From NCBI GenBank assembly GCA_937136025.1, contig CAKZOC010000219.1:1-49898 (forward strand): a stretch of DNA of 49,898 nucleotides. Reading direction: 5' to 3'. Below, piece after piece: positions 1-49,898 of this stretch (positions are counted from its first letter, which is position 1; each line of letters opens with the position of its first letter). Source of the DNA: an uncultured Bacteroidota bacterium (GTDB lineage: Bacteria; Bacteroidota; Bacteroidia; Flavobacteriales; Flavobacteriaceae). The notes beneath the pieces were generated by a model. The model was not told where the DNA came from. It was given only the letters and a program-made list of their open reading frames with translations, and made no database searches. The position numbers and the translations under genes are program-made.

Positions 1-1
1 G

Positions 2-583
2 GAGATCGCCCCCGGAGACACCCTACGCCTGCTCGAAATGGCCCTGAGACTCCCGGACACCTTAAAAACGGAGCGGGAGGAGCTGGATCCTGAGGAGTTT
101 GCGGTAATTCAGGAAGCCCTGGCCAAAGCCCTTGAAGAATTACAGGCATTCAGATTAGAAGAAGGAAAAACCCTGGAGGCAGATTTTGCTCAGCGGATTA
201 AAACCCTCCAAAAGCTTTTAGAGGAGGTAAAGACCATGGATGAAGCGCGCCTGGGATCTGTTCGGGAGCGACTGGAAAGGGCGGTGGCCGACCTGCGTGA
301 AACGGCAGACCCCAATCGCTTTGAACAGGAACTTATTTACTATCTTGAGAAGTACGATATTACAGAGGAAAAAGTGAGATTGTCCAAACATTTGGAATAC
401 TTTTTAAGCACCATGGACTCCGAGGGTTCCAATGGAAAAAAGCTCGGCTTTATTTCCCAGGAAATCGGAAGGGAAATTAACACCATAGGTTCGAAAGCCA
501 ATGATGCAGCCATGCAGCGAATCGTGGTCCAGATGAAGGACGAGCTCGAAAAGATAAAAGAACAGATGCTGAATGTGTTATGA
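2..583 (+). CDS. YicC/YloC-family endoribonuclease, 5'-truncated by window edge
   Basis: The frame is open from base 2 and runs into a stop at 583, so about 193 residues of the C-terminal part are visible. Members are usually near 290 residues, so roughly the first third lies outside the window. The segment is rich in charged helices and ends with the family-typical stretch ISQEIGREINTIGSKAND, followed by a conserved Met-Lys-Glu helix (VQMKDELEKIKEQ). YicC proteins are endoribonucleases linked to RNA turnover and stationary phase. The stop overlaps the gmk start (ATGA), which points to translational coupling; YicC-gmk-nadD is a common Bacteroidota order. The Met at 38 is internal, not the start. 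Confidence 0.9.
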   Translation, partial: EIAPGDTLRLLEMALRLPDTLKTEREELDPEEFAVIQEALAKALEELQAFRLEEGKTLEADFAQRIKTLQKLLEEVKTMDEARLGSVRERLERAVADLRETADPNRFEQELIYYLEKYDITEEKVRLSKHLEYFLSTMDSEGSNGKKLGFISQEIGREINTIGSKANDAAMQRIVVQMKDELEKIKEQMLNVL

Positions 584-1188
584 AAAAGGGAGGAAAACTT
601 ATTGTTTTTTCGGCCCCTTCCGGAAGTGGAAAAACTACCATTGTCAGGCATTTGCTCTCTCAGCCCGAATTGAACCTGGCGTTTTCAGTATCAGCTACCT
701 CCCGTCCCAGAAGACCTAAGGAAAAGCAAGGGGAACACTATTATTTCATGTCCATTTCAGAGTTCAAAAAGCATATAAAGAATGACGATTTTCTGGAGTG
801 GGAGGAAGTATACCGGGACAACTTCTATGGAACCCTCAAATCGGAAGTCACGCGTTTATGGGAGGAAGGTAAAAACGTCATTTTTGATATTGATGTAGTC
901 GGGGGATTGCGAATCAAGCGGAAGTTTCCGGACCAGACACTGGCTGTTTTTGTGAAGCCACCCAGCGTGGATGAACTCAAAATCCGACTTAAAAAGCGCA
1001 GTACAGAAAGTGAGGATAAAATAAATATGCGGATCGCCAAAGCCTCGATCGAATTGGCCACAGCTCCTCAGTTCGACAAGATAGTTAAGAACATCGATCT
1101 GGAAACCGCCCTGAAAGAATCCCGGGATTTGGTTGCGGATTTTATCGGGTTGTCTCAAGATAGGACTAAAGCTACCCCTGAGAAATAG
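580..1188 (+). CDS. gmk: Guanylate kinase
   Basis: 202 residues, the usual length. Phosphorylates GMP to GDP with ATP in the cytoplasm, feeding GTP and dGTP pools. The P-loop APSGSGKT is at residues 12-19. The GMP-binding region follows (SATSRPRRPKEKQGEHYYF), and the lid/core motif DIDVVGGLRIK is present. The start overlaps the upstream YicC-type stop by four bases (ATGA), so it is probably translated by coupling. nadD follows after 16 bases, making a three-gene transcription unit. Confidence 0.97.
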   Translation: MKKGGKLIVFSAPSGSGKTTIVRHLLSQPELNLAFSVSATSRPRRPKEKQGEHYYFMSISEFKKHIKNDDFLEWEEVYRDNFYGTLKSEVTRLWEEGKNVIFDIDVVGGLRIKRKFPDQTLAVFVKPPSVDELKIRLKKRSTESEDKINMRIAKASIELATAPQFDKIVKNIDLETALKESRDLVADFIGLSQDRTKATPEK

Positions 1189-1204
1189 GTCAGCGGGGAT
1201 TCGG

Positions 1205-1789
1205 ATGAAAAAGACCGGTTTGTTTTTTGGAACTTTTAACCCGATACATATCGGCCATCTGGTCATCGCCAACCATATGGCAGAATTTTCAGATCTGGAT
1301 GAGGTTTGGTTTGTGGTGACCCCGAAAAGCCCTTTTAAAGCGAAACAGACACTTTTAGGGAATCACCACCGCTACCAGATGGTCTATGAGGCTATTCGGG
1401 AATATCCCAAACTCAAGCCCTGTGATATCGAGTTTAAAATGGCCCAGCCCAATTACACCATCCACACCCTTACCCACTTGCAGGAGCGTTACGGAGCGAC
1501 ACATCAGTTCGCCCTGATCATGGGGGAGGACAATCTCAAAGGGTTTCACAAGTGGAAGAACTACGAGGCTATTCTGGCGTACTACGACCTCTATGTATAC
1601 CCCCGGATTTCCGAGCAAAAAATCCCGGACACGCTTATGAACCACCCGCGGATCCACAAGGTCTCTGCCCCGATCATGGAAATTTCCTCCACCTTTATAC
1701 GCAATCAGCATAAGGAGGGGAAGAACATCCGTCCACTTTTGCCTGAGGCTGTCTGGACCTATATGGATGAGATGAATTTTTACCGGTAG
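1205..1789 (+). CDS. nadD: Nicotinate (nicotinamide) mononucleotide adenylyltransferase
   Basis: 194 residues from the ATG at 1205. Adenylates nicotinate mononucleotide to deamido-NAD in NAD synthesis. The nucleotidyl-transferase motif GTFNPIHIGH is at residues 9-18 and ISSTFIR is at 160-166. An upstream in-frame alternative start at 1133 would add 24 residues and overlap gmk. The ATG at 1205 puts the catalytic motif at the usual distance from the N-terminus, so it is preferred. It is the last gene of the YicC-gmk-nadD unit. Confidence 0.95.
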   Translation: MKKTGLFFGTFNPIHIGHLVIANHMAEFSDLDEVWFVVTPKSPFKAKQTLLGNHHRYQMVYEAIREYPKLKPCDIEFKMAQPNYTIHTLTHLQERYGATHQFALIMGEDNLKGFHKWKNYEAILAYYDLYVYPRISEQKIPDTLMNHPRIHKVSAPIMEISSTFIRNQHKEGKNIRPLLPEAVWTYMDEMNFYR

Positions 1790-1840
1790 GCCTCAAAACC
1801 GGAGTTGTTTCCATGGGAGAACCTTACGGTGAAGATGTCT

Positions 1841-1848
1841 TATATTTG
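1841..1848 (+). promoter_or_regulatory. -7 promoter element (TATATTTG) before S9 peptidase
   Basis: TATATTTG is a perfect match to the Bacteroidota -7 consensus TAnnTTTG. No good TTG lies 18-21 bases upstream. Transcription would begin near 1854-1856, so either the ATG at 1854 is leaderless or translation begins at the ATG at 1872. Confidence 0.5.
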
Positions 1849-1871
1849 GGGGAATGTACAAGCCTGTTTTT

Positions 1872-4667
1872 ATGAGATTCACTGCCCTTACTATTTTTCT
1901 ACTAAGTTTCTTGGTTGTTTCAGGTCAGAAGAAAGTCCTGGACCATACAGACTTCGATATTTGGAACCGCATTGAGAATAAACACCTGTCCCCGGATGGT
2001 GCGTTTGTGCTGTACCACCTGGAAAAAGGAGAAAAAGATCAGTTCCTGAAGATAAAGCAGACCGACGGCCGCCCGGTTTTTACCTATGACAGAGCACGAG
2101 CCGGACAGTTTACGGATGACTCCGGATATGCCGTTTTCACTATCGGTTCCTGGAAGGATAGTGTACTCGCCCTAAAACGCAGAAGAGTTAAAAAAGAAGA
2201 CCTGCCCGACGACAGTCTGGGTATATACGATTTAGATAAGCGGTCCCTAATAAAACTCCCCAATGTTCGATCCCTGAAGGTTCCTGAGGACTGGTCCGGA
2301 TTTATCGCCTTTCAGGTGGCGCCCGAAAAAGAAAGGAAAAACAAAGAGAAAGACTCCACCGACTCGGGAAAAGCAAAGAAAAAGGAGAAAAAACCAGGAA
2401 AGAAAAACGGGTATCACCTGGTGTTATGGGAGTTGGAGACCGGTCGGCACGATACCTTTAAGTTCGTCACCGATTATGTGTTTGCCAAAAAAGCAAAGCG
2501 CCTGGCTTTTGCTACCACTGGTGAAACGGCAGAGGATGATGCGGGACTATACGTCATGGATCTTGAAAAGGAAAGACTTCAGGGCATTCACGGCTCAAAA
2601 AAGGCGGAATACAAGCAAATGGCTTTCTCCGATTCCGGGGAGCATTTCGGGTTTATCACCGATGAGGATACAACCAAAGTACAGGTGCGTCCCACCCGCT
2701 TGTATTACTGGAATGAAACCCTGGATACTGCGGAAGTTGTCGCCGGACCGGAGATGCAGGTGTCGGGTTTATGGCCTTCAAAATATGCGAAAGTTCACTT
2801 TTCGGAAAATGATTCCAGAATGTATTTTGGTCTTGCAAAGTCTCCGGTACTCCGGGATACTTCTTTGCTCGACGAGGAAGTTGTAAATGTGGAGGTATGG
2901 ACTTATGACGAACCCAGATTGTACACAGTTCAGGAAATACAGCTGAAGAATGATTCGATTGCGAATTATACAGCTGCAGTACATCTGCCTTCCCGTAAAA
3001 TTCAACCATTGGCCTCAGAGGCCTATCCGGACATCGAGCTTGGGGATGAGGGCAATGCGCCTTTTGCCCTGGTCAGTACAACTACGCCCTATGATTTGCA
3101 GCGGCAATGGACGGGGAGAACCACCCGCGATTACGCCCTGGTAAACATCGCCAAAGGTTCAAAGAAAGAGGTGTTAAAGGGCGTATCAGGCCCGGTAGAC
3201 TTAAGTCCGAAAGGGGAATATATCTATGGGTACCAGTCTACGGATAGCACCTGGTTTGCCTATAACATACAAACCGATGTGCGAAAAGACCTGACCCGGG
3301 GAAAGGTTTTCTACGATGAACTTCATGACAGCCCGAGTTTGCCCCGATCCTATAGTGCGGCCGGATGGACGGAAAAAGATAAGGCGCTCATCCTCTACGA
3401 CCGGTACGATTTATGGCAGTTTGATCCCAATACAGGGGTGGGGGAGCGCTTGACCCAGGGGCGGGAATCCCAAACGGTGTACCGGTATGTCGCGCTGGAT
3501 AAAGAGCAGCGTTATCTGGATTCCAAAACGGAATGGTTACTCACTACCTTTCATGAGGAAGACAAGAGCAGCGGATATGCGCTTTTAGACCCCAGGCGTA
3601 AAACCGTGAAGCCACTGCTCGAAGGGCCGTATCGATTTGGCACTCCCGTGAAGGCAGAAAAGGCCGATACCTATATGTTCACCCGGGAGTCCTTTGAAGT
3701 TTTCCCCGATATCTGGACCAGTGGAGCCGATTTTCAGGAGGCAGTACAGATCAGCAGGGCGAACCCCCAGCAGGAGGCGTATCGCTGGGGAACTATTGAG
3801 CCTGTACAGTGGACTTCTCTGGATGGCGTCCAATTGTCGGGAATGCTGGTGAAGCCCGAAGGGTTTGATCCGTCGAAAAAATACCCCATGATCGTCAATT
3901 TTTACGAGAGAAGCTCAGATGGGCTGCACCGCCACCGCGCACCTTCTCCGGGGCGCTCTACCATCAATTACGCCTTTTATGCGAGCCGGGGGTACCTGAT
4001 CTTTAATCCGGATGTGCACTACCGGATCGGGTATCCCGGGGAGAGTGCTTATAATTGCGTCATTCCCGGGGTGACCGCCCTGATTGAAAAAGGCTTTGTC
4101 GACAAGGATAATATCGGCGTACAGGGGCACAGCTGGGGCGGATATCAGATCGCTTACCTGGTGACCAAAACAGATATGTTTAAGGCGGCAGAAGCCGGAG
4201 CACCGGTGCCGAATATGATTAGTGCTTATGGAGGCATCCGCTGGTGGACCGGGCTGAGCCGGCAGTTCCAGTATGAACATACCCAGAGCAGGATTGGGGG
4301 AACACCCTGGGAATACCCCATGCGCTATCTGGAGAATTCACCCATTTTCAACATCGATAAAATTAACACGCCCTTGCTTATTATGCATAATGACGCCGAT
4401 GGGCACGTCCCATGGTACCAGGGGATTGAATTTTTTGTAAGCCTCAGAAGATTGGGTAAGCCGTCCTGGTTTTTAAATTACAACGGAGAGCCCCACTGGC
4501 CCTTAAAACTTCAGAACAGGAAGGATTTCAATATCCGTATGGCTCAGTTCTTCGACCATTATTTGCAGGGAGCTCCGGAGCCTGTCTGGATGCAGCGGGG
4601 TGTTCCGGCTTTGGAAAAGGGGATCAATCAGGGGTATGAACTCATGGGCACGGATGGAGAGGAGTAA
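1872..4667 (+). CDS. Exported S9 (prolyl oligopeptidase-type) peptidase
   Basis: 931 residues from the ATG at 1872. An alternative ATG at 1854 adds six residues but sits at the predicted transcription start. A signal peptide (hydrophobic FTALTIFLLSFLVV, then SGQ) sends it to the periplasm or beyond. A beta-propeller-like region fills the first two thirds and holds an unusual lysine-rich, low-complexity insert at about residues 151-180. The C-terminal alpha/beta hydrolase domain has the catalytic triad: Ser754 in GHSWGG, Asp843 in DADGHVP and His875 in GEPHWP. These enzymes cleave oligopeptides, often at proline; the substrate here is unknown. It stands alone, with convergent leftward genes downstream. 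Confidence 0.9.
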   Translation: MRFTALTIFLLSFLVVSGQKKVLDHTDFDIWNRIENKHLSPDGAFVLYHLEKGEKDQFLKIKQTDGRPVFTYDRARAGQFTDDSGYAVFTIGSWKDSVLALKRRRVKKEDLPDDSLGIYDLDKRSLIKLPNVRSLKVPEDWSGFIAFQVAPEKERKNKEKDSTDSGKAKKKEKKPGKKNGYHLVLWELETGRHDTFKFVTDYVFAKKAKRLAFATTGETAEDDAGLYVMDLEKERLQGIHGSKKAEYKQMAFSDSGEHFGFITDEDTTKVQVRPTRLYYWNETLDTAEVVAGPEMQVSGLWPSKYAKVHFSENDSRMYFGLAKSPVLRDTSLLDEEVVNVEVWTYDEPRLYTVQEIQLKNDSIANYTAAVHLPSRKIQPLASEAYPDIELGDEGNAPFALVSTTTPYDLQRQWTGRTTRDYALVNIAKGSKKEVLKGVSGPVDLSPKGEYIYGYQSTDSTWFAYNIQTDVRKDLTRGKVFYDELHDSPSLPRSYSAAGWTEKDKALILYDRYDLWQFDPNTGVGERLTQGRESQTVYRYVALDKEQRYLDSKTEWLLTTFHEEDKSSGYALLDPRRKTVKPLLEGPYRFGTPVKAEKADTYMFTRESFEVFPDIWTSGADFQEAVQISRANPQQEAYRWGTIEPVQWTSLDGVQLSGMLVKPEGFDPSKKYPMIVNFYERSSDGLHRHRAPSPGRSTINYAFYASRGYLIFNPDVHYRIGYPGESAYNCVIPGVTALIEKGFVDKDNIGVQGHSWGGYQIAYLVTKTDMFKAAEAGAPVPNMISAYGGIRWWTGLSRQFQYEHTQSRIGGTPWEYPMRYLENSPIFNIDKINTPLLIMHNDADGHVPWYQGIEFFVSLRRLGKPSWFLNYNGEPHWPLKLQNRKDFNIRMAQFFDHYLQGAPEPVWMQRGVPALEKGINQGYELMGTDGEE

Positions 4668-4685
4668 AGAGCCTGCTTTGAGGGT

Positions 4686-5096
4686 TTAGTTTTCACCCTC
4701 GTTCTGAAGGAGATTCACAGACCATTGCAGCGCGGCATCCATAGTGGTGTGGATGGCGTTGGGGCATTGTACAAAGCGCGCTTCGAGTTCCGCAATTTTT
4801 CGGTTGATCTCGTTGTAGACAACCCAGGCATAACCAGACATATGAGGCACGAGTTTTTGAACCTCATAATACATGGTGGGATCCAGGGAATAAGAGTATT
4901 TCCGATCGGAAATATACACCACAGATGTGTCGCGGTAGGCCTCCCAGCTCAGCGCCAAAAGCGGCAGTACATTGTCCATGGATATCTGCATTCCCTCACG
5001 AACCTGACCCACAACTACATGCTCATAAAAGCGAAAGGTTCCTATCGCCAATTCATGCGTTGTCAGATAGGTTTTTTCGAGGAAATTTGCGGACAT
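4686..5096 (-). CDS. Conserved-looking hypothetical protein, 136 aa, cytoplasmic
   Basis: 136 residues, no signal peptide or membrane segment, not confidently recognised. It reads as a mixed alpha/beta domain: short strands (THELAIGTFRFYEHVVVGQV, DTSVVYISDRKYSYSLDP) and a C-terminal helix ending ALQWSVNLLQ. The pattern is loosely like STAS/SpoIIAA-type folds seen in flavobacterial proteins of unknown function; this is a guess. It is leftward, next to another leftward gene at 5177-5887 but 80 bases away, so it may have its own promoter (TAGCTTTA just upstream resembles a -7 element). The ATG start at 5096 is clear. Confidence 0.7.
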   Translation of the reverse strand: MSANFLEKTYLTTHELAIGTFRFYEHVVVGQVREGMQISMDNVLPLLALSWEAYRDTSVVYISDRKYSYSLDPTMYYEVQKLVPHMSGYAWVVYNEINRKIAELEARFVQCPNAIHTTMDAALQWSVNLLQNEGEN

Positions 5097-5176
5097 GGAA
5101 CCTAAAACATTTACTTAAAGCTAAATTAAAAACCTTTGAAAGCGTATGTTTTATAGGGGATAATCGATGAAATGCA

Positions 5177-5887
5177 CTATAAATCCTGTAAGATGTCAGT
5201 TCCGAGGTGTCTGGCCTCACGGTTGGTGTACCAGCGCCTTGTTTTAGGGAGACGCATTTCATTTAGTAAGAATTCCCCTTCAAGCATGATGTATTCTCCG
5301 TCATTTTTGGCTTTGTCGTGATAAAACTGATAGGCTTCCATAGCAAAAGACTCCGGATCGAAATAAAAATACCACAGGTCTTTTCCAACTTCAGGATCGT
5401 AGTTCACTTCTAAAACCCAATACTCCTTCCCCTGAAAAGTCCGCTTTTCGGCTTCAGGACTGATCCGGGTTCCGGGATCCCTGAGCTTCATGGGAAGTCC
5501 GTAGAGATAGGAGTAATAATCCCTGTACATTTTGGCACTTTCACAGGTCAGGCGATGTGTTTTGGCGTCGGCTTCAGAGAAGTCCTCCCTTCCGTTTAAA
5601 TGCAGGGTGCACTGTTGGCCGGTTAGTTCGTAGGTTTTTTCGTCCTCCCCCTGCCGCACGTGCAGGCGAAAACGCGCCTCGTTCTGGTTCAGGGTGATCT
5701 CGCTCAGCCGGGGAGGGCGTTCGGGCGTATCCATTCGAACGTTGAAGGAACCCTCAAAAGACCCCCATACCCCATTGGGATCGTGATACGAAATGCTATT
5801 GTCCAGAATTTGCCGGGGGGATAGGTCCTGGCCTGAAGCCATAAAAATTCCGGAGAGAAAAAAGAGTTTGAAAAGGAGGTGGCGCAT
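5177..5887 (-). CDS. DUF6503-like secreted protein
   Basis: 236 residues with a Sec signal peptide (LLFKLFFLSGIFMASGQ). The rest resembles the flavobacterial DUF6503 group, beta-rich proteins of LolA-like appearance: a Leu-Ser-rich N-terminal helix, alternating strands (SFEGSFNVRMD, ARFRLHVRQGEDEKTYEL) and a late KEYWVLEVNYDPEVGKD...FYFDPE segment. The function is unknown; a periplasmic or outer-membrane lipid/lipoprotein-binding role would fit the fold but is inference. It diverges from the Na+/Pi cotransporter gene, with 103 bases between the starts. Confidence 0.7.
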   Translation of the reverse strand: MRHLLFKLFFLSGIFMASGQDLSPRQILDNSISYHDPNGVWGSFEGSFNVRMDTPERPPRLSEITLNQNEARFRLHVRQGEDEKTYELTGQQCTLHLNGREDFSEADAKTHRLTCESAKMYRDYYSYLYGLPMKLRDPGTRISPEAEKRTFQGKEYWVLEVNYDPEVGKDLWYFYFDPESFAMEAYQFYHDKAKNDGEYIMLEGEFLLNEMRLPKTRRWYTNREARHLGTDILQDL

Positions 5888-5990
5888 GGGATTGTATTCA
5901 CGGATTAATTATCGCGAGTTTAATAAATTTACATTATACTATCGACAAGTTGTCATAGAATATACAACAAAACTGTCCGTAGTTTAAGTA

Positions 5991-7745
5991 ATGACATACG
6001 CATTCACAGACATTTTGCAGTTGGTTGGGGCTCTGGGGCTTTTCCTGTTCGGGATGAAAGCCATGAGCGATGCCCTGACCAAACTGGCCGGGGATCGGAT
6101 GCGAGCCATCCTGGCCGGCCTGACTTCCAATCGGTTTCTGGGAGTGCTTACCGGTTTTCTAATTACCTCTGTAATTCAATCTTCTTCGGCCACTACCCTC
6201 ATGGTGGTGAGCTTTGCCAATGCGTCCCTGTTGACCCTGACAGAGTCATTAAGTGTCATTATGGGGGCCAATATCGGGACTACGATTACGGCCTGGATGA
6301 TCACCCTGCTCGGGTTTAAAGTCAGTATGAGCAGTATTGCACTGCCTCTGGTAGGTCTGGGTGTTGGGCTTACATTTTTTAAAAATAAGAATTGGGAGTA
6401 CTGGGGTACCTTCATCGTGGGGTTCGGGCTCTTGTTCATCGGTCTCGAATTCCTGAAAGAACATATGCCGGATATTGAGAAAACCCCGGAGGTTCTGGCA
6501 TTTTTAGAGCGCTATACCCGGCACGGATTTGGCTCCGTCCTCCTTTTCCTTTTTGTGGGAACTGTATTGACGGTACTGATTCAGTCCTCCAGTGCGACCA
6601 TGGCGCTCACGCTGTTGATGGCCGCAAAGGGGTGGATTCCTTTTGAGGCTGCCGCAGCTATGGTATTGGGCGAGAATATCGGGACGACTATTACCGCAAA
6701 TATCGCGGCCATGGTAGGTAATTTCAGAGCCAAACAAACCGCCCTGGCTCATTTTCTGTTTAATTTCCTGGGGGTCGTTTGGATGCTCATGGCGTTTTAT
6801 CCATTTCTCAGAGGCGTAGCCTGGATGACGGAGCGCCTGGGTTCCGGTTCCCCTTATGTGGATTCCACTGCTGTTCCCGTGGCTATTGCCTTATTTCATA
6901 CCTTTTTCAATGTGGCCAATACTTTTTTGATGATCGGGTTTATTTCCCCCATGGCCAAACTGGTCACAAAGATGATACCCGAGCGAATACCCCCTGAGCG
7001 CCCCATAGAGGAGCCTAAGTTTCTCAACGAAGAAGCCTTGACATATCCGGAGACCGCCCTGTCCGCTTTGGAACGGGAAACACAGTATTTGTTTGAGCAT
7101 GCCGCATTCGAAATTGTCGCCCATGCCCTGAGTATGCATCGTTCAGACATCTTATCGGAAGCGAAGCCAAAGAAAGTGGTTCATAAATCCAGGGAGGACT
7201 TAGGAGTTGACGTTCGGGAACTGTACCTGACCAAAGTAAAGCGGATCTACAGTGAAATCATTGCCTTTGCCGTCCACGCCCAGAGCGATTTATCCCTTTC
7301 CGAGGCGCAACACCAGCGGATTTCCGAACTTAAAACAGCCAATCGAAAGATCGTGGAAGTGATTCGGCATTCGAACGAACTCAGCCGAAACGTCAACCAT
7401 TATCTCCGGGAATCGCATCCTGTGATGATCAGTCAATACGATAAATTCCGTAAAAAGTTGATTAAGGTCTTCAGGGTTATTCAGGGATACCGACAGGATT
7501 CAAACGGGGAGACATACAGGCTCAAACTCGCTAAATTGTCGGGGGAAGCCATTGAGAATAGCAAGATGGGGAACCTGGAAATCGATCAGTTAATCCGGAA
7601 AAATAAGATTACCCCTGAAATGGCTTCCTCCCTGGTCAATGACCATGACCATCTGAATGACATGATTCAGAACCTGATCGAGATTGCCACAATCTTATAC
7701 GGAAGAAAGGAGAACACTACGTTGCCGTTAAACCCTCTTCCCTAA
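5991..7745 (+). CDS. Na+/Pi cotransporter family protein with PhoU-like C-terminus
   Basis: 584 residues. Imports phosphate with sodium across the inner membrane. The N-terminal half has about nine hydrophobic segments and the two inverted family repeats: QSSSATT with GANIGTT, then QSSSATM with GENIGTT. From about residue 340 the protein is soluble and helical, like PhoU-type domains that often follow this transporter. It opens a phosphate-transport block: the Pit transporter and porin lie immediately downstream on the other strand. The preceding intergenic region (5888-5990) has a TTGTCATA word but no clear 11-bp repeat array. Confidence 0.93.
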   Translation: MTYAFTDILQLVGALGLFLFGMKAMSDALTKLAGDRMRAILAGLTSNRFLGVLTGFLITSVIQSSSATTLMVVSFANASLLTLTESLSVIMGANIGTTITAWMITLLGFKVSMSSIALPLVGLGVGLTFFKNKNWEYWGTFIVGFGLLFIGLEFLKEHMPDIEKTPEVLAFLERYTRHGFGSVLLFLFVGTVLTVLIQSSSATMALTLLMAAKGWIPFEAAAAMVLGENIGTTITANIAAMVGNFRAKQTALAHFLFNFLGVVWMLMAFYPFLRGVAWMTERLGSGSPYVDSTAVPVAIALFHTFFNVANTFLMIGFISPMAKLVTKMIPERIPPERPIEEPKFLNEEALTYPETALSALERETQYLFEHAAFEIVAHALSMHRSDILSEAKPKKVVHKSREDLGVDVRELYLTKVKRIYSEIIAFAVHAQSDLSLSEAQHQRISELKTANRKIVEVIRHSNELSRNVNHYLRESHPVMISQYDKFRKKLIKVFRVIQGYRQDSNGETYRLKLAKLSGEAIENSKMGNLEIDQLIRKNKITPEMASSLVNDHDHLNDMIQNLIEIATILYGRKENTTLPLNPLP

Positions 7746-7790
7746 ATGATTTTATGCGCCCTGATTATAGGGATTCAGGAAATGTCAGGT

Positions 7791-10097
7791 TTAGGGGGAT
7801 AGGGGACTATTTGAGTGGGGAATCTGATTGATCGTTCCTTCATGAGCTTCCCGGTATGACTCCAGCAAATTCATAGTGGCGGTCACAAAGTCTTTGGTCT
7901 CCAAAAGCAAGGAAAAGTAGAGGGTCGTGTTTTTAGGACTGGATTCCTCGGTCCGCGTACGGGCCACTTGTTTTTCTATTTTCTGGGACAATAATCCAAA
8001 AAGCTCCTGCTTGCGGTCGATTATTTCACCAAGCTTATCAAAAGATTCCGTATCAAAAACCTCTCGTGTACTGTTGAGTAATTCTTCCAGAAGCAGATCG
8101 ATCTCTTTGAGTTCCTTGATCTGGTTGTATTTGAGTTTTTTATGATTGTTGTTGACGTGATTATGGCTCACCTTTCCAATGTACTCAAGGGATTGGGCCA
8201 TATCCTGAAGATCTCCCAGAATATTGATATAAAAATTACTCGCCCCCAAACTCGTCTCATCCAGATTTTTTATGAAATAGAAAATACTATCCCTCAAATC
8301 ATCAATTTCTGCTGAAAGTTTTGCGCCTTGTTTCTTGTTTTTATTCAAGAGGTCCAGATCCATTTTTGAAAGCCCATTGATGGAATTAGTGAAGATTTTA
8401 TTGCTTCGTTTTACCACCTTGGATATGTTATGGGCGCTTTCGGCGATAACTCCTTTCAGGTGACTGCTTTCGGTTCTTCTCAGGCCATCTTCTGCCTTGA
8501 GCTCCTGACTCTTTTTCCGATGGGAGATGTAGTTCCTGCCTATGAGGAGGATGGCTACAAACAACAGAATTCCAATAGCAGCTCCCTTTCCAAAACTAAT
8601 GACCGTTAAAATAATACCGGAGGCAATAAAGGCAATGATGGCTGTCATGAACCAGCCTCCAATGACATTCAGAACACCCGCGACCCGGTACACGGCGCTT
8701 TCACTTCCCCACGCCTTATCGGCAAGTGAAGTTCCCATGGCGACCATGAATGTAACATAGGTTGTGGACAGAGGCAGTTTATACGAGGTAGCGATGGAAA
8801 TAAGAATTCCGGCGACCATAAGATTTACAGCAGCGCGCACCATATCAAAGGCTGGTAATTCATGTACCTTGCCCTGGTTGAGTTTGATGACGGGTTTTTC
8901 GAATCGCTTGTTGATTTTATTCAGCAGGGAATCCGGCAGGACGGTGCGGGTGTACTCATTCGCCATAATGGTGAACCGCACCAGGTTTCTCGAGAGGATA
9001 TTAGGCTCAAAACGCTCTTTGGCTTCCCCTTCCCTGGCCAGATTAATTTCCGTATCAGCGACGTATCGGGCTTTTTTCGAAAGCCAGAGGGTAGCCACCA
9101 TAATGAGTCCGGAGATGAACAGGAGGATGGTGGGCGTGGGCACTTTTTCAGTCAGGACAGACATACTGAATTCCGACGCCGGGATACCTGAGGCTGTCCA
9201 GGCCTCGTAGGACTGGTAGGCCGCAATCGGCACACCGATAAAGTTAACTAAATCGTTACCGGCAAAGGCCAGGGCAAGGGCAAACGTCCCAACGCCAATG
9301 ATGACCTTATAGATGTCTACACGGAATACAGCTACCAGAAGATAGGACAGTAAGGACCAGAAAACAATACTCACCCCTATAATGGAAACCACTTTAGCTT
9401 CAAGGAATTCCGAAATCTTCATCCCGCCAATGAGGTCATAGGTTTCTCCGGCAAATGGCGTACCCTTGATTCCCTTCATAAAAATAAAATAGGTGATGGC
9501 CGAAAGGGCGATACCCCCGAATACGGCCCCAACCCATTTCGCTTTTCTCTGAAAGTCGTAGGAGAGCAGCAGTCGGGATACCCATTGCACCAGGGCTCCA
9601 ATGGAAAATGCTACGACCACCGATAATAGAATACCCAGTATAATTTCTGTGGCTTTGGTGGTATTGATGTAATTCACCACATCGCCAAAAGAACCATTAT
9701 CTGCGGCGATTTTAATCAGGGACATGGCCACCGCAGCCCCCAGTAATTCGAATACTATGGATACCGTTGTAGATGTAGGCATCCCAAGGGTGTTGAAGAA
9801 ATCAAGCAGAAGGATGTCGGTAATCATGACCGCCATGAAGATGAACATGATTTCATCAAAATAGAATTCCCCGGGATTAAAAATACCCTTCCGGGCCACT
9901 TCCATCATACCGCTTGAAAAAATGGCGCCAAATGCAATCCCCAAACTGGCGACAATCATTATGGTTCTAAAGGAAATGGCTTTTGACCCAATAGCCGAAT
10001 TGAGAAAGTTTACGGCATCGTTACTGACACCTACTACAAGGTCTGCTATGGCCAGGGCGGCCAAAGCGATAATCATCAGGAGATAAATATTATCCAT
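7791..10097 (-). CDS. Pit-type inorganic phosphate transporter with C-terminal PhoU-like/DUF47-like domain
   Basis: 768 residues, far longer than the roughly 500-residue E. coli PitA. Two PHO4 signatures are visible: GVSNDAVNFLNSAIGSKAIS near the N-terminus and AGNDLVNFIGVPIAAYQSY in the middle, with ten or more hydrophobic segments. From about residue 540 a soluble helical tail follows (rich in Lys, Leu, Glu and Asn), probably PhoU/DUF47-like. It imports phosphate (metal-phosphate) by proton symport. It lies 70 bases downstream of the porin gene on the same strand, so the two probably form an operon delivering phosphate through both membranes. Confidence 0.93.
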   Translation of the reverse strand: MDNIYLLMIIALAALAIADLVVGVSNDAVNFLNSAIGSKAISFRTIMIVASLGIAFGAIFSSGMMEVARKGIFNPGEFYFDEIMFIFMAVMITDILLLDFFNTLGMPTSTTVSIVFELLGAAVAMSLIKIAADNGSFGDVVNYINTTKATEIILGILLSVVVAFSIGALVQWVSRLLLSYDFQRKAKWVGAVFGGIALSAITYFIFMKGIKGTPFAGETYDLIGGMKISEFLEAKVVSIIGVSIVFWSLLSYLLVAVFRVDIYKVIIGVGTFALALAFAGNDLVNFIGVPIAAYQSYEAWTASGIPASEFSMSVLTEKVPTPTILLFISGLIMVATLWLSKKARYVADTEINLAREGEAKERFEPNILSRNLVRFTIMANEYTRTVLPDSLLNKINKRFEKPVIKLNQGKVHELPAFDMVRAAVNLMVAGILISIATSYKLPLSTTYVTFMVAMGTSLADKAWGSESAVYRVAGVLNVIGGWFMTAIIAFIASGIILTVISFGKGAAIGILLFVAILLIGRNYISHRKKSQELKAEDGLRRTESSHLKGVIAESAHNISKVVKRSNKIFTNSINGLSKMDLDLLNKNKKQGAKLSAEIDDLRDSIFYFIKNLDETSLGASNFYINILGDLQDMAQSLEYIGKVSHNHVNNNHKKLKYNQIKELKEIDLLLEELLNSTREVFDTESFDKLGEIIDRKQELFGLLSQKIEKQVARTRTEESSPKNTTLYFSLLLETKDFVTATMNLLESYREAHEGTINQIPHSNSPLSP

Positions 10098-10167
10098 AAG
10101 ATTGTAAATACAAGGTACAAATATCTCTTCAAAACCCGACCCGGGTGTTATCTAAAAGTTATTTTTT

Positions 10168-11379
10168 TTAAAAGTGCAGATCCACCTGAAGCCGCCATAG
10201 GACAGTTCCTGTGTCGTCATCCAGATCCAGATAATTGACATCGGTCTGAACTTTTAATTTGTGGCCCACAAAATACTTTGAAAGCCCAAGGGTATACTGG
10301 TTTTGAGGGCCTTTTCCTGTGATGTTTTCATCCAGGTTCACATAGGTGTACCTTCCTGCCACTTCCCAATTGTTTTTAAAAAGATACCCCGACTGTAAGT
10401 TAACGGAATTCCCTACCTGTACCACGACACCCGTCGGAGTGCCATCAGAATTCAGCGCAATGGGGTCATCTGCATCACGCGAGGCGTACTCTGCCATTAG
10501 AGAAAACCCCCGGTATTTAAACATGGCATCTACAAAGAGCGTTTGAATTGGGGTTTCGTGAAAGCCGTCATCTGTAATCATGTATATACCCATATTACTG
10601 CGGTTCCTGACCGCATTGTCGTTGTAGTCATAGGATGCCGCAAACATTAGTTTGGGGTGTTCTTCCCTTTCGAGATCGCTTTCAAAATAATCTCCTTTTT
10701 TGGCGAACAGGCCAAAGGGGAGGAGTTCTATCCGTCCGGTATATTGATGGCCGCCGATGTTTCCGGTCGTGACGTTCCGACCTTCCCCCTGGGAAAATGC
10801 AAAAATCTCACGCATGACAAAGGTGTCGGACAATTCGATATGGTGCCGAAGTTGAAAACCAATATCACGGTCGATATTAAAAAGGGCATTCAAAAGGGAA
10901 CGATCGACCAGTTGCAGGTTACCTGAAGAAACGACGCGCTCGACGTTTCCGGGTAATTTGGTCTGACCCGCCCACAAAACAAAATTTTCATAAAAATTCC
11001 ATTTCACCACGGCATCCATAAGAAACCGGGGTGTATTTCCTGTGAACGGAGAGGTTCCGGACATATCCCTGTTAGAGAGTCCCAGCTCTATTTTGTATTC
11101 CAATTTAGGGGTAAACGCGAAACCGTCGAATTTCAGCCGTGACCTGCGGATCAGGAAGTTGCTCTGGGGTTCTAACAAAAACGCTTCGTCGTTCTCCAGT
11201 TCCAGCCATGAAGTAGATGCCAGGAACTGCATGCGGAGCCCGATTTTCATGGACCAGCTATTATCCTTGCCTACGAGATTAAAAAGTCCCTTTCCAAATA
11301 ACGGAGCGTTTTCTTCCTGAGCCAGGGAAAGGTTACAGATAAGCATGACCACAAGGGCCCATCTTATAGAGAATTTCAT
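10168..11379 (-). CDS. Phosphate-selective porin (OprO/OprP-type) family protein
   Basis: 403 residues with a signal peptide (WALVVMLICNLSLAQ) and a beta-barrel pattern ending in a terminal aromatic (LQVDLHF). The sequence style SWSMKIGLRMQFLAS ... FLIRRSRLKFDGFAFTPKLEYKIELGLSN fits the OprP/OprO porin family. It would let anions, probably phosphate, cross the outer membrane. It is first in an operon with the Pit transporter. The upstream region holds an 11-bp spaced GTTA array, a strong intrinsic terminator and a segment complementary to its translation start, so control by a PhoB-like regulator plus attenuation is inferred. Confidence 0.88.
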   Translation of the reverse strand: MKFSIRWALVVMLICNLSLAQEENAPLFGKGLFNLVGKDNSWSMKIGLRMQFLASTSWLELENDEAFLLEPQSNFLIRRSRLKFDGFAFTPKLEYKIELGLSNRDMSGTSPFTGNTPRFLMDAVVKWNFYENFVLWAGQTKLPGNVERVVSSGNLQLVDRSLLNALFNIDRDIGFQLRHHIELSDTFVMREIFAFSQGEGRNVTTGNIGGHQYTGRIELLPFGLFAKKGDYFESDLEREEHPKLMFAASYDYNDNAVRNRSNMGIYMITDDGFHETPIQTLFVDAMFKYRGFSLMAEYASRDADDPIALNSDGTPTGVVVQVGNSVNLQSGYLFKNNWEVAGRYTYVNLDENITGKGPQNQYTLGLSKYFVGHKLKVQTDVNYLDLDDDTGTVLWRLQVDLHF

Positions 11380-11420
11380 TTCTGTCTAGTTTTTGTCGGC
11401 GACAAAGGACAGTAAATAAT

Positions 11421-11446
11421 GTTAATAAAAGGTTATGAGAGGATTA
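11421..11446. promoter_or_regulatory. PhoB-box-like array (GTTA, GTTA, ATTA at 11-bp steps)
   Basis: GTTA begins at 11421 and 11432, and ATTA at 11443: three words on an exact 11-bp period, between the terminator and the porin start. Tandem 11-bp repeats are the known geometry of PhoB/PhoP boxes. Assignment to a PhoB homologue is inference. Confidence 0.5.
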
Positions 11447-11465
11447 CCTTAAATCCATTAAAGAA

Positions 11466-11495
11466 ATAAAAAAACTGCCTTGGCCAGAGGCAGTT
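11466..11495 (-). terminator. Intrinsic terminator in the porin leader (leftward)
   Basis: Read leftward, AACTGCCT pairs with AGGCAGTT (arms 11488-11495 and 11473-11480, 7-base loop) and is followed by seven T then ATTT. No leftward gene ends here: the next leftward gene downstream is the porin, 87 bases on. It is therefore an attenuator or the end of a small RNA. Confidence 0.7.
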
Positions 11496-11689
11496 AGGTG
11501 TATTCATACAATTATAGTCGACAAAAACTAAACACTATATGAAATACGTGAAGTGTTTAAACGGTGTAAAAGTCGGGTATGCAAGTGATTTTAGAGTAAA
11601 CCTAATATTAAGTAATTCTAAACTTTAATTGGGAATTGAAGTTTGAGAGGACACTAAAAATCAACTAGTTACGTTCTAATGTAAAGAAA

Positions 11690-11719
11690 AGGTTAAGCAA
11701 AAGTTGAATTAAGGTTAAA
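11690..11719. promoter_or_regulatory. PhoB-box-like triple repeat
   Basis: Three 8-mers separated by 3 bp: AGGTTAAG (11690), AAGTTGAA (11701) and AGGTTAAA (11712). The complement reads TTTAACCT/CTTAACCT, close to the tandem CTTAACCT-type Pho boxes known in cyanobacteria and similar in 11-bp geometry to enterobacterial Pho boxes. It overlaps the -33 side of the MORN gene promoter. Confidence 0.6.
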
Positions 11720-11753
11720 AAGTCCGTACATTGAGGTTGTAAATAGTAATCAT

Positions 11754-12110
11754 ATGAAAACGTTACAATTGTTAGTGATGTTTATGGCCCCTGTGGTCAT
11801 GTTCGCCCAACAGGAGCGAGAAGTTAAACTCTCCGAAGACAAAAACCTCATCGAGGTAGTGTACCATCATGAGAATGGGGCTATCAGTCAGCAAGGAACT
11901 TATAATTTGCAGGGAGAGTTACACGGGGTCTGGGAGAGTTTTGCTGAAGATGGGAGTAAACTGACTTCAGGGACCTATGCGAATGGCAAAAAAAATGGTA
12001 AATGGTTTTTTTGGAATAATCAGACCTTAAGGGAAGTCGACTACAACAATAATGCAATCGCGTCCGTGCAGGAATGGCAGGAAAGTACGAAGCTTGCCTC
12101 CCAGGAGTGA
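11754..12110 (+). CDS. Small secreted MORN-like repeat protein
   Basis: 118 residues with a signal peptide (LQLLVMFMAPVVMFAQ). Two clear MORN/YwqK-type repeats follow: QGTYNLQGELHGVWESF and SGTYANGKKNGKWFFW, each with G-x-W/Y-x-x-G-x-x-x-G-x-W spacing. MORN-like repeats form beta-hairpin sheets often involved in protein or envelope binding; the role here is unknown. It has its own promoter region carrying the triple PhoB-like box, lies between porin and beta-helix lipoprotein genes, and ends in a strong terminator. A role in phosphate starvation is inferred from position only. Confidence 0.8.
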   Translation: MKTLQLLVMFMAPVVMFAQQEREVKLSEDKNLIEVVYHHENGAISQQGTYNLQGELHGVWESFAEDGSKLTSGTYANGKKNGKWFFWNNQTLREVDYNNNAIASVQEWQESTKLASQE

Positions 12111-12131
12111 AGCTGTAACGAACTAAAAAGT

Positions 12132-12172
12132 AAAGCCGCACTGAAAAGTGCGGCTTTTTCTTTTTCTTTTGT
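12132..12172 (+). terminator. Strong intrinsic terminator after MORN-like gene
   Basis: Perfect 11-bp stem AAAGCCGCACT / AGTGCGGCTTT with a GAAA tetraloop (12132-12157), then a T-rich tract to 12172. It lies between two convergent genes and may also serve the leftward lipoprotein gene (stop at 12183), although the A-tract on that side is weaker. Confidence 0.85.
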
Positions 12173-12182
12173 CAGGTGTTTT

Positions 12183-13379
12183 CTAATTGATTCCGACAGT
12201 CCATCCTGCGCCCCAGGCCGATACGTCAGTCCCGGTTCCATTGCCATCCCCGAAGATAAAATCAGCTTCGTCAAAAGTAAATCCGGTATCGTTTTTCAGC
12301 TTGGTCGTAACATTGGTAAAGGTGACGTCTGTGACGCGCAAAAGGCCATCCAACACACCCTGTCCGGTTGGGTTGTCTCCGGTGTCTCCGTCCAAATCAA
12401 AGGCTTCGTCAAAGCCGATGACCACAACATTGGTGAAAAGACCCTGTGTTCCGGCCCTCAGGCGGATAGCCTCGCTTGGGTCGTTGGCGACAACGGTCAC
12501 ATTGTTGACATTTGGCGCTGAAAAATAGCCCCCTTCATTGCTGAAATCGACATTGTACCCGTCACATTCAAAAGCTTTATCGTGATTAGTGCCATGCTGT
12601 ACATAGACATCTGTCAGGGTACCGGTGTATCCTTCGGTCCAGTCAATGGAATCGTCCTCGGAGTTGACCACGACCACTTGGCTCACATTTACATTCCCTC
12701 CGAAAAATTCAATCCCGTCATCCGATCCTTCAAAAATCTGAATGTGGTCGATGGTGGTTCCATTTCCTACGGCATAAAGAGAGAGCCCATTCAATTCTGC
12801 GTTCCCATCAATAGCGCCACCGGCATATTCAATACGCACATATTGAAGGATTCCTGAATTATCAGCATCCACATTTCCCCCATAAGACAAACCACCAACT
12901 TCAGAGGTAGCCGTGTCTTCAGATCCTACTGCGGTTGAATTGATAGGTGCCCGGCCGCAAATGACCAGCCCTCCCCAGTCTCCGGCCCCCGGGTTACTGG
13001 CGTTCGAGGTGAAAACAACCGGGGCATTGGCCGAACCCACGGCGTTGATCCGTGCTCCTTGTTGAATAGCGATATATGCGTTGACACCCACGGGTTGTAC
13101 CTGTATGGTTTGGCCTGCAGGAATGGTCAGGGTAGTCCCATTGGCCATCAGTACAGGACCTGTAATCAGATATTCGGTGTCTGCCTCCAGGGTCAGGTCT
13201 TCTGTATAAACCCCGCTGAGGTTCACCACATCTTCCCCCGGGGTACCCGTCCCGGGCCCGTTGATGGTCGTATTGTTTACCGTACTGTTATCATTGATAA
13301 CAATGTCCGGGGTATCGTCGCTCTCACATGATGTGAACAACGCAGCTGCGATTCCCAAAGTTAAAAACGTCTTTTTCAT
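12183..13379 (-). CDS. Predicted surface-exposed beta-helix lipoprotein
   Basis: 398 residues. Signal peptide II: the lipobox LFTSC puts the lipidated Cys at residue 18, followed by ESDD. An acidic stretch just after the Cys is the known lipoprotein export signal in flavobacteria, so surface exposure is likely. The body reads as a right-handed parallel beta-helix: regular strands and turns such as TIDHIQIFEGSDDGIEFFGG and VSQVVVVNSEDDSIDW, with many Asp/Asn/Gly. It lacks obvious pectate-lyase catalytic residues that I can assign. It lies 20 bases downstream of a TonB receptor gene, in the position a SusD-like partner would take, within the phosphate block. Confidence 0.8.
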   Translation of the reverse strand: MKKTFLTLGIAAALFTSCESDDTPDIVINDNSTVNNTTINGPGTGTPGEDVVNLSGVYTEDLTLEADTEYLITGPVLMANGTTLTIPAGQTIQVQPVGVNAYIAIQQGARINAVGSANAPVVFTSNASNPGAGDWGGLVICGRAPINSTAVGSEDTATSEVGGLSYGGNVDADNSGILQYVRIEYAGGAIDGNAELNGLSLYAVGNGTTIDHIQIFEGSDDGIEFFGGNVNVSQVVVVNSEDDSIDWTEGYTGTLTDVYVQHGTNHDKAFECDGYNVDFSNEGGYFSAPNVNNVTVVANDPSEAIRLRAGTQGLFTNVVVIGFDEAFDLDGDTGDNPTGQGVLDGLLRVTDVTFTNVTTKLKNDTGFTFDEADFIFGDGNGTGTDVSAWGAGWTVGIN

Positions 13380-13399
13380 TTTTTAAGGTTTAAGTAGTA

Positions 13400-16222
13400 T
13401 TAAAATTTATAGGCGAAAGTAAGTCCAAGATTTACCCCCAGATTGTATTGACGAATAATCACATCACCGATTCCGGTATTTTCCCGTACCAGAGAAACAT
13501 CCGGATTCAAAAGATTTTTAGCGCTGAAGTTTATTTCAAAATGTTCACCAATTTCATTGCGAAGTACAAAATCGAGCGTGGGAACAGCCCTTTCAACAAT
13601 ATTTCCCAGGCTTCCGGCCCCCAAAGAGAAAATACGGTCGGAAAAATAGGAGAATACAACAGTGGCTTTAGGTTGCCAGTTGCCGAAATCCGGACTGTAG
13701 TTCAGGTCTGTATTAATGATAAACGGAGAGGCGCCCTCCAGCTGGTCGGAATCTCTGTCAAACGAAGTTCCAAACGTATTGCGATCCCCGGCAGGAACAT
13801 CTTTGAGGTCCTGATTGGTGTAGGTGTATGCGGCGTTTAGCCCCAGAGAGAGCACCGGAAAATCATCTGAATCGAATAAGAGGTTCTTGCGAACTTCGAG
13901 TTCGGCTCCGAGGATATCCGCCTGATCGCCCGTTCTGAAATACCTCTGCGTCCCTGTAGCATCGGCAGCAACAACCCGGTTGACAGGATTCAAAATCGTT
14001 TTGGCGAAGGCGGCTACAGAAATGATTTCTCCCCGGTTCATAAACCATTCGTACTTCACATCGTAATTGTAGACATCCGAATACGTCGCTCCGGAACCGT
14101 CCAGTCCGCCCAAAAGGTCCGGGTTACCTCCAACCCTCTGTGTGACGTCCTCATAGACAAAGGGTGCAGCTTCCTTAAATTCCGGAAAGGAAGCAGTTTT
14201 ACTGAATCCAAAACGAAGATTGGCCTCTTCCGTCAGGGCGTAGCGGATATTCAGGGAAGGGACAAAAATATTTTCGTAAACCTCCCTGAATCCTGGGTCA
14301 TCCGGCCGGATATTAATTACATCATATTCCACCCCCTGTGAGAATGACTCCAAGCGGATCCCCGGCACAAACAACCATTTTTCAGAAGGGGTCCATTGGG
14401 CATTGACGAATCCGGCATGGATGTCCAGATTTCCCTTATAGGTGTTTTCAGGGAGTCCGGGTCGGTTGATGTTTCCGATTTCATTAGATATGGGATTCAG
14501 CACCACGAGGTCCCAAAGACCGGAACCGTCAGGAATATTGATGTTCTCAACATTGAAAATATCATTGAAATTGTTTACGTCGGTAATGGGGGTGTTGTCC
14601 CGATCAACGATGCGATACCCGTACCGAATACTGTTAAAACGACGCTCTTTACGACGTCCGTTATATCCAAACCCAAGAGAAAGCACTTCAGAGGCCTTAT
14701 ACCCCAGGGTCATAAAACTATTCAACTCATCGTCTTCAATACTTTGGAAAAACCGCTGGTTGTCAAAGGGAATATTGGTATAGAAAACCGGGTTGGTATC
14801 CGGGTCGTTGTCCAGGGACAGTTGGTAGTTTTCCAAAGTGATTCGTTTCCGGTCCGGTTCATCTGAAAACACTTTATTGAATCCAACGCCCCAGTCAAAA
14901 AACCATTTCTCTTCAAAACTATGCGTTCCGTTGAGCTGATTTACAAATATCATATCCTGATTGAACTGCACGTTCATCACGTAAAATCCTTCATCCGTCG
15001 TGATGATCGCATCCCGGTTGGTTCCTTCCCCGTTCACGCCATAATACCCAACGGCGTCTGTGGCGCTATTGATAAACATACTGGTGTAGCTAATCTTGTG
15101 ATCGGGGTTGATGCGGTAGGTGAGGTTTCCCAGGGCCGTGGTATTGGTGTTGTAGGCGTATTCATTGACCGTTGGAAAGTCCACCTTGAGTACATTCGTG
15201 AAATCTGCTGCCGGGCCTTCAAGAAATGTGTATCCACTTGAAAATCCGCCGGAAATAAAATAACTCAATCTGGATTCTTCCCCGATATTCCAGGAGTTCC
15301 CGGCTTCAAGGGAGCCGTTCAGATTCACCGGATCCCAGGCGTTTTGAGGATCGACCCCATGAGCCAGAACCACGGCAAAAGGATCGTTGTCATATCTGTT
15401 GTAAAAGCCATAGGCGCTGGGGCCTTCCGATCGTACAAAATCCAATCCGGCGGCATTCGAATTCAATCCACTTCCCAGGGAAATTTTCACATATCCATCT
15501 CCGGAATATTCTTTGGAGTCGATATTTACATTCCCGGCGGCAAAATCCGAATAGAAGGACGTAGAATACGCTTTGCTTACCGCCACGTTATCCAGTATTC
15601 CGGCGTTAAATAAATTGAGATCGATATTCTTTTTATTTACATCGTTCGAAGGCAGGGAGAGCCCGTTCATGGTGGTATTCTGATACCGGTCCCCCAACCC
15701 TCTGACATAAACATCGTTTGAACCCTGTTGCTTTGAGATCCCGGAAATCTGGGAAACCGCAGCAGCGGCATCGTCAATACCTTTTAACTTGAGGGCTTCG
15801 GCACTTATCGCTTCCTGTATGACCAGGGCCTTTTTTTGATCCAGCAAAAGCGCAACCTCCGAATCTTTGGCAGCTGAGGTTGTAAGGACCACTTCGTCCA
15901 GAGAAACGCCCTCCGTGGCAGACATCGGTACATTGATTTCGGTTGCCTTTCCAGCCTCGATGACCACATCTAATTCAACAGTCTCGTATCCGAGAAAACT
16001 ATAGACGACCGTATAACTTCCGGGCTCCAGCCCACCGATCTCGTAAAGTCCGTCAAAATCTGAAGTAGTTCCCTTGGTCGTTCCCTTAATTAAAACGTTC
16101 GCAAAGGCAAGCGGATCGTCGTTCATCTCTTTATCGATCAGCAGACCAACAACTGATCCTGTGGCCTGCGAATAACCGAGGAGGGATGCAAAAAGAAAAA
16201 AAGCGACTACAGTTGATCTCAT
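13400..16222 (-). CDS. TonB-dependent receptor (no SusD partner), phosphate block
   Basis: 940 residues. Signal peptide, then a carboxypeptidase-regulatory-like domain (about residues 20-110; LLIDKEMNDDPLAFANV, GTTSDFDGLYEIGGLEPG). A plug domain follows, with VYVRGLGDRYQNTTMNGLSLP at about 170-190, and then a long beta-barrel ending LGLTFAYKF. It imports an unknown ligand through the outer membrane using TonB energy. It is first in a two-gene operon with the beta-helix lipoprotein. The upstream region carries GTTA words on an 11-bp lattice like those before the porin, so induction under phosphate limitation is inferred. The ligand could be an organic phosphorus compound, but nothing in the protein proves that. 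Confidence 0.9.
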   Translation of the reverse strand: MRSTVVAFFLFASLLGYSQATGSVVGLLIDKEMNDDPLAFANVLIKGTTKGTTSDFDGLYEIGGLEPGSYTVVYSFLGYETVELDVVIEAGKATEINVPMSATEGVSLDEVVLTTSAAKDSEVALLLDQKKALVIQEAISAEALKLKGIDDAAAAVSQISGISKQQGSNDVYVRGLGDRYQNTTMNGLSLPSNDVNKKNIDLNLFNAGILDNVAVSKAYSTSFYSDFAAGNVNIDSKEYSGDGYVKISLGSGLNSNAAGLDFVRSEGPSAYGFYNRYDNDPFAVVLAHGVDPQNAWDPVNLNGSLEAGNSWNIGEESRLSYFISGGFSSGYTFLEGPAADFTNVLKVDFPTVNEYAYNTNTTALGNLTYRINPDHKISYTSMFINSATDAVGYYGVNGEGTNRDAIITTDEGFYVMNVQFNQDMIFVNQLNGTHSFEEKWFFDWGVGFNKVFSDEPDRKRITLENYQLSLDNDPDTNPVFYTNIPFDNQRFFQSIEDDELNSFMTLGYKASEVLSLGFGYNGRRKERRFNSIRYGYRIVDRDNTPITDVNNFNDIFNVENINIPDGSGLWDLVVLNPISNEIGNINRPGLPENTYKGNLDIHAGFVNAQWTPSEKWLFVPGIRLESFSQGVEYDVINIRPDDPGFREVYENIFVPSLNIRYALTEEANLRFGFSKTASFPEFKEAAPFVYEDVTQRVGGNPDLLGGLDGSGATYSDVYNYDVKYEWFMNRGEIISVAAFAKTILNPVNRVVAADATGTQRYFRTGDQADILGAELEVRKNLLFDSDDFPVLSLGLNAAYTYTNQDLKDVPAGDRNTFGTSFDRDSDQLEGASPFIINTDLNYSPDFGNWQPKATVVFSYFSDRIFSLGAGSLGNIVERAVPTLDFVLRNEIGEHFEINFSAKNLLNPDVSLVRENTGIGDVIIRQYNLGVNLGLTFAYKF

Positions 16223-16274
16223 CTTTCAGATTTCGTATTCGGGTGCAAAGAACGCTACTCACTGTAAAGGTCCT

Positions 16275-16330
16275 GTTAGTCCTGTGTTAAACCTTTTTTG
16301 CATTAATGTTAGGCAAAGGTTACCAGGTTA
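16275..16330. promoter_or_regulatory. PhoB-box-like GTTA lattice upstream of TonB receptor
   Basis: GTTA starts at 16275, 16286, 16308 and 16319, all on one exact 11-bp lattice (16297 is empty), with a further GTTA at 16327 off the lattice. It lies between the divergent TonB receptor and dgt genes. It has the same word and period as the arrays before the porin and MORN genes. Confidence 0.5.
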
Positions 16331-16382
16331 AGCCAGTATTACGCAGGCTTGAAATCCCTTTACGGATACTTCATAAAATGGG

Positions 16383-16390
16383 TATCTTTC
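16383..16390 (+). promoter_or_regulatory. Probable -7 element for dgt (TATCTTTC)
   Basis: TATCTTTC matches TAnnTTTG at all but the last base, 18 bases before the dgt ATG. No TTG is found at the right distance upstream. Confidence 0.35.
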
Positions 16391-16408
16391 GGACATAATT
16401 AAAGGACT

Positions 16409-17773
16409 ATGATGCAATGGGAACAGCTCCTTTCGCTCAGGCGGGAGGGAGACACACATAAAAGGCTCAGGAAGGAGCAGGATGAAACCCGCCTGGGGTT
16501 TGAGGTGGATTACGACCGCATTATTTTTTCACCCTATTTCCGCAGTCTTCAGGATAAAACCCAGGTTATTCCCCTTTCCAAAACCGATTTTGTCCATACC
16601 CGACTGACCCATAGTCTGGAAGTATCGGTGGTAGGCAGAAGTCTGGGACGACTGGCCGGAGCCCAAATTCTGGAAAAACATCCGCAACTCGCCCAGATTC
16701 ACGGGTATCGTTTTAACGATTTTGGTGCCATAGTGGCTGCCGCAGCTCTGGCGCATGATATCGGGAATCCGCCTTTTGGCCATAGTGGAGAACAGGCGAT
16801 TGGCAGTTTCTTTGACATAGGGCCGGGCCGGCGCTTTAAAGAAGACCTGACCGATAAGCAATATGCAGACTTGCTTCGATTTGAGGGAAATGCGCATGGA
16901 TTTCGTTTGTTGGCCGCTCCGCGGGAAGGGGTTCCCGGTGGTTCTCGCCTGAGTTATGCCACCCTCGGTGCGTTTACCAAGTATCCTAAGGAATCCCTGC
17001 CTCATCAAAAAGGAGGTCCTATCGCCACTAAGAAATTCGGGGTATTCCAAAGCGAAGTGACTACCTTCTGTGAGATCGCGGAAGAACTCGGGCTCCAATC
17101 CATGAATCTTCAGGGGGGTATCGGATACTGCAGGCACCCCCTGACGTATCTGGTGGAAGCTGCCGATGATATCTGCTATACCATCATCGACTTTGAGGAT
17201 GGGATCAACCTGGGTTTGATCCCTGAAGATTACGCCCTGGAGTACTTGATTAAGCTGGTAAAGGACCGGATCAACACCGAGAAATACCGCGGGATTTCCC
17301 ATATGCCGGATCGCCTGGGATATCTTCGCGCCCTGGCCATCGGGACCCTGGTTCAGGATGCCGTACGGATTTTTATGGAAGAGGAAGAGGCGATTCTCCG
17401 GGGAGAACTCGAGGTTGCCCTGCTCGATAAAAGCAGGTTTAAAGCACAGATTGAAGATATCATCCGATTGAGTGTCGATCGGATTTACCAGGCTCCCGAG
17501 GTGGTGGAGAAAGAAGTGGCCGGGTATAAAATCCTCTCCGATATCCTGGAGGTCAGTACAGGGGCGATGGTAGCCCGGCTCCATGGGAAAACCACTTCCT
17601 ACGACCGGCTTATCCTCAGTATGCTGCCTTTGGAAAAAGGACAGCCCGAAGCGAGCTCCGTGTATGAGGCCCTGCTGCAGGCCTGCTCTTTTGTCGCCTC
17701 CCTTTCAGACCGCGCAGCGGTGCATATCCACAATAAGATCAGCGGGAAACAATTACAGGATCAAAACTTGTAA
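16409..17773 (+). CDS. dgt: dGTP triphosphohydrolase
   Basis: 454 residues (ATG at 16409; a second ATG at 16412 is equally possible). Hydrolyses dGTP to deoxyguanosine and tripolyphosphate. The HD-domain metal ligands are visible: the early His in FVHTRLTHSLEVS, the HD pair in LAHDIGNPPFGHSGE and the late Asp in EAADDICYTIIDFEDG. The length fits the dNTPase family. It is a single gene, divergent from the TonB receptor, and its 3' end overlaps the convergent DUF3078 gene by 13 bases. Confidence 0.93.
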   Translation: MMQWEQLLSLRREGDTHKRLRKEQDETRLGFEVDYDRIIFSPYFRSLQDKTQVIPLSKTDFVHTRLTHSLEVSVVGRSLGRLAGAQILEKHPQLAQIHGYRFNDFGAIVAAAALAHDIGNPPFGHSGEQAIGSFFDIGPGRRFKEDLTDKQYADLLRFEGNAHGFRLLAAPREGVPGGSRLSYATLGAFTKYPKESLPHQKGGPIATKKFGVFQSEVTTFCEIAEELGLQSMNLQGGIGYCRHPLTYLVEAADDICYTIIDFEDGINLGLIPEDYALEYLIKLVKDRINTEKYRGISHMPDRLGYLRALAIGTLVQDAVRIFMEEEEAILRGELEVALLDKSRFKAQIEDIIRLSVDRIYQAPEVVEKEVAGYKILSDILEVSTGAMVARLHGKTTSYDRLILSMLPLEKGQPEASSVYEALLQACSFVASLSDRAAVHIHNKISGKQLQDQNL

Positions 17774-18885
17774 TTTATCCCGATCCCAAGCTGCTGACGA
17801 AGTTGGATGCGGGGCACGCCGGGATCGATCAGGGTGCCGTCGGCAGCCTCTTCCCGATCAAAAAGGATATCGTCATCATAAATGATGTGGGCGATCAGGG
17901 TGGCGCTGATAAATTCGTTGACCTGGAACTTCAGTCGCATCTGCCAGTCGATATCTATATTTCCGAAGTTGTTAATGTAATCTGTGTAAAGGGCCAGATT
18001 GTGATCGTACATGATGTTTTCAGCAATAGGGAATTCCCAGATGTTGGTAATGAGAATCCCCAATTCCGTATAGAGTTTCTCACCGGGAACAAGAACATTG
18101 CCCGCGGCGTCCAACACGGCGGGTTGCACCCCGAAAGCCCCTTGATTGGCCAGGTTTTGATCTAAAACAAAAGTTCCTTTGAAAGTCAAAGGCGAGAGGT
18201 AGAGGTTGAATTTTTTATCCTCTGGGATGTAAGAAATACCGCCTCCCAAGAATAAATATCCAGGGGCCATAAATCTGGAAATCGGGGTTGTGCGATCCGG
18301 GTATTTATAACCGTTGGCAAATTGGGTATTGAAATTGGCTTTAGCCGAAAAATACCAGCTGCTGATCGTGTCTCTGCGATACCCCAGGGTGCTGGCCAGA
18401 CGGATTGCATCGTCGGTTTTACGCCATTGCCTGCCTTCCTGGGCATTCCACCCAAAACGCATCTCCATAGTGTTATCCCACTGGAAGTATCTGAATTTGT
18501 AATTCCGTTCAAAAAGGAGTTTCCCCAAAGCCGAAATGGCATTATCCCCCCCTGCGTTCCAGTTCACAAAGGCCACTTCGCTCAATTGCAGGTCGAATTC
18601 GTTGATCACCTCCCAAAAGGACGGGACCCGGAACCGCTTCTTCCTTTTGGTCAGGGGTTTGGTCTGATTAAAAGAAATCCGTGGATTGGTCAGGGACACA
18701 CCTCTGGGAATAATCTTGATGGGGAGCTGTTCTGCCCGAATGACGAGGGTGTCCATTTGAGTAGTGTCTGCTGCTTTTTCCGGAATTTCGATTTCCTGAC
18801 CATAACCCGAAACGGGGATCCAAAGCAAGAACAGGAGGCCCCAGATGGGCAGGTATTTCATCCCTTTCCACATACTATAAACCAT
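17761..18885 (-). CDS. DUF3078 domain-containing exported protein
   Basis: 374 residues as listed. Three in-frame ATGs (18885, 18873, 18861) could start it; MKYLPIWGLLFLLWIPVSGYGQ from 18861 gives the neatest signal peptide, but 18885 overlaps the dxs stop and would couple translation. The body is a beta-barrel-like protein typical of DUF3078 (FWEVINEFDLQLSEVAFVNWNAGGDNAISALGK ... LGIGINYKF), ending in an aromatic residue as outer-membrane barrels do. Function unknown. It is cotranscribed downstream of dxs and overlaps dgt convergently at its 3' end. Confidence 0.88.
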   Translation of the reverse strand: MVYSMWKGMKYLPIWGLLFLLWIPVSGYGQEIEIPEKAADTTQMDTLVIRAEQLPIKIIPRGVSLTNPRISFNQTKPLTKRKKRFRVPSFWEVINEFDLQLSEVAFVNWNAGGDNAISALGKLLFERNYKFRYFQWDNTMEMRFGWNAQEGRQWRKTDDAIRLASTLGYRRDTISSWYFSAKANFNTQFANGYKYPDRTTPISRFMAPGYLFLGGGISYIPEDKKFNLYLSPLTFKGTFVLDQNLANQGAFGVQPAVLDAAGNVLVPGEKLYTELGILITNIWEFPIAENIMYDHNLALYTDYINNFGNIDIDWQMRLKFQVNEFISATLIAHIIYDDDILFDREEAADGTLIDPGVPRIQLRQQLGIGINYKF

Positions 18886-20638
18886 TAAAAGTTCGGAGAA
18901 GTCCTTCCGTGTCCAGACCTTGCTCCCGGTATAATTCCTCCGGAGTGCCGTGTGATATCAAGGCATCCTGAATGCCCAGGCAGGTCACCGGAATGCATGG
19001 CTTACGCATAGACATGTATTCCAAAACGGCGCTGCCAAAACCTCCGGCCAGGCAACCATCTTCAACGGTGATCAATTGTTCATAGGAATCACAGAGTTCA
19101 TCGAGCAAAACGCTATCCAGGGGTTTGGCAAACCGGAAATCAAAATGACCGAAGGCCTCAGGGGTTTTGGTCTCGGGGATGGCCCGGGCCACATGCTGCC
19201 CCAGGGTTCCATAACTCAGAATCGCTATACGGCTCCCCCTTTGCAACCGGCGGGCTTTCCCGATGGGGATCAGTTCAAAGGGTTGTTCCCAATCCGGATT
19301 CTCGCTGTATCCCCTGGGATACCGTATGGCCATGGGTCCCCGGGGGGCACTTTGAGCCGTGTAGAGCATATTGCGCAATTCGACGGCATTCATGGGGGCC
19401 ATCAGTATGAGTCCCGGGATACACCGCAGGTAAGCGATATCGTAGATGCCGTGATGTGTAGCCCCATCCTTGCCCACTAACCCGGCCCGGTCCAGACAAA
19501 AAATAACGGACAGATTTTGCAGGGCAACATCGTGGATTACCTGGTCGTAGCCTCTTTGAAGGAACGTAGAGTAAATCGCACAAAACGGGATAAGGCCTTC
19601 GGTAGCCATCCCTGCGGCCAGGGTTACCGCGTGCTGCTCCGCTATGCCTACATCAAAAGCCCGCTCCGGATAGGCATCCATGAGGTATTTCATAGAGCTC
19701 CCTGTAGGCATGGCCGGAGTGATTCCCACCACTTTTGGGTTTTGTGCCGCCAAAGTGACCAGGGTATGCCCGAAAACATCCTGATACTTCGGTCCGAGCC
19801 TGGTGTCTTTTTCCTTCCTGATCAGCTCTCCGGTTTCTTTATCAAACTTTCCGGGGGCATGGTACACAATCTGGTTTTCTTCCGCCTGTCTCAGCCCTTT
19901 ACCTTTGGTGGTAATCAGATGCAACAGTCGCGGTCCCGCCTGTCCGCGGAGGCTTTTCAGGGCTTCCAGAACGGCAGGGAGATCATGCCCGTCCACAGGC
20001 CCCGAATACGTGAGGTTTAAAGATTCAAAGAAGGTATCCGCTCCGGGGTGTCCTTGTTTTTTGCGGTTCAGGTGGTGTTTCAGAGCGCCGACACTCGGGT
20101 CGATTCCAATAGCGTTGTCGTTGAGGATAATCAGCAGATTGGCCCCGGCTACCCCGGCGTGGTTCAGGGCTTCAAAGGCCATACCCCCCGCAATCGAGGC
20201 ATCTCCGATGACCGCAATATGTTCCCGCCTCCCGGCCCCTGTAATACGGGCGGCCAGGGCCATGCCCAACAAGGCCGAGAGTGAGGTAGAGGCGTGCCCA
20301 GTGCCGAAGGTATCATAGACACTTTCGTCCCGTTTTGGAAATCCACTCAACCCTCCTTTCTGGCGAATACTTTCAAAACGTTCTTTTCGGCCGGTGAGAA
20401 TCTTATGCCCGTAGGCCTGGTGACCCACATCCCAGATGAGCCGGTCTTCTGGGGTGTTAAAGAGATAGTGCAGGGCAATGGTAAGTTCCACCACTCCTAA
20501 TGAAGCGCCTAAATGCCCTTCCTTAACGGAAACCACATCGATGATAAACTTCCGCAATTCTGCAGCCAACTCCGGGAGTTGGTCTTCGGATAGTTTTCTC
20601 AGGTCCTGAGGATTCGTTATTTGAGCCAGCAGTTTCAT
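18875..20638 (-). CDS. dxs: 1-deoxy-D-xylulose-5-phosphate synthase
   Basis: 587 residues. Condenses pyruvate and glyceraldehyde-3-phosphate with thiamine diphosphate, the first step of the non-mevalonate isoprenoid pathway. Landmarks: GHQAYGHKILTGR near the N-terminus; the cofactor region GDASIAGGMAFEALNHAG ... NDN (Ala for the usual Gly of GDG, as in other flavobacterial enzymes); VGIAEQHAVTLAAGMA; and RAGLVGKDGATHHG. It supplies precursors to the prenyl synthase and lycopene cyclase at 32-34 kb. Divergent from tadA, with 75 bases between the starts. Confidence 0.96.
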   Translation of the reverse strand: MKLLAQITNPQDLRKLSEDQLPELAAELRKFIIDVVSVKEGHLGASLGVVELTIALHYLFNTPEDRLIWDVGHQAYGHKILTGRKERFESIRQKGGLSGFPKRDESVYDTFGTGHASTSLSALLGMALAARITGAGRREHIAVIGDASIAGGMAFEALNHAGVAGANLLIILNDNAIGIDPSVGALKHHLNRKKQGHPGADTFFESLNLTYSGPVDGHDLPAVLEALKSLRGQAGPRLLHLITTKGKGLRQAEENQIVYHAPGKFDKETGELIRKEKDTRLGPKYQDVFGHTLVTLAAQNPKVVGITPAMPTGSSMKYLMDAYPERAFDVGIAEQHAVTLAAGMATEGLIPFCAIYSTFLQRGYDQVIHDVALQNLSVIFCLDRAGLVGKDGATHHGIYDIAYLRCIPGLILMAPMNAVELRNMLYTAQSAPRGPMAIRYPRGYSENPDWEQPFELIPIGKARRLQRGSRIAILSYGTLGQHVARAIPETKTPEAFGHFDFRFAKPLDSVLLDELCDSYEQLITVEDGCLAGGFGSAVLEYMSMRKPCIPVTCLGIQDALISHGTPEELYREQGLDTEGLLRTFNGL

Positions 20639-20680
20639 AAGCGGCGGTAAAGGTAAGAGAATTTCAATTTGTCAGGGTCC

Positions 20681-20709
20681 TTGAGCAAATCGGATAAATT
20701 GTATTTTTG
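20681..20709 (+). promoter_or_regulatory. tadA promoter (TTG-N18-TATTTTTG)
   Basis: TTG at 20681 and a perfect -7 element TATTTTTG at 20702-20709. The tadA ATG starts only four bases later, so the transcript would be leaderless or nearly so. Confidence 0.6.
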
Positions 20710-20713
20710 AGGC

Positions 20714-21163
20714 ATGGAATTCAGCCTGGATGACACTTATTTTATGAAAAGGGCCCTGGCAGAGGCGGAAACGGCCTTTGAAAAAGGGGAAGTGCCGGTG
20801 GGGGCAGTCATTACTGTCGACAATCGGATTATCGCCAGAGCCCACAACCTGATCGAACAGTTGGGAGACGTCACGGCCCATGCCGAAATGCAGGCCATTA
20901 CAGCAGCTGCAAATTTTCTGGGCGGGAAATACCTGATCAACTGCACCCTATACGTAACCCTGGAACCCTGCCAAATGTGCGCCGGGGGACTTTACTGGAG
21001 TCAGATATCCCGTGTGGTTTTCGGCGCCTATGACCCCGACCGGGGTTTTTCTGCTGTCGGGGGACGGTTACATCCGAGAACCGAATGGGTTGGTGGCATC
21101 CTGGAGAACGAGGCCTCCAGCCTTTTGAAGCGGTTTTTTATCGAAAAGCGCAATCTGAATTAA
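20714..21163 (+). CDS. tadA: tRNA adenosine(34) deaminase
   Basis: 149 residues. Deaminates A34 of tRNA-Arg to inosine. Zinc and catalytic motifs: HAE at residues 56-58 and PCQMC at 85-89. The N-terminal YFMKRALAEAETAFEKGEVPVGAV matches the family, so the ATG at 20714 is the proper start even though the promoter sits only four bases upstream. It is a single gene ending in a bidirectional-looking terminator shared with the cold-shock gene. Confidence 0.95.
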   Translation: MEFSLDDTYFMKRALAEAETAFEKGEVPVGAVITVDNRIIARAHNLIEQLGDVTAHAEMQAITAAANFLGGKYLINCTLYVTLEPCQMCAGGLYWSQISRVVFGAYDPDRGFSAVGGRLHPRTEWVGGILENEASSLLKRFFIEKRNLN

Positions 21164-21182
21164 GGTTGCAATAGCACAAAAA

Positions 21183-21210
21183 AAAACACCCGGCCGAAGC
21201 GGGGTGTTTT
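21183..21210. terminator. Bidirectional terminator between tadA and cold-shock gene
   Basis: AAAACACCC (21183-21191) pairs with GGGTGTTTT (21202-21210), with an A-run on the left and a T-run on the right, so it can stop transcripts from both convergent genes. Confidence 0.8.
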
Positions 21211-21231
21211 GATCTTCAAAATAAAACAAGT

Positions 21232-21426
21232 TTATCCGATAACGTGGACGTCGGATGCGACCACACCTTTGCGGCCCTCAGTTTCTTGATATTCTACTTT
21301 GTCTCCCTGATTGAGTTGTACACCATCCAGGGCAGTGGCATGAACGAAAATATCCCTTCCGGTATCGTCGTTGGTGATGAATCCATAGCCTTTGGATTCG
21401 TTGAAAAATTTAACTGTACCAGTCAT
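21232..21426 (-). CDS. Cold-shock domain protein (CspA family)
   Basis: 64 residues, one cold-shock domain. RNP1 is KGYGFI (residues 12-17) and RNP2 is IFVHA (26-30). Binds single-stranded RNA or DNA as a chaperone. The promoter reads TTG-N18-TAACTTCG (21458-21486, leftward), giving a leader of roughly 25 bases, much shorter than the long leaders of cold-induced E. coli csp genes. It may therefore be constitutive rather than cold-controlled. Confidence 0.95.
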   Translation of the reverse strand: MTGTVKFFNESKGYGFITNDDTGRDIFVHATALDGVQLNQGDKVEYQETEGRKGVVASDVHVIG

Positions 21427-21457
21427 TGTAAAAAAAATAAATATTAATAACGAAATA

Positions 21458-21486
21458 CGAAGTTACAGATTTTTGCAGAAATCCAA
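21458..21486 (-). promoter_or_regulatory. Cold-shock gene promoter (TTG-N18-TAACTTCG)
   Basis: On the minus strand TTG (21484-21486) precedes TAACTTCG (21458-21465) by 18 bases; the -7 element differs from TAnnTTTG at one base. Confidence 0.5.
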
Positions 21487-21507
21487 TAGTGAAAAAAAAC
21501 ACAGCGT

Positions 21508-21759
21508 CTAGCGATCGCTTTTCGGGTTTTTCATTTTCCGGATATTTTCGTCCGTAAGCATGTAGTCTTTCATTTTTTTACCCCGGCTTTCGAAGATCAG
21601 GAAGAGGGGCATGGCCAGGAGGAAAATACCGATAACTCCAAATCCGATGCACTTATTTCCCGTAATGGGAGCGTCTTCCAAAAGGGTAAAGCCATAGACG
21701 ATGCTGCCCAGGGAGACCAGGACGATAAGCAAGGACAGGTATCTTATTTTTAGGCGCAT
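21508..21759 (-). CDS. Small two-helix membrane protein
   Basis: 83 residues from the ATG at 21759. An in-frame TTG at 21771 would overlap the ClC gene and is less likely. Two hydrophobic segments (YLSLLIVLVSLGSIVYGF and GFGVIGIFLLAMPLFLIF) with a short loop, then a basic tail KKMKDYMLTDENIRKMKNPKS. Not recognised by name. It begins one base after the ClC stop codon, so it is cotranscribed and probably translationally coupled; a link to chloride transport is possible but unproven. Confidence 0.75.
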   Translation of the reverse strand: MRLKIRYLSLLIVLVSLGSIVYGFTLLEDAPITGNKCIGFGVIGIFLLAMPLFLIFESRGKKMKDYMLTDENIRKMKNPKSDR

Positions 21760-21760
21760 T

Positions 21761-23551
21761 TCAGGGGGCAAAGTTAATTAACTTTCTGCGGTAAGCGGTG
21801 AGGAGCTTAGATTTGGAAACAAACCCGAGATAGCGCCCATCCTTGATCACCGGGAGATTCCATGCCCGGCTGTCGTGAAATTTCTGCATCACCTGTTGCA
21901 TGGTGTCCTTACCGTAAAAAATGAGTTCCGGGGCGGCTTGCATAAAGGAATCCACCCCAATCTTATCGTACATATTCATATCGAACATGAATTCGCGTAC
22001 ATCGTCCAGCAAAACAATGCCTTTAAGGGCACCTTCCGAATCGGTAACCGGGAAAATATTCCGTGTGGATTTGGCCACCGACTGATGCAGCATTTCCCCA
22101 AGGGTCATCTCCTGCTGCACTTCTTTGAAGTCGGTTTCAATAACCTCATCCAGATCCATCATACTGAGCACGGTTTGGTCTTTGTCATGGGAGATCAGGG
22201 CGCCTATGGCGGCGAGTTGTCGGGTGTAAATACTGTGATCCAGCGTGTTTTTGGCTATCAGATAGGACATGGCCGCAGAGATCATCAGGGGAACGAAGAG
22301 GTCGTAACCCCCGGTAATTTCAGCGATCAGGAAAATGGCGGTCAACGGCGCGTGCAGCACCCCCGCGATCAGTCCCGCCATACCCACCAGTGTGAAGTTC
22401 GCTTCGCTCACCGAAATACCCAGCCCTGAATTATTGAGGACTTTAGCCACTACGTTGCCCAGGGCACTTCCCATAACCATGGTGGGGATAAAGATACCCC
22501 CGGCACCCCCGGCAGCAAAAGTAGTCGTCATGGCCACGGCCTTAAAGATCGTAATCCCAAAAAGCAGGCCAATCACCACCCATATTTGATCGGTGTACTC
22601 GTCAAAAGGAGTGGTGCCCAGTGCTTTGAGGTGATCCCCATCCAGAAGGCTGTTGATAAATCCAAAACCCTCCCCATAGAGCGGGGGTATAAAATAGAGC
22701 ATCACCCCAATGGCCAGCCCTCCGACCAGTAATTTGTACTTCGGACTGCGGAACCGCTTAAAAAAGTCCATGATCCGGAAATACATTTTTGTAAAGTATA
22801 CAGAAGCCACAGCCGTTCCCATACCCAGCAGGATGTAGTAAACCGTATCCCGAATCTCGAATCCCTCGGAGACTGCAAAATTAAAGAGGGTTTCCTCACC
22901 CAGAAAAAAATAGGAGGTCAGTACCCCGGAAATGGAGGCGAGCAGCAGCGGGAGCATGGAGAGCATGGTAAGATCCAGACTGAAGACTTCCACCGCAAAG
23001 ATGATCGCGGCGATCGGAGCCTGAAAAATTGAGGCAATGGCGCCGGCAGAGGCGCAGGCAATAAGCAGGGACCGGTCCTTTGAATTGATGTGCATCAGGC
23101 GGGAAACGTTCGAGCTCAGGGCGGCTCCTGTAGCCACAGCCGGCCCCAGTAACCCTACAGAACCCCCGAAACCGACCGTTAAGGGAGCCGTGATCAGGGG
23201 CGTGATTATTTTTTTGGCCGACATAATACCCTTTTGTCGGGAAAGGGAATAGAGAATAGAAGAAATAGCGTGTTCCAGTTTCTCTTTGTGGACGTATTTC
23301 ACATAGAGATAGACCAGGGTAAGACCGATAACCGGCAGTACAAAATAGAATTGGGTACTGAGGAAAATGACCCCCTTTTCCAGGGAAGATTCTAAGAAAT
23401 ACGTCGTGTTTTTAAGGGTTACGGAGGCTAATCCCGCCAGGAAACCCACCAGGACACTCATGATCTGAGTGAAGGTTTTGTGCGAAATATGCCGGTAGCG
23501 CCATTTGTGAATCCTGGCGAGTAAGCGGCGGAAATACGGACTTGGACTCAT
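21761..23551 (-). CDS. ClC-family chloride channel with C-terminal CBS domains
   Basis: 596 residues: about ten membrane helices, then two CBS domains (about 440-590) that sense nucleotides in relatives. Family motifs: GGSVGLLGPAVATG (130-143) and GGAGGIFIPT. The gating glutamate of the usual GxEGP motif is replaced by Leu135 (GLLGP). The second proton-pathway position after E188 is Val189 rather than Glu. That pattern fits a passive chloride channel better than a proton-coupled antiporter. It lies 56 bases downstream of aspS on the same strand. Confidence 0.92.
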   Translation of the reverse strand: MSPSPYFRRLLARIHKWRYRHISHKTFTQIMSVLVGFLAGLASVTLKNTTYFLESSLEKGVIFLSTQFYFVLPVIGLTLVYLYVKYVHKEKLEHAISSILYSLSRQKGIMSAKKIITPLITAPLTVGFGGSVGLLGPAVATGAALSSNVSRLMHINSKDRSLLIACASAGAIASIFQAPIAAIIFAVEVFSLDLTMLSMLPLLLASISGVLTSYFFLGEETLFNFAVSEGFEIRDTVYYILLGMGTAVASVYFTKMYFRIMDFFKRFRSPKYKLLVGGLAIGVMLYFIPPLYGEGFGFINSLLDGDHLKALGTTPFDEYTDQIWVVIGLLFGITIFKAVAMTTTFAAGGAGGIFIPTMVMGSALGNVVAKVLNNSGLGISVSEANFTLVGMAGLIAGVLHAPLTAIFLIAEITGGYDLFVPLMISAAMSYLIAKNTLDHSIYTRQLAAIGALISHDKDQTVLSMMDLDEVIETDFKEVQQEMTLGEMLHQSVAKSTRNIFPVTDSEGALKGIVLLDDVREFMFDMNMYDKIGVDSFMQAAPELIFYGKDTMQQVMQKFHDSRAWNLPVIKDGRYLGFVSKSKLLTAYRRKLINFAP

Positions 23552-23607
23552 ACCCCCTAAGATACGATTGATTTATTCGCGCAGGCAGAATCCGAGCCCC
23601 ACCTGCC

Positions 23608-25356
23608 TTATTTTTTAAGTTGTAGCTGGAGTTCATCCAGCTGGGCCGAATCGATAGGTGCTGGCGCATCGATCATAACATCCCGCCCGCTGTTGTTTTT
23701 GGGGAATGCAATAAAATCGCGGATAGACTCCTGTCCTCCGAGGATGGCCACCAACCGGTCCAGACCAAAGGCGATTCCCCCATGGGGAGGCGCTCCGTAC
23801 TGAAAAGCATCCATCAGGAAGCCAAACTGCTGCCGGGCTTCTTCCGGGCTAAAGCCTAAATGGCGGAACATAATTTCCTGGGTCGTCCGGTCGTGAATCC
23901 GTATGGAACCCCCACCGATTTCATTTCCATTGAGTACCAGATCGTAGGCGTTTGCCCGCACGGCTCCCGGATCTGTGTCCAAAAGCTCCATTTGTCCCGG
24001 CTTGGGCGCAGTAAAGGGGTGGTGCATGGCGTGGTAGCGCCCGGTTTCCTCGTCCTTTTCCAGAAGGGGAAAGTCCACAACCCACAGGGGTGCAAATTCC
24101 CCGGGCTTGCGCAGTCCCAAACGCTGGGCGAGTTCCATACGCAACATGCTTAATTGGGTGCGCACCCCATCGGTATCCCCGGATAAGACCAGGATGAGAT
24201 CCCCTTTTTCAGCTCCCGTTGCTGCAGCCCAGAGGCTGAGGTCTTCCTGAGAATAGAATTTATCGACTGAAGATTTAAAAGAACCATCCTCATTACAGCG
24301 TACGTAAACCATGCCTTTGGCCCCAACCTGGGGGCGACGTACCCAATCGGTGAGGGCGTCAATTTCCTTTCGGCTGTACTGATTTCCACCGGGGACGGCC
24401 AGTCCCACGACCATTTCGGCCTCATTAAAAATCTTGAAGTCGCGGTTTTGGGCCACCGTATTCAGTTCCCCGAATTCCATTCCAAAACGAATGTCGGGTT
24501 TGTCGCTTCCATACCGTTTTAAGGCTTCATCATACGTCATTCTGGGAATCTCCTCCAGGTGCACACCGTGAAACTGCTCCAGCAGATGCAGCGTGAGCCC
24601 CTCGAAGGTAGAAAGAATATCTTCCTGCTCCACAAAGGCCATTTCACAATCAATCTGGGTAAATTCCGGTTGGCGGTCTGCCCGCAGATCCTCATCCCGA
24701 AAGCATTTGACGATCTGGAAATATTTATCCATTCCACCGACCATCAGCAATTGCTTAAAAGTTTGGGGAGATTGGGGGAGGGCATAGAATTCACCTGCAT
24801 TCATGCGGCTGGGAACTACAAAATCCCGGGCACCCTCAGGGGTAGACTTAATCAGGTAAGGGGTTTCAACCTCTATAAAGCCTTTAGCCGCCAGGTAGTT
24901 CCGAACCTCCATAGTCACCCTGGAACGGAAGATGAGATTATTTTTGACCGGACTGCGGCGAATATCCAGATAGCGGTATTTCATGCGGAGTTCCTCACCT
25001 CCGTCTGTAGTGTCTTCAATGGTAAAGGGGGGCGTGAGGGAGGGGTTGAGGATCGTAAACTCCGAAACCAGTACTTCGATATTTCCTGTAGGAATTTTGG
25101 GATTCTTTGAAGCGCGTTCGATGACCTCCCCGCTCACCTGCAGCACATATTCCCGCCCGGCTTCCCGTGCTTTTTCCAAAAGTTCGGCCGGGGTACGATC
25201 CTGGTCAAAAACAAGCTGCGTTAGTCCGTAACGATCCCGCAGATCGATCCAGACCACAAACCCCTTGTCGCGCACTTTCTGGACCCATCCGGCCAGTTGC
25301 ACCTTCTGCCCGATATGGGCTTCGTTTAATTCACCACAGGTATGGGTACGGTACAT
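23608..25356 (-). CDS. aspS: Aspartyl-tRNA synthetase
   Basis: 582 residues from the ATG at 25356. A longer frame to 25419 reads through the promoter and is rejected. Charges tRNA-Asp. Order: N-terminal OB-fold anticodon domain ([23 protein letters not shown]), class II motif 2 ([18 protein letters not shown]), the bacterial GAD insertion, and motif 3 ([16 protein letters not shown]). The length fits the bacterial enzyme. It has a near-perfect promoter 19 bases upstream of the start. Confidence 0.97.
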
Positions 25357-25375
25357 AATCCTTCGATTTTGGCCG

Positions 25376-25407
25376 CAAAGGTACGATGCAAAGGGGGAAG
25401 TGCCCAA
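25376..25407 (-). promoter_or_regulatory. aspS promoter (TTG-N21-TACCTTTG)
   Basis: Minus strand TTG (25405-25407), a 21-base spacer and perfect -7 TACCTTTG (25376-25383). The leader would be about 12 bases. It excludes the longer reading-frame start at 25419. Confidence 0.7.
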
Positions 25408-25429
25408 TAATTGTGACATTCTTCCCCCT
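25392..25429. repeat. Perfect 9-bp inverted repeat at the aspS promoter
   Basis: AGGGGGAAG (25392-25400) and CTTCCCCCT (25421-25429) around a 20-base loop. It lies 28 bases past the RND gene stop and spans the aspS -33 region. It may end the efflux transcript (only three T follow) or act as a binding site. Confidence 0.5.
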
Positions 25430-25457
25430 GTTTTCGTAGTCTTTAATGCTCCCTTGA

Positions 25458-28400
25458 TCAGGCTGCCTTACTCAAGGGCTGAGGTGGATCCTGTACTTCC
25501 TTCTTTTTGCCCCGAATGGCAATCTTCATCCGATAAGTGATATTGAAGAGTACGGGCACAATGATCAGGGTCAGGAAAGTGGCTACAATCAGTCCGAAGA
25601 TCACCGTCCACGCCAAAGGCCCCCAGAAGATGACATTGTCCCCCCCGATGTAAAGCTGGGAATCAAAAGATGAAAAGAGAGAGAAAAAATTAATGTTCAG
25701 CCCGATGGCCAGCGGAATCAAACCTAAAACAGTGGTTATGGCCGTTAACAAGACGGGTCGCAAACGTGCTTTCCCCCCACGTACGATGGCTTCAGACGCC
25801 TCCTCAAGAGTCAGCAAGTCTTTGTCTTCCAGGCCCAGGGCCACTTTTTTCCGGTCGATCAGGATTTGGGTGTAATCCAGCAGTACCACGCCGTTGTTTA
25901 CCACAATCCCTGCCAGGGCAATGATTCCCATCATGGTCATCATGATAACAAAGGGCCATCCGGTAAGCATCAATCCGCCAAATACGCCAATAAAACTTAG
26001 AAATATGGCAATCATGATTATAGCCGGTTTCGAGATGCCTCCAAACTGGAAAATCAGAATAAGCATAATCAGGCCAAGACCTGAAAAGAAGGCACCCATC
26101 AGGAATTCCATCTGCTTATTTTGTTCTTCGATCTGCCCGGTATAGTCTACTTCAACCCCCTTAGGAATACCCTCGAATTCGGGCATGACATCCTGAATTT
26201 CAGACACGATGGCTCCGGCATCGGTAAATCCGGGTTGCAGGGCGGAATACACGGTAACCACTCTTTTGGCATCCCGGTGCTTAATAGCACTAAAGGATGA
26301 AGTGTTGCGCTGACTGGCCACAGCAGAAACCGGAACTTCCTTGATCTGCCCGTTGGCCGGATCCCTGAAGATCATCTTCTGGTTAAATAAGGCACTTGTG
26401 TTATAGCGAAGGTCTTCGTTAAAACGAACATTTATGTCGTAATCCTCCCCATCCTTCTTGTAAATACCCGCTTTATCTCCGAAAAGGGATTGCCTGAGCT
26501 GCTGGCCTACCTGCCCGACAGAGACACCTAATTCCCCTGCTTTTTCCCGGTCCACCACAACCTCCATGGCAGGTTTACCCTTATTGACATCGATTTTGAG
26601 TTCTTCTATTCCGGCAATACTCTTGCTGTTGATAAAACTTCGCATACGCTCCGCTACATTGATCAGCGTATCGTAATTCTGTCCTTCCAGTTCGATGTTG
26701 ATCGGATAGCCGGCAGGAGGACCCACCGCGTCTTTCTCCACACTTATGGTTACTCCGGGATAGATGCCCCGTAAACCTTCCTGTATCTCTGCGCGAAGCT
26801 GCTCACTGTCTTTACCTTCCCGATATTTGAATTCCCTCATGGAAAGAGTCATCTTTCCGCGGTGGGGCATTTCAGCTGCAGACCCTCCTTCGGTGAACGG
26901 GTTTTCCGCCCCCTTTCCCACCTGGGAAACGGAGGATTCTACGAGCAGGTTTTTGTCTCCCTTCATGAAAGTGTCCCTATCCACAATATTGTAAACCCTG
27001 CTTTCAATGGCTTTGGTTATTTCATTGGTTTTTTCAATGGATGTTCCCTGAGGATATTCGATGTACACGATGATCTGGTTCGGGGTATTGTCCGGGAAGA
27101 ATTCGACCTTGGTCCGCCCACTGCCCAATGAAGCCCCAAAACTCATAAAAGCTGCAAGCAATAAGACGACCATGGCCCCGAAATACCAGTACACATTTTT
27201 CCCCCTTAGCGCCTGTTTTAGCTGTTTTTCGTATAAATTCTCCATCTTCTTCAGCGTTTTTTGCTGGAAGCGATTCGCGGATTTTTTGATGACGTATTTG
27301 TAGAGCCAAAACAATACGGCCGTTACAAACAGGACGGTGCCCAGGCCTCTGACCGGACCCCCAAAAACAAACATGAACGCGCCAATTCCAACGAGAAGTA
27401 TAGTCAGACGTATGAGTTGTTTCCGGGTCAGTTCTTTTTCACCGACCTCCATAAATTGGGAGACCAGCATGGAGTTCATAAATATGGCCACGAAGAGTGA
27501 CGATCCCAGGACCACTGAAAGGGTGATGGGGAAAAAGATCATAAACTCGCCCATAATGCCGGGCCACATGCCCAGAGGGACGAAGGCAGCCACTGTAGTG
27601 ACTGTGGAGATAATGATGGGAATCGCAATTTCTCCAATACCTTTTTTGGCCGCCTGTATCCTGGGCATGCCTTCCTCTTCCATCAAGCGGTACACATTCT
27701 CAACGACCACAACACCGTTATCCACAAGCATCCCAAGACCCATAATAAGTCCGAACAGGATCATGGTGTTGAGGGTGTAGCCCATGGCGGAGAGGATCAT
27801 AAAGGACATAAACATGGACATCGGAATGGCAAAACCTACAAAAAGTGCATTCCGGAACCCAAGGAAAAACATCAGGACGGTCACTACGAGGATAATCCCA
27901 AAAATGATATTGTTGACCAGGTCGTCCACCTGGTTGAGGGTCTTGCTGGAGGAGTCGTTGGCAAAAGATATACTGATGTCGGCAGGAAGATAGGATTGCT
28001 CGGCTTCTGCCACGAGTTCGCGGATTTTTTCCCCGGCTGAGATTGCGTTTTTCCCAGAGCGTTTTTTGACGTCCAGCATCACTACGCTTTCTCCCCGCTC
28101 CCGGGCATAAGTAGTCTTATCTTCTTCGTGAAAACGCACTGTGGCGACATCTTTGAGATATATGGCGGATCCATTTTCGGACTTAACGACAAAGTTCTCC
28201 AGATCCTGGGGGGAATTGATTTCGCCTATAACCCGAATGGTACGCCTTTGACCGGAAGTCTTTAAATTCCCTGCAGACATAGTCATATTGCCATTGGCAA
28301 TTGCGCTCAGAATATCCTGAAAACTAACTTTAGCGGCCATCATCTGATAGATATCGACGGCCACTTCTACCTCTTTATCCTGAGCTCCACGGATATCGAC

Positions 28401-28964
28401 ACCCTTTATTTCAGGGAGATCTTCAATTTCATCTTCCAGGTACTCAGCGTACTCCTTGAGTTTGTCCACAGGGTAATCCCCCGTTATATTGACGTTCATT
28501 ATGGGGAACGATTCGGAGAGGTTAAGGTCAAACACATTGGGTTCCACCTTTGCCCCGTTGAAGATCGGCCAGTCCTCCCCGGCTTTTTCCCCGTCGACTT
28601 CATCCTTCACCCTTTGCTTTGCGTTTTCCACGGTGATGTCCTCGTCGAATTCCACTACGATCATGGAATAATCCTCCTGGGAGGTCGAGGTAACTTCAAC
28701 GACATTGCTCAGGTTTTTTAACCGGTCTTCCAGCGGGTCCGTCAGCAGCCGTTCGACATCTTCAGCCGTATTCCCGGGGTAGGGCGTGCTAATGTAAATT
28801 TTGGTTTCTTCGACCTCAGGGAAATCTTCCCGCGGCATGGCAAAATAAGCCGACACCCCCATCAGGAAAAAGATTGCGATCATGACATAGACCACGGATG
28901 GATTGTCTATCGCCCATGAAGACAGCGCGAATTCCTTGTCTGCATTCTTTTTTAGTCTGCTCAT
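25458..28964 (-). CDS. RND efflux transporter permease
   Basis: 1168 residues, inner-membrane proton-driven pump of a tripartite system. N-terminal helix then a periplasmic domain beginning [30 protein letters not shown]; transmembrane block with [24 protein letters not shown]; second periplasmic domain; second membrane block ending in a basic tail. Two additional hydrophobic segments lie near residues 520-570 between the two halves. The start overlaps the adaptor gene's stop by four bases (ATGA). Substrates are unknown; the family covers drugs, detergents and lipids. It is the last gene of the tetR-tolC-adaptor-RND operon. Confidence 0.95.
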
Positions 28965-30136
28965 ATCTGCTCAATTATTTCAATTTTCTGTCCTTCCCGA
29001 ACCCGACGGGCACCCTCGAGAATGATGAATTCTCCAGCCTCTATACCACTGAGTACTTCAATGCGATTATTTTGGGAAAGCCCCGTGGTAATGACTCTTT
29101 TTTCTGCTTTCGCAAGTCTGTCTTCGCCTATTTCCGCAGCCACATAGACGTATTGCTGTCCCGCGGAATTTTCGGAAATAACCCCGGGAGGCACTAAAAC
29201 AGCTTCGGAATTGGAGTAGTCGTTAATTTTAACCCGGACAGTAAGGTTTGGTTTGATTTGCCCATTGTTGTTGGGTACCGAAACTTCAACTTTAAAGGTG
29301 CGGTTGGCCGGATTGATAAAATTACCGGTCTGCCGTATCGTGGAAACCATGCTGTCCCCCAGGACCGGGATATACAATTCAACGCGTTTGCCTTCTGTCA
29401 CTTCTCTGAGATAACTCTCCGGGACGTCCACCTCCACATACATATCGGAGAGGTTTACCAGGCGAATAATAGGAGTCCCACCCGCCGGGTTCACTGTACT
29501 TCCCTCATCTACCAGAACGTCATCCACAATACCGCTAAAGGGAGCTGTAATGGTGGATTTTGCCAATTGGGCCTCGGCCTGTCGCACCGACTGCATGGTT
29601 GCTTCATAATTCGTCTTGGTCTGGAGATACTGGATTTCAGAACCGATATTTTGCTCCCACAACCTTTTTTGGCGCTCGTAGGTTGTTTGGGCAAGCGAAG
29701 CCTGGGTACGGAGCTGTTCCAAACCAGAGGACATACCCCCATCGTCTATTTTTGCGAGCACCTGGCCCTTTCGGACGGGTTGCCCTTCTTTCACGTAAAC
29801 TTTGACAAGGGTGCCCGCCATTTCCGGATAAAGGAGTACATTTTGTTTGGTCTGCACATTACCCTGCAAATCGAGATAGTGTTCAAAGGCTGTTTTCTTC
29901 AATTCGAGCGTACTCACAAGCGGTACATTTCTAAGGGTTTCTTTGGATTGAATCGCAGAATCCAATCGCCTGATGGAAGTGGCGATCTCCCGTTGTTGTT
30001 TGTTGAGCGCCTGATGTTTTGCTTTGATCTCTTCGAGGCTTCCACCCGCTAATACATCGTCTACGGAGGTAGTGGACCCACCGCCACATGCTGCGAGCAT
30101 CAGGGCGAAAAGAGGAAGGAATATGGATTTATTCAT
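28961..30136 (-). CDS. RND efflux periplasmic adaptor lipoprotein
   Basis: 391 residues. Lipobox MLAAC with Cys17, followed by GGGS and no acidic export signal, so it should stay periplasmic. Family layout: coiled-coil hairpin, biotinyl-lipoyl-like halves (VYVKEGQPVRKGQVLAKID ... STITAPFSGIVDDVLVDEGSTVNPAG) and beta-barrel domain, ending LSGIEAGEFIILEGARRVREGQKIEI. It bridges the RND pump and the TolC-like channel. It lies between tolC and the pump gene, with an ATGA overlap to the latter. Confidence 0.95.
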   Translation of the reverse strand: MNKSIFLPLFALMLAACGGGSTTSVDDVLAGGSLEEIKAKHQALNKQQREIATSIRRLDSAIQSKETLRNVPLVSTLELKKTAFEHYLDLQGNVQTKQNVLLYPEMAGTLVKVYVKEGQPVRKGQVLAKIDDGGMSSGLEQLRTQASLAQTTYERQKRLWEQNIGSEIQYLQTKTNYEATMQSVRQAEAQLAKSTITAPFSGIVDDVLVDEGSTVNPAGGTPIIRLVNLSDMYVEVDVPESYLREVTEGKRVELYIPVLGDSMVSTIRQTGNFINPANRTFKVEVSVPNNNGQIKPNLTVRVKINDYSNSEAVLVPPGVISENSAGQQYVYVAAEIGEDRLAKAEKRVITTGLSQNNRIEVLSGIEAGEFIILEGARRVREGQKIEIIEQI

Positions 30137-30172
30137 GGCTGAGTGATTGTAGTTGTAAGGAGGTATAAATTA

Positions 30173-31528
30173 TTATTGTTCTGTGGTTACATAAGGATTC
30201 AGAATATTCTCAAGAGCCGTTTTCTTGTTGATCACATCGATCATGGCGTTGAGGTATTCCCCCTGAGCCGTGTACAATTGAGACTGTGCCTGCCTCAGGT
30301 CGAAACTCGAAGCGATCCCTTCGGAGTACTTAATTTCATTTTTCTTTTCGATGCGTTCGGCAAGGGAAAGGTTCTCCTTGCTCGTTTTGTACGATTCAAT
30401 AGATAGGATATAATCGCTCTTTGCCCTGTCGTGCTGCAATTTCAACATCTGTTCCGTCTCTTCCAGTTGTGTCTTTGCCTGCTCAAGCGCAATTTTCGCG
30501 CGTTGGGTGGAAGCACTTCGCTTCAGGGAACTGAAAATCGGAATGTTAAGGTCAAACCCCAGAATGGAGGAAGTAAAGTCCTGGGCATCTGTCCCGATAA
30601 CCGTTATTGGATCTCCGAACCCTGTATATCCATAATTGATAAAGGCATTCAGGGTAGGCAATGCCTTGCTTCGGGCCAGCTTCCATTCAAAATAGCGCTG
30701 CTCATTGAGGTTGAGCACCAGCTTGTAGTCTGTGTTGTTCTCAAGGTTGAATTCCTGTTCGATAAGATCGGGCTGTGTTTCCTGATACACCAATTCATCC
30801 AGACTCTGGGTGAGTTTGGTTGGATGGTCCAGTGGCAGTCCCATAACTACGTTGAGCATTTGAAGGGTAATGGTCTCCAGGCGCTCATTGCTATTCAGGG
30901 CATTCTTAAGATTCGCCAGGGTGATCTGCAATTGTTCCACATTCTCTTCCTCCCCCAGACCGTTTTCGTAGAGTTTCTGTGTTTCAAAGAGGTTTTTCTC
31001 AACCGCAGCAATGTTCCGGTTGAGGATAGCCGTGCTCTCCTGGGCCAGAAGGACATTGCCAAAGGATTCCACCACGGATTTACGCACTTCCTGATCCGTT
31101 TTCTCCTTGTTGTTTTTACTGTAACTCAAAAAGGCTTTCGTAGCCTGAATGCCTACAATGTAAGAACCATCGAAGATCTGCTGTCTCAGGGTTGCTGTGG
31201 CCGTGGTACTCCTCGGAGGCCCGAAAATAATGGGAACAAAAGTACCTGGCTCGCCTCCCGGGAGAAAGTCACCCGGGATAAGCGATATGGGTTGTTTGAT
31301 CTGGTCCTGATAACTGACATTTCCGTCTATTTGCGGCAGGCCCGTGGCAATGGTTTCCCATTTTTGTTTCTCCGCGTCTTCCATGCCTCTGCTCGCATTT
31401 ATAGCACTGTAATTGTTTACCAATGCGTATTGGATGGCCTCCTCCAGCGTAAATTGCGTAGGGGCATCCTGAGAAAGAGAAGTGAAGAAAGTCAAAAAAG
31501 CCAAAAGGAATAAAAGGTGTTGTCGCAT
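30173..31528 (-). CDS. TolC-family outer membrane efflux protein
   Basis: 451 residues with a signal peptide (HLLFLLAFLTFFTSLSQ). Two outer-membrane-efflux repeats: long helices of the TolC type (NRNIAAVEKNLFETQKLYENGLG ... RIEKKNEIKYSEGIASSFDL). It forms the outer-membrane exit duct for the pump encoded downstream. The ATG directly abuts the tetR stop (no spacer). The adaptor gene follows after 36 bases. Confidence 0.94.
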   Translation of the reverse strand: MRQHLLFLLAFLTFFTSLSQDAPTQFTLEEAIQYALVNNYSAINASRGMEDAEKQKWETIATGLPQIDGNVSYQDQIKQPISLIPGDFLPGGEPGTFVPIIFGPPRSTTATATLRQQIFDGSYIVGIQATKAFLSYSKNNKEKTDQEVRKSVVESFGNVLLAQESTAILNRNIAAVEKNLFETQKLYENGLGEEENVEQLQITLANLKNALNSNERLETITLQMLNVVMGLPLDHPTKLTQSLDELVYQETQPDLIEQEFNLENNTDYKLVLNLNEQRYFEWKLARSKALPTLNAFINYGYTGFGDPITVIGTDAQDFTSSILGFDLNIPIFSSLKRSASTQRAKIALEQAKTQLEETEQMLKLQHDRAKSDYILSIESYKTSKENLSLAERIEKKNEIKYSEGIASSFDLRQAQSQLYTAQGEYLNAMIDVINKKTALENILNPYVTTEQ

Positions 31529-32134
31529 TTAATCCTGGTTTGAGTTTATTATGGTTTTAAGTGTTTTTCGCCCTTCCGGGGTAGCGATACCCCGAAGGTG
31601 GTATTCCAGATAGTCATCCATGAGGGGGAGCATTGGGAATTGGGGTCGCGGGAATATCGTCTCATCTTTCAGGCTGGTCATTCCGGCAAAATAAATACGG
31701 GTGACAAAATCTACATTGAGATTCCCCCTGTAGATTCCCTGCTCCATACCCTTTAAAATATTAATGCGCACACAATCCTTGAACAATTCAAATTGTTTTT
31801 TGTGCAATGTGGCATAGATCTGGGGGTAATACTTTTTTAGCTGGTATTGTGGTGAGGACTTCTCGTTTTTCAAATTCAGCAGGGCAAATCGCTTGATCTC
31901 GTAGAGTTCTTCAATGGGGTTCTTGTCTTCCTGGCATATACAATCAATCCCGTGTGCAATTTTGTGAAATAACCCCAGGGTGCACTCCTTTACCAGTTCC
32001 GGTTTATTTTTGAAATGCGAATAAATCGTTTTTTTGGAAATACCCAGCTGCTGGGCCAAATCGTCCATGGTCACACTCTTGAACCCAAGGTTCAGGAAGA
32101 GTTCGGTGGCCGTATCCAGAATTTTATCTCTCAC
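31529..32134 (-). CDS. TetR/AcrR-family repressor of the efflux operon
   Basis: 201 residues from a GTG at 32134 (VRDKILDTATELFLNLGFKSVTMDD). A TTG at 32167 would add 11 residues but lies inside the palindromic operator, so it is less likely. The N-terminal helix-turn-helix is VTMDDLAQQLGISKKTIYSHFKNK; the C-terminal half is the variable ligand/dimer domain. It is the first gene of the operon and probably represses it by binding the 28-bp palindrome just upstream, with release by a pump substrate. Confidence 0.88.
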   Translation of the reverse strand: MRDKILDTATELFLNLGFKSVTMDDLAQQLGISKKTIYSHFKNKPELVKECTLGLFHKIAHGIDCICQEDKNPIEELYEIKRFALLNLKNEKSSPQYQLKKYYPQIYATLHKKQFELFKDCVRINILKGMEQGIYRGNLNVDFVTRIYFAGMTSLKDETIFPRPQFPMLPLMDDYLEYHLRGIATPEGRKTLKTIINSNQD

Positions 32135-32150
32135 CGGGCTAAAATAGTTC

Positions 32151-32178
32151 GGAAACTTTGAATACAAAAAAAGTTTCC
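32151..32178. promoter_or_regulatory. Palindromic TetR operator
   Basis: GGAAACTTT (32151-32159), ten bases, AAAGTTTCC (32170-32178): a perfect 9-bp dyad, 16 bases before the GTG start and beside a -7-like TATTTTAG (32139-32146, leftward). The size and place fit a TetR-family operator. Confidence 0.7.
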
Positions 32179-32261
32179 TGCGTTTTTACATTTTTTTAAC
32201 AATTTGTGCCTGAAGGGCTCTATTTTAATGGGTTTTGCTATCACAGGACCCCATATTGTTC

Positions 32262-32269
32262 TAATTTTG
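32262..32269 (+). promoter_or_regulatory. -7 element (TAATTTTG) four bases before prenyl synthase ATG
   Basis: Perfect TAnnTTTG match; the ATG begins at 32274. A TTG at 32235 lies 24 bases upstream, a long spacer. The transcript would be leaderless or nearly so. Confidence 0.45.
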
Positions 32270-32273
32270 AATC

Positions 32274-33251
32274 ATGATTGAATCCATTGCCACCTATCGC
32301 CAGACCTTTTTGGATCATCTGGCACAAATTCAGTTCCCGGAATCCCCCCGCGACCTCTACGCGCCTATTGAGTACATTCTGGATATCGGGGGAAAACGGA
32401 TTCGCCCTGTGTTGGTGCTGCTCAGTGCAGATCTGTACGGAGCGGAGCCCGAGGAAGCGTTGCCCGCTGCGGCCGCCGTTGAAATCTTTCACAACTTCAC
32501 CCTGATCCATGATGATATTATGGATGCAGCGCCCTTAAGGCGAGGAAAGGAAACGGTACATGAGAAATGGGATACCAATACCGCCATTCTTTCCGGGGAT
32601 GCCATGCTTATTGAAGCCTACCGCCAATTGGAGTATTACTCCCCCGAGGTGTTTAAACCCATGATGCAATTCTTCTCCAAAACAGCTTTGGAGGTGTGCG
32701 AGGGGCAAAGGGATGACATGGATTTTGAAACGCTGGATCAGGTGGGTATCGATCAGTACCTAACGATGATTAAATACAAAACCGCGGTCTTAGTGGGTTG
32801 CGCCCTGAAAATGGGGGCTTTAATCGGAGGCGCGTCCCAAGCGGATCAGCAGGCCCTCTACACCTTTGGAATCGGCTTGGGTCTGGCCTTTCAGCTCCAG
32901 GACGATTACCTGGATGTCTTTGGCGACCCGGAAACCTTTGGAAAACAAGTGGGGGGTGACATTATTGAAAATAAGAAGACCTTCCTTTATCTCAAGGCGC
33001 TGGAATTAGCCGGGGAACAGGAAACCCGGGAATTGCGGGATCTGTATTCCATTAAAACCCGCGACCCCCAGGCGAAGGTGCAACGCGTTACCCAGATTTT
33101 CAGATCCAGTGGTTCGGCCGATGGCGCCCGCGAACTCATCCGGAAATATACGGACGAAGCCTTTGAACAATTAGAAAGCCTGAACCTTCCGGAAAACCGC
33201 AAAGCTGTACTGAGGGAATTCGGGGATTGGCTTCTCAATAGGGACTTCTGA
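32274..33251 (+). CDS. Polyprenyl (farnesyl/geranylgeranyl-type) diphosphate synthase
   Basis: 325 residues. Extends isopentenyl diphosphate units onto an allylic diphosphate in the cytoplasm. Both Asp-rich motifs are present: DDIMD at 80-84 and DDYLD at 210-214, with GGKRIRP near 39-45 and FQLQ before the second motif. The neighbour crtY suggests it makes the carotenoid precursor geranylgeranyl diphosphate, but chain length cannot be fixed by eye. Its last 17 bases overlap the convergent crtY-like gene. Confidence 0.92.
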   Translation: MIESIATYRQTFLDHLAQIQFPESPRDLYAPIEYILDIGGKRIRPVLVLLSADLYGAEPEEALPAAAAVEIFHNFTLIHDDIMDAAPLRRGKETVHEKWDTNTAILSGDAMLIEAYRQLEYYSPEVFKPMMQFFSKTALEVCEGQRDDMDFETLDQVGIDQYLTMIKYKTAVLVGCALKMGALIGGASQADQQALYTFGIGLGLAFQLQDDYLDVFGDPETFGKQVGGDIIENKKTFLYLKALELAGEQETRELRDLYSIKTRDPQAKVQRVTQIFRSSGSADGARELIRKYTDEAFEQLESLNLPENRKAVLREFGDWLLNRDF

Positions 33252-34386
33252 TCAAAGCCTTCCAAAACGCACGGATAAACATTCCTTTTGGCGAGGCATT
33301 GATGATCTGGAAGTCTTCCGCAAGCGATGTTTCTTCGTTGAGGAATTTCAGGATTAATTCAGGGTTCAGACTGCGGAACATCATTGAAAATACCCGATTT
33401 CCGGAAGGATTTTCCCGAGCCAGCACATCGAGCAAAAGGCGGTCGTAGTGCCAGAATTTAAACGGCTGCTTCAGCCTTGGCGCATGGCCCTTTTTAAGAG
33501 CATCCACCACTTTGGGTATCTGTTTCCGGGTGTTCCAGAAGGTATATCCTGTACTCGGTTTGGCCCATCCCCCGGCAATTCCAATATGCGTGATATGGGC
33601 GCTGTTGGCCCGGGTGAAATCATTTACTGTCATCGGGATGCTGCCCTGTTCTGTTTCCTGAATTTCATACCCTTTGTCTGTCAGGTCCGAGGCAATGTAT
33701 GATTTAAGGGCGTCCTCGTATTCACTTTTGTGTAGAAGTTCTTCAGAAAACAGGGTATATTCCACCAAAGCTTCCGTTGGGCTGAACGGGAGTATATACA
33801 TAAACCGGGTGTTGCCCATCTGAGGGATGGAAAAGTCCATAAAAGTGGCGGCTTCCGGATCGAAAACGGCCTCTTCCGTACGGATAAACCATCCGAGAAA
33901 ATGTTGCTTTAAAACCGGGTAAGGGCGCATCAGGGAAGACGGGGATTGAAACGCGACACTGCTCAATACCCTGGGCGCACTGTAGGAACCGATTGTGGTG
34001 GTAATGCATGCGGCCGTTTCGGATTCCTCAAGGGATTCCACAGCTTCGTAACGGACTTCGATATTTGGATAATGCTGCAGGCGGCGGTGGTATTCCTCGT
34101 AGAAATCGGCGCCCCGGATCATTTTATAGGTGTACTCGGCCATGGGAATGTTCCTCTCAAATTCCGGCCCCCGGAAGCGAATCACATCCCATTTTTTATA
34201 GACCAGCGCATCAAAGGGTCCACTGCCGGACTCCCAAAAACACCAGGTGCGGTCATTTCCTTTCTGGCGCTGTTTTTCAAAAAGCACAATCCGCTTTTCT
34301 TTAAAAAAGGGGTCGGATCCGAGGGCATCTGCCAACAGCAATCCAGAAGCCCCTCCGCCAATTATGATGTAGTCGTATTCGGTCAT
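33235..34386 (-). CDS. crtY: Lycopene cyclase (CrtY-type flavoprotein)
   Basis: 383 residues, the usual CrtY length. The N-terminal dinucleotide-binding motif IIIGGGASGLLLADAL is clear. The family-typical LFEKQRQKGNDRTWCFWE follows at about residue 35, with GGWAKPSTGYTF near residue 270. Cyclises both ends of lycopene to beta-carotene, consistent with a yellow or orange flavobacterium making zeaxanthin-type pigments. It is convergent with the prenyl synthase and shares 17 bases with it, so the two are not in one operon despite acting in one pathway. Confidence 0.92.
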   Translation of the reverse strand: MTEYDYIIIGGGASGLLLADALGSDPFFKEKRIVLFEKQRQKGNDRTWCFWESGSGPFDALVYKKWDVIRFRGPEFERNIPMAEYTYKMIRGADFYEEYHRRLQHYPNIEVRYEAVESLEESETAACITTTIGSYSAPRVLSSVAFQSPSSLMRPYPVLKQHFLGWFIRTEEAVFDPEAATFMDFSIPQMGNTRFMYILPFSPTEALVEYTLFSEELLHKSEYEDALKSYIASDLTDKGYEIQETEQGSIPMTVNDFTRANSAHITHIGIAGGWAKPSTGYTFWNTRKQIPKVVDALKKGHAPRLKQPFKFWHYDRLLLDVLARENPSGNRVFSMMFRSLNPELILKFLNEETSLAEDFQIINASPKGMFIRAFWKALIRSPY

Positions 34387-34436
34387 TCAAACTTTAGCTC
34401 CGGGCTAAATGTACAAATTCAAAGTGAGTGGGAGGC

Positions 34437-34961
34437 TCACCGGAGGATGTTGCGCATTCTTTCGGGAGACAGGTATTCAAAATACCGGCGGCGCACCTGG
34501 AAGGATTCATCGAGGAGCACCACTGCTGGAAGCGTAAAGGGCTCTCCTTCTCTGGAGGCGAGTATCAGGGGGATTTCATGTACCGGATTGCGTTTGTTTC
34601 CCGCTTCCCGGTTGAAGTATTGTACTCCTGAGAAATATATGGTATCGCGGGTTTCCACATTCATACGAACCGCGTAGTATTCGGTATTCAGGGCAGCGAC
34701 GACTTCCGGGTCCCGGAAGGCGGCCTCGTCCATTTTCCGGCAATAGGCGCACCAGTCGGCGTAGAAATCCACAAGGACCCTCCGGGGTTCTGTAGCCAGG
34801 GCATTTTCGAGTTGTTCAAAGCTGATCCATTTGACTTCTTTTTGCTGACTCTGAACCATAGGCAGCGTCAGGAGGCAAAATAGGGGAACGAGCATGTGCC
34901 GGCAGCGTTGCAATATAATGCCGGTACTGGATTTAAGCGAAGAGACGAATCTTATAGGCAT
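34437..34961 (-). CDS. Exported thioredoxin-like protein
   Basis: 174 residues from the ATG at 34961. A TTG at 34967 and an ATG at 34895 are alternatives; the latter gives a short signal peptide LVPLFCLLTLPMVQSQ without basic residues. A thioredoxin-fold domain follows with active-site CxxC in WCAYCRKMDE and RVLVDFYADWC before it, as in DUF255/thioredoxin-7-type proteins. The late cis-Pro region is present (LPAVVLLDE). Probably a periplasmic disulfide reductase or isomerase. It lies next to a TonB receptor whose plug carries a CxxC, on the same strand. Confidence 0.82.
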   Translation of the reverse strand: MPIRFVSSLKSSTGIILQRCRHMLVPLFCLLTLPMVQSQQKEVKWISFEQLENALATEPRRVLVDFYADWCAYCRKMDEAAFRDPEVVAALNTEYYAVRMNVETRDTIYFSGVQYFNREAGNKRNPVHEIPLILASREGEPFTLPAVVLLDESFQVRRRYFEYLSPERMRNILR

Positions 34962-35008
34962 TCTCAAGTAAAAATAATCAATTCCCCATCGGTGGGTCCG
35001 GGCCCTAT

Positions 35009-37375
35009 TTAGTGCAACTTCCCGAATTTGAGTCCAAAGAAAAACGTCCTGGGAGCCGCGGGGCCATAAATATAGTCGGAATCCCGGGTAGGCCCCGTAT
35101 CGAAATCGTCCTGATAGCTATTGAAAATGTTCCTGATCCCACCAAAAAAGGTGACCATAAAGTCGTCGGTAAAGTCGATATGGGACTCCAGTTTCAGATT
35201 CAGGTCAAAGAAGGCCTGTACTCGATTGAGTTGTACATACCCGGTTTCACTCACAACCCTGGGAACTGTCATGGGGCCCGTATAAGTACCTGTGAGATCG
35301 AGATTAAAGCCCTCACCGGGAATCCAGGCCGTATTCAGATATCCGTAAAGGTCGGGCACACGCACAAATTTATCTATAAAAATGTCAGATTCACCGGGGG
35401 TTCCATCGGATTCAAATAGGAGCTGAGGCTCTTCGTATTGGGTGTTTTGCAGGGTGCCGCCAAGTTGAAACTGCCATTTGGGATCGGGGGAGACCCCGAG
35501 TTCAAAGTTGGTCCCATAGACCCGGGCCGGCGCACCGTTCCGCACTTCCTCGAGGATGGAGCCGTTTGGTAAAACCGCCCCCGTACTGACCAGCGTAAAA
35601 GGCCCTTCCAGGGCCGTGTAGAATCCCTCCAGGAGAAAATCCATTTGCAACAGGCCCCTGGTTCGGGTGTAGTTCAGGGAGGCCGTAAACGCATTCGAAT
35701 ACTCCGTCTGCAGGTCCTCGGAAAGGATGACGAACTGAGGCTCTCCTCCCACACTGGAGATATGCAGGTCTTCGTTGAAGGCCTGAGGCGCCCGGAATCC
35801 CCGGGCATACCCTCCTCTTAGTCTAAGCTCCTTCAACAGCTGGTAGGAAAGCGTGATCCGCGGAGAGAAAGCCGTCTGGTCCAGATCTACCTCCCGATTG
35901 ATACCCCCGACAGCGTAATCCCCGTTTACGTTTACGTGGTCCAGCCGGGCCCCAAGAAGCGCGATAAAACGGTCGTTGGGTTTCCATTCATACTGGGCAT
36001 ACCCTCCAAGGGCATTGACACTCTGATCGATGAGCCGATTGTATCCCGGTATCTGGTCTTCAGTAGCGGTATGCGTGAATTCCACGCCATACGTCAGCAC
36101 ATCTGAATTACGGAGTGTTTGTGTTCCCTGTGCCCCGCTGACCCACGCCAGGTCGTCCGTGTTGCCGAAAGCATTGTTCGCCAGGGCACTGTCCTGAGGG
36201 GTCCGGGACCCGCCCAGTCCTCCGTAATAACTTTCACGCTGCGTATAGGAAGCTGAGGTGTAGAACTGAAATTGTGAGGTATGCTCCTTGTTTTTCAACT
36301 CGTAATCCAACCCCCCGATAAAGGTGTCATGATCCAGTTCTTCGGTAATATCGGTAAACTGCGGGGCCAGATCCAACCGGTCCCCTCCCCGGCGGTATTC
36401 GTCAATGGCAGTGAGATTCAGGGAAATACGACTGCGGTCCGAAGGTCTATAAAAGGCCTTGGCACCTATTGTTGTATTGCGGAGTTTTACGATTTCCGTA
36501 AATCCGTCATCATTGGCATCATAGGGATCCCGATTGCGGTAGTTGCCGTAAAGTGTAAAACCGCTTTTCAAGTCATCGGCCACGCTGGAGGTATTAAAGG
36601 TGAGTATGCGGTCGGGTTGTTGACCGTCGATCAGCGCCAGGGTACTTCCGACTTCCCAGGTGTTGAGGATGGGATCTTTTGTGATGATGTTTACGGTGCC
36701 GGCCACGGCATTGGAACCATAGAGGGCTGAACCTCCGCTTCTCACGACTTCAACCCGCTCGATAATATTGCTTGGAATCTGCTCCAGCCCATATACGCCG
36801 AGCAGGGAAGAAAAGACCGGTCGGCTGTTCAGCAGGATTTGGGTATAACTCCCATCCAGCCCGTTGAGCCGTACCTGGGTAAAACCGCAGTTTTGGCAAT
36901 TGGTTTCGACACGTACCCCTGGTGCGAAACTCAGGCCATCCGCCACGGAGATCGACTGTGTGGCGTTCAGGAGTCGGGGCCTCAGGGTGGAAACCACTAC
37001 CGGAGTGCTCTTTCGCTCTACCCGGTTGCGGGTAGCACTGATGACCACTTCATCCAGTCCAAGCGCATCTTCAATGAGCTCAAAATCCAGGGAGACAGGC
37101 CTTCCCTCTGCTAAAATTTCCCGGGAAATAGTCCGGTATCCCTGGGCGCGGACCGTAACGGTCCACCTTCCTGAAGGAGCGGACAATGCATAGGCCCCCT
37201 TTTCGTCTGCCATCACACCCTTAACCCCATCTCCCAGAAAGACAGCGGCAAAGGGCAGGGGTTTTCCCTGGGCCGTGACCTGTCCTGAAACCGGGGTGCC
37301 CGATTCCTGCCCCATTACTGTGACCGTATAACAGCAGAGCACGAGGAGCGTGTAAATGAGTCTTAGGGGTAACAT
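35009..37375 (-). CDS. TonB-dependent receptor, probably for a metal or metal complex
   Basis: 788 residues. Signal peptide (LIYTLLVLCCYTVTVMGQ), carboxypeptidase-regulatory-like domain (about 25-110), plug (about 115-240) and barrel. The plug holds ETNCQNCGFTQVRLNGLDG, a CxxC found in a widespread Bacteroidota receptor group, followed by SALYGSNAVAGTVNIITKDP. The barrel ends with an aromatic-rich strand (FFFGLKFGKLH). It diverges from a DtxR-type regulator and ZIP transporter, and a DtxR-like operator covers its -7 element. Metal-controlled uptake of manganese, iron or zinc is therefore inferred; the ligand is not shown by the sequence. Confidence 0.9.
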   Translation of the reverse strand: MLPLRLIYTLLVLCCYTVTVMGQESGTPVSGQVTAQGKPLPFAAVFLGDGVKGVMADEKGAYALSAPSGRWTVTVRAQGYRTISREILAEGRPVSLDFELIEDALGLDEVVISATRNRVERKSTPVVVSTLRPRLLNATQSISVADGLSFAPGVRVETNCQNCGFTQVRLNGLDGSYTQILLNSRPVFSSLLGVYGLEQIPSNIIERVEVVRSGGSALYGSNAVAGTVNIITKDPILNTWEVGSTLALIDGQQPDRILTFNTSSVADDLKSGFTLYGNYRNRDPYDANDDGFTEIVKLRNTTIGAKAFYRPSDRSRISLNLTAIDEYRRGGDRLDLAPQFTDITEELDHDTFIGGLDYELKNKEHTSQFQFYTSASYTQRESYYGGLGGSRTPQDSALANNAFGNTDDLAWVSGAQGTQTLRNSDVLTYGVEFTHTATEDQIPGYNRLIDQSVNALGGYAQYEWKPNDRFIALLGARLDHVNVNGDYAVGGINREVDLDQTAFSPRITLSYQLLKELRLRGGYARGFRAPQAFNEDLHISSVGGEPQFVILSEDLQTEYSNAFTASLNYTRTRGLLQMDFLLEGFYTALEGPFTLVSTGAVLPNGSILEEVRNGAPARVYGTNFELGVSPDPKWQFQLGGTLQNTQYEEPQLLFESDGTPGESDIFIDKFVRVPDLYGYLNTAWIPGEGFNLDLTGTYTGPMTVPRVVSETGYVQLNRVQAFFDLNLKLESHIDFTDDFMVTFFGGIRNIFNSYQDDFDTGPTRDSDYIYGPAAPRTFFFGLKFGKLH

Positions 37376-37380
37376 TTTTG

Positions 37381-37412
37381 TTTAGGTAAATAAATATTTA
37401 GGCAAATCTAAA
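37381..37412. promoter_or_regulatory. DtxR/MntR-like operator over TonB receptor promoter
   Basis: TTTAGGTAAAT (37381) and TTTAGGCAAAT (37397) are direct repeats 16 bp apart. The second also forms the dyad TTTAG-N6-CTAAA (37397-37412). It overlaps the leftward -7 element TAGATTTG (37403-37410), so binding would block the receptor promoter. Confidence 0.6.
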
Positions 37413-37436
37413 AATATGTTTTTGTAAATAAAAATG

Positions 37437-37444
37437 TAATTTTG
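37437..37444 (+). promoter_or_regulatory. -7 element (TAATTTTG) for the DtxR-type gene
   Basis: Perfect TAnnTTTG match, 17 bases before the ATG at 37462. The operator at 37381-37412 lies about 25-55 bases upstream, where it could also affect this promoter. No TTG at the usual spacing. Confidence 0.45.
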
Positions 37445-37461
37445 AGGTAAGAACAAAATCC

Positions 37462-38121
37462 ATGACCAGTTCTGAAGAAAATTATATTAAAGGAATCTTT
37501 CATTTAAGCCAGGGGGGACAACATTCCATTACCACTTCGGCCCTGGCTGAAAAAATGGAAACCAAACCTTCTTCTGTCACCGATATGGTCAAGCGGCTCG
37601 CGGAAAAGGGGCTGTTGCACTATAAGAAATACCAGGGGGTCCGGCTTACGGAAGAGGGTGCGGGCCACGCTTTAAAGGTCATTCGGAAGCACCGGCTTTG
37701 GGAGGTTTTTTTAGTGGATAAACTGAACTTCGCCTGGGATCAGGTGCACGAAGTGGCCGAACAGCTCGAACATATCGAGAGTGAAATGCTCGTGGATCGG
37801 CTGGATGCCCTCTTGAATTTTCCTGAATTTGACCCCCATGGAGATCCCATCCCGGATAAAGAAGGCCGTTTTAAAACCCGGGAAAAGAAATTACTCAGTG
37901 CCATGCCCGCGAAGAGCCGGGGTATATGTGTGGGGGTAAAAGATTCTTCTTCTCAGTTCCTTAAATTTCTGGATAAATACCATATTGAACTGGGCAATAC
38001 GATTGAAGTATTAGAAAGAGAGAGCTTTGACCGCTCGATGCACATACAGGTCGGGAAACGGAAATTGCAAATATCGCATCAGATTGCCTCTAACCTTTAC
38101 GTAAAACCACAGCCAGAATGA
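37462..38121 (+). CDS. DtxR/MntR-family metal-dependent regulator
   Basis: 219 residues. N-terminal winged helix (SALAEKMETKPSSVTDMVKRLAEKGLLHYKKYQGVRLTEEG) at about 20-65. A dimerisation and metal-binding domain follows (HRLWEVFLVDKL ... WDQVHEVAEQLEHIES), with a DPHGDPIP motif near 130, typical of the family. The C-terminal third looks like a FeoA/SH3-type domain. It senses Mn2+ or Fe2+ and represses uptake genes; the operator before the TonB receptor is a likely target. Its stop overlaps the ZIP gene start (ATGA). Confidence 0.93.
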   Translation: MTSSEENYIKGIFHLSQGGQHSITTSALAEKMETKPSSVTDMVKRLAEKGLLHYKKYQGVRLTEEGAGHALKVIRKHRLWEVFLVDKLNFAWDQVHEVAEQLEHIESEMLVDRLDALLNFPEFDPHGDPIPDKEGRFKTREKKLLSAMPAKSRGICVGVKDSSSQFLKFLDKYHIELGNTIEVLERESFDRSMHIQVGKRKLQISHQIASNLYVKPQPE

Positions 38122-38936
38122 TTCAGACGGTTATTGAGTATTTCGAAACCATCAGTCCCATCAGGGCGGCATTGTACGCCACCCTGTTCACCTGGGGCCT
38201 GACCGCAGCCGGGGCAGGACTGGTATTTTTCTTTAAAACCATGAACAGAGCCGTGCTCGATGGGATGCTCGGGTTTACCGGAGGTGTTATGGTGGCGGCC
38301 AGTTTCTGGAGCCTTCTGGCCCCGGGGATTGAAATGACTCCCGGTGAAGGATTTCAGAAAGTGATTCCCGCGGCTGTCGGTTTCCTGTTAGGGGCGCTGT
38401 TTATTTTTGGTCTGGATAAGGTGCTTCCCCACCTGCATATTAACTTCAAGGAAAGCGAGGGACCCGCGACACCCTGGAGGCGCACCACGTTGCTTACCCT
38501 TGCCATAACCCTGCACAACATTCCTGAGGGTCTGGCGGTTGGTGTACTCTTTGGGGGAGTAGCAGCAGGTTTCGAAGGAGCCACTATCGGGTCAGCGGTA
38601 GCCCTCGCGCTCGGAATCGGTTTACAAAATTTTCCAGAGGGATTTGCCGTAGCCATGCCCCTGAGACGCTTTGGACTCAGCCGAAAAAAAAGTTTTATGT
38701 ACGGACAGGCTTCTGCAATTGTAGAACCTTTGGCCGGGGTACTGGGCGCGTGGGCCGTATTGACGTTTCAGCCCATCCTTCCCTATGCCCTCTCTTTTGC
38801 GGCCGGGGCCATGATTTTTGTGGTCGTAGAAGAAGTTATCCCGGAAACCCAACAAGATAAATACACCGACATTGCCACTATGGGCTTTATCGGTGGCTTT
38901 ATCATTATGATGGCCCTGGATGTGGGTCTTAGCTAA
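38118..38936 (+). CDS. ZIP-family metal transporter
   Basis: 272 residues, about eight membrane helices. Metal-site motifs: LHNIPEGLAVG in helix 4 and LGIGLQNFPEGFAVAMP in helix 5, with a His-poor loop between (PHLHINFKESEG). Moves Zn2+, Mn2+ or Fe2+ into the cytoplasm in most relatives. The four-base overlap with the DtxR-type regulator shows the two genes are translated together, making an autoregulated metal unit with the divergent TonB receptor. Confidence 0.93.
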   Translation: MIQTVIEYFETISPIRAALYATLFTWGLTAAGAGLVFFFKTMNRAVLDGMLGFTGGVMVAASFWSLLAPGIEMTPGEGFQKVIPAAVGFLLGALFIFGLDKVLPHLHINFKESEGPATPWRRTTLLTLAITLHNIPEGLAVGVLFGGVAAGFEGATIGSAVALALGIGLQNFPEGFAVAMPLRRFGLSRKKSFMYGQASAIVEPLAGVLGAWAVLTFQPILPYALSFAAGAMIFVVVEEVIPETQQDKYTDIATMGFIGGFIIMMALDVGLS

Positions 38937-38972
38937 GCCCCAAACATAGTTTTTGGGCCACTTTCTTAGTCC

Positions 38973-39491
38973 TTATTGGGGTTGGCTCCAGGGGGGAACC
39001 ACTCCGTTGGAACGGGCATAGGCGATCAACTGTCCTTTGTGTTCCCCGGTATGTTCGAGCACCACAAGGAGAGCCGATAACCGATTCATTTTAGCAAATC
39101 CCAAATCTACCTCCTCATTGAGGCTACCCGGGTCTAACTCCATCATCTTTTCCCGTACAAAGGCCGTTGAAGCATTGTAGGCCTTAAGAATGTTTTCCCT
39201 CCCGGTGATTTTTTCCATAGTCATTATATCCACCCCTTCCGGAGGCGGAAAACCGAGTTTCATCGCCAGATAGTAATTCGAGGCAGCCACATGCAGGATG
39301 GTTTCGCCTGTGGAGCGCACTCCCGGAGCAGGCCTCCAGTCCAGTTGGGCGTCGTCAAAGGCATTAGCCAATTCCACTATTTGCCCCTGGGCCATTTGCA
39401 GCATGCCGTCAATGCTTTTTTGGGTTACATCGCCCTGGCTGTACCCCAGAAGACTTACACACATCAGTAAAAGGACTCCGATTTTTTTCAT
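38973..39491 (-). CDS. DinB-family protein, exported
   Basis: 172 residues with a signal peptide (IGVLLLMCVSLLGYSQ), which most DinB proteins lack, so this one acts in the periplasm. Four-helix DinB fold: the metal-ligand His lies in ILHVAASNYYLAMKLG, and a second in LVVLEHTGEHKGQLIAYAR. The family includes metal-dependent thiol transferases and hydrolases; the reaction here is unknown. It is convergent with the ZIP gene, 36 bases apart. Confidence 0.85.
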   Translation of the reverse strand: MKKIGVLLLMCVSLLGYSQGDVTQKSIDGMLQMAQGQIVELANAFDDAQLDWRPAPGVRSTGETILHVAASNYYLAMKLGFPPPEGVDIMTMEKITGRENILKAYNASTAFVREKMMELDPGSLNEEVDLGFAKMNRLSALLVVLEHTGEHKGQLIAYARSNGVVPPWSQPQ

Positions 39492-39504
39492 GAGAATTGA
39501 TTTT

Positions 39505-39545
39505 GGTTACAAAGGTTGCTTAGGGGAAACCCTTTAAATGTAACC
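39505..39545. repeat. Long imperfect hairpin between DinB and S9 genes
   Basis: GGTTAC (39505-39510) pairs with GTAACC (39540-39545); inside, AAAGG pairs with CCTTT. It lies just upstream of the leftward DinB start (39491), so it could be an operator or leader hairpin. Confidence 0.4.
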
Positions 39546-39680
39546 ATAATTCCTCGGATTTAGGGGCTCAGGGGGTTTGAATTTAAATGGGGTATCCTCC
39601 CGGGACATCCCGGTCCAATGGTATTATGTAAATGCCTTACCGTTTGTGTATCTTTAGTTCTTAAATCAAACAAACACCCT

Positions 39681-41726
39681 ATGGGAAGGATTTGGCTTCT
39701 GGTATTGAGCGTTTTGGTCTTCATGATTGGAAAAGACCTGAGCGGACAGGAAAAACACTTTGAATACCTCGATGTTTTTGATTTGCAGTACGCTTCTGAT
39801 CCACAGATCCGCCCGCAGGGGGACTGGGTGGTGTACAGGCGCATGCGCTTCGATATCCTGGAAGACCGGGCCGAGGGCAACCTCTGGATGATTCGTACCG
39901 ACGGGACCGGTCATCAGAAAATGACATCCCGGGAAGTTTCGGAAAGCAGTCCCACCTGGTCTCCGGATGGACAGCGCCTCGCCTTTGTAAGCGCTACCGA
40001 TGAGGGTTCTGAAATCTACCTGTACTGGCTGGACTCGGGAAAATTTGCACGTCTGACCCAGCTGCCATCGAGTCCGGGATCGCTGAGCTGGTCCCCCGAT
40101 GGGAGGCAGTTGGCCTTTACCATGAATGTGCCTGAAAAAGCACCGGTAATTGTAAGCCTTCCACCTAAACCCAAGAATGCAAAATGGGCTGGACCACCCC
40201 GAATCACGGACCGCGTTTACCACGAGGCGGACGGGCGTGGCTATATCCCCCCCGGCTTTAGTCACCTTTTTGTGGTTTCCTCAGAAGGGGGCGCGGCCCG
40301 GCAGGTGAGTTCCGGCAATTACCACCACAGAGGGCCTGTAGCCTGGTCTTCGGACGGGACCGCCCTCTATTTTACCGGCAACCGAACAGAGGATTGGGAA
40401 TACGACTTTCGCAACAGTGAAATCTACCTCTTACATTTGAACTCCGGCGCTATTGAGGCCCTTACCGAGAGTCCGGGACCGGACAGAGGCCCGGTGATCT
40501 CCCCGGATGGTAAATACATCGCCTACACGGGCTATACCGACCGGACTCAGGCACATCAAACCTCTGAACTCCGATTGATGAATGCAGACGGGTCGGGAAA
40601 ACGCACGCTCACCGCTGCCCTGGATCGCAGTGTCAGCGGCCTGGCCTGGGATGCCAAAAGCAAGGGCATCTATTTTTCCTATGACGACAAGGGCAACACA
40701 AAAATCGGGTACATTCCCCTGTCCGGAAATGTGCAAAAACGCGCGGATAACGTGGGCGGGACTTCTATCGGCCGACCTTATGGCGGAGGCAGTTTTAGTG
40801 TAAGCTCCGACGGCACCCTCGCCTACACCCTTACCCGTCCCGAATTCCCTTCCGATATAGCGATCGCGGGGCCAAAGGATAAAGCCCCGAGGCGGGTAAC
40901 GGAGCTCAATCGCGGATTGCTGGATCAAAGGAAACTGGGCAAAGTAGAGGAAATTTGGTATACCTCTACGGTAGACGGTCGGGATATCCAGGGGTGGATC
41001 GTCTATCCGCCGGATTACGACGCCAGTAAAAAGTATCCACTGCTGGTGGAAAATCACGGGGGGCCGATTTTGAATTATGGGGATCGCTTTACGGCTGAAA
41101 TCCAATTGTACGCCTCGGCCGGGTATATCGTTTTCTATCCGAATCCCAGGGGGAGTACGAGCTATGGAGAGGAGTTTGCCAATTTGCTCTATAACAATTA
41201 TCCCGGAGATGATTACCAGGATGTCATGGATGGGGTAGATGCATGTATCGCCAAAGGCGTTGCCCATGAAGATCAGCTCTTTGTCACCGGAGGAAGTGCA
41301 GGGGGGATCATGACGGCCTGGATGATAGGGAAGAACGATCGCTTTGAAGCTGCCGTAGTCGCCAAACCCGTAATGAACTGGATCAGTAAGACCCTGGTGG
41401 CCGATAATTACTTCGGGTATGCCAACAGCCGATATCCCGGTCAGCCCTGGGAAAACTTCGAGGGGTACTGGAAATTTTCACCCCTGTCCCTTGTAGGCAA
41501 CATCACGACCCCAACCATGGTTCTGGTAGGGATGAATGATCTCAGGACGCCCCCGAGCGAAGCCAAGCAGCTTTATCACGCCCTTAAGTTGCGCAAGATT
41601 GAAACGGTTCTGGTCGAAATTCCGGAGGCCAGCCATGGGATTGCCAACCGGCCCAGCAACCTGATCAGCAAGGTGGCCCATACCCTGGCGTGGATGGATA
41701 AATATCGAACTTCAACGCCCGAATAA
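39681..41726 (+). CDS. Exported S9 peptidase (acylaminoacyl-peptidase-like)
   Basis: 681 residues from the ATG at 39681; an upstream in-frame start at 39618 would ruin the signal peptide (RIWLLVLSVLVFMIGKDLSGQ). WD40-like beta-propeller repeats (SPTWSPDGQRLAFVS, SLSWSPDGRQLAFTM, PVAWSSDGTALYFTG) precede the alpha/beta hydrolase domain. Catalytic triad: Ser539 in GGSAGG, Asp620 in MNDLRTPP and His652 in ASHGI. Cleaves oligopeptides in the periplasm. A -7-like TATCTTTA lies at 39649. The next gene starts inside its stop codon (TAATG). Confidence 0.92.
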   Translation: MGRIWLLVLSVLVFMIGKDLSGQEKHFEYLDVFDLQYASDPQIRPQGDWVVYRRMRFDILEDRAEGNLWMIRTDGTGHQKMTSREVSESSPTWSPDGQRLAFVSATDEGSEIYLYWLDSGKFARLTQLPSSPGSLSWSPDGRQLAFTMNVPEKAPVIVSLPPKPKNAKWAGPPRITDRVYHEADGRGYIPPGFSHLFVVSSEGGAARQVSSGNYHHRGPVAWSSDGTALYFTGNRTEDWEYDFRNSEIYLLHLNSGAIEALTESPGPDRGPVISPDGKYIAYTGYTDRTQAHQTSELRLMNADGSGKRTLTAALDRSVSGLAWDAKSKGIYFSYDDKGNTKIGYIPLSGNVQKRADNVGGTSIGRPYGGGSFSVSSDGTLAYTLTRPEFPSDIAIAGPKDKAPRRVTELNRGLLDQRKLGKVEEIWYTSTVDGRDIQGWIVYPPDYDASKKYPLLVENHGGPILNYGDRFTAEIQLYASAGYIVFYPNPRGSTSYGEEFANLLYNNYPGDDYQDVMDGVDACIAKGVAHEDQLFVTGGSAGGIMTAWMIGKNDRFEAAVVAKPVMNWISKTLVADNYFGYANSRYPGQPWENFEGYWKFSPLSLVGNITTPTMVLVGMNDLRTPPSEAKQLYHALKLRKIETVLVEIPEASHGIANRPSNLISKVAHTLAWMDKYRTSTPE

Positions 41727-42163
41727 TGACTCGACCCCGGCGGCATTGGTTGCTCAACCTACTGATTGTGGTATCCTTGATACTCTGCCTCCTGGCCTTC
41801 GTTGCGCATTCCCGCACCTGGAAGCGGGTCCGGGAAGACCGGGTACAATTGTTGACGGGCTTTTATTACACGGAGATACCCTACAGGGATATTGACAGTC
41901 TTTCATGGAAAGAACAGCTGCCCCAGTTGGAAAGGGATCATGGATTTTCATTTTGGGCCCGGGAGAAAGGACACTTTAAGGATTCCCTTTTCCCCGAGCG
42001 GCCTGTGTATATTTTTGTTGACGATCTCAGGCATCCCAAACTTAAAATCAGTTACAGGGACTCCTTAATCCTGTTTTTAAATTTTGCGGACTCTGTGGAA
42101 ACCCATATGATGCACGAACTCCTGCTTCGAAAAACAGAAGGAGTGGATGACACAGATGAATAA
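41726..42163 (+). CDS. Hypothetical membrane-anchored protein, 145 aa
   Basis: 145 residues, not recognised. A single N-terminal membrane segment (LLNLLIVVSLILCLLAFVAHS) after a basic start, then a soluble, probably periplasmic domain rich in Asp, Glu and Arg (DRVQLLTGFYYTEIPYRDIDSLSWKEQLPQLERDHGF). It starts one base inside the S9 peptidase stop (TAATG), so it is translationally coupled to it and may assist or anchor that enzyme. The partnership is inference. Confidence 0.7.
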   Translation: MTRPRRHWLLNLLIVVSLILCLLAFVAHSRTWKRVREDRVQLLTGFYYTEIPYRDIDSLSWKEQLPQLERDHGFSFWAREKGHFKDSLFPERPVYIFVDDLRHPKLKISYRDSLILFLNFADSVETHMMHELLLRKTEGVDDTDE

Positions 42164-42211
42164 ATGTCCATTTTTGGGAAATTGTTAGCAATAGGGGAGT
42201 AAAGTATCCGT

Positions 42212-42219
42212 TAGCTTTG
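42212..42219 (+). promoter_or_regulatory. -7 element (TAGCTTTG) for DUF2141 gene
   Basis: Perfect TAnnTTTG match, 19 bases before the ATG at 42239. The best TTG upstream (42182) is too far at 27 bases. Confidence 0.45.
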
Positions 42220-42238
42220 AAAATAAGAGCTCTCGTCT

Positions 42239-42655
42239 ATGAAATCACTACTTTTTTGGGGAATACTGTGTATGCCTTTTTTTCTTTCAGCCCAGACCGC
42301 TACGCTGGAGGTAAAAGTCCTCGATGTTTCCTCCTCCGAGGGGGATATCCTTATTGCGCTTTACAGGGAAGAGGAGACGTTTTTAAAATTCGAACACGTC
42401 TATCGGACGCAGGGAGCACCGGCAGCAGAGGGAATGACACGGGTCGTTATAGCCGATCTTCCCTATGGGCAATACGCCCTGGCCATTTTCCATGACGAAA
42501 ACGGGAATGAAAAACTCGACACAAATTTTCTGGGTATTCCTAAAGAACCCCTGGGATTTTCAAATGCGAAATTAAAGACATTTGGACCTCCCGGATTCAA
42601 AGAATGCGTGGTAGACCTGCAGGAGGATATGGTGATTCAAATCACCCTGGAGTGA
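42239..42655 (+). CDS. DUF2141 domain-containing secreted protein
   Basis: 138 residues with a signal peptide (LLFWGILCMPFFLSAQ). The DUF2141 pattern is clear: VKVLDVSSSEGDILIALYREEETFLK, then LPYGQYALAIFHDENGNEKLDTNFLGIPKEPLGFSNA, which is strongly conserved in the family. A single beta-sandwich-like domain, function unknown. It has its own promoter element and no operon partner within 80 bases. Confidence 0.88.
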   Translation: MKSLLFWGILCMPFFLSAQTATLEVKVLDVSSSEGDILIALYREEETFLKFEHVYRTQGAPAAEGMTRVVIADLPYGQYALAIFHDENGNEKLDTNFLGIPKEPLGFSNAKLKTFGPPGFKECVVDLQEDMVIQITLE

Positions 42656-42730
42656 ATGTATAAAATCCCGCTCCGGGCATCCGCAAATTTTTAAAAAGGA
42701 CCTTTGTGATCACCCTCAATAATTCTGTAT

Positions 42731-42748
42731 CTTAAGGCAAACCTTAAG
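42731..42748. promoter_or_regulatory. 18-bp palindrome before SnoaL-like gene
   Basis: CTTAAGG-CAAA-CCTTAAG is a perfect 7-bp dyad ending nine bases before the ATG at 42758. It overlaps a weak -7 element (TATCTTAA, 42728) that is 21 bases after a TTTG. Probably a repressor site or leader hairpin. Confidence 0.45.
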
Positions 42749-42757
42749 ACCACAGAG

Positions 42758-43123
42758 ATGAACACACAACAGATTGCAAACACCCTGGTGGATTGTTGCC
42801 GAAAAGGGGAATGGGAAAAAGCGTATCAGGAACTCTACAGCCCTGAAATCGTCAGTATTGAAACAGGTGACACCTCAGACATGGGGCATATTCAAGGCAT
42901 GGACGGATTGAAAAAGAAAGGGGACTGGTGGGCAGAGACTTTTGACGTACACAGTATTGAAGTCTCAGAGCCTACCGTCGCCGATAATTGGTTTAGTGTC
43001 CGCTTTGAAATGGATACGACCCACAAACCTTCCCAGCAGCGTTCAAAGACATCCGAAATTGCCGTCTATCAGGTATTGGATGGAAAAATTGTCAGGGAAC
43101 AGTTTTTCTACGATCAACCGTAA
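42758..43123 (+). CDS. SnoaL-like / NTF2-fold protein
   Basis: 121 residues with no signal peptide. The NTF2-like pattern is visible: an N-terminal helix (NTLVDCCRKGEWEKAYQELYSPEIVSIE), a GLKKKGDWWAETFDVHSIE helix-strand, then strands (NWFSVRFEMD, SEIAVYQVLDGKIVREQFFYD). The fold covers enzymes and ligand-binding proteins; which applies is unknown. It is a single gene with a palindrome just upstream that suggests regulation. Confidence 0.8.
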   Translation: MNTQQIANTLVDCCRKGEWEKAYQELYSPEIVSIETGDTSDMGHIQGMDGLKKKGDWWAETFDVHSIEVSEPTVADNWFSVRFEMDTTHKPSQQRSKTSEIAVYQVLDGKIVREQFFYDQP

Positions 43124-43160
43124 AGTCTGAAACTTCGGGTTGAATTTATGGAAAAGCGGA

Positions 43161-43565
43161 TCAATCCCCTTTTTTCGTGGTGATTTCAATGACGCCATTG
43201 GCCCCTCTCGTTCCGTAAATCGAAGCGTTGGATCCGGTGAGTGCTCTCAAATCGGCTACATCCACCGCCTGTACGATGTTTTCAACTTCCCGGAAAGAAT
43301 TTCCGATGATAAGTCCATCTACGACATATAACGGATAGGGTGGCTGACCTGTGGTATTATTCGTGTTTTTGATAAAAACGGGAACTCCCCCGCGCAGGGT
43401 TACCCCGGGCAGTTTCTGAATTCGGTTGACTAAAGGCAAAACAGCTGCGTTTTTATCGTCCAGGTTGGCTTCCAGATTCTTTTCGTCACCGGCTGCTGCT
43501 GGTTGTGAACTCCCACAGGAGAGTAAAAAAGATCCCACGAGGATCAGAAGAAGTATTCTTTTCAT
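43161..43565 (-). CDS. Lipoprotein with stand-alone TonB-receptor plug-like domain
   Basis: 134 residues. Lipobox FLLSC with Cys17, followed by GSSQ. The C-terminal two thirds resemble only the plug of SusC-type receptors: GVTLRGGVPVFIKNTNN, then PLYVVDGLIIGNSFREVENIVQAVDVADLRAL, then SIYGTRGANGVIEITTKKG. No barrel follows; the stop at 43161 is followed by the SnoaL-like gene's 3' end. It could be a genuine short protein or a relic. Similar short plug-only proteins do occur in flavobacteria as far as I know. Function unknown. Confidence 0.8.
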   Translation of the reverse strand: MKRILLLILVGSFLLSCGSSQPAAAGDEKNLEANLDDKNAAVLPLVNRIQKLPGVTLRGGVPVFIKNTNNTTGQPPYPLYVVDGLIIGNSFREVENIVQAVDVADLRALTGSNASIYGTRGANGVIEITTKKGD

Positions 43566-43688
43566 GAGCGGTCAATTTCCTCGAAGATATCCATAAGTGT
43601 GCACGCTACCAACAAAAGGTTCGGTTAAATGGACAGCATGCTTATTTTTACACCTGCAGACCTACTGCACTTTTAAGCACAACATTTT

Positions 43689-44081
43689 ATGGAAAACATA
43701 CTCTTAGCCCAGGTAATGGGAGCCCTTTTTGGGTTTCTCGGTGTATTATTCGGCGCCTTCGGGGCGCATTATTTAAAGGGGAAACTAACCGAGGCTCAAT
43801 TGCAGGCCTTTGAAACCGGTGTGCGGTATCAGTTGGTGCATGCGGTACTCCTGCTCGTCCTGAGTTTTAACCTCGCCTTTACCTCAGTCCTGGACGGCTA
43901 TATCATCAAGGCTTTTGTGGTGGGAATTTTGTTGTTCTCCTTTAGCATTTATGGCCTGGTACTCAGTGAAGGTTTTGGTAAAAAATGGAGATTCCTGGGC
44001 CCTGTAACCCCCGTGGGAGGCCTTTTACTGCTGGTCGGATGGGCCTTGCTCGGCTATAGTTTTATCGCCAACCTTTTCTGA
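43689..44081 (+). CDS. DUF423 (YgdD-type) membrane protein
   Basis: 130 residues with four hydrophobic helices. The N-terminal signature GALFGFLGVLFGAFGAHYLKGKLTEAQLQAFETGVRYQLVHAVLLL matches DUF423 well. A small inner-membrane protein of unknown function. A -7-like TATTTTTA lies upstream. It is convergent with the feo operon, 20 bases apart. Confidence 0.9.
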   Translation: MENILLAQVMGALFGFLGVLFGAFGAHYLKGKLTEAQLQAFETGVRYQLVHAVLLLVLSFNLAFTSVLDGYIIKAFVVGILLFSFSIYGLVLSEGFGKKWRFLGPVTPVGGLLLLVGWALLGYSFIANLF

Positions 44082-44101
44082 ACACGGCCTCTGACCAGAT
44101 C

Positions 44102-44254
44102 TCAGTGACAGCCACAGTCGGAACTGCCGCAGCCTTTGGACGGGTCTGCCTTTTTCGGTTTGCGAATCTCGGGCCAGATGAATTTATACACCAGATATCC
44201 AACGGAAATGGCCAGGGTGAGATAGACGAGGATATGTTGCAGGCTCCATGACAT
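44102..44254 (-). CDS. FeoB-associated Cys-rich membrane protein
   Basis: 50 residues from the ATG at 44254, which overlaps the FeoB stop by one base (TGATG). One membrane helix (HILVYLTLAISVGYLVYKFIW), then a short basic linker and a Cys-rich tail KGCGSSDCGCH. Such proteins accompany FeoB in many bacteria and may help iron delivery or FeoB assembly. An upstream in-frame extension to 44380 lies inside feoB and is rejected. Confidence 0.88.
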   Translation of the reverse strand: MSWSLQHILVYLTLAISVGYLVYKFIWPEIRKPKKADPSKGCGSSDCGCH

Positions 44255-46488
44255 CAGGAAAGGAGTTGATAGGCGGTTAAAGCAGCAAGATACGCAATCA
44301 CGGTCATAAAGCCCAGTTGCAGCATAGGCCACTTCCAACTGTTTGTTTCGCGTTTTACAATGGCCAGGGTACTCATGCACTGCATGGCAAAGGCGTAAAA
44401 GAGCATCAGGGAAACTCCGGAAGCTAAATTAAAAAGAGGCTGTCCGTCTGCTTTTACTTCAGCCGCCATGCGGTTTTTTATGGTTTCCTCTTCATCGTTG
44501 CCCACGCTGTAAATCGTCGCCAGGGTGCCTACAAAGACTTCCCGGGCGGCAAAGGAGGTAAGGACGGCAATGCCGATTTTCCAGTCGTACCCCAATGGCC
44601 GTACAACAGGCTCAATGAATTTACCCATCTTTCCGATAAAGCTGTGTTCCAAACGATAACTCGCAATCTCCTGGTTGATGACGCGGGTTCTGAGGTCGGC
44701 TTGTAGTTTGGAAAGCGAATCCTGTATAGCCATGTTGGATGCCCGGTTGTCTACCCCGCTTATCAGGACGGGAAGGGAGGTTTTATACTCCTCTACTTTA
44801 TTGGCAACAAAGGCTTTACTGTTGGGGGAAAGGCCTTGCTGAGCGACCCGTTCGGTGATGATTTGTTCGGCGTTTTTGAATTCTTCTGAAAACCCGTTGG
44901 ACCCCAAGAACCAAAGCACAATGGAAATGGCGAGGATGATTTTACCGGCTCCGTAGACAAAACTCTTTGTTTTTTCTACAACGGTATAAAATACATTTTT
45001 CCACAAGGGCCATTTGTAGTTGGGCATCTCCACCATAAAAAAAGTGCCACTCCGCACCTTGAGGATTTGATGCAGTACTTTCGCCGCCAGAATAGAAGCC
45101 GCAAAGCCTAAAAGATATAGCATCATCAGGGTGAGGGCCTGATAGCTCAGACCCAGAAAACGCCCCTCAGGGATGACCAGGGCAATGATGATCAGATATA
45201 CCGGCAAGCGGGCCGAGCAGGTAGTAAAGGGGACCACTAATATGGTGATCAGCCGTTCTTTCCAGTTTTCAATATTTCGGGTGGCCATAACGGCCGGAAT
45301 GGCACAGGCGGTTCCTGAAATCAGGGGGACCACACTTTTTCCGCTCAGCCCGAACGGGCGCATGAGCCGGTCCATCAGGAAGACGACCCGACTCATGTAC
45401 CCTGATTCCTCCAGAATAGCGATAAAGAAGAACAAAAAGGCAATTTGGGGGATAAATATGACGATGCCCCCGATGCCCGCTACCACCCCTTCGGCGATCA
45501 GATTCGTAAAAACGCCCGGGGGTAAGGTGTCTTTAATCCATTCACTGGCCGCCGCAAACTGCTCATCAATGAAGTCCATAGGAACGCTGCTCCAGTCGTA
45601 AATGGCCTGAAAGATGGTGAGCAGGATGATGAAAAATATCAGGTAACCAAAGATCTTATGGGTCAGGATTTTATCCAAATTCGCCCGCCAGCCTTTGGCC
45701 GCGGACCGGTCTACGGTGTAGGTCTCTTTCAGGACTCCATTGATGTACTGGTATCTTAAAATGGTCTCCTTGTGCTGGAGTTTTTTAAGCTCTGCCCCAG
45801 ACTTAATTTCAAAAGGCGAGTGGGAGAGAAAATCTTTTTTATCGAGAGGGGTAAAGTTCACATCCTGGGTGATCACCACCCACAATTTGTAGAGGTCTTT
45901 CCCCGGAAAAGCAGTTTGCAACCGTTTAAAATAGGCGGGATCGATTCCTGAAATATCCAGACTTTCCGTCTTTGGAAGTTCCCGGTACTTTTCGATGAGT
46001 TTTTTCAGCTCCTCCATCCCTGTATTTTTCCGGGTACTGACCAGGGCGATTTTGGTCTTGAGGAGTTTCTCCATTTTCGGGAGATCCAGGCGAATCCCTT
46101 TGTGATCCATACGATCGGCCATATTGATCACAAGGATGGCGGGAATCTTCAGGTCCTTGATCTGGGTGAAGAGCAGCAGGTTTCGCTTCAGGTTTTCCAC
46201 ATCGCTGATGACCACAGCCACATCCGGAAAATCCGGTGCATTTTTATTGAGCAGGAGTTCAACCGCCACACTTTCATCCAGGGAAGTGGTATTGAGGCTG
46301 TAGGTGCCGGGCAGATCGAGAATATGGGCCTTGACGCCACGGGAAAGCTTGCAGATCCCCATTTTCTTTTCTACTGTAATCCCGGGATAGTTCCCCACCT
46401 TTTGTTTGAGGCCGGTCAGTGTATTGAACACCGAAGTTTTTCCGGTATTGGGGTTTCCGATAAGGGCTACTTTGATGTCTTTACTCAT
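44254..46488 (-). CDS. feoB: Ferrous iron transport protein B
   Basis: 744 residues. Imports Fe2+ across the inner membrane. N-terminal G-domain: G1 GNPNTGKT, G3 DLPGTYSL, G4 NMAD, then a GDI-like helical region. Two Gate domains follow (IPQIAFLFFFIAILEESGYMSRVVFLMDRLMRPFGLSGKSVVPLISGTACAIPAVM is the first), with 10 or so membrane helices. The start overlaps the feoA stop by eight bases and the stop overlaps the Cys-rich partner's start, so all three are coupled. Confidence 0.96.
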   Translation of the reverse strand: MSKDIKVALIGNPNTGKTSVFNTLTGLKQKVGNYPGITVEKKMGICKLSRGVKAHILDLPGTYSLNTTSLDESVAVELLLNKNAPDFPDVAVVISDVENLKRNLLLFTQIKDLKIPAILVINMADRMDHKGIRLDLPKMEKLLKTKIALVSTRKNTGMEELKKLIEKYRELPKTESLDISGIDPAYFKRLQTAFPGKDLYKLWVVITQDVNFTPLDKKDFLSHSPFEIKSGAELKKLQHKETILRYQYINGVLKETYTVDRSAAKGWRANLDKILTHKIFGYLIFFIILLTIFQAIYDWSSVPMDFIDEQFAAASEWIKDTLPPGVFTNLIAEGVVAGIGGIVIFIPQIAFLFFFIAILEESGYMSRVVFLMDRLMRPFGLSGKSVVPLISGTACAIPAVMATRNIENWKERLITILVVPFTTCSARLPVYLIIIALVIPEGRFLGLSYQALTLMMLYLLGFAASILAAKVLHQILKVRSGTFFMVEMPNYKWPLWKNVFYTVVEKTKSFVYGAGKIILAISIVLWFLGSNGFSEEFKNAEQIITERVAQQGLSPNSKAFVANKVEEYKTSLPVLISGVDNRASNMAIQDSLSKLQADLRTRVINQEIASYRLEHSFIGKMGKFIEPVVRPLGYDWKIGIAVLTSFAAREVFVGTLATIYSVGNDEEETIKNRMAAEVKADGQPLFNLASGVSLMLFYAFAMQCMSTLAIVKRETNSWKWPMLQLGFMTVIAYLAALTAYQLLS

Positions 46489-46720
46489 CGCCGGCTAGGG
46501 GTTCCAGTTCAATCTGCAGGGCCACCGAGCGGCGGATAGCGATGTGCGATCCATTCACATTAATATAAATGGGATCTTTGAGCGGGGCAACCTGAATGAG
46601 CTCCACTTCGTTCCCGGGGAGGCATCCCAGTTCCAGGAGTTTAATCGGAAGTGCATCTTCCGGGAAAGCCTTGATAATTCCTTTTTCGCCCCTGCCGAGA
46701 TGTGCTACGGTGAATCCCAA
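46481..46720 (-). CDS. feoA: Ferrous iron transport protein A
   Basis: 79 residues, a single SH3-like FeoA domain (GRGEKGIIKAFPEDALPIKLLELGCLPGNEVELIQVAPLKDPIYI ... GSHIAIRRSVALQIEL). Needed for FeoB activity at the membrane. No ATG is available: an in-frame stop lies just two codons upstream and no internal Met exists, so it must start with TTG at 46720. That weak start and the dyad upstream suggest tight control. First gene of the feoA-feoB-Cys-rich operon. Confidence 0.9.
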   Translation of the reverse strand: MGFTVAHLGRGEKGIIKAFPEDALPIKLLELGCLPGNEVELIQVAPLKDPIYINVNGSHIAIRRSVALQIELEPLAGDE

Positions 46721-46721
46721 A

Positions 46722-46748
46722 GCTTATTTAGATTGATTTTAATTAAGC
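46722..46748. promoter_or_regulatory. 27-bp imperfect dyad in the feoA leader
   Basis: GCTTA (46722) and TAAGC (46744) flank an AT-rich centre, between the -7 element and the TTG start. A Fur- or DtxR-like regulator could bind here. The match to known boxes is not strong. Confidence 0.35.
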
Positions 46749-46749
46749 A

Positions 46750-46757
46750 CAAAAATA
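46750..46757 (-). promoter_or_regulatory. feo operon -7 element (TATTTTTG)
   Basis: Perfect TAnnTTTG match on the minus strand, about 29 bases before the feoA TTG start. The nearest TTG upstream (46783-46785) is 25 bases away, a long spacer. Confidence 0.5.
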
Positions 46758-46806
46758 CACGAATTTGGGAATTTATGGGTCTCAAGGCAGAAAAAGCCAG
46801 AAATAT

Positions 46807-47481
46807 TTACTCGGAAATGCTGTTTTTCAAGATCCGGAGATCTTCCAAAAGGCGATCCATCTCTTCTTTTTTGGTGCCGTCGTAGGTTCCCCGAATGCGT
46901 TTTTTCTGGTCTACCAGGATAAAATTCTCGGTGTGGATCATATCAAAAGGGCCGCCATCTCCGTCGGTTTTTACGGCCAGGTACGATTTACGCGCCAGTT
47001 CGTAGATCTGTTTTTTATCGCCCGTTACCAGATTCCACTTGGAGTCTACGACTCCTTTCTCAAGGGCATACTCTTTTAAACGGGGTACCGAATCGATTTC
47101 GGGAGTCACCGAATGGGAGAGCAGGAGCACCTCGGGATCATCCAGGATCTGCTCCTGCAGGTATTCCATATTACCGGTCATAATGGGGCAGATGGTCAGG
47201 CAGGTGGTGAAAAAGAAATCTGCGATATAAATCTTGTCCTTATAATCCTGCTCTGTAATTGTGTCCCCGTTTTGGTTGATCAGCGTAAAATCGGAGATCG
47301 TATGGTATTTTTTGACGTGGGAGAGTTCCGGCGCGACGAGTTCAGGATTAAAATCAGCAGGCTGGTATACCGGCAGGGTCTTTTTAGGTTGCAGGGCATT
47401 GTAGAAAAGCACGATGATCACAGCCGAGATCCCGAGCATGACCAGGCCGAAAATCTTAAACTTGGCAAAAAAAGCGCGCAT
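46807..47481 (-). CDS. SCO-family protein (copper/thiol chaperone for cytochrome oxidase)
   Basis: 224 residues from the ATG at 47481; a TTG at 47502 overlaps the -7 element and is rejected. One N-terminal membrane anchor (FGLVMLGISAVIIVLFYNAL), then a thioredoxin-fold domain. The copper/redox Cys pair is CLTIC in FFTTCLTICPIMTGNM, and the conserved His is in DMIHTENFILVD. SCO proteins deliver copper to the CuA site of cytochrome c oxidase or act as thiol reductants. Single gene with a strong promoter. Confidence 0.93.
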   Translation of the reverse strand: MRAFFAKFKIFGLVMLGISAVIIVLFYNALQPKKTLPVYQPADFNPELVAPELSHVKKYHTISDFTLINQNGDTITEQDYKDKIYIADFFFTTCLTICPIMTGNMEYLQEQILDDPEVLLLSHSVTPEIDSVPRLKEYALEKGVVDSKWNLVTGDKKQIYELARKSYLAVKTDGDGGPFDMIHTENFILVDQKKRIRGTYDGTKKEEMDRLLEDLRILKNSISE

Positions 47482-47499
47482 AGACCTCTGGTTTGTTTG

Positions 47500-47530
47500 C
47501 AAAGGTACATTCCTGCTCTTTGTTCATCAA
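47500..47530 (-). promoter_or_regulatory. SCO promoter (TTG-N20-TACCTTTG)
   Basis: Minus strand TTG (47528-47530), a 20-base spacer and perfect -7 TACCTTTG (47500-47507). The leader would be about 12 bases before the ATG at 47481. Confidence 0.7.
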
Positions 47531-47614
47531 CCGCAAATAGCGGGCTTGCTGCTAAAACTTTCTTAAAGAAGATGACCGGGGTCTAATTTCTTTTCAAAAG
47601 CGCCCTCAAAAGTG

Positions 47615-47622
47615 TAGTTTTG
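47615..47622 (+). promoter_or_regulatory. rseP -7 element (TAGTTTTG)
   Basis: Perfect TAnnTTTG match; it ends on the G of an in-frame GTG at 47622, which rules that GTG out as a start and supports the ATG at 47649. No TTG at the usual distance. Confidence 0.5.
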
Positions 47623-47648
47623 TGCGTTTTAATCGATTCAAGCGTTTT

Positions 47649-48992
47649 ATGTCTGCCATTGTGATTCAAGCATCGATGTTCCTGCTCAGCCTTTCTCTTC
47701 TGATCGTGCTGCACGAGTTGGGACATTTCCTCCCTGCAAAAGCCTTTAAAACAAGGGTCGAGAAATTCTATCTCTTTTTTGACGTTAAGTTTTCCCTCTT
47801 CAAAAAGAAGATCGGGGAGACGGTTTATGGGATTGGTTGGTTACCGTTGGGCGGGTATGTGAAGATCGCAGGCATGATCGATGAGAGTATGGATACCGAG
47901 GCGATGAGCCAACCCCCCAAGCCCTGGGAATTTCGTTCCAAGCCTGCATGGCAACGCCTGATCATTATGTTAGGAGGGGTGACGGTAAACTTTATAGTAG
48001 CCCTGCTGATCTATATTTTCGCCTCTTTTTACTACGGGGATGCCGATATTTCCACGGCCAGTATTAAGGATGGCTTTTGGGTGACCAACCCGGTATTTAC
48101 AGAACTCGGGGTACAGACCGGAGACAATCTCGTCTCCATAGACGGAGAGGCATATGAGAATTATTCAGATCTGCGGCGTAATATGATTACTGCAGAGCGC
48201 TTCACCCTGGAGCGGGATGGACAACCGATCACCATCGAATTACCCGTCGATTTTTTGGGTAAACTCAGTACGGGCGAAGACCTGAGCTTTTTTGAATTGC
48301 GCGTACCTTTTCTGGTGGGAATGGTCCCTGACACTTCCCACAATGTGCAGGCCGGTTTAGAGAAAGGAGATCTCCTTAAACGCATCGATCAAACCGAGAT
48401 CACCTATTACGATGAGGCGGTTGCCGCTTTGGAGGCAAATAAGGGCCGCGAGGTTCCTGCGGTGGTGGTTCGGGACGGTCGCCCGGTAGATCTGACACTT
48501 AAAATTAGCGAAGACGGTAAATTGGGGATTTATCCCGGAGGTACCTACAAGCAATTCGCGGACATGGGTTATTTTGACATTGTCCAGAAGAAATACGGCT
48601 TTTTCGAGAGTTTTTCCGTGGGGGCCAAGAAGTTCAGCAATCAATTGGGAGGCTACTGGCTGCAGCTTAAGAAGATTTTTACGCCTAGTACAGGCGCCTA
48701 CAAAGGCGTGGGTGGCTTTAAGGCGATTTTTGATATTTTCCCGGATACCTGGAGCTGGCAGCAGTTTTGGAGTATTACAGCGTTTTTGTCCATCATGCTG
48801 GCGGTTTTAAACCTTCTGCCGATCCCGGCACTGGATGGAGGACACGTGATGTTTTTACTCTATGAAATGGTGTCAGGACGTAAACCCAGCGATAAATTTA
48901 TGGAGTACGCCCAGATGGCTGGTTTTTTCATTTTGTTAGCACTTATCGTCTTTGCCAACGGAAATGATATTTATAAGGCACTGACCAAATAA
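47649..48992 (+). CDS. rseP: RIP metalloprotease RseP (site-2 protease)
   Basis: 447 residues from the ATG at 47649. Cuts transmembrane anti-sigma factors and remnant signal peptides within the membrane. Zinc motif HELGH at residues 22-26 in the first helix; a PDZ-like region in the middle (GVQTGDNLVSIDGEAYENYSDLRR) and a second (VQAGLEKGDLLKRID); and the late NLLPIPALDGGH motif that completes the active site. It is a single gene before tRNA-Asn. Confidence 0.95.
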   Translation: MSAIVIQASMFLLSLSLLIVLHELGHFLPAKAFKTRVEKFYLFFDVKFSLFKKKIGETVYGIGWLPLGGYVKIAGMIDESMDTEAMSQPPKPWEFRSKPAWQRLIIMLGGVTVNFIVALLIYIFASFYYGDADISTASIKDGFWVTNPVFTELGVQTGDNLVSIDGEAYENYSDLRRNMITAERFTLERDGQPITIELPVDFLGKLSTGEDLSFFELRVPFLVGMVPDTSHNVQAGLEKGDLLKRIDQTEITYYDEAVAALEANKGREVPAVVVRDGRPVDLTLKISEDGKLGIYPGGTYKQFADMGYFDIVQKKYGFFESFSVGAKKFSNQLGGYWLQLKKIFTPSTGAYKGVGGFKAIFDIFPDTWSWQQFWSITAFLSIMLAVLNLLPIPALDGGHVMFLLYEMVSGRKPSDKFMEYAQMAGFFILLALIVFANGNDIYKALTK

Positions 48993-49009
48993 TTATCCCA
49001 TTTTTTTTG

Positions 49010-49040
49010 TTGGGCAGTTGTTTAGAAACTTTTATATTTG
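49010..49040 (+). promoter_or_regulatory. tRNA-Asn promoter (TTG-N20-TATATTTG)
   Basis: TTG at 49010, a 20-base spacer and perfect -7 TATATTTG (49033-49040), 20 bases before the tRNA 5' end. Confidence 0.65.
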
Positions 49041-49060
49041 CGTCCTCCAAACGGAGACAT

Positions 49061-49134
49061 TCCTCCTTAGCTCAGTTGGTTAGAGCATCTGACTGTTAAT
49101 CAGAGGGTCGCTGGTTCGAGCCCAGCCTGAGGAG
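49061..49134 (+). tRNA. tRNA-Asn (GTT) with an imperfect acceptor stem
   Basis: 74 bases, full cloverleaf by eye: D-arm GCTC/GAGC, anticodon stem TCTGA/TCAGA with loop CTGTTAA (anticodon GTT), variable loop GGGTC, T-arm GCTGG/CCAGC with TTCGAGC. The acceptor 5' strand TCCTCCT faces CTGAGGA, so pairs 1-5 form but pairs 6 and 7 are C-T and T-C. The 3' strand CTGAGGAG matches other bacterial tRNA-Asn whose 5' strand is TCCTCAG. The genome encodes GCA, not a full CCA, after the stem. Confidence 0.9.
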
Positions 49135-49148
49135 CAAAAGCAACGAAG

Positions 49149-49180
49149 CCCATTCTTTTTTTAGAATGGGTTTTTTATTT
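49149..49180 (+). terminator. Intrinsic terminator after tRNA-Asn
   Basis: CCCATTCT (49149-49156) pairs with AGAATGGG (49163-49170) around a T-rich loop, followed by TTTTTTATTT. Confidence 0.85.
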
Positions 49181-49190
49181 GGGATAAGCT

Positions 49191-49283
49191 GGGCGAGAAG
49201 TTTATGCCGACGAATGGAGGTAAGCCCTAGTCGGACAACAAAAAGGTTTTAACTCCTGGGTGTTTCATTCGGGAGTTTTTTAT
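49191..49283 (+). ncRNA. Candidate structured RNA, unit 1, with terminator
   Basis: Begins GGGCGAGAAGTTTATGCCGA (49191-49210), then eight variable bases and a second conserved block (49219-49240; GGTAAGCCCTAG, TCGGACAACA). TGCCGAC can pair with GTCGG-A-CA. It ends in an intrinsic terminator: AACTCCT/GGGAGTT (49251-49277) then TTTTTATTTT. Both blocks recur in unit 2. It may be a small RNA; the flavobacterial Flavo-1 motif is one family to test. Confidence 0.5.
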
Positions 49284-49285
49284 TT
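49251..49285 (+). terminator. Terminator of RNA-like unit 1
   Basis: AACTCCT (49251-49257) pairs with GGGAGTT (49271-49277, one G-T), with a 13-base loop and a following T-rich tract. Confidence 0.75.
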
Positions 49286-49296
49286 TATATGATTAA

Positions 49297-49415
49297 GGGC
49301 GAGAAGTTTATGCCGATATATATTTTTAAGGGAAGCATGACCGTAGAAAATAATTATCGGTAAGCCTTAGTCGGGCAACATAGAAAGAGTTCTCAAAACG
49401 AGGGCTCTTTTTTTT
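49297..49415 (+). ncRNA. Candidate structured RNA, unit 2, with terminator
   Basis: Repeats the 20-base block exactly (49297-49316) and the 22-base block with two changes (49359-49380; C to T, A to G). The middle differs in length and sequence: 42 bases instead of eight, with its own hairpin CCGATA/TATCGG. The flanking conserved helix TGCCGA / TCGG-R-CA is kept. Conserved ends with a variable inner stem are typical of structured RNA. Ends in a terminator. Confidence 0.5.
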
Positions 49416-49417
49416 TG
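49386..49417 (+). terminator. Terminator of RNA-like unit 2
   Basis: AGAGTTCTC (49386-49394) pairs with GAGGGCTCT (49400-49408; two G-T pairs) around AAAAC, followed by eight T. Confidence 0.8.
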
Positions 49418-49659
49418 CTGTAGGTTTTTAATATTTCAGATAATATTTTATGCACCAGCAACGTGGTTAATCAATTTTTATTAAAGCTAGCATCAAATGC
49501 AGCAGCAATTAAATACTTCAGAGAATATCTAATAAGTAACAAGATATGTTTAATCCATGAAATTTATTAATGGATTCAGGAATTTAAAAATCATTCTGTT
49601 GATGATAGTTCAAGTAGAAGGTAGAGGGTAGTTTTAGGAGCTCATCGTTAGTACATATT

Positions 49660-49898
49660 ATGACCAATGAGACTCATGCCGTTTCATGGAATAAAGATGG
49701 TGTCCCTTTTAGTGAGGCTTACGATGATATTTATTATCACCGTACCCAAGGCGCACAAGAAAGCAACTATGTGTTTATTAAAGGTAATGATTTGCCTGCA
49801 CGTTTTGCAGGCGTTAATGATTTCATAGTTGCAGAATTAGGGTTTGGCACAGGGTTAAACCTGCTTTGCTTGCTGCAAACATGGGAGGAGCACGCTCT
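49660..49898 (+). CDS. MnmC/MnmD-like tRNA methyltransferase domain, 3'-truncated, foreign-looking
   Basis: Open to the window end: 79 codons visible. The N-terminal pattern SWNKDGVPFSEAYDDIYYH, GAQESNYVFIKGNDLPARF and AELGFGTGLN matches the methyltransferase half of MnmC, which finishes the mnm5s2U34 modification of tRNA wobble uridine. ELGFGTGLN is the S-adenosylmethionine site. The YDDIYYhr-GxxES-YVFI-GN-LP-RF form is that of proteobacterial bifunctional MnmC rather than the short Bacteroidota MnmD. Codon use and base composition also differ from the rest of the window. AGGAG lies 20 bases upstream, too far to be a normal ribosome site. Confidence 0.75.
   Translation, partial: MTNETHAVSWNKDGVPFSEAYDDIYYHRTQGAQESNYVFIKGNDLPARFAGVNDFIVAELGFGTGLNLLCLLQTWEEHA

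Follow-up and report, generated by a model that had tools for sequence, protein, structure and literature searches.

The window, that is the whole stretch of 49,898 nucleotides that was analysed, carries near its right end a tRNA-Asn(GTT) gene (49061-49135; ARAGORN and Rfam RF00005) followed by two tandem repeat units, all on the forward strand. Upstream of the tRNA a pattern scan found its promoter at 49007-49040 (TTG, spacer, TATATTTG), with a consensus (TTG plus TAnnTTTG) that we take to be the Bacteroidota type, and a terminator scan placed an intrinsic terminator between the tRNA and unit 1 (49145-49174). The repeated blocks and their spacing agree with the original prediction. Block 1, GGGCGAGAAGTTTATGCCGA, of 20 bases, is present in identical copies at 49191-49210 and 49297-49316, and block 2, GGTAAGCCYTAGTCGGRCAACA, of 22 bases, in copies at 49219-49240 and 49359-49380 that differ by two changes; the stretch between the blocks is 8 nt in unit 1 (49211-49218) versus 42 nt in unit 2 (49317-49358).

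Unit 1 begins with a left arm GGGC (49191-49194), the 5′ side of a stem P1, which is complementary to 49224-49227 as judged by the sequence and by covariation in the family. The conserved stretch GAGAAGTTTAT (49195-49205; alignments) leads into an inner hairpin P2 with a short loop (49205-49222), whose pairs T49205-A49222, G-T, C-G and C49208-G49219 are seen in the sequence, the alignment and the covariation. The unit closes with the tail GCCCTAGTCGGACAACA (49224-49240), which in the tail comparison resembles a tRNA-Gln 3′ end from T-loop nt 59 onwards, and a terminator lies 3′ of it (49251-49277). Unit 2 repeats this order, with a left arm GGGC (49297-49300) complementary, through one G.U, to 49364-49367 (sequence and MFE stem), GAGAAGTTTAT at 49301-49311, a P2 with an extended stem and long loop in both the MFE and centroid folds (49311-49362), the tRNA-Gln-like tail GCCTTAGTCGGGCAACA (49364-49380) and a terminator (49382-49412).

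No ORF of at least 60 aa overlaps the window units, in agreement with the earlier exclusion of protein coding, and a pattern scan of 49136-49420 found no TAnnTTTG promoter motif. Terminator-like hairpins with T-runs number four on both strands of 48400-49898 versus 1.5 (sd 1.0) in shuffles. The folding z-scores are -2.70 for unit 1 and -5.09 for unit 2 with the terminators, and -1.20 and -3.38 without them; hence much of the fold signal of unit 1 is its terminator. T-run hairpins do follow each unit, as had been noted, but we read these supposed terminators of the units as the tRNA 3′ flank between units: they recur because the stretch that separates tRNA and unit is such flank, which the array multiplies along with the units. 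A match to Flavo-1 or another known flavobacterial motif had also been suggested as a possibility. Flavo-1 was not among the Rfam matches at E<=1 or E<=10, and no other Rfam family matched the window units above chance.

A point missed in the original prediction emerges from the tail comparison, namely that block 2 duplicates the 3′ end of a tRNA. In the family the right block is such a copy, starting at T-loop nt 59, and the order is left arm, GAGAAGTTTAT, inner hairpin, AA, tRNA copy, with a conserved right junction AA|GYCC in the alignments. Tail, arm, terminator and promoter counts were confined to units, first or distinct ones, for which an upstream tRNA was found, and the unit model leaves out the tRNA tail past its first few nucleotides. 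When compared with the 3′ ends of other isoacceptors, the adjacent tRNA was the best match to the tail in 114 of 125 distinct units, with an identity of at least 0.9 in 100 of the 125. The best other isoacceptor gave a median identity of 0.69 and reached at least 0.9 in 10. The 11 units that fail comprise the window's two, units cut short where an array stops, and tails that additional hairpins interrupt.

The first loci were found by near-exact search with an 18-20-mer from the window, so the conservation of GAGAAGTTTAT is partly by choice. A 19-mer scan of genome contigs gave 22 stretches, 21 of them Bacteroidota-named and one Acidobacteria-named (L049, with no tRNA adjoining); a tRNA stands within 500 nt in front of the unit in 14, less than 300 nt of DNA is present in front in four, and four have no tRNA. 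A covariance model built from 20 units matches 134 of 397 genomes of the window's taxonomic family, a patchy presence; with so many matches to a model of them, the window's blocks are no chance repeat. In a phylum-wide draw it matches 15 of 395 genomes, ten of the 15 lying within the family, the window genome included. In the family set, 138 of 150 units have a tRNA within 700 nt in front, and the tRNAs that carry units include Gln, Thr, Trp, Lys, Gly, Asn, Met, Leu, His, Ile, Ala and Arg. It had been called unusual for a tRNA to be followed by copies in tandem, which holds for most genomes but not for this unit family. Arrays of constant period are common in it, such as one of six copies every 109 nt in G216 and one of three every 110 nt in G295, and some arrays have identical flanks between copies. 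No description of the units was found in the open-licence literature searched. It is well supported that the units make up a genuine family, structured and linked to tRNAs, which the libraries searched do not contain.

Two variations in arrangement were seen among these loci. At eight (L030, L037, L038, L119, L132, L138, L144 and L147) the array ends in a left-half unit, consisting of the arm and GAGAAGTTTAT or less, that runs into unrelated DNA. In G267 the unit follows tRNA-Ile(gat) at a distance of only 19 nt in three copies (L186, L198 and L204), which may lie within rRNA operons.

The left arm changes together with the start of the tail, giving GGGC/GCCC, GGGAC/GTCCC (Thr), GAGAC/GTCTC (Leu, Trp), GGGT/ACCC (Gly) and GGTC/GACC (His). 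Against nt 59-63 of the adjacent tRNA the arm forms 3.93 of five Watson-Crick pairs (55 distinct arm/tRNA combinations at 121 loci, 17 list entries having been dropped), and among 2000 arm/tRNA shuffles the mean was 2.98 and the maximum 3.35. In a 20-row alignment 85.2% of the cells pair and 27 are altered on both sides; shuffles gave 11.7 such cells (sd 3.0), none of 500 reaching 27, and slid structures attained at most 56.7% pairing with nine both-side cells. Two weaker covariation measures were equalled by 10 and 54 of the 500 shuffles. The claim that stem potential is kept between the blocks is thus upheld by covariation in the family alignments. P2 shows 60 wobble pairs (G.U plus U.G) versus one A.C or C.A among 301 Watson-Crick cells (91 one-per-locus rows), and A4 shows 31 versus one, pair counts on A3 and A4 being biased toward structure because the model R1 favours paired arms. 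The wobble tolerance of P2 therefore indicates that P2 is kept as a single-strand fold of the tRNA sense, in RNA or single-stranded DNA. The inner four pairs of P1, with seven G.U versus five A.C, have no wobble asymmetry.

Promoters distinguish the units from the tRNAs in front of them. TAnnTTTG occurs within 60 nt upstream of 74 of 111 tRNAs versus seven of 111 units (4.2 in shuffles), and together with an upstream TTG it occurs at 42 tRNAs versus no units. By a simple rule for calling terminators, one separates tRNA from unit at 67 of 108 loci and none stands in front at 41. In this comparison, from which units with a tail match below 8/10 nt were dropped, the window's among them, P1, P2 and tail identity are 3.84, 3.96 and 0.972 with a separating terminator versus 3.80, 3.93 and 0.961 without one, in a set picked by a model that rewards pairing. 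Because the structure is equal with or without a terminator, selection on a read-through RNA alone is hard to see. The impression of a small-RNA family given by the window is accordingly correct in part: the units are structured, non-coding and tandem and have an RNA-like analogue in E. coli RtT, but their standing as small-RNA genes of their own is weakened by the rarity of promoters and by this equality of structure.

The spacers between neighbouring tRNA genes lengthen with the number of units. Thr-Tyr spacers measure 21-53 nt when unit-free (five loci), 116-262 nt with one unit (16 loci) and 319-333 nt with two (two loci), and the medians of Gly-Thr spacers grow with units from 56.5 nt (14 loci) through 171 (three loci) and 263.5 (two) to 332 (one). 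Each unit adds about 115-150 bp, as judged from spacers of different genera, strain pairs with exact empty and filled sites not having been found for units. At several Thr loci the last tail is followed by AAGTTCTT..., which also occurs in the spacer without units in the window's genome. The sequence that separates tRNA and unit differs from one tRNA to another and in places has a native look.

RtT has been a little-understood, one-locus curiosity of enteric bacteria. At tyrT/tyrV of E. coli K-12 there are four RF00391 units, each of which closes with the final 19 nt of the tRNA, and the end of the annotated rttR RNA is the exact end of the tRNA copy. An arm GGGGAAGGAT (GGGGAAGGGT in the tyrT-tyrV unit) lies opposite ATCCTTCCCC, with a 10-bp pairing in the MFE fold, and is followed by GAGAAG in three of the four units and GAGAAC in one. 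Like the Bacteroidota units, RtT thus stands in tandem behind a tRNA, ends in a tRNA 3′-end copy that starts in the T-loop, and has a left arm complementary to the first bases of this copy, then GAGAAG (GAGAAC in one RtT unit) after the arm, and internal hairpins. The shared GAGAAG carries limited weight, because the likeness was noticed after the fact. The two differ in that the inner hairpins are unlike in sequence and size, and in that the E. coli units are 178 nt long behind one tRNA, whereas those of Bacteroidota are about 100-120 nt with flank behind many tRNAs. The RF00391 covariance model gave four matches of 133-138 bits in the E. coli positive control (L298) and none at E<=10 in 49136-49440 or at E<=0.1 in three unit-bearing loci (L084, L098 and L120). 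Hence the Bacteroidota units are RtT-like in layout and are not RF00391 members.

Our preferred reading, to which we give about half of our confidence, is that the units are minimal insertions at tRNA T-loops rather than free-standing small-RNA genes. It builds on the observed anatomy, the match to the tRNA, the covariation of the arm, the added spacer length and the absence of promoters. It is further favoured by the arrays of constant period, the patchy presence, the wobble tolerance of P2, the genes found in a few arrays and, at the rseP-tRNA-Asn locus, a simpler and a filled site for another kind of mini-insert (L232, L234). Counting against it are the absence of a recombinase or transposase accompanying the units in the DNA examined, a GIY-YIG link seen at four loci, spacer comparisons between different genera, the lack of wobble asymmetry in P1, the annotation of RtT as an RNA product, the flank that differs between tRNAs, the Y1 enrichment described below, and the window's own units, whose tails do not fit the tRNA in front. 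We infer that an ORF-less minimal element would enter the tRNA gene at T-loop position 58/59, leaving the tRNA whole and pushing its old 3′ end downstream, so that a unit would consist of a conserved hairpin and, after it, a displaced second copy of the tRNA from T-loop nt 59 to its 3′ end. Arrays might then grow by repeated insertion or by unequal crossing-over. The functional form would be the fold on the tRNA-sense single strand, in which P1 would hold the displaced tRNA end in a hairpin; the fold may be a structure recognised by a mobilising enzyme, or may stop the spare 3′ end from pairing with the 5′ half of the tRNA. A plain mobile element leaves the tRNA-fitted arm unexplained, which calls for either selection or a guide step. 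With the RtT layout seen in a second phylum, and there behind many tRNAs, an ample natural collection becomes available from which to learn how such repeats arise, how inserts come into tRNA genes that stay unbroken and why the arm varies with the tRNA. For annotators it is also a warning: stems behind tRNAs may be conserved and covary without belonging to free-standing small-RNA genes.

The main rival to the insertion reading is an RtT-like RNA role, which we consider somewhat unlikely. The units would then be functional RNAs made by read-through of tRNA operons and cut out during tRNA processing, the tRNA-like 3′ end and T-arm-like stem being recognised by processing enzymes or regulating tRNA supply. 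The layout shared with an annotated RNA product (rttR), the strand-specific wobble tolerance of P2 and the units that lie within tRNA operons with no preceding terminator (the 41 loci above) all speak for such a role; it is at odds with the terminator that precedes the unit at the other 67 loci with P1, P2 and tail identity equally good, with the lack of promoters before units, with the failure of RF00391 to match and with the lack of units in most genomes of the family. If instead the units were scars left by tyrosine integrases of islands or satellites at tRNA T-loops, each being the attR end that survives decay of the cargo, then a T-loop junction with a copy reaching the tRNA 3′ end would be the expected layout, and the locus with two genes between tRNA-Leu and unit (L273) would fit. 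Scars of different islands would not be expected to share one hairpin behind many unrelated tRNAs with an arm fitted to each, and no integrase was recognised in the four cargo proteins scanned, so we regard this origin as distinctly unlikely. Functionless, plain tandem duplication of tRNA 3′ ends, spread by unequal crossing-over, would account for the arrays of constant period and identical flanks but explains neither why many tRNAs have a common 31-nt hairpin behind them at one junction nor the covariation of the arm; we find it barely credible.

The units may also be compared with known mobile DNA. Integrative elements in tRNA genes use a T-loop junction and carry a copy that extends to the tRNA 3′ end. 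Like these elements, the units have the tRNA 3′-end duplicate at the far side of the insert and the tRNA kept whole, which holds for the family, the window showing the tail of a different tRNA; they differ in being tiny and mostly gene-free and in having a conserved hairpin and a tRNA-matched arm. It had been considered that the blocks might be attachment repeats with no conservation of the stems, and half of this holds: the copy does resemble an attachment repeat, but conservation of the stems is seen. The tRNA fragments left by integration are among the matters treated in PMC9897764. A further candidate is a REP-type palindrome moved by a Y1 (TnpA-REP/RAYT) transposase, for which atypical structures associated with a Bacteroidetes TnpA subclass are reported in PMC6006769. 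The units resemble REPs as short imperfect palindromes that fold on one strand, and Y1_Tnp is somewhat commoner in unit-bearing genomes (69 of 134 versus 87 of 263 others; odds ratio 2.15, P 4.9e-4, not corrected for descent). They differ in that they are not dispersed, standing only in tRNA 3′ flanks of the DNA examined, and have no constant Y1 gene: PF01797 has no match in the window's genome, 65 of the 134 unit-bearing genomes likewise have no Y1_Tnp, and none of 30 Y1 loci holds the unit motif. The hairpin, which we had presumed to be a common Bacteroidota REP, did not prove dispersed in the fetched DNA, its core being found 140 times inside units versus six outside in 1.5 million strand-bases (near chance, 4.3), and a REP origin is already disfavoured and very improbable. 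The Y1 enrichment would fit another mobiliser.

The core sites of integron attC are GTTRRRY and RYYYAAC. The units presumably resemble attC in their nested paired arms, variable end loop and cassette-like arrays, but alignment inspection gave a right junction AAGYCC that is not GTTRRRY, and the target is a tRNA; an attC identity was therefore rejected.

Genes accompany the units at a few loci. A GIY-YIG motif search of the fetched loci (0.95 Mb, overlaps included) found the motif at four loci only, all unit-bearing, and the link is suggestive only, because the loci are centred on tRNAs. The gene lies between tRNA-Asn and unit in L112, L157 and L201 and directly precedes tRNA-Met in L105. In L201 GIY-YIG genes alternate with units at intervals of about 550 nt. 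One protein from each locus was tested, and all four match PF01541. These GIY-YIG genes are single-domain, and L112 and L201 also hold longer displaced tRNA-Asn pieces with other GC-rich hairpins. In L273 (17474-19500) tRNA-Leu is followed by a Peptidase_M78 gene, a DUF4411/PIN gene and then a unit with a Leu tail, which looks like a toxin-antitoxin cassette behind a tRNA. An ISL3 transposase lies inside an array in L274, and no recombinase or transposase constantly accompanies the units in the DNA examined. A 56-kb stretch between two unit pairs in G033, considered as a candidate island, holds many long ORFs and is without clear island ends. A wider view, unlikely though worth stating, would unite RtT and the Bacteroidota units, as two branches, in a single widespread class of selfish inserts that are headed by a hairpin and specialise in tRNA T-loops. 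The arm complementary to nt 59-63 would read or match the target, the carried 3′ end would rebuild the tRNA, small GIY-YIG nucleases would mobilise the inserts, and gene-bearing forms would move nuclease or toxin-antitoxin cargo.

Other inserts were seen at tRNAs. Eight genus mates were examined at the rseP-tRNA-Asn locus, and what follows tRNA-Asn differs in every one. In L234 a different insert is followed by another 3′ end of tRNA-Asn, beyond which comes the flank found directly after the tRNA in L232; this locus therefore accepts more than one kind of small insert. Variable small inserts occur there throughout L232-L239, with a tRNA 3′-end duplicate in some (L234, L238). The Gly(tcc)-Thr(ggt) spacers of L140 and L287 contain short duplicates of the acceptor end of tRNA-Gly, with a different hairpin at their head (GTCGTCACG...CGTGA).

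The window units are atypical in their family, having Gln-like tails though tRNA-Asn stands in front. The tail of unit 1 agrees with a tRNA-Gln(ttg) tail at 14/16 positions (0.875) versus 8/16 for tRNA-Asn, and that of unit 2 at 13/16 (0.8125) versus 9/16, and both fail the test that the tail be best matched by the tRNA in front. A tRNA-Gln that could explain these tails was not found in the window's own genome (G000). The gene is present in all nine genus mates, with no units 3′ of it, and its absence from G000 is probably an assembly gap beside a repeat. The own genome holds, besides the window pair, a third, divergent unit behind tRNA-Leu(tag) on another contig (L083).

To the right of the units the base composition changes, with a GC content of 36% in 49416-49898 (29% in 49416-49659) versus 49% in 1-49135. 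The ORF from 49660 matches MnmC, with E 3.4e-27 in NCBIfam, a score below the full-length cut-off, and E 2.2e-16 to PDB 3pvc; its matches in 31 relatives are all weak. The contig end is possibly foreign DNA or mis-joined, which leaves the conclusions on the unit family untouched.

A search for inverted copies of tRNA 3′ ends within one genome gave best inverted tail matches of 7-11/16, the same as for other tRNAs, and such copies were rejected; the search showed inverted arms around terminators only. For eight of 30 tRNAs (own genome, L062, L063, L070, L076, L077, L078, L080 and L089) an inverted partner of the terminator stretch lies 60-220 nt further downstream (score at least 12), and these partners are a second kind of tRNA-linked palindrome.
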